A DNA stretch of 24,877 nt from a virus. The stretch is from positions 1 to 24,877 of IMG/VR virus record IMGVR_UViG_3300013131_000234. The stretch is one strand, 5' to 3'. Of the stretch, positions 1 through 24,877 are shown one piece after another (the first letter of the stretch is position 1; each line of letters opens with the position of its first letter). The notes below the pieces were generated by a model. That model saw only the letters and a program-made list of their open reading frames with translations, did no database searches and was not told where the DNA came from. Position numbers and translations under genes: made by a program.

Positions 1-723
1 CCTTTAAATTTTGTACATGTAAGACATCATCACATAACACAAATAAGACCAAGTTATACAATTGTTGATTGTGTTGCAGGATGCTCTGACACGGTTACAG
101 GTGTTGTATTAACACCTACTCCAACTCCAACACCAACGAGAACCGTTACCCCTACACCATCGGTAACTCCGGGTTTAACTGTTACACCAACCCCAACATT
201 AACAAGGACCCCAACACTTACATCTACACCAACACTAACCGCTAGTACAACAATTACTAGTACCCCTACAATAACACCAACAAGAACATCAACACCAACA
301 GTCACTAGTACCCCAACCGCAACGCCAACAGTAACCCCCACAATAACTCCAACAACAACAACACCGACTCCAACGCCAACAGTTAGTGAAACCGGAAATG
401 TAACACCAACACCATCGACTACGCCATCTCTTACTGCAACATCTGAGACACCTACTCCAACACCAACACAACCTTGTTTTTGTGAAGAAAACGAAATAAC
501 AGTTACTTCTGGTACAGTAGCGGAATGGGATTATATTGATTGTGATGGAATAACAATTACCGGAGATACTATAACTGCAGGTAATTCAGTCACAGTTTGC
601 GCATGTTCTGGTTCAGTCAATGTAATATCATATTCTGGTAGTTTTTCCATTAACTTTGGTGCTCAGTGCTTGACTGCGACTCCTACTCCTACTCCAACAC
701 CAACGGAAACACCAACAGTGTAA
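1..723 (+). CDS. Thr-Pro-repeat fibre-like virion protein, 3' part
   Basis: The frame is open from the first base to a TAA at 721-723 (240 residues seen), so the start lies outside the window. Visible parts are a short N-terminal stretch with an HHH run, a Thr/Pro-rich low-complexity segment of about 120 residues (roughly residues 38-156, units of TPT, TPTP, STPT, TRTP), then a compact domain of about 65 residues with Cys pairs (CFC, DCDG, CAC), and a final [14 protein letters not shown] tail. Extended Thr-Pro stalks separating small Cys-containing beta domains are common in phage tail fibre or surface proteins; an adhesin or fibre role is inferred, not shown. No catalytic motif is visible. 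The next gene starts 12 bases downstream, so the two probably form one structural cluster. The long open frame on the other strand (54-341) only mirrors this repeat. Confidence 0.7.
112..468 (+). repeat. degenerate Thr-Pro codon repeat (CCAACA-like units)
   Basis: About 119 codons are almost entirely Thr and Pro with occasional Ser, Val, Ile, Leu, Arg and Ala. The DNA is built from near-copies of a 6-base unit (CCAACA, CCTACT, CCAACG). Synonymous third positions vary, so the repeat is old or selected at protein level rather than a fresh pure microsatellite. Confidence 0.8.
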
Positions 724-731
724 TATTTATA
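724..731 (+). promoter_or_regulatory. TATTTATA motif 4 bases before the start at 736
   Basis: Exact TATTTATA between the stop of the fibre-like gene and ATG 736. The same octamer recurs before other virion genes here. The short distance to the ATG would need a leaderless transcript if this is a -10-type element, so a translational role is also possible. Confidence 0.45.
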
Positions 732-735
732 GAAT

Positions 736-1104
736 ATGGAATTCTTTATAAGACAGGGAGCAAGTGACCCGATTTTAAAAATGAGAATGATTGATGATGG
801 CAAAAACGACAAATCATCTTTTAATGATTTATTAGAAAACGCCAACATTACTTTTGATATGTTTAAGATTGAAGATGGCGAACCCGAGATACTAAGTTCT
901 ACTTGTTATATAACAACAAGAGACAAAAAGTATAATCAAACAACAGATGAGTACTATATAACTCACAGATTTAAAGAATCTCAAACCGCAAATATGGGTA
1001 AATACGAGGGTAAGATTACAGTTCAGTTTTTAGACACTAATTTAAATCCCACAACAAAGCTCATTCTTCCTGTCAAGGAGAAATTGTTCATCACCATATT
1101 TTGA
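736..1104 (+). CDS. small virion-associated protein, possibly BppU-like beta domain
   Basis: A 122-residue protein without signal peptide or membrane segment. It has the rhythm of an all-beta immunoglobulin-like domain: an early strand (residues 1-20), LENANITFDMFKIEDGEPEI around 33-52, a TTRD turn, and a closing GKYEGKITVQFL...LPVKEKLFITIF. This layout resembles the N-terminal domain of phage baseplate upper proteins (BppU type), where a GATVTF-like strand precedes an ENG/EDG turn and a GxYxxxfxVxF strand ends the fold. That resemblance is by eye and weak. The gene sits 12 bases after the fibre-like gene and is followed at once by the polymerase promoter, whose TTG box overlaps its stop codon. 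A role as fibre or baseplate partner is inferred. Confidence 0.55.
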   Translation: MEFFIRQGASDPILKMRMIDDGKNDKSSFNDLLENANITFDMFKIEDGEPEILSSTCYITTRDKKYNQTTDEYYITHRFKESQTANMGKYEGKITVQFLDTNLNPTTKLILPVKEKLFITIF

Positions 1105-1130
1105 TTTTTTATGAAAATTTTGTATATTTG
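1101..1130 (+). promoter_or_regulatory. Bacteroidota-type -33/-7 promoter for DNA polymerase
   Basis: TTG at 1101-1103, a 19-base spacer, then TATATTTG at 1123-1130. This fits the known Bacteroidota sigma-A pattern (TTG, about 17-23 bases, TAnnTTTG). It leaves a leader of about 55 bases before ATG 1191. The leader contains a weak stem, ATACC-AAGT-GGTGTAT with a 2-base bulge, near 1146-1161; an operator role like the T4 gene 43 leader hairpin is only a guess. Confidence 0.65.
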
Positions 1131-1190
1131 ATAGTAAGACAAACTATACCAAGTGGTGTATGATAATGTGTCAAACTAAAAAAATATCAA

Positions 1191-4088
1191 ATGTCAGAAG
1201 TTATTTCACAAGAGGTCATAGAAAGTTTTCTAAATGGTTGGGACTCAGAGGAGTATATAGTTGGAGTCGAGTACGACTACAAAACAAATAAAATTTATAA
1301 GGTTATACAGGACCCTGAAAGGGGTAAGATAATAAAGACGGATACTCTTGTACCATTTCTATGGGTTGGGGATTTATCGGGTTTAAATTTTTACCAAAAC
1401 AACAAGTCATTACAGAAAAAGAAAATGGGTGAGTATGGTATCATGATTGAAAAATTAGATACCCATGGTAATGAACGTCTTGAAAATGGTATGACGTACT
1501 TGGTAAAATCTATGAAAGGATATACCGAGTTGGTTAACTTTTTTAGACAGGGTGGGATAGACCCTTGGGGTGAGAAAACAAAACAATACTTTACAATACT
1601 TTCGCCCGTTGAACAATTTTTAATACAAAAAAAGAAAAGACTCTTCAAGGGAATTGATGATTATTCGGGTGTTCACAGATTTGTATTTGACATTGAAACC
1701 ACTGGTCTTGAACCTGAAACCAGTGAGATAATTCTTATCGGAGTAAAAGATAATCGCGGTTTACAAAGAACTATTTCCGCCTTTGGTGAAGATGGTGAAA
1801 AAAAATGTATTGAAGAGTTTTTTGAACTAATAAGAGAAGTAAAACCAACAATTATTGGTGGATATAACTCTGCATTTTTTGATTGGCCATTTATTTTAAA
1901 AAGGGCACATATTCTTGGTGTTGACGTTAATGGTCTGACACAAATATTCACCGCTCAGGGAATGAAAGAAAAGGAAGGGATGTTGAAATTAGCCAATGAA
2001 ATTGAACCATATACCCAACACGTTATATGGGGATTTAATATAATTGATATTGCCCACTCTGTTCGTAGAGCACAAGCAATCAACTCCGAAATTAAATCTT
2101 GGGGATTGAAATATATTACGAAGTATTTGGAAAAAGAAAAACCAAATCGTGTGTATGTTGATGGTGCATGGATTTCAAAAATATATCTTGAAAATGAAAG
2201 TTACTACGTGAATCCAAAAACGGGTAACTATAAAAAGATTGGCGAGTCGGGAACTGAAGGTTTACTTAAAAAGTATCCGGGTAAGTTTGAGATTTGGCCG
2301 GGTCGTAGGATTGTTGAACAATACCTTGATGATGACTTGTACGAAACAATGATTGTTGATGATTCTTTCTCACAATCAACTTTCCTACTTTCAAAGTTAG
2401 TACCAACAACTTACGAAAGGATTGCCACTATGGGTACCGCCACACTATGGAAGATTATAATGTTGGCGTGGTCATATGAAAATAATTTAGCAATCCCAAC
2501 TAAAGATGAAAAACGTGCAATTACAGGTGGATTGTCTCGTTTATTAAACGTTGGTTACGCTAAAAACATTGTCAAATTTGACTATGCATCACTATACCCG
2601 TCTATTCAACTGGTTTATGATGTATTTCCTGATTGTGATGTTATGAATGTTCAGAAATCAATGTTGAAATATTTCCGTAACATTCGTATTAAATATAAAC
2701 GTCTCGCCGGAGAATTAAAGTCAAGTGACCTTGTTCAGTCGGAGATGTATGACCGAAAACAATTACCAATTAAAATTTTTATCAATGCATATTTCGGTTC
2801 TTTGTCTGCGCCACAGGTATTCCCTTGGGGTGATATGAACATGGGTGAAACAATTACTTGTACAGGTCGTCAATGTCTTAGAATGATGATTATGTTTTTC
2901 ATGAACAAAGGATATAAACCACTTGTGATGGATACGGATGGTGTGAACTTTGAAACTCCTGACACAATTAATACTCACGTTTATATTGGTATAGGAAACA
3001 ATGAATTAGTGGAATTAGGAAAGGAATATAAAGGTATTGAAGCCGATACTGCGGAGTTCAATGACCTTTTCATGAGAAATGAAATGGGTTTAGATATTGA
3101 CTACACCGCACCTGCGTGTATTAATGTTTCTCGTAAGAACTACATTATCAAACTAATAAAGAAAGGTAAAGAAGTTATAAAACTTACAGGTAACACAATC
3201 AAGTCAAAAAAATTACAAGAATACATAGTTGAATTTTTGGACGAGGGTTTAAAACTCCTTTTAAATGGTGATGGACTTTCGTTTGTTGAGTTATATTATC
3301 AACACGTTGAAAAAATATTTAATAAAGAAATACCATTATCAAAGATTGCAAACAAAGCGAGAGTAAAACAATCTGTTGACGATTATAAAAAACATATTAA
3401 GAAAACAACCAAGTCGGGTTCATTAATGTCTCGACAAGCTCATATGGAATTAGTTTTACAAAACAATTATCCTGCGGGTCTCGGTGAGACTATCTATTAT
3501 GTTAACAATGGGACAAATAAATCCGATGGAGATGTACAGAAAGTTTCTAAACCAAGTAAAAAAAGACAAGAAGAGTTTTTTACAACTAATGGTTATCAAA
3601 TGCCATTCGATTATTTGGAAATAAATTGTTATATGATTTCTGAAAAAGATATTCAAAACAATCCAAATATGACGGGGGACTATAATGTTGCCAGATATTT
3701 GACAACATTCAACAAAAGAATTGAACCATTACTTTGTGTTTTCAAACCTGAGATACGAGAGGACATTTTAATTGAAGACCCCAAAGACAGACAATACTTC
3801 ACAAAGTCACAATGTGAACTAATAAGTGGTCAACCATTAAAAGAAGATGGTCAAGATAAGTTCGATGAGGTTATGACACTATCAGATAGTGAGGTGATGT
3901 TTTGGAATAGAGTTCAAAGAGACCCATTCTTTATGTATGTAGAGAATAGTATAGATTTAGTTGACAAGTATTGGGTTGACCACAATCGTAAGGTTGTAAA
4001 TCTACAAGTTGCCAGTACAAAGAGTAACGAAGACGAGATAATTCAAACCAATGGTAATGACTTTGCATACCATGCGGTGGAAAGTTAA
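1191..4088 (+). CDS. gp43: family B DNA polymerase with 3'-5' exonuclease (T4 gp43-like)
   Basis: A replicative polymerase of 965 residues (T4 gp43 is about 900). The exonuclease domain shows Exo I FDIETTGLEP (D167, E169), Exo II GGYNSAFFDWPF (N226, D231) and Exo III YLDDD (Y378, D382), so proofreading looks intact. The polymerase domain shows motif A DYASLYPS (D464), motif B KIFINAYFG (K528, N532, G536) and motif C DTDG (D581, D583). Motif C has Gly where T4 and most family B enzymes have Ser. The start at 1191 is preceded by an A-rich stretch and no Shine-Dalgarno sequence. It is transcribed from its own host-type promoter. Its TAA shares bases with the stop of the convergent neck gene. It sits between fibre-like and neck genes, away from any visible clamp, primase or main replicative helicase. 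Confidence 0.97.
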   Translation: MSEVISQEVIESFLNGWDSEEYIVGVEYDYKTNKIYKVIQDPERGKIIKTDTLVPFLWVGDLSGLNFYQNNKSLQKKKMGEYGIMIEKLDTHGNERLENGMTYLVKSMKGYTELVNFFRQGGIDPWGEKTKQYFTILSPVEQFLIQKKKRLFKGIDDYSGVHRFVFDIETTGLEPETSEIILIGVKDNRGLQRTISAFGEDGEKKCIEEFFELIREVKPTIIGGYNSAFFDWPFILKRAHILGVDVNGLTQIFTAQGMKEKEGMLKLANEIEPYTQHVIWGFNIIDIAHSVRRAQAINSEIKSWGLKYITKYLEKEKPNRVYVDGAWISKIYLENESYYVNPKTGNYKKIGESGTEGLLKKYPGKFEIWPGRRIVEQYLDDDLYETMIVDDSFSQSTFLLSKLVPTTYERIATMGTATLWKIIMLAWSYENNLAIPTKDEKRAITGGLSRLLNVGYAKNIVKFDYASLYPSIQLVYDVFPDCDVMNVQKSMLKYFRNIRIKYKRLAGELKSSDLVQSEMYDRKQLPIKIFINAYFGSLSAPQVFPWGDMNMGETITCTGRQCLRMMIMFFMNKGYKPLVMDTDGVNFETPDTINTHVYIGIGNNELVELGKEYKGIEADTAEFNDLFMRNEMGLDIDYTAPACINVSRKNYIIKLIKKGKEVIKLTGNTIKSKKLQEYIVEFLDEGLKLLLNGDGLSFVELYYQHVEKIFNKEIPLSKIANKARVKQSVDDYKKHIKKTTKSGSLMSRQAHMELVLQNNYPAGLGETIYYVNNGTNKSDGDVQKVSKPSKKRQEEFFTTNGYQMPFDYLEINCYMISEKDIQNNPNMTGDYNVARYLTTFNKRIEPLLCVFKPEIREDILIEDPKDRQYFTKSQCELISGQPLKEDGQDKFDEVMTLSDSEVMFWNRVQRDPFFMYVENSIDLVDKYWVDHNRKVVNLQVASTKSNEDEIIQTNGNDFAYHAVES

Positions 4089-5203
4089 ATCACGTTAAAT
4101 GGTGATTGTATCGGTCTATACTTGAGAGCTTTGTTAAGATTCTCTGCCTCATTTCCTTTTCTTTCAAGAATTTTTTCAGGACGAAGTCTTTCAAGTCTTC
4201 CCATTAACTCTTCAACAAGTTTTAATTTTTCGTCTTTTGCTTCAGTCAAAAGTGTTGAGTAATCAAGTTTAATTTGACTATCGGGAACTTGTAAATCACC
4301 TGAGAATTTACCCCAAATTCTTGCAAGACCTTCTTTGGCGTAAGTGATGAGATACTTTCTAACCCAGTTTTGTGCGGGTTTGTTTAACATATCCCATGTC
4401 AATTGTTCTGTCTCAACATCTGAGGGTAATTTAACAATACCACTATTTTTGTCTAAACATGTATCTAAAGATGTGGTGTCATAGTACCAATACCATACTC
4501 TTTCTCTATTGTTTTGTATTGAACCGAAATCAAATCTACCACCAGGCACATTGTAAAGGTGTACTAATTTTTTACCATTAGGACCCGCAGTAATTCGGTA
4601 TGTTAAATCCATACCAATTAGTCGGTTCTTAATGTTTCTATCTTGCATTCTTAATAACAAATCATATGCTGGTAACATGAAATAAGACCCCGATGAACCT
4701 TGTTGTGCAAAACCACCAACTCCACCAAACGCAACACCACCAAGACCTCCAAATCCACCTAAGAATGGGTCAACTATTGAGTCGGTTAATTCTGCTCTTG
4801 TAAACCATAAAAGCTCGTTAATTTCTCTACCCGCTGGTATTTCATATGTTTGAACTCCCCTTTCTAATTCTATGTAATCTTTTTTTAGTTCTGAATTACC
4901 ACCTGTTTGAAGACCCACAATTTTAGAATATGAATGGGTATATTGAGTTTCGTAATCCAAACTTCTTGTTGTAAATGCTCTTGTAAGTGATTGAGTATCC
5001 ACATCTAAACCCGCTAAAGCCGACCATTGGGACTCGATTAACCAATCGCTAACGTATTGTTCGTATTCGGAAAGAGATAATTCCAAAAAGGTATCCATTT
5101 GTTCTTCAGTAAGTTCAATGCTACGAACCGGCATACCCAAAAGGTGGAATATTTGTGTGTAAAGTTTTTCTCTATCTGGTTGAGTTATTACTGTGGATGC
5201 CAT
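4085..5203 (-). CDS. gp13: head-tail neck protein, T4 gp13-like
   Basis: A 372-residue protein (T4 gp13 is about 309). The N terminus REKLYTQIFHLLGMPV...ELTEEQMDTFLELSLSEYEQY lines up with the start of T4 gp13 (LG-P, ELT-Q, a helix ending LxxYxxY). The C-terminal part resembles its WVK...A...LA...G...I.LD...LL.EA..EK..L.EEL block. In between come EIPAGREINELLWFT, a Gly-rich loop (about residues 147-168, GGFGGLGGVAFGG) and an LTYRITAGPNGKKLVHL strand pair as in neck proteins of T4-like cyanophages. In T4, gp13 with gp14 forms the neck that closes the filled head and receives the tail. It is the only large virion gene here on the minus strand. It overlaps the polymerase stop by 4 bases and has a TATTTATA motif 15 bases upstream. 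Assignment is from remembered family features. Confidence 0.72.
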   Translation of the reverse strand: MASTVITQPDREKLYTQIFHLLGMPVRSIELTEEQMDTFLELSLSEYEQYVSDWLIESQWSALAGLDVDTQSLTRAFTTRSLDYETQYTHSYSKIVGLQTGGNSELKKDYIELERGVQTYEIPAGREINELLWFTRAELTDSIVDPFLGGFGGLGGVAFGGVGGFAQQGSSGSYFMLPAYDLLLRMQDRNIKNRLIGMDLTYRITAGPNGKKLVHLYNVPGGRFDFGSIQNNRERVWYWYYDTTSLDTCLDKNSGIVKLPSDVETEQLTWDMLNKPAQNWVRKYLITYAKEGLARIWGKFSGDLQVPDSQIKLDYSTLLTEAKDEKLKLVEELMGRLERLRPEKILERKGNEAENLNKALKYRPIQSPFNVI

Positions 5204-5207
5204 TCTA

Positions 5208-5238
5208 TTGTTTTTTATTATAAATATCCGTATATTTG
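5208..5238 (+). promoter_or_regulatory. Bacteroidota-type -33/-7 promoter for the nuclease-like gene
   Basis: TTG at 5208-5210, a 20-base spacer and TATATTTG at 5231-5238, the same -7 octamer as at the polymerase promoter. The start codon (GTG 5256) follows 17 bases later. The spacer contains the oppositely oriented TATTTATA motif of the gp13-like gene. Confidence 0.65.
5219..5226 (-). promoter_or_regulatory. TATTTATA motif upstream of the gp13-like gene
   Basis: Read on the minus strand this is TATTTATA, 15 bases before the ATG at 5203. It is a minus-strand case of the octamer seen before plus-strand virion genes, which argues for an oriented signal rather than general AT richness. Confidence 0.5.
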
Positions 5239-5255
5239 GATATTAAGTATTTTTC

Positions 5256-6446
5256 GTGAAATCAAAATTTAAATTCAAATACACTAAAAGTAGGTTTTCA
5301 CAAGGAATCAATAGAATTTGTGTGGGTAAAAAACCATACGACACCTCTAAAAGTATCCTTACGAGCAATTGGAGGGTGATTTATGATGTTTTCTATTCAA
5401 AGTATGGTCAGTATGGAAAAGTAACGGAGAATGGTGAGGAAGGTGTTTTAACACCTAAAAGAACTTGGTCTGCGGTAAACCAATTTAACACTCACACAGA
5501 TATTCAGGATATAATTGTTCAATATCTAAATCAAAATATATCAAATGATTTTTTCTCTAAAGGTATAGAGGAGATTGATGGTAGAAAGGTTAAGTTAATC
5601 GATTTTGACCCCAAAAATGAAGACGTTCAATCTATTAACGATGAGCTAAAAAATTATTTTAATTGGTTATATTATTATGGTGATAAATTATTTAAGGACT
5701 TGGGTAAAGTATCCAAGAACGATATTTTACATCACCTTTTAGAAATTGCAACTTTTACAATGGCTGCCGGCACATTTAGTGAACTTGCTGTTGAGTTTTT
5801 TCTAAAAACAAAGTATCCTGATGGTTATGATGTAATTAGAAATTCATCATTAAGGGGTAACTCAGATGATATGAAAAATGGTGTGGACTTGTACACAATA
5901 GAAAAGAAAATACCATATAAAAAGAAAAAGTTCCAAATAAAAAACGCAAGGATTTATGATGAAAACGTAATTTATAAATCCATCAACACATCTTATTATT
6001 CTGATAAGGGAATAGATTATTTGGTTTTAGCTCAAATGAATATTGATGAAAATACCCATATCCCAAACCCATCTACTATGATTTTCTTAAAGATGTCCCC
6101 CAATTTATTTGACACTAAGAAAAGTAAAGTGGGTAGATATTCATATTCATATAAAAAAGAACAAGTAATAATGGAAGAACAAATTAACCCAATTTTTAAA
6201 TCAAAAATATTTTTTGAATTTTTTATGTATTGTTCCAAGCACGGAATAGAATTTAACATGGATGTTTTGGAAGAAACAAGTATTAAAATTGGTGATAAGT
6301 CGGTGAATGTAATTCTACCAAAAAATCATCAAGATTTTAATGAATCAGTTATAATAGATTCTTGGAGAGATTTAATTAATCAGTTTGAAAAGGATGTACC
6401 TAAGAAAGAAAGTTTAGAGTACTTAGAGGAGCTCATTAAGAAGTGA
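5256..6446 (+). CDS. possible PD-(D/E)XK-fold nuclease
   Basis: A 396-residue soluble protein with a GTG start; the host-type promoter ends 17 bases upstream and supports this start. It is rich in Lys, Tyr and Phe. A candidate restriction-endonuclease-fold core lies at residues 172-229: helix GTFSELAVEFF (G172, E176, possibly E180), then NGVDLY (D211) and FQIKNA (Q227, K229). The order GxxxE, D, (Q/E)xK is that of PD-(D/E)XK enzymes, with the common Gln replacement. The N-terminal 150 residues and the C-terminal 130 residues match nothing I recognise. It lies between the divergent gp13-like gene and a convergent SNF2 helicase, overlapping the helicase 3' end by 24 bases. A role in host DNA breakdown, recombination or defence is inference; it could be an unrelated hypothetical protein. 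Confidence 0.5.
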   Translation: MKSKFKFKYTKSRFSQGINRICVGKKPYDTSKSILTSNWRVIYDVFYSKYGQYGKVTENGEEGVLTPKRTWSAVNQFNTHTDIQDIIVQYLNQNISNDFFSKGIEEIDGRKVKLIDFDPKNEDVQSINDELKNYFNWLYYYGDKLFKDLGKVSKNDILHHLLEIATFTMAAGTFSELAVEFFLKTKYPDGYDVIRNSSLRGNSDDMKNGVDLYTIEKKIPYKKKKFQIKNARIYDENVIYKSINTSYYSDKGIDYLVLAQMNIDENTHIPNPSTMIFLKMSPNLFDTKKSKVGRYSYSYKKEQVIMEEQINPIFKSKIFFEFFMYCSKHGIEFNMDVLEETSIKIGDKSVNVILPKNHQDFNESVIIDSWRDLINQFEKDVPKKESLEYLEELIKK

Positions 6447-8174
6447 TTGAGCAAAACTTTCTGAATATTCATTATCTCCCATTACTTGGTCGATAATATT
6501 CTTTTTCTTTTGTAATATATTATAAACAATCATTTCGATTGTGTTTTCGAAAATAGGGTAGTAAACGAGTACACTATTCTTCTGTCCATATCTATACGCC
6601 CTATCTTCTGCTTGAGAGTGGTCTGAAGGTACAAATGATAGGTCATTCATTATTACTGTTTCCGCAGCGGTTAAAGTAATCCCAACACCTCCCGCTTTAA
6701 TATTGGATATAAATATTTTTACTTTATCCTCGTTTTGAAATCTGTCAACACTTTCTTGTCTTCTTTCTTTTGACATTCTACCATCAAGGGTCACGGAATT
6801 TTTCTTATACTTCTCGTGAATCATATCCAAACTCATAGTAAAGTTTGTAAATACAATAACTTTTTTACCTTGTTCTATAAACTTATCAATTAACTCACAT
6901 GTGTATGGTACTTTTTCGTATGCAATCACTTGTCTAATTTTCATTAAACGATTTAATGTCACACTAATTGATTCATTCTTTTTGTTTTCCTTAGATATTC
7001 TCATGAATTCTTCTAACTCTTCATTGTAAAAAGTACTCTGCATATCTAAAAAAACAGGGGTGATAATTTTTTCGGGTAAATCGAGAATGTCGGTTTTCAT
7101 TCTTCTTAATACCAAATTTTTTGTTCTTTCTCTTAGTTCATCTAAATTACTTGCACCGCCTGTGTTCCATATTTTTTTACCTCCTACTCTAAACTGATAA
7201 CCGGCACAATATCTTCTGACATAACCTTGCCAATTTAATGCAATTGGTGAATTAACAATTTTTAATAAATTATAATAGTTTATCGGTCTTGATGTCATTG
7301 GGGTTCCCGTGAGTAACCACACCTTAGGTATTTGTTTTACAATATCATTAATTAGTTTTGTTCTCTGTGCTGTTGGATTTGAAACGTAGTGGGCTTCATC
7401 AATTATTACTAAATCAAAATTTTCATTTATGATTAATTTATATGCTTCACTATCTTCTGATTTATCGGTTGTATGATAGTTTTTTAATATATCATAATTG
7501 ATTATATAATAATCAAATGTGGAACCCCATTTTCTGCCCTCAACAATTAATGATTTTTTTCTTGAGTAATTTTCAATCTCTCTTGACCAGTTAATCTTTA
7601 GTGATGCGGGACAAATAATTAAAACTTTTTTTGCTCCACTTTCTAATGAAGCAATAATCGCGGACGTACTTTTACCAAGACCCATATCATCAGCAAGAAT
7701 GTATTTGTCATTGGCTAACAATTTTTCAATGGCTTCTTTTTGATGTTCCATTGGTGGTCTATGTGAGTAAGGACTATAATCTATTATTCTGTCTAATTTT
7801 TTTTCTTCTTGGACAATAGATGATTTTGGAAGCCACATCGCATGATTCGTTTCGGAATCAAGAATTTTACCCCATATATGGTATGCCTTATCGCTTTCAC
7901 ACAATAATTTTTCACACCAAATCTTTTCGGGTACTTTGGTTAACTTCTTGTCCTCCATAATTTTTTCACCAAAATTCTTGGCAATGGTGATATGCTTTCG
8001 AGCAACTCGAGGTACTGTTTCGTGATACTTTACAACATATTCCGCTTGAGGTCTTGTTAATTGAAAATTTTTAACATTCTGAAATTTGTTTTTCCAATCA
8101 AGTAATTGATTGTTAAAACCTTCATATTCAAGCAGTATATCCCTCGCCTCTATTTCGAGAATCTTGTTCTGCAT
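6423..8174 (-). CDS. SNF2-family DNA helicase/translocase (SMARCAL1-like)
   Basis: A 583-residue superfamily 2 ATPase of the Swi2/Snf2 type. Numbered from the chosen start: PPMEHQKEAI near 140-149, Walker A DDMGLGKST (162-170), DEAH (259-262), LTGTP (288-292), motif V KAGGVGITLT (493-502) and motif VI QAEDRAYRYGQ (521-531). The last is typical of SNF2 proteins. About 135 N-terminal residues precede the motor and match no domain I can name. The frame is open 25 codons further up to a TTG at 8249, but ATG 8174 is chosen because the longer form would run into the opposite gene and past the promoter-like and TATTTATT elements. Such enzymes remodel DNA, for example by annealing or fork reversal; in phages a role in replication or recombination (as for T4 UvsW, a different family) is plausible. 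Its 3' end overlaps the nuclease-like gene by 24 bases. Confidence 0.9.
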   Translation of the reverse strand: MQNKILEIEARDILLEYEGFNNQLLDWKNKFQNVKNFQLTRPQAEYVVKYHETVPRVARKHITIAKNFGEKIMEDKKLTKVPEKIWCEKLLCESDKAYHIWGKILDSETNHAMWLPKSSIVQEEKKLDRIIDYSPYSHRPPMEHQKEAIEKLLANDKYILADDMGLGKSTSAIIASLESGAKKVLIICPASLKINWSREIENYSRKKSLIVEGRKWGSTFDYYIINYDILKNYHTTDKSEDSEAYKLIINENFDLVIIDEAHYVSNPTAQRTKLINDIVKQIPKVWLLTGTPMTSRPINYYNLLKIVNSPIALNWQGYVRRYCAGYQFRVGGKKIWNTGGASNLDELRERTKNLVLRRMKTDILDLPEKIITPVFLDMQSTFYNEELEEFMRISKENKKNESISVTLNRLMKIRQVIAYEKVPYTCELIDKFIEQGKKVIVFTNFTMSLDMIHEKYKKNSVTLDGRMSKERRQESVDRFQNEDKVKIFISNIKAGGVGITLTAAETVIMNDLSFVPSDHSQAEDRAYRYGQKNSVLVYYPIFENTIEMIVYNILQKKKNIIDQVMGDNEYSESFAQSLLNELL

Positions 8175-8180
8175 ATAAAC

Positions 8181-8211
8181 TAAATATAATAAAATAGAAT
8201 GAATAATTGAA
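8181..8211 (-). promoter_or_regulatory. degenerate host-type promoter for the SNF2 helicase
   Basis: On the minus strand: TTC (8211-8209), a 20-base spacer, then TATATTTA (8188-8181). Each box differs by one base from the TTG and TATATTTG of the other two promoters, but the spacer is the same length as at 5208-5238. Only 6 bases separate it from the ATG at 8174, so the transcript would be almost leaderless. Confidence 0.4.
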
Positions 8212-8212
8212 C

Positions 8213-8220
8213 TATTTATT
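8213..8220 (+). promoter_or_regulatory. TATTTATT motif 4 bases before ATG 8225
   Basis: One-base variant of the TATTTATA octamer. It directly abuts the outer box of the divergent helicase promoter and supports ATG 8225 as the start of the next gene, rather than the in-frame TTG at 8207 that lies upstream of the motif. Confidence 0.45.
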
Positions 8221-8224
8221 GAGT

Positions 8225-8737
8225 ATGAAGCATAAATTACCCATAACAAGAGTCAGTAAATTCTTTTCAGAAACAGATTTTGATTTGAATCAAATGATAG
8301 GTCAAGAATACCTTCATGGGGATTTAAATATGAAATTGGTTCTGTTCAGAGTTGACAAACAAAAGACTGATACGGATGAGGTTTATGCTGAGGTTGGTAA
8401 AGACCAAATTAAATTTTTACCTCCTGTTGAGTTTAATGGTTTAGTAAAGATTGAGGAACCAAAAAATACTACTTATAAGGGTGGGTTAGGTAGATACTTA
8501 GAGCCGGGTAATATGACAATATCTGTTTACATTAAACATTTAGAAGAATTAAAAATAGATATTAGATATGGTGACTACATCGGTTATCCTGAAAGCGAAG
8601 AAAGAATTAGGTACTATACAGTAACCAATGATGGTAAAGTAACATCGGATAATAAACATAATATGTTTGGTTTTAAACCACATTATAGAACAATCATTTG
8701 TGTACCAGCACAAGAATCTGAATTTAGAGGAATATAA
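8225..8737 (+). CDS. probable neck protein, gp14-like
   Basis: A 170-residue protein from ATG 8225. An in-frame TTG six codons upstream (8207) is possible but has no support. No motif is diagnostic. The segment YGDYIGYPESEERIRYYTV followed by PHYRTIICVP resembles the part of T4-type gp14 where an EGD-I-FP turn leads to a final strand pair (P-Y-L-CE). Gene order supports this: next, 2 bases downstream, comes a gp15-like gene, and the gp13-like gene is nearby, matching the T4 series 13-14-15. T4 gp14 (about 256 residues) is longer. In T4, gp14 joins gp13 in the neck after DNA packaging. It may instead be a lineage-specific tail completion protein. It is co-transcribed with the gp15-like gene. 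Confidence 0.5.
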   Translation: MKHKLPITRVSKFFSETDFDLNQMIGQEYLHGDLNMKLVLFRVDKQKTDTDEVYAEVGKDQIKFLPPVEFNGLVKIEEPKNTTYKGGLGRYLEPGNMTISVYIKHLEELKIDIRYGDYIGYPESEERIRYYTVTNDGKVTSDNKHNMFGFKPHYRTIICVPAQESEFRGI

Positions 8738-8739
8738 TC

Positions 8740-9993
8740 ATGGGAATACCTAAAAGAAAAAATAATATTCAAGTTTACGGGGTTAAACAAGACATGAATG
8801 GTCCTAACATTGTAGGAAGGAGAAAGGAATTATTGGAGAGAATAACCAAATCAGATACCTTTTTACCCGATTCTATTTTACATGAGGACCTTGATTTAGG
8901 TATGCTTGATTTTGTAAAACAAAATTTTAAGATTGTTTCTGATGGTGACCAAATACCCATTATTCCAAGAATCTTGACGATTCAAAGATGGGGTGAGATT
9001 TCAAACAATTGGACATTTGCGGATGAGGATGGTAATATGAAGTTACCCTTTATAGCTGTAATCAGGAGACCAGACGTTCAACCCGGTACAAACCCATCAA
9101 TTCAACGAACAATACCCGACAGAAGAGATTTCTTCTATGCTTCTGTTCCGACATGGAACGGGACACAAATGGGTGCCGACATATATAAGATACCACAACC
9201 TGTGGCCATAGATATAACTTTTGATGTAACAATAGTTTGTACAAAACTTAGGGATATCAATAAGTTCAATAGAATTGTTTTACAAAAATTCTCGTCTCGT
9301 CAGTCATATACAAGCGTAAAAGGTCATTATATACCTCTTGTTTTAGATAGAATCGAGGATAACACCCCAATGGATACTTTGGAAGGTCGTAGGTTCTATA
9401 TTCAAAATTACACCTTTACAATGCTTGGTTTCCTAATAGACGACGAGGAGTTTGAGGTTAAACCGGCGGTTAGTAGAATGTTTTTATTGAACGAGTTTAT
9501 TAAGAGTAACAATTATACCAAAAAGTATATTGTCAAAACTATTGAGATAACAATTGTATCTTTTCCCGCTGATGGTGTTCAAACCGTCTTTAGTGTGGGT
9601 GAAACAATAAATGTATTATTTACTGTTGCAATTAATGGTCTTGTACAAATACGAGATGTGGATTACTTTCACGTTGCTCAAACATCAAAAATAACTTTTG
9701 TTCAACCACCATTAGATGGTTCGGTTGTAACTATCACATATTATAAAGGTAGAAACGACACATTTATGGATACATTTGGTAAACCATTAAATGTGATTTA
9801 TGAAAGTTTTACCTACGATGGCTCAAGTTTAGAGTTTACCACATCAAGCGCTCTTGATAGTATCATCAGTTTAGATATTAATGGTCTTGTGGAAGATGAG
9901 GGTGTCAGTTTTGAGGTTTCAGGTAACTACAAGTTTAAATTACTATCGGCACCAATAATTGGTTCAAAAGTAAGTGTTGTTTACTTGAGTTAA
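8740..9993 (+). CDS. gp15: gp15-like tail sheath terminator with C-terminal duplicated beta domain
   Basis: A 417-residue protein. Residues about 75-255 look like T4 gp15, which caps sheath and tube: IPRILTIQRW, then PVAIDITFDVTIVCTKLRDINKFN, HYIPLVLDRI and EGRRFYIQNYTFTMLGFLID. T4 gp15 is 272 residues. The extra C terminus holds two related units of period 82 residues: F275-x2-DG...INGLV (298-302)...GS-V-I-Y and F357-x2-DG...INGLV (380-384)...GS-V-V-Y. This F-DG...NG...GS-V pattern resembles small beta repeats in phage decoration and fibre proteins. The gene starts 2 bases after the gp14-like gene, so the two are translated from one message. Its TAA shares bases with the stop of the small minus-strand gene. 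The gp15 assignment is fairly good, and a surface-binding role for the appendage is inferred. Confidence 0.68.
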   Translation: MGIPKRKNNIQVYGVKQDMNGPNIVGRRKELLERITKSDTFLPDSILHEDLDLGMLDFVKQNFKIVSDGDQIPIIPRILTIQRWGEISNNWTFADEDGNMKLPFIAVIRRPDVQPGTNPSIQRTIPDRRDFFYASVPTWNGTQMGADIYKIPQPVAIDITFDVTIVCTKLRDINKFNRIVLQKFSSRQSYTSVKGHYIPLVLDRIEDNTPMDTLEGRRFYIQNYTFTMLGFLIDDEEFEVKPAVSRMFLLNEFIKSNNYTKKYIVKTIEITIVSFPADGVQTVFSVGETINVLFTVAINGLVQIRDVDYFHVAQTSKITFVQPPLDGSVVTITYYKGRNDTFMDTFGKPLNVIYESFTYDGSSLEFTTSSALDSIISLDINGLVEDEGVSFEVSGNYKFKLLSAPIIGSKVSVVYLS

Positions 9994-10151
9994 TTTTCCC
10001 CGTAGATATCTTTTTTCTTCGATTTACAAGACTCTTCAATCCACTTTTGGACCACTTTATAAATTTTTAGTCCGTTTTTATCACAATATTCTTTCAACAT
10101 TTGATGATGTTTTTCGCTGACTTTGATGTTTTTTAGGTTCTCTCTTTCCAT
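9990..10151 (-). CDS. 53-residue possible ribbon-helix-helix protein
   Basis: A small frame from ATG 10151 to a TAA at 9992-9990. It has a charged N terminus (MERENLKNIKVSEKHHQMLK), a turn CDKNGLKIYK, a second helix VVQKWIEES and a Lys-rich tail. The pattern of a short IKVS strand, a helix, NGL and a second helix is that of ribbon-helix-helix (CopG/Arc-like) DNA-binding proteins, for which about 50 residues is a normal length. It would bind DNA as a dimer; the target is unknown. It lies opposite to all neighbouring tail genes, sharing its stop bases with the gp15-like gene, and has TATTTATC 3 bases before its ATG. It could be a regulator of the surrounding units. Existence as a gene is fairly likely; the function is inferred. 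Confidence 0.62.
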   Translation of the reverse strand: MERENLKNIKVSEKHHQMLKEYCDKNGLKIYKVVQKWIEESCKSKKKDIYGEN

Positions 10152-10154
10152 AAA

Positions 10155-10162
10155 GATAAATA
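10155..10162 (-). promoter_or_regulatory. TATTTATC motif 3 bases before the small minus-strand gene
   Basis: One-base variant of the octamer, read on the minus strand, at the same close distance to the ATG (3 bases) as at the tape-measure gene. It supports the reality of the 53-residue gene. Confidence 0.4.
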
Positions 10163-10229
10163 ATGATAAAAAAAGATTTTTAATTATCCTTTTTGAAAAA
10201 ATTCAGGAAATCTTTGCTAAAAACAAAGA

Positions 10230-10237
10230 TATTTATT
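10230..10237 (+). promoter_or_regulatory. TATTTATT motif upstream of the sheath gene
   Basis: TATTTATT followed by AGAATAAG, 39 bases before ATG 10277. The tube gene has the same octamer plus AGAA-like tail at 38 bases. The two most abundant virion proteins thus share a longer leader than the other units. Confidence 0.5.
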
Positions 10238-10276
10238 AGAATAAGAAAATAAAATAAATTAACCAAACTTTTAAAA

Positions 10277-13123
10277 ATGGCAAATTCAAATAGAGTATTT
10301 GTATCTCCGGGTGTATACACATCAGAAAAAGATTTAACATTCGTAGCACAGAGTGTTGGTGTTACAACCCTTGGTTTAGTTGGTGAGACCCTTAAAGGTC
10401 CCGCTTTTGAACCAATCCTTGTAACAGATTATGATGAGTTTAAACTTTACTTCGGAGGTTCTACACCAGTAAAAGATGGTAATGGTAACCCAAAATTCGA
10501 GTTACCTTACGTAGCAAAATCTTACCTTGAGGAATCAAATCAACTTTTCGTAACAAGAATTCTTGGTCTTACAGGTTATAAACCTGTTAAGACTTACGCA
10601 ATTAAAACCCTCGGTGGTTTAACCTTGGGTTCTTTGAGTGGTTCAACCACAGGTACATGTGACCCATCTACTTTCAATCAAATAACAGGTAGTACATTCT
10701 TTGAAAATATTTCAGGAGTTACTTCATATGATGGTCAAACTATGGCTAATTATCTATTGTCCTCATTTAGTGGTAACACAAACGCTGACCACGGACAATG
10801 GTTCGTTATTGGTGAAGTACCATCATCATCTACATCAGGTTTAACGGCAAGTTTAGAAGAAATTTCACCTTTAACAGGTTTAAACAATGCTGACAACCAA
10901 AATGGTAAAGAATGGTATAATATAGTATGTAATTCAAGTGGTACTGAGGTTTACGCCTACCTATTTGAATACACATCAGGTGGTACAGGAACTTTCAACG
11001 TTACTCAATTTGTTTATAACTCAACAGTTAAAAGTGAACACAACAATAAAGTTGTAGCCGCTTTCAGACCAAGAGGTTCATACTCAGGTCAAACTTTGGG
11101 TCTTGAATTGACAGGTAACACAAGTTTCAATGTTGTAGGTAGTTCACTTGGGGTGAACCCATTCTCTGAATTTACAATTCAGGTTACGGGTACAACAAGT
11201 AGCGGTAAGACATTTACATGTTCTATGGACACAACATCATCTAAGTACATAACTAAAGTTTTAGGTACTGATGTGTTTGATAAACCAAGAAATGAAGTAC
11301 CTATCTATGTTTACGAAGCATATCCTGCATACTTAAAAGCCGCGTTCCAACAAGGTAATGTAAGGGGTTTAAGTTTAAATGAAGTGTTTGTTTCAGAAGG
11401 TTCAAACTTCGCGGGACAATGGGATACCCCAATGTCACCAATGGTTGTATCTGAAGTTCGTGGTGGCGAAGTATCTGATTTGTTTGAAGTGATTACCATC
11501 TCTGATGGTAACGCAGCTAACGAACAAGTAAAAATTTCAATCATTAATATTAACTTAGAAACAGGTGAATTTGATATGTTAGTTCGTGATTTCAACGATA
11601 CTGACGACAATCAACTTGTTCTTGAAAAATTCACAAGATGTTCAATGAACCCTGACCTACCAGGTTATGTGGCGAGAAAAGTTGGTACATCTGATGGTGA
11701 GTATGAATTACGTTCTAAGTATATCATGTTAAACATGGCAAGTAACCATCCCGTAGATGCATTCCCTGCTGGTTTTAAAGGATTCGTGGCTAACACATCG
11801 TTCTCAGGTACAACCTTGGGTTCTGTTATGTTTAAAACTCAATTCTTTGACGCTGGTGACGTTATGGGATACGAAGCCGATGGTACCCCTATCCTTTCAG
11901 GTGGGGACAAAATCAGAAAGATAACCTTTGGTTTATCTTCTCAGACAGGATTTGATAAGGATTTATTTAAGTATAAGGGGGCCGGAGCGGTAGGTACTAC
12001 TAATGGTTTCCACTTATCTACAAGTGCATCAACAATCACAGGTACAACATTCACAACTACATCTTACGACTTAGAGGGTCAATCAGGTGTTGATAATGTT
12101 ATGACCAACATCAACTATCGTAAATTCACCTTTGCGGTGTGTGGTGGATTTGACGGATGGGACATTTACAGAGAAGTTAGAACATTCGGAGACTCTTATA
12201 TCTTCGGAAAGCCAACGTATGTTAGTGGAAACACATCAAATGGTGGTGTATTCAGTACTACGGTTGGTAACTCTGACTACTATTCATACTTAAAAGGTCT
12301 TGAGACCTACGCAAACCCCGAAGCTGTGGATATCAACATATTCGCATCTCCTGGTATCAACTTCTATGACCATAGTTCATTGACTGCACAGGCAATCGAC
12401 ATCATGGAAAATGATAGAGCGGATTCACTTTATATCATAGCACCACCTAATTTCTCAACAGTTGAGGAAGTGGTAGACGCTTTGGATGGTGTTTCTCTTG
12501 ACACTAACTATACAGCCACTTATTGGCCATGGATTCAAGTTAGAGACCAAGATAACGCCACCCAATTATTTGTTCCACCAACAGGTGAGGTTGTAAGAAA
12601 CATAGCCCTTACGGATAATGTGTCATTCCCTTGGTTCGCAGTAGCGGGTTACTCAAGAGGATTGGTAAAAGCCATCAAAGCAACCAAGAAATTGACCTTA
12701 GACGAAAGAGACGAATTGTATAAAAACAGAATTAACCCAATCGCAACCTTCTCAGATACAGGTACAATCATATGGGGTAACAAAACCCTTCAGGTTAGAG
12801 AATCTGCGTTGGACAGAATTAACGTAAGAAGACTCTTGTTAAGAGCCAGAAAGTTAATTTCAGCGGTTGCAGTTAGATTACTATTCGAACAAAACGACGA
12901 ACAAGTAAGAAACGAGTTCTTGAGATTGGTAAACCCAATTCTTGAGTCTATAAAGAGAGAAAGAGGTTTATACGAATTCCGTGTAACCGTATCAAATGAC
13001 CCTGAGGACATTGATGCAAACACTCTTAGAGGTAAGATTTATATCAAACCAACACGTTCACTTGAATTCATCGACGTTGAGTTCATAATAACACCTACTG
13101 GAGCATCATTCGATAATATCTAA
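10277..13123 (+). CDS. gp18: contractile tail sheath protein, T4 gp18-like
   Basis: A 948-residue sheath subunit, large compared with T4 gp18 (659). The N terminus VFVSPGVYTSEKDLTFVAQS, then GVTTLGLVGETLKGPAFEP and YFGG, is the standard sheath opening. The C terminus, from about residue 800, has FPWFAVAGYSRGLV, a long helical segment INVRRLLLRARKLISA, LFEQNDEQVRNEF and the closing GKIYIKPTRSLEFIDVEFII. This is the conserved contractile domain that joins neighbouring subunits. About 140 residues (roughly 112-250, rich in Ser, Thr, Gly) are inserted before the VVAAFRPRGSYSG strand and probably sit on the outer surface. Subunits stack on the tube and contract to drive it through the envelope. 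The gene stands alone between a TATTTATT motif and a strong hairpin terminator. Codon use is biased to A/T-ending codons. Confidence 0.96.
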   Translation: MANSNRVFVSPGVYTSEKDLTFVAQSVGVTTLGLVGETLKGPAFEPILVTDYDEFKLYFGGSTPVKDGNGNPKFELPYVAKSYLEESNQLFVTRILGLTGYKPVKTYAIKTLGGLTLGSLSGSTTGTCDPSTFNQITGSTFFENISGVTSYDGQTMANYLLSSFSGNTNADHGQWFVIGEVPSSSTSGLTASLEEISPLTGLNNADNQNGKEWYNIVCNSSGTEVYAYLFEYTSGGTGTFNVTQFVYNSTVKSEHNNKVVAAFRPRGSYSGQTLGLELTGNTSFNVVGSSLGVNPFSEFTIQVTGTTSSGKTFTCSMDTTSSKYITKVLGTDVFDKPRNEVPIYVYEAYPAYLKAAFQQGNVRGLSLNEVFVSEGSNFAGQWDTPMSPMVVSEVRGGEVSDLFEVITISDGNAANEQVKISIININLETGEFDMLVRDFNDTDDNQLVLEKFTRCSMNPDLPGYVARKVGTSDGEYELRSKYIMLNMASNHPVDAFPAGFKGFVANTSFSGTTLGSVMFKTQFFDAGDVMGYEADGTPILSGGDKIRKITFGLSSQTGFDKDLFKYKGAGAVGTTNGFHLSTSASTITGTTFTTTSYDLEGQSGVDNVMTNINYRKFTFAVCGGFDGWDIYREVRTFGDSYIFGKPTYVSGNTSNGGVFSTTVGNSDYYSYLKGLETYANPEAVDINIFASPGINFYDHSSLTAQAIDIMENDRADSLYIIAPPNFSTVEEVVDALDGVSLDTNYTATYWPWIQVRDQDNATQLFVPPTGEVVRNIALTDNVSFPWFAVAGYSRGLVKAIKATKKLTLDERDELYKNRINPIATFSDTGTIIWGNKTLQVRESALDRINVRRLLLRARKLISAVAVRLLFEQNDEQVRNEFLRLVNPILESIKRERGLYEFRVTVSNDPEDIDANTLRGKIYIKPTRSLEFIDVEFIITPTGASFDNI

Positions 13124-13126
13124 TGA

Positions 13127-13156
13127 AAAAGGGGAAGTTTAACCGCTTCCCCTTTT
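13127..13156 (+). terminator. intrinsic terminator after the sheath gene
   Basis: Perfect 11-base stem AAAAGGGGAAG / CTTCCCCTTTT with an 8-base loop (13138-13145), starting 3 bases after the sheath stop and ending in a short T run. It should stop transcription between sheath and tube; its A/T ends also allow weaker action on the minus strand. Confidence 0.85.
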
Positions 13157-13160
13157 AGAT

Positions 13161-13174
13161 GTTCCACATGGAAC
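13161..13174 (+). repeat. short inverted repeat GTTCCA-CA-TGGAAC
   Basis: Perfect 6-base arms around a CA centre, just after the terminator. With flanks it reads TGTTCCACATGGAACC, which looks partly like a ParB binding site but lacks the central CG. It may be an operator, or chance. Confidence 0.4.
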
Positions 13175-13230
13175 CAAAATGTATAAAAGTTATATTTTAA
13201 TATAAAACCAAGAATTGAGAAAAAACCCAG

Positions 13231-13302
13231 TATATACTAGAATCTAGTTTATATTTAATTAATCTAGTTTAATCTGGTTCTAGTATCAAATACTAGTATA
13301 TA
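13231..13302 (+). repeat. CTAG-rich direct and inverted repeat cluster
   Basis: This lies in the 290-base spacer between sheath and tube genes, which otherwise holds the terminator, the short palindrome and the tube-gene motif. There are five CTAG tetramers (13237, 13244, 13264, 13280, 13293). AATCTAGTTTA occurs twice with a 20-base period (13241, 13261), with a weaker copy AATCTGGTTC at 13271. There is a hairpin CTAGTAT-CAA-ATACTAG (13280-13296). Outer arms TATATACTAG (13231-13240) and CTAGTATATA (13293-13302) are inverted. It may be a protein-binding array, a replication start or a late regulatory region. No coding frame of useful length was found. Confidence 0.6.
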
Positions 13303-13368
13303 AAAAATACGAAAAAAAAATTAAAGAATCAAGGGTTGAACGATAAAATATATTTTTTGACAATAACA

Positions 13369-13376
13369 TATTTATA
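13369..13376 (+). promoter_or_regulatory. TATTTATA motif upstream of the tube gene
   Basis: Exact TATTTATA followed by AGAA, 38 bases before ATG 13415. Because the sheath transcript is terminated upstream, the tube gene needs its own promoter; this is the best candidate. Confidence 0.55.
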
Positions 13377-13414
13377 AGAAAGTAGATAAACAACAACTAA
13401 AAAATTAAATAGAC

Positions 13415-13903
13415 ATGGCAGATTTACTAATGAAAATGCCGGTTCCTTACGAACCGAAAAGAGTTAACCGATTCATTCTTCGTTTCCCATCAACATTGGG
13501 TATCAACGAATGGTATGTATCGTCAGCGGCTAGACCAAGTGCAAAAATCAACTCAGTTGCAATTCCTTTCATCAACACTTCAACTTACGTTGCAGGTAGA
13601 TTTGAATGGAATGAAATGAGAGTAACCTTTAAGGACCCAATTGGTCCTTCAGCTTCTCAAGCATTAATGGAGTGGTTCCGTTTACACGCTGAATCAGTAA
13701 CAGGTCGTATGGGATACGCTGCGGGATATAAGAAAGATATTGAATTGGAAATGCTAGACCCAACGGGTGTTGTGGTTGAAAAATGGATTCTTCAAGGAAC
13801 ATTTATCACAGACTTGAACTTCAATGAACTTGATTACTCAAGAGATGATATTGCAACTATCACATGTTCTTTAAGAATGGATAGATGTATTCAAGTATAC
13901 TAA
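13415..13903 (+). CDS. gp19: tail tube protein, T4 gp19-like
   Basis: A 162-residue subunit, about the same size as T4 gp19 (163). It starts MADLLMKMPVPYEPKRVNRF, with the conserved NRFILRFPSTLGI strand. It continues with VSSAARPS, INSVAIPFINTSTYVAGRFEWNEMRVTFKDP, and the SQALMEWFRLHAESVTGRMGY helix region. LEMLDPTGVVVEKWILQGTFITDLNFNELDYSRDDI follows, in the usual order of the tube fold. These form hexameric rings that stack inside the sheath and provide the DNA channel. The gene has its own spacer region upstream and its own terminator downstream, which suits a protein needed in very high copy number. Confidence 0.95.
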   Translation: MADLLMKMPVPYEPKRVNRFILRFPSTLGINEWYVSSAARPSAKINSVAIPFINTSTYVAGRFEWNEMRVTFKDPIGPSASQALMEWFRLHAESVTGRMGYAAGYKKDIELEMLDPTGVVVEKWILQGTFITDLNFNELDYSRDDIATITCSLRMDRCIQVY

Positions 13904-13932
13904 TAGAAATAAACATAGAATCTGTCAATGTG

Positions 13933-13964
13933 AAGGTCTCTCAAAAGGAGACCTTTACTTTTTT
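13933..13964 (+). terminator. intrinsic terminator after the tube gene
   Basis: An 8-base stem AAGGTCTC / GAGACCTT (13933-13940 and 13948-13955) with a 7-base loop, followed by TACTTTTTT. It isolates the tube gene from the gp26-like unit. Confidence 0.85.
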
Positions 13965-13986
13965 GTGGATATTTCGTAACTTAATG

Positions 13987-13994
13987 TAGTTATA
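13987..13994 (+). promoter_or_regulatory. TAGTTATA, variant of the virion-gene motif
   Basis: One mismatch to TATTTATA, 13 bases before ATG 14008, the same distance as the exact motif before the gene at 16851. A promoter is expected here because a terminator lies just upstream. Confidence 0.35.
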
Positions 13995-14007
13995 TAACAA
14001 AACATAT

Positions 14008-14757
14008 ATGGAAGAATTAAGAATTGACCCAACGATTGCATATGACGTTGTGGAATTACCTTCAAGAGGTATTCATTATCCAAGTAAAAAGAAATCTTTA
14101 AGAGTTGCTTATCTCACTGCCGCAGATGAAAATATATTATCTGCACAGAATTTAATCGCATCAAATAATGTTGTTGAAGAATTACTTAAAAGAAAAGTAT
14201 TAGATAGAGAATTTAATACCGATGATTTAGTCGATGAGGATAAACAAGCGGTTTTATTATTTTTGAGAAATACCGCATTTGGCCCCGAATATAAAGTTTT
14301 CCTTACTGACCCAAAAACAAATAATGACTTTACAGAAATAATTGATATAAGTGAGGTTAAGTTTAAGGATTTTACTTTAGAGCCTGATTCAAATGGTGAA
14401 TTTCAATATAGAATGGAAAAAAGTAATGTTGAAGTCACATTTAAATTCTTGAATAAAAAACAAAAAAAGGAATTAGAAGAATTAGAAAAGAGCTGGAATG
14501 GTCAAGGGGTCCCACCTGTAAAAACAAAAGAGTTGGAGATGATGATAAAATCTGTTGCGGGCAACAGAGAAATTATGAATATCCACAACTTTATACAAAA
14601 ATTACCAATAAAAGATAGTCAAGACTTTAGAAAGTTTGTCAAAGAAACTACACCAAGTTTAGACCTAACAAGAAATGTTAAATCCCCGTCAGGAGAGTCC
14701 GTACAAATTGAAATCGGGTTCGGGGTAGAGTTTTTTCGCCCTTTCTACGGATTATAA
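14008..14757 (+). CDS. gp26: gp26-like baseplate hub/tail assembly protein, zero-frame product
   Basis: A 249-residue protein of the T4 base plate protein family that includes gp26 (208 residues in T4). The family signature is visible: VVELPSRGIHYPSKK, a VAYLTAADENILSAQNLI helix, VVEELLKRKVLD, DLVDEDKQAVLLFLRNTAFG. It then has an acidic middle part, a Lys/Glu helix near 150-165 and PSLDLTRNVKSPSGESVQIEIGF near the end. In T4, gp26 acts in baseplate hub assembly. The zero frame ends after GVEFFRPFYGL at TAA 14755-14757. The +1 frame across this region encodes a good 50-residue continuation, so this protein is probably made in a short and a long form, in the manner of tail assembly chaperones with programmed frameshifts. 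It lies directly before the probable tape measure gene, the usual place for such chaperones. Confidence 0.78.
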   Translation: MEELRIDPTIAYDVVELPSRGIHYPSKKKSLRVAYLTAADENILSAQNLIASNNVVEELLKRKVLDREFNTDDLVDEDKQAVLLFLRNTAFGPEYKVFLTDPKTNNDFTEIIDISEVKFKDFTLEPDSNGEFQYRMEKSNVEVTFKFLNKKQKKELEELEKSWNGQGVPPVKTKELEMMIKSVAGNREIMNIHNFIQKLPIKDSQDFRKFVKETTPSLDLTRNVKSPSGESVQIEIGFGVEFFRPFYGL

Positions 14758-14890
14758 AAAAGGTCAGCTCGACGAAATATTATATTTGGTTAAAAGAGGT
14801 TTTTCCTACGGGGATGTTCTCTCTATGCCCGTCTTCATAAGAAGGTACTATGTTAATTATTTACTTGAATTGGAAAACGGACCAAAATAG
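14729..14890 (+). CDS. +1-frame extension of the gp26-like gene (probable frameshift product)
   Basis: A 53-codon open frame, one base ahead of the gp26-like frame, from after a TAG (14726-14728) to TAG 14888-14890. It has no ATG or GTG before codon 33 (ATG 14825); only a weak TTG at 14786 precedes that. The peptide FFALSTDYKKGQLDEILYLV then KRGFSYGDVLSMPVFIRRYY looks like real protein. The pattern of a hydrophobic helix, F-Y-G-V, MPV-RR-YY resembles the small second frame often found beside phage tail chaperone genes. The overlap contains TTT TTT CGC C: tRNA-Phe moving from TTT to TTC in the +1 direction, before a CGC codon, would join residues 1-243 to 50 new ones (about 293 in total). A separate small gene, a decayed gene end or an assembly error are the alternatives. 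Confidence 0.6.
   Translation, partial: SFFALSTDYKKGQLDEILYLVKRGFSYGDVLSMPVFIRRYYVNYLLELENGPK
14731..14740 (+). other. candidate +1 ribosomal frameshift site TTT TTT CGC C
   Basis: In the zero frame the codons are GAG TTT TTT CGC CCT. A +1 move at the second TTT re-pairs on TTC, the better match for the usual tRNA-Phe anticodon GAA, and the waiting codon CGC is likely rare in this AT-rich genome. After the move the next codon is GCC and the frame stays open to 14890. Confidence 0.5.
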
Positions 14891-14898
14891 TATTTATA
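14891..14898 (+). promoter_or_regulatory. TATTTATA motif 3 bases before the tape-measure gene
   Basis: Exact octamer starting at the base after the TAG of the +1-frame extension and ending 3 bases before ATG 14902. Confidence 0.45.
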
Positions 14899-14901
14899 GA
14901 T

Positions 14902-16812
14902 ATGCCACGTAAGTTATCAGATAGTGTTATTAGAAACCTTTTAGGTCAGAGGGGGAATGACGACCCAACTAATTTTGGAAACGCAATAAGAATGGGCGGA
15001 GGAAGTGATGATGATGTTGCTTATGGTACAACTTTATTTAATCAAAGATTTGGAAATCAAGGAGGTGGTAACACAGGAGGTGGAAGTAATAGTGGCGGAG
15101 GAAGTGGGGGAAGTGGCGGACCAAATACATTTCAAAAGGTCACTGGAAGTCTTTTAGAAGTTGGTGCAGGATTAATTTCAACACAAGAGTCAATAGGTTA
15201 TATGCCTGCATTCTCAAAAGAGTATATAAAAATGTCCGATGCAATTAAGGGCATGTTAGATAGTGGTGGAAATTTAAAAGGTATTGGAGATTTATTAAAA
15301 CAAGTATTAACCACGGCTCGGGGTCAAATTGAATTATATTATACACAACAAACCGAATTACTACACCAAGTAAATGAACAAGCGGGATTAACAGGACAAT
15401 TTTCAAAAGATTTTAGAAAAGAATTAACCGAAACGAATCCGCAATTATTAAGAATTGGAATTGGATTTGAAGAACTTGCAAATAGTGCAGTAAAAGTTGT
15501 CGAACAAAGTGGAAAATTTACTGCTTTAAGTAGGGAAACATGGAAAGAAGCGGGATACGCAGCAAAAGCATATGTTGGACAATTAAGTGACTTAGTTCAA
15601 ATGTATCCTGCATTCGAAAAAATTGGATTAGGAGCATCTGATTCAGCAAAAGAAATTACAAAGGCGGGTCAAAGGTCTATTGAGTTGGGACTACAATCAC
15701 AAAAAGTAACAAAAGAACTTAGTACCAATCTTGGTAAATTGAATGAATATGGTTTCAAAAATGGAGTACAGGGACTTTCTGAGATGGTAAGAAAATCAAT
15801 AGAGTTTAGAATGAATATGGATTCAGTAACAAAAATTGCAGATAAAGTATTCAATCCAGAGGGAGCTATTGATTTGGCAGCAAATCTACAAGCAATTGGT
15901 GGTGCTATTGGTGATTTTAATGACCCATTAAAAATGATGTACATGGCAACAAATAACGTCGAAGGTTTACAAGACGCGTTAATTGGTGCTGCGGGGGGAT
16001 TGGCAACTTATAACAAAGAACAAAGTAGATTTGAAGTAACAGGAGTCAATCTTAGAAAATCAAAGGCGATGGCGGATGAATTAGGAATGTCAATGCAAGA
16101 ACTTAACAACATTGCAATTGCTGCGGCTGAAAGAAGTGCCGCATCCGCTGAGTTAATGGCTAGTGGTTTAAAGTTAGATGAAGACCAAAAAAGATTCATA
16201 ACTAACATCGCCACAATGAAAGATGGTAAAATGACCATTGCTCTTCAAAGTGATGAATTAAGACAAGCGTTTGGTGCAAGTGAAATTGCACTTGATAATT
16301 TGACAGAAGACCAAGCAAAACAATTAATGAAATACCAAGAGGAGTTTAAAAAATTAACTCCTGAAGATATTGTTAGAAAGCAAGCAACAGACATTGAAAA
16401 CATTTCAAGAGACATGAATTTTGTTGCCGCATTACTGAGACAAGAGTTTGCAAAGACTGGGTCATCAATTGCGAAACAACTTGGATATGACCCCGCATCA
16501 ATTGCTGAACAAACAAAAAAGTTAGCTGACGAATGGGGACCAAATATAAAAGGTGCAGGTCAATACCTAAAAGGAAAAATCGAAGGAGATGGTGCATCTA
16601 AAAAAGTAGAGGAAGCGTTAAAGGAAAATAAAAATACACAAGGAGGTTCACAACAAACTTCTCAAAAATCTGAGGTTAATGTTAATTTCAAAACAAACGA
16701 TAGATTACAAGACGATATCTATAGGAACTTCTTTAACAATCCAGATACAAAACAGAACATAGCCGCAGCTGCATTCCCAAGTAGGGAATATGATAGTCCT
16801 CAAATGGCTTAA
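14902..16812 (+). CDS. probable tail tape measure / baseplate hub protein (gp29 position)
   Basis: A 636-residue protein, mostly predicted alpha-helical, rich in Ala, Lys, Glu and Gln. Parts in order: a charged N terminus; a Gly/Ser linker (about residues 54-74, GGGNTGGGSNSGGGSGGSGG); long helical stretches from about 85 to 570 with amphipathic Ala-rich segments; and a polar C-terminal tail (TQGGSQQTSQKSEVNVNF) ending in YDSPQMA. No strong membrane segment, lysozyme or peptidase motif is seen. Size is close to T4 gp29 (590), the T4 tape measure. It follows the gp26-like chaperone candidate and precedes large baseplate genes, the normal place for a tape measure. Such proteins fill the tube and set its length. 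No family motif proves it; a helical baseplate hub component is the alternative. A TATTTATA motif lies 3 bases before the start. Confidence 0.58.
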   Translation: MPRKLSDSVIRNLLGQRGNDDPTNFGNAIRMGGGSDDDVAYGTTLFNQRFGNQGGGNTGGGSNSGGGSGGSGGPNTFQKVTGSLLEVGAGLISTQESIGYMPAFSKEYIKMSDAIKGMLDSGGNLKGIGDLLKQVLTTARGQIELYYTQQTELLHQVNEQAGLTGQFSKDFRKELTETNPQLLRIGIGFEELANSAVKVVEQSGKFTALSRETWKEAGYAAKAYVGQLSDLVQMYPAFEKIGLGASDSAKEITKAGQRSIELGLQSQKVTKELSTNLGKLNEYGFKNGVQGLSEMVRKSIEFRMNMDSVTKIADKVFNPEGAIDLAANLQAIGGAIGDFNDPLKMMYMATNNVEGLQDALIGAAGGLATYNKEQSRFEVTGVNLRKSKAMADELGMSMQELNNIAIAAAERSAASAELMASGLKLDEDQKRFITNIATMKDGKMTIALQSDELRQAFGASEIALDNLTEDQAKQLMKYQEEFKKLTPEDIVRKQATDIENISRDMNFVAALLRQEFAKTGSSIAKQLGYDPASIAEQTKKLADEWGPNIKGAGQYLKGKIEGDGASKKVEEALKENKNTQGGSQQTSQKSEVNVNFKTNDRLQDDIYRNFFNNPDTKQNIAAAAFPSREYDSPQMA

Positions 16813-16829
16813 TAAAAATGATATAAATC

Positions 16830-16837
16830 TATTTATA
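16830..16837 (+). promoter_or_regulatory. TATTTATA motif upstream of the baseplate operon
   Basis: Exact octamer followed by TAGAAAA, 13 bases before ATG 16851. It would serve the three genes from 16851 to beyond the window end, which overlap or nearly touch and have no internal gap. Confidence 0.5.
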
Positions 16838-16850
16838 TAGAAAATAATAA

Positions 16851-19800
16851 ATGCCGACTTATTTAGATTTTAACACAACCGCATCATTTAGAAATTTTTT
16901 GATTTCTAAAACACTTCAAAGACCGGGAGGACCTCAAACCTTTACAAGTTCAAACTATGCGGTTCAAAATTTAAATGCTTATTCAAACGTTGACCCGGGT
17001 GACGTTAAAACAGGATGGGCGGCAGCATATGGTAATAGTTTTGGATTAAACTTATTCCAAGCAGATGTCTTTAAAGAAATAACATCCTTATCAAATCTTA
17101 ATTTACAGGTCGGTAATAATGGAATTATATATTCAGGATACATAAATTCTTTTACTCCTGTAACAAATCCAAATCTCGTCGGTATAATGACAGGTCAAAA
17201 CTTTGATACCGATTCAAGATTAATGAGATTTGCAACACAAAATATTCGAGATAATAAACAAGGACCTGTAAGAGCAAGAATTGCTCAAAATTTAGCAGCA
17301 GCAAGTTTAGGTAGAATTAGATTGTTAGACGCATTACAGGGTAATTTAGCAACTGCAATTAATTTAGTTACAGGTAGAGAACCTTTAATTGAGAAAAATT
17401 ATAAGATAACTGTTGCAAAAACTTTACCTGGCAAAGCAATAGATTTTTTACAAACAGTTGCGGGTGTTGAGTTTCCATTTAGTGAGATACCGGGAGATTA
17501 TTTAACTAATCCACGCAACCCAATAGAAAATAGACCGGTACCAAGAACGGAAGGGGGTGCAATTTTACAAGATGTAACAGGTGCATTAGGTTCACTAATT
17601 GGTATTAGAAGACGACCAAAACTATCAAGAAAACCATCAGACCTTATGATTGAATATATGGGTGATGGTCAGAAACAAAAATTATACGATAACATTTCTT
17701 TTTCAAAATATGCACCGAATTATACAACATCTGCGAGGTCACAACAATCATCCAAGTTATTCAACTTTGTAAATAATGTGGCTCAAGGTGTAAAGACAGT
17801 ATTAGGTGTTGAAGCACCGAGAGGTGAGGCATACATTGGTGATGATAGAAGTGAAGATGTAAAATATACAATGTCCGATTTTAACGGAAACATTGTTAAG
17901 AGTAACTATTATCTAAGTCTAATGTATGACCCTGTTGCTGCTGAGTTATTTGAAAGAAGAAAAAATATTACTGAAGGGGGTACCATAGGAGGTAAACTTA
18001 CATGGATTAGTAGAAACTCAAGAAATGAATTAGGTTTACACAATGATGAATGGGCTCAAGAAGGTACAAGTCTTAAAGACTCGTTATCAACAAAATATGG
18101 GTTTAGAGAAGATTCAATATTAGGAAAAACACAAGAGATATTAAACTCAATGCCTAAAGATGGGTTGGTATCGAGAACACACGTTGGTAATAGTATTGAC
18201 CAAACAAGTAGAATCTTTAGAGAAGGTGAGACTATGTTGTCGAGAGGTTCTGCAATTCAATACGTCGATAAATTTACAAACGAAACAACAGGGGTTGAAT
18301 ATTGTAGAGTATGGACTAAGGATAGGGCATATATGAACTATTCGGACACTATGAAAAGAACAGGTAACATCCGTAAGTTCGATGATAGTGTTATGTCTAC
18401 TCCTTGGAACCTCAACATTGCACCAATGTCAAATGGTGACAGAGAATTTGAAGGTGTTTCAACAAACATTTTTAAAAAGGGTGATGGATTTTATGCTAAG
18501 AAATACATGTTCTCAATTGAGAATCTTGCATGGAAAACATCAAACATGCCAGGATTTACATATAACGATTTACCATATTGTGAAAGAGGTCCAAATGGGG
18601 GACGTGTAATGTGGTTCCCACCATATGATTTAAAAATTAGTGAGAACAACTCAGCTAGATGGCAAGACAATACGTTTTTAGGTAGACCCGAACCAATTTA
18701 TACATACCAAGATACATCAAGAACAGGACAATTATCTTTTAAAGTTGTAGTTGACCACCCAAGTGTTTTAAACTTATTAGTTAGAGAACACTTTAGAAAC
18801 ATGAGTGATGAAGAAGCGGAAAACTACATTAATGCTTTTTTTGCTGGTTGTGAAGAATTAGATTTTTATTCTTTAATTAGAAGATATTCATACCTTGATG
18901 GAGATGATATTAAATTAATTAAGGCATATCTTGAAAAGGCAAAAGACCCTGAGGTAATAAAAACATTTAGTACAAATACAACACCTGTCGAGGTTACTCA
19001 ACAAACAAATAACAATGAAGGTGGTGGAGGAAAACCCGAAAAACTCGGTTCATTTGATTTAAAATATGATAATGATTATCCGGGTCCAAAAACGACTCAG
19101 ATAAAAGTTGACACTCCGTATAGTTCATTATTTACTAATTTTTATAATAAAAAAACAACACACTCTAATCGTTTAGAAACTGATTTAAGAAGTTTCACGG
19201 GAATCACTCAAACAACCCAAGTAAAAAAAGAAATTGGTTATGTTTTTGGAAGCGGCGGTGCAACTATTGATAACACATCAGTTTTAGCAAAAAGGGATGA
19301 ACTAATTGCTGCATTTGATAAAGCTAAGGAACAATTTGAATCATATACAGGTAAAACAGAACAATTAAAAACAAAACTAAAAGAGAGTAATAAAGTTCAA
19401 AAAATATTACTTAAAGTCGAGTCTTCATGTTCTTCAGTTGCGAGTGAATTATATAACGAAAAACTGGCATTAAGAAGAAGCTCAAGTATCATAAAAGATT
19501 TTTTTGAAAGAATCAGTAATGGTGCAAAACCAGAATTACAATGGATTAGTGATATAAAAGAGTCACTCACAAAAGACGGAGGTGAGTTCGATAAGGTGGT
19601 TATTCAAAAAGGTCAAACAATTAAAATTGTTAAAGAATACAAATTAGCCGATTTTGGTTATAAAGACAACCCCGGTAAACTTGTTGTCATGAGTATAAAT
19701 TGGGGTGAAAAATTCACAGGTCCAAAACCTGATGACCAATGTAATGGAAAAGAATTTGAAACTGTTAAGGGTTTAAAAATTAATGCACCAATAGCGTTTG

Positions 19801-21599
19801 GTTGTAGACAATCAAGAGTGGATGTTGATTACACAGAAAATCCGGAACCACCAAAACCACAACCAACACCTACACCAGTTACAAGTATTGAACCGGGTAA
19901 AGATGTAATTATATCATCACCCACTAAAAAACCAGCTATTGACCCATTAAAGAGAATCATAATGAAAACACTTTCCGAGTGTTATTACTTCAAGAAACTT
20001 GAGGAAGATTCTCCTATTGCATTTAAATCTTTAAAAGAAAAATTAAAATATTTCCATCCAGGTTTCCACTCAACAACACCCGAAGGATTGAACGCACGTT
20101 TAACTTTTATGTTACAATGTATAAGACCCGGAGATACTATCCCAATTAAAGGAATATCAGATGATTCAGACCTAAATGCAAGAAACACCACATTTGGTCC
20201 ACCACCTGTTTGTGTTTTGAGAATTGGGGATTTTTATCATTCTAAAATTATTATCCGTGATGTGAATATATCCTATGATGATTCTCCATGGGATTTAAAT
20301 CCTGAGGGTATTGGGGTACAACCTATGATTGCAACAATACAATGTCAAATCACATTTATTGGTGGACAAGGATTATCTAAACCTGTTGAAAGATTACAAA
20401 ACGCCTTATCGTCTAACTTCTTTGCTAACACAGAAATGTATGATGAAAGGTCAATTTCAACTAATGAAACAATTGGTGGTGTTAAAGCTGAAAAATTCAC
20501 AAAAGAATTCTTAGAGTCGCTATTGAAAGCATCATCCACACCACCAAGTACACAATCTCAGAACACAAATAAAATTAAAGAAGGTGTTTATGTTGGGGCA
20601 TTAAATAGTGGAAAATTAGACTATTCAAAATTAGTTGATGAGGTATTCACAAATACTAAGGCATATTTTGATTCATATGAAAAAACGTACAACTCTTTAA
20701 TACCGAAATATGGTAATGAGATTGGTAAACTATTATTCGAACCAACATATAGGTCAGTACATCAATACGATGTGTTTACAACTACGAGTACGTCACCCGG
20801 TAAAACAATTTCTATATTAGGTCAATATAAACCAACAAAAGAATTAGCAGTTTTAAAAAGAGGATTACTGAGTGGATTAATTACACAAATGGAATCAACA
20901 GATTTATCAACCATGTTAAATTTAGATAGTGAATTAACCCCACCTAAGATTACAAAGTCAAACGAATTTATAACTCCAGTTATACGAAAACATATTGAAG
21001 ATACTATCAATGCACTTGTTGAAAAAAATCCAATGGAAGATTTGGAAAAAACAAGAAATTCATTAGTAAAGTCATTAGACAATGTGAATTTTATAGTTAA
21101 ATTAGGTAAGGATGTAAAAGTTTCGGGTGAAACGGCAACAACCGCAACATTATCTGGTTTCACATATAATATGTTATACGAACAATACGAAAGTTGTATT
21201 GACTATATTCAAAAAAACAATTCTAAATTATATAGTGATTTAACCACATCAATTAATTTCTTTGGTCCGACATTCTCAAGTACCGATTTTGAAAAGATAA
21301 TGAAAGTTATTTTGGTAGATGCGGTGGATTTGATAGTTAAATCATATGAAAAGGATGAATCTATTTTTCCTAAAAATCTTAGAAAAAAGATAAGAGACAA
21401 AATAGAAAAATTTGTTGATAAACCAAAAGAGAAGAAGTTTAAGTTTAGTAAATCACCTGAAAGAAAAAATAAAAAACCACTATCCTTTGCGATTACTGAA
21501 GCTCCCGAAACTAACTCAACTATAATTGAGGAAGCAAAAAAAGTTCATTCAGATAATTTACCGATTGGAAGTAAATTAAACTACTATAAAGTTACATAA
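16851..21599 (+). CDS. giant baseplate protein with tail-tube-initiator-like segments
   Basis: A 1582-residue protein. Residues 587-620 (MWFPPYDLKISENN...GRPEPIYTYQDTSRTGQLSF) show the FxPY...W...GRxEPxYxY...R pattern. I associate this with myophage baseplate proteins near the tube start (gp48/gp54-like or LysM-linked baseplate proteins). Around 813-860 there is a Lys/Glu coiled-coil-like stretch, and around 997-1015 a Pro/Thr linker (PEPPKPQPTPTP). Residues about 1121-1200 hold a second conserved-looking block: VLRIGDFYHS, SYDDSPWDLNPEGIGVQPM, ITFIGGQGLSKPVERLQNAL and NTEMYDER. The C terminus is Lys-rich (KEKKFKFSKSPERKNKK). It appears to combine several baseplate modules that T4 keeps on separate proteins. 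The exact position (hub, wedge or tube cap) cannot be read from the sequence. The gp53-like gene begins one base after its stop. Confidence 0.65.
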   Translation: MPTYLDFNTTASFRNFLISKTLQRPGGPQTFTSSNYAVQNLNAYSNVDPGDVKTGWAAAYGNSFGLNLFQADVFKEITSLSNLNLQVGNNGIIYSGYINSFTPVTNPNLVGIMTGQNFDTDSRLMRFATQNIRDNKQGPVRARIAQNLAAASLGRIRLLDALQGNLATAINLVTGREPLIEKNYKITVAKTLPGKAIDFLQTVAGVEFPFSEIPGDYLTNPRNPIENRPVPRTEGGAILQDVTGALGSLIGIRRRPKLSRKPSDLMIEYMGDGQKQKLYDNISFSKYAPNYTTSARSQQSSKLFNFVNNVAQGVKTVLGVEAPRGEAYIGDDRSEDVKYTMSDFNGNIVKSNYYLSLMYDPVAAELFERRKNITEGGTIGGKLTWISRNSRNELGLHNDEWAQEGTSLKDSLSTKYGFREDSILGKTQEILNSMPKDGLVSRTHVGNSIDQTSRIFREGETMLSRGSAIQYVDKFTNETTGVEYCRVWTKDRAYMNYSDTMKRTGNIRKFDDSVMSTPWNLNIAPMSNGDREFEGVSTNIFKKGDGFYAKKYMFSIENLAWKTSNMPGFTYNDLPYCERGPNGGRVMWFPPYDLKISENNSARWQDNTFLGRPEPIYTYQDTSRTGQLSFKVVVDHPSVLNLLVREHFRNMSDEEAENYINAFFAGCEELDFYSLIRRYSYLDGDDIKLIKAYLEKAKDPEVIKTFSTNTTPVEVTQQTNNNEGGGGKPEKLGSFDLKYDNDYPGPKTTQIKVDTPYSSLFTNFYNKKTTHSNRLETDLRSFTGITQTTQVKKEIGYVFGSGGATIDNTSVLAKRDELIAAFDKAKEQFESYTGKTEQLKTKLKESNKVQKILLKVESSCSSVASELYNEKLALRRSSSIIKDFFERISNGAKPELQWISDIKESLTKDGGEFDKVVIQKGQTIKIVKEYKLADFGYKDNPGKLVVMSINWGEKFTGPKPDDQCNGKEFETVKGLKINAPIAFGCRQSRVDVDYTENPEPPKPQPTPTPVTSIEPGKDVIISSPTKKPAIDPLKRIIMKTLSECYYFKKLEEDSPIAFKSLKEKLKYFHPGFHSTTPEGLNARLTFMLQCIRPGDTIPIKGISDDSDLNARNTTFGPPPVCVLRIGDFYHSKIIIRDVNISYDDSPWDLNPEGIGVQPMIATIQCQITFIGGQGLSKPVERLQNALSSNFFANTEMYDERSISTNETIGGVKAEKFTKEFLESLLKASSTPPSTQSQNTNKIKEGVYVGALNSGKLDYSKLVDEVFTNTKAYFDSYEKTYNSLIPKYGNEIGKLLFEPTYRSVHQYDVFTTTSTSPGKTISILGQYKPTKELAVLKRGLLSGLITQMESTDLSTMLNLDSELTPPKITKSNEFITPVIRKHIEDTINALVEKNPMEDLEKTRNSLVKSLDNVNFIVKLGKDVKVSGETATTATLSGFTYNMLYEQYESCIDYIQKNNSKLYSDLTTSINFFGPTFSSTDFEKIMKVILVDAVDLIVKSYEKDESIFPKNLRKKIRDKIEKFVDKPKEKKFKFSKSPERKNKKPLSFAITEAPETNSTIIEEAKKVHSDNLPIGSKLNYYKVT

Positions 21600-21600
21600 A

Positions 21601-21927
21601 ATGGCAAGAGAATATTTTGATAGATATCAGTTCTTTATTGAGAGTGGTGAATTTGGGATAGTTCCCGGTATAGAAGTACCAATTAAGACTACCGACAAAT
21701 ACATTTATTTCAAAAGAGGAAAAGACAGGATGGATAAACTATCTCAGGATTATTATGGTACACCAGTTTTCGGTTGGATAATACTAATGGCAAACCCTCT
21801 ACTTGGTAGTGTTGAATTTGAAATACCAAATAATGCGTTATTAAGAATACCATTTCCATTGACAACCTCTTTACAAGATTATAAAAGAGGCGTAGAATTG
21901 TATAACTTATATTATGGGGAACAGTGA
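21601..21927 (+). CDS. gp53: baseplate wedge protein, T4 gp53-like (LysM-type fold)
   Basis: A 108-residue protein, about half the length of T4 gp53 (196). The core FKRGKDRMDKLSQDYYGTPV followed by FGWIILMANPLLG and IPNNALLRIPFPL carries the gp53/LysM-type signature: a D-LS--YYG helix, a W-I helix with N, and a final IP---LRIP strand. In T4, gp53 clamps neighbouring wedges together when the baseplate closes. The N-terminal 30 residues (YFDRYQFFIESGEFG) include a FF-x-ESG-F start often seen in short relatives. It starts one base after the giant baseplate gene and overlaps the next start by 14 bases, so the three are translationally linked. Confidence 0.8.
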   Translation: MAREYFDRYQFFIESGEFGIVPGIEVPIKTTDKYIYFKRGKDRMDKLSQDYYGTPVFGWIILMANPLLGSVEFEIPNNALLRIPFPLTTSLQDYKRGVELYNLYYGEQ

Positions 21928-24877
21928 ACTATCAAATAGTGAAAACATACTTGTAAAAGTTGACCAAAACAATCTCATATATGTTGACCCTAATAGTGTT
22001 GTAGATGTCGACGGAAACATACAACCAAGGGGATTAAAACAAGAGAATTTGGTAATGTATGTTAATTTGGAAGCAGATTTGATTCCAAGAACAAGACTTG
22101 TTGCCCAAGACCAAGGAAGTACCTTAGTTAGTATTGCAAAAGGAAATTTAAACTTTTTAAAAAATCAAAGTGGAGATGGAAACTTTGATTCAACTTGGAC
22201 AGAAGCATTTGTGGGAAATCCCGAATTAAATAAAGCTAATGACTTTAAAATAAAAGATGATGCGTCATCTAAATTATTTAAAGACGACTATTTTATTAAC
22301 GATAAATCAGGACAAAGTTTTGGTATTGATTCAATTACGATAACAGTTAAGGGAGCGAATTTTGTACCTCAGGTTACAATTAACTTCATCGATGTTAGAG
22401 GTAAGACGTTGTTTGAATCCCCTGAGAACTCACCATATAACGCATTTTTCCACATCCCGTGGCCAATATTTTATCTAACGGTAAAGGGGTATTATGGAAA
22501 GGCGATAAGATATAGGTTACATTTAATTAAGTTCAGTACAAGATTTAGTGATACAACAGGAAACTTTGAAGTTTCAACAACTTTTGTTGGGTCAAATTAT
22601 GTATACCTTAATGATATATCATTATCCGCGATTATCAACTCACCATATATGTTCTTAACCGAAAAGGTTGAAAACAAAAAATTTAATGAGGAAACTGGTA
22701 GGTACCAAAAAACAATATCAAGAGGGTCAAGAGGATTTGCAATTTTAAACTCAATCTTTTCTCAATACAAACAGAAAGGTTTGGTGCCAAAGAATATGCC
22801 AACAAGAACAATTAAAGAATTAGGTTATTTGGCAGAATCACTTGATAAAATTTTAGAGAAACAAATTTTTAATAATGTAGTCTCGATGGAGGTTTTATCA
22901 GGAGTAAGTGAAATTGAAAAAAGTATTGATGATTTTGAAAACAGTCTAAAAGCATGGGCTAATATAAATCTATCCAAAGAATACATAATCAAAACAAAAA
23001 AAGTTGCATTAAATAACACAGAGACAACAAGTGAGAATTGGTATTATACATCTGAGTCAGATAAAACTAAATTAGATAAGATTACCGGTAAAGATAAAAA
23101 TGGTACACTTGAAAAATTAATTGTTAACGGAACAGAACTTATAAATAAAAATTTAAGTTTTGTTAATAGTAATATGAACAAAACAACCGCAGATTTCAAG
23201 AAGGTCACATTAAATAATGTAAAAACCATAAAAGAATACTATGAAACTGATGGTAATAAAAAGGTTTTAATTGGTTTTGATAATTTAATAAATGATACAC
23301 ACGAAATAAGAAAAAGTTTTGAGGAACAAAGAAAGAAACTTGAAGATGAGGTTGAAAGAAAAATGAATGAAATCATCAAAGACCCCTCTAAAGGTTTTGG
23401 ATTTGAACCAACAATTAGAAACATATTCGCGGTACTTCTCGCAAATGCTGAAGTTTATATTAGATTAATGAAAGACGTTCATGATAGAGCGTTCGAAAAT
23501 TCTAAAGCGAGAGCAAAACTCCTTTCAGGATTAACCGATGAACAAAAGAGTAAAGAACCTGCAATATACCCTTGGCCTGAAGTTAAGAAACCAACATCTG
23601 CTGGAAAACAAAATGTTATAGCATACCCTGGCGACGCAGATTTAGTAAACAAACTAAAATCAAATAATAAAAATTTATGGCCTGAGGTTGACTTTGTTGA
23701 AGAATATTTTAAAATAGTTACAAATAGACTCGATACCAACGTAAAAAATGAACCTACTGTTAGTGAAATAGATTACATTTTCGAAACAGACTTTGACGAA
23801 AACAAAATTGATGATATAAGTGGTATTGATGTAATGAATGGTTCATCACCGTTTAGAGATAAAGTGTTTTCGTCTTTCATATATGAACTATATGAGAGAG
23901 TAAAATACATGACATTATTTGATTCATATACAAATGATTTCTTGAGAATACTTGTCGAGGAAGAATTTGAAAATATATCAGAATCTATCAATGAAGATAT
24001 TGACCTTGTTCAGTTAGTTAAGAAATTAAAGACAATTGATGATTTAATTAGGGTTAGAACCGCGGTACCAATGGTCGATGAAAACAATAGACCAATATTA
24101 GATTCCGATGGTAAACCAAAAACGTCAAGAGAATATAGTGGTTACTTACCCGGTGTTTCTCCATACGATAGATTCCCTAATTTAAAAGACCACTTACCCA
24201 CAGTTCCTTATCTAAAAGAAATTATTGAGTATCCTTTTGTTTTTGAAAAATACAAAAATGTATCAAAACCAACTAAATCATTTAAGAAGGATGAGTTAAA
24301 TGCTGAATTGGTTAAGTATGTACCTGAACCATATAGAAAGAACATATACCCTTTTAACTCAAACCTTTATCTTGATTACCTTAACAAAACATCTTTTACT
24401 GATGATAATTTTAAATTTGAAGGAATATTAAGTATTAATCCAAACCAAGGATTTGTTTGTTCACCAATCGATTCAAGTGCTTGGGTAAAGAGTAATTACA
24501 AGACTAATATGTTCCTTAATAAATTTAAGGTTGCAGATAATTCAGTCAACATTGTTAATACACCATATTTCCATAAACAATTATTTTCAGATTTTAATAA
24601 TAATGGAATTTATGGAAGATATGTCGGTTCGGCATATTTGTTATTAACCTCGTTACCATTTTTAGATTTAGAAGATAATATCACATTTAGTGGTAAAACA
24701 ATATTGATGTCATCTCTTTTTAGAGAAATTTCTTCCACACATTTTATTCCCTATCATCTTATGTTAAAATGGGGAGCCATTTATCATAGATACAAAAAGA
24801 AAATAATAAATGGTACAGATATTTTAAGTGGATTTTTAAACACAAGCAATGTAACCCAACCCATCACCGGTTCTACA
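21914..24877 (+). CDS. very large baseplate structural protein, 5' part
   Basis: The frame is open from ATG 21914 to the last base (988 codons seen) and continues outside the window. The start overlaps the gp53-like gene by 14 bases, an ordinary coupled start. After a short polar N terminus comes a beta-rich region near residues 135-240. It contains SFGIDSITITVKG, VTINFIDVRGKTLFE, AFFHIPWPIFYLTVKGYYGK and FEVSTTFVGSNYVYLNDI. I recall similar blocks in baseplate proteins of large environmental myophages, without a known function. A long helical, Lys/Glu/Asn-rich region with coiled-coil-like segments follows (about residues 300-520), then mixed alpha/beta sequence. No enzyme motif, signal peptide or membrane segment is visible. 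Operon context supports a baseplate wedge or hub role. Confidence 0.62.
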   Translation, partial: MGNSELSNSENILVKVDQNNLIYVDPNSVVDVDGNIQPRGLKQENLVMYVNLEADLIPRTRLVAQDQGSTLVSIAKGNLNFLKNQSGDGNFDSTWTEAFVGNPELNKANDFKIKDDASSKLFKDDYFINDKSGQSFGIDSITITVKGANFVPQVTINFIDVRGKTLFESPENSPYNAFFHIPWPIFYLTVKGYYGKAIRYRLHLIKFSTRFSDTTGNFEVSTTFVGSNYVYLNDISLSAIINSPYMFLTEKVENKKFNEETGRYQKTISRGSRGFAILNSIFSQYKQKGLVPKNMPTRTIKELGYLAESLDKILEKQIFNNVVSMEVLSGVSEIEKSIDDFENSLKAWANINLSKEYIIKTKKVALNNTETTSENWYYTSESDKTKLDKITGKDKNGTLEKLIVNGTELINKNLSFVNSNMNKTTADFKKVTLNNVKTIKEYYETDGNKKVLIGFDNLINDTHEIRKSFEEQRKKLEDEVERKMNEIIKDPSKGFGFEPTIRNIFAVLLANAEVYIRLMKDVHDRAFENSKARAKLLSGLTDEQKSKEPAIYPWPEVKKPTSAGKQNVIAYPGDADLVNKLKSNNKNLWPEVDFVEEYFKIVTNRLDTNVKNEPTVSEIDYIFETDFDENKIDDISGIDVMNGSSPFRDKVFSSFIYELYERVKYMTLFDSYTNDFLRILVEEEFENISESINEDIDLVQLVKKLKTIDDLIRVRTAVPMVDENNRPILDSDGKPKTSREYSGYLPGVSPYDRFPNLKDHLPTVPYLKEIIEYPFVFEKYKNVSKPTKSFKKDELNAELVKYVPEPYRKNIYPFNSNLYLDYLNKTSFTDDNFKFEGILSINPNQGFVCSPIDSSAWVKSNYKTNMFLNKFKVADNSVNIVNTPYFHKQLFSDFNNNGIYGRYVGSAYLLLTSLPFLDLEDNITFSGKTILMSSLFREISSTHFIPYHLMLKWGAIYHRYKKKIINGTDILSGFLNTSNVTQPITGST

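Follow-up and report, generated by a model that had tools for sequence, protein, structure and literature searches.

A tail assembly chaperone gene with an overlapping second frame

The window analysed here is the whole stretch of 24,877 nt, positions 1 to 24,877 of IMG/VR virus record IMGVR_UViG_3300013131_000234. It carries a gp26-like tail assembly chaperone gene (TAC-N) whose 3' end is overlapped by a second coding part in the +1 frame (TAC-C); read together, the two would give a longer product (TAC-NC). The features of the locus are as follows.

13415..13903, + strand: tail tube gene (phrog_4542, E=2.6e-24)
14008..14757, + strand: TAC-N, gp26-like short tail assembly chaperone, zero frame, 249 aa
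within 14008..14757, + strand: TAC-N residues 1-243, the part common to TAC-N and the predicted fusion
14722..14724, + strand: GGG Gly codon upstream of the slip site, invariant in close representatives, possible cis element
14731..14737, + strand: putative slip site TTT TTT C, with P-site UUU at 14734-14736 and forward re-pairing on UUC at 14735-14737
14737..14739, + strand: CGC, zero-frame A-site codon, very rare in the window
14738..14890, + strand: TAC-C, +1-frame extension, 50 aa plus TAG stop
14740..14757, + strand: zero-frame tail PFYGL plus stop, predicted to be translated only in the absence of a shift
14008..14890, + strand: TAC-NC, predicted frameshift product, 293 aa
14902..16812, + strand: presumed tape measure gene, 636 aa, assigned by position, starting 11 nt past the TAC-C stop

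The zero-frame ORF ends in ...GFGVEFFRPFYGL*, with its stop codon at 14755-14757, while the +1 frame is open over 14729-14890 (53 codons, stop at 14888-14890). Between the zero-frame and +1-frame coding parts, positions 14728-14742 read GAG TTT TTT CGC CCT. The -1 frame of the window reaches just 27 codons beyond the zero-frame stop. The initial annotation, which had proposed a 243 + 50 residue fusion directly before the tape measure, was right about the zero-frame stop at 14757, the TTT TTT CGC C string in the overlap (within 14728-14740), the product and its position before the presumed tape measure gene. It had also described the +1 frame as having no ATG or GTG until near its end; GTG is absent, but the sole ATG (14825, residue 33 of 53) comes somewhat earlier than stated.

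The chaperone gene thus lies between the tail tube gene and the tape measure gene, the latter identified by position. A profile search for a family match to the 14902..16812 product gave none that was convincing, and in phage immuto the gene at this place carries a tape measure annotation. Gene order is alike in relatives: a tail tube match lies upstream of the chaperone in 267/282, and a long ORF follows closely downstream in 172/286, the others being mostly limited by the extent of their sequence. Other genes of the window include one for a 948-aa tail sheath protein (10277-13123), whose Pfam sheath domains all fall in the C-terminal third. A family B DNA polymerase (1191-4088) and a SNF2-type helicase (6423-8249) are encoded near the tail genes. 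An ORF open at the window edge (1-723) encodes a long Thr-Pro repeat (TPTPTPT...), which appears as Gly-Val ORFs when the opposite strand is read. Leaders in the window are A-rich and mostly lack a Shine-Dalgarno sequence, which together with a Flavobacterium relative suggests a Bacteroidota host.

TAC-N matches PF12322 (T4_baseplate; E=3e-8, 34 bits against a curated cut-off of 24.5) and phrog_150 (baseplate hub; E=6.7e-9). We folded TAC-N and TAC-C separately with AlphaFold2. The TAC-N model (pLDDT 89, with residues 246-249 predicted to be disordered) resembles T4-like hub proteins by Foldseek, including the SP-15 hub (E=3.5e-15, TM 0.74) and gp26 of Aeromonas phage 25 (E=5e-5). TAC-C is predicted to form a compact three-helix bundle (pLDDT 91). 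Fold searches of the PDB with both models returned nothing significant, the HK97 tail chaperone scoring just E=2.5.

Conservation of the two-frame layout in close and distant relatives

To our scan of IMG/VR with the zero-frame protein we owe 60 loci, of which one is incomplete and 59 reach the gene end; these close metagenomic relatives share 58-78% identity. In the window and in 59/59 of them, TTTTTTCGN stands at the identical place, the slip site TTT TTT CGN is kept, the zero-frame stop codon falls 24-27 nt past the first T, and the +1 frame extends 42-44 codons beyond that stop as a conserved protein. Such constancy goes far beyond chance.

Past the zero-frame stop, differences in the +1 frame fall on codon positions 1/2/3 as 799/287/1868. 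Among 28 representatives, single-base codon differences in this frame are 1464 synonymous against 367 non-synonymous (pN/pS ~0.06), and the ratio is reversed in the other two frames. Both patterns indicate purifying selection on the +1 frame and thus its translation as protein. We searched the close relatives for an uninterrupted single-frame gene and found none. The alignment and substitution checks suggested by the initial annotation thus both favoured its probable +1 programmed frameshift: the layout and TTT TTT CGN are conserved, the protein-like +1 frame it had read at 14729-14890 evolves as a protein, and neither of the outcomes it had named as contrary, uninterrupted relatives or a second frame without protein conservation, appeared.

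Further scans together with named phages yielded 375 usable proteins (67 at 60% identity), and these correct the initial view of a feature of one phage: the +1 layout is the norm in much of the family. The +1 group comprises 222 unique relatives, with immuto, Mel-JY01, RM378, SP-15 and GXN1 among the named phages. The -1 frame is also open in 30 loci from the Mel-JY01 scan and 17 from a later scan, where the recognisable domain is in the +1 frame. In the -1 group (84 unique), which includes cyanophages, pelagiphage HTVC008M, Cr30 and KVP40, it is the -1 frame that encodes this domain, after U_UUU_UUC; there TTT TTC is preceded in almost all cases by a T-ending codon and followed by one codon and a stop. 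The window departs from this -1 pattern of NNT TTT TTC, its domain being encoded in +1 after TTT TTT CGC. Between the groups, the synonymous Phe codon flips with the predicted shift direction.

In a tree built from TAC-N minus the final 15 residues, a branch with SH-aLRT support of 99% divides the +1 from the -1 group, and T4 gp26 and gp51 fall on the -1 side; it is a quick tree with some long branches and no outgroup to show which state is older. The only reversal is one member of the +1 clade (L123, IMGVR_UViG_3300020442_002272, zero frame from 2501) that has TAC-C in the -1 frame behind AAT TTC TTC TGG. Its layout counts against the +1 model and may be either a direction reversal or a sequencing indel. 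On this tree, a single deep switch and one isolated reversal account for the distribution of the two grammars.

The second domain also connects to T4, in which gp26 and gp51 are separate genes that both match PF12322. The phrog_150 profile spans all of gp51, and in P-SSM2, S-PM2, HTVC008M and Cr30 its C-terminal part matches the second frame downstream; with TAC-NC the match reaches profile position 265 of 282, against 233 with TAC-N alone. By hhalign, TAC-C of the +1 group matches TAC-C of the -1 group at 96%, and the latter matches the T4 gp51 C-terminus at 92%, while direct alignment of the fusion profile with the single T4 gp26 or gp51 sequences is weak (~2% probability). Based on this profile chain and the phrog_150 extension, TAC-C is most likely homologous to the C-terminus of gp51, the domain that T4 carries in that protein.

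Slip site, proposed +1 shift and alternatives

The window has the features of a UUU_C site: a P-site UUU followed by C, with a zero-frame CGN codon in the A site. That codon, CGC, makes up 3/6754 codons in the window. Across the wider +1 group, 221/223 unique relatives have TTT as their P-site codon (one or two exceptions), against a background in which TTT is 69% of Phe codons. The following base is T (131) or C (91) and never a purine (222/222), and where Arg occupies the A-site place its codon is CGN in 91/91, although among nearby Arg codons CGN accounts for only about one in four. Together, the P-site UUU, the pyrimidine rule and CGN are consistent with tRNA-Phe slipping one base forward (+1) from UUU onto UUC or UUU. 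The A-site codon of the wider group is often UGG or UAC, which at 7 and 11 per 1000 are not especially rare; a rare-codon stall is therefore at best part of the mechanism.

Other cis elements are less evident. The GGG at 14722-14724 is present in 28/28 close representatives; the Gly, Phe, Val and Glu codons around it are variable, and GGG is 7% of Gly codons. It may be a cis signal, yet it is not universal among wider relatives, and the GGGGU that it forms 4 nt ahead of the first UUU, a possible closely spaced Shine-Dalgarno, is lacking in them. No stimulatory RNA structure downstream of the slip was supported (window z=-1.0), and no covarying base pairs were found; the sole consensus hairpin has the slip site within it and shows no covariation.

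We consider it very probable that one start yields a chaperone of two lengths, TAC-N and a rarer TAC-NC made by a +1 P-site slip on UUU_C. Most ribosomes would stay in the zero frame to 14757 and make the 249-aa TAC-N. A minority would reach UUU UUU CGC with peptidyl-tRNA-Phe on the second UUU and the A site awaiting the rare CGC-reading tRNA; tRNA-Phe could then re-pair one base ahead on UUC, which is the better match, and reading would resume as GCC CUU UCU... to 14890, giving the 293-aa TAC-NC (243+50). By analogy with lambda G/GT, TAC-N may coat the tape measure protein and TAC-C may recruit tail tube subunits. The frame layout, its conservation, the selection on the second frame, the homology of TAC-C and the codon grammar are results of the comparison; that a shift takes place, which way it goes in the window, how efficient it is and what the protein does are inferred from them. 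At a UUU_UUU_C site the +1 slip predicts a transframe peptide ending ...GVEFFALSTDYK, and in immuto, at CTT_T, a tryptic junction peptide FFPEDGPDGGVDIPIGVSFLGLTPEYR.

Because -2 and +1 shifts reach the same frame, we also weighed a -2 slippage as in phage Mu gpGT, which would insert an extra Phe (EFFFALS rather than EFFALS) and for a UUU_UUU_C relative predicts a transframe peptide ending ...GVEFFFALSTDYK. Such a shift is known for Mu (PMC5009743, PMC3498833), and the six T's permit -2 re-pairing in the window and 208/222 relatives. However, it is impossible in 14/222 relatives that keep the layout: at TTC TTT Y and TTT CTT TGG sites the ribosome could re-pair at +1, not at -2. The strict pyrimidine after the P-site codon and the CGN-only Arg are expected under +1, not under -2, and there is no downstream structure of the type that drives backward shifts. 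We therefore regard a -2 shift as quite unlikely. Polymerase slippage on the T-run, shifting the frame in some mRNAs, would suit a site at which most relatives carry six or seven T's, but 11 relatives have runs of only 3 or 4, and slippage of this kind needs neither a pyrimidine after the P-site codon nor a CGN codon; we give it a very slender chance.

Two further readings were weighed. TAC-C could be translated as a small protein of its own from an independent start, or be reached by reinitiation past the zero-frame stop, and a small gene is indeed annotated here in the immuto, Mel-JY01 and SP-15 records. Against this, the first 20 codons contain no ATG, GTG or TTG in 109/222 relatives, no start position is conserved (at most 25%), conservation reaches back to the FF junction, and T4 gp51 has the same domain covalently attached, all of which makes independent translation a slim prospect. 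A local mutation or assembly error splitting one continuous gene could not have been ruled out from one contig by itself, but the break lies at the same base in 59 other contigs and recurs in the distant immuto, Mel-JY01, RM378 and SP-15. This shared layout leads us to reject such an error, whose likelihood we put close to nil. The +1 P-site slip is the reading that we carry forward.

Relation to known frameshift systems

Vladimirov, Gautam and Davidson 2022 (Virology 566:9-15) reportedly described frameshifted tail assembly chaperones in T4-like phages. Passages in papers that cite this work present T4-like chaperones as a gp26-type TAC-N and a gp51-type TAC-C with frameshift fusion in several groups (PMC12846349, PMC10885494, citing Vladimirov et al. 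2022), and give their sites as poly-T -1 signals (PMC12846349 citing Vladimirov et al. 2022). These belong to the same protein family as the window, but the cited signals are -1 poly-T, whereas the window clade has UUU_UUU_Y and a predicted +1 shift. More generally, frameshifting of tail chaperones is classical, with -1, -2 and +1 cases and T4 as an exception (PMC5009743). The initial annotation had called a +1 event notable, T4 gp26 not being known to frameshift; this stands for the direction and the site, while frameshifting of T4-like chaperones as such had already been reported. In the literature consulted, where the 2022 Virology paper is represented by the papers citing it, we found no description of the +1 half, its codon grammar or the single deep switch. 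Tail-chaperone frameshifting is thus known, and the +1 grammar across half of the family looks new.

Like lambda gpG/gpGT, the window would encode a chaperone of two lengths next to the tape measure gene through a frameshift close to the 3' end, and it has the G/GT-type arrangement in which a conserved second frame overlaps the 3' end of the short gene; the lambda shift is -1 (PMC5009743), and the likeness drawn here is one of layout. Phage Mu gpGT and the halovirus HSTV-2 chaperones have their extension in the -2/+1 frame as in the window (PMC5009743). Mu shifts -2, and HSTV-2, an archaeal virus, very likely shifts +1 (PMC5009743); both are likened to the window by layout alone.

The closest parallel for the site is influenza A PA-X, where +1 shifting at UCC_UUU_CGU was demonstrated by protein sequencing and the authors predicted a general UUU_C class (PMC3498833). 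Both sites combine an A-site CGN codon and the lack of an evident stimulator with a +1 P-site slip on UUU_C, which for the window is proposed (PMC3498833, PMC5009743); PA-X differs in its eukaryotic ribosome, unrelated gene and E-site UCC, which is UUU in the window. Bacterial prfB (release factor 2) likewise involves a +1 slip of the P-site tRNA onto UUU (CUU_U), and the immuto CTT T is the same string. In prfB, however, the A site holds UGA and a Shine-Dalgarno sequence lies close by, whereas the window has the sense codon CGC and no clear Shine-Dalgarno. Altogether, we think it likely, with some reservation, that the same Phe-Phe codons serve two mirror-image grammars (U_UUU_UUC for -1, UUU_UUU_Y for +1) split by one ancient switch, and that the +1 half is a large, unannotated natural phage class of UUU_Y +1 sites working without a stop codon, clear Shine-Dalgarno or RNA structure.

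Should the direction be +1, this family would let forward and backward frameshifting be compared in nature on a near-identical U-rich string at the same protein junction, and it would add a wide range of bacterial examples to the UUU_C class that was foreseen from PA-X. How a phage lineage switched shift direction while keeping its chaperone would then become testable. For annotation, the consequence is that current records truncate the chaperone, with the second domain given as a separate small gene or unlisted; this affects hundreds of contigs from uncultivated myoviruses as well as phages of Flavobacterium, Microcystis, Bacillus and Rhodothermus. In three public records (L061 6854-6964, L063 4728-4964, L228 3812-3931), the frameshifted domain or part of it is annotated as a separate hypothetical gene, and the chaperone itself is labelled baseplate hub subunit or hypothetical protein.
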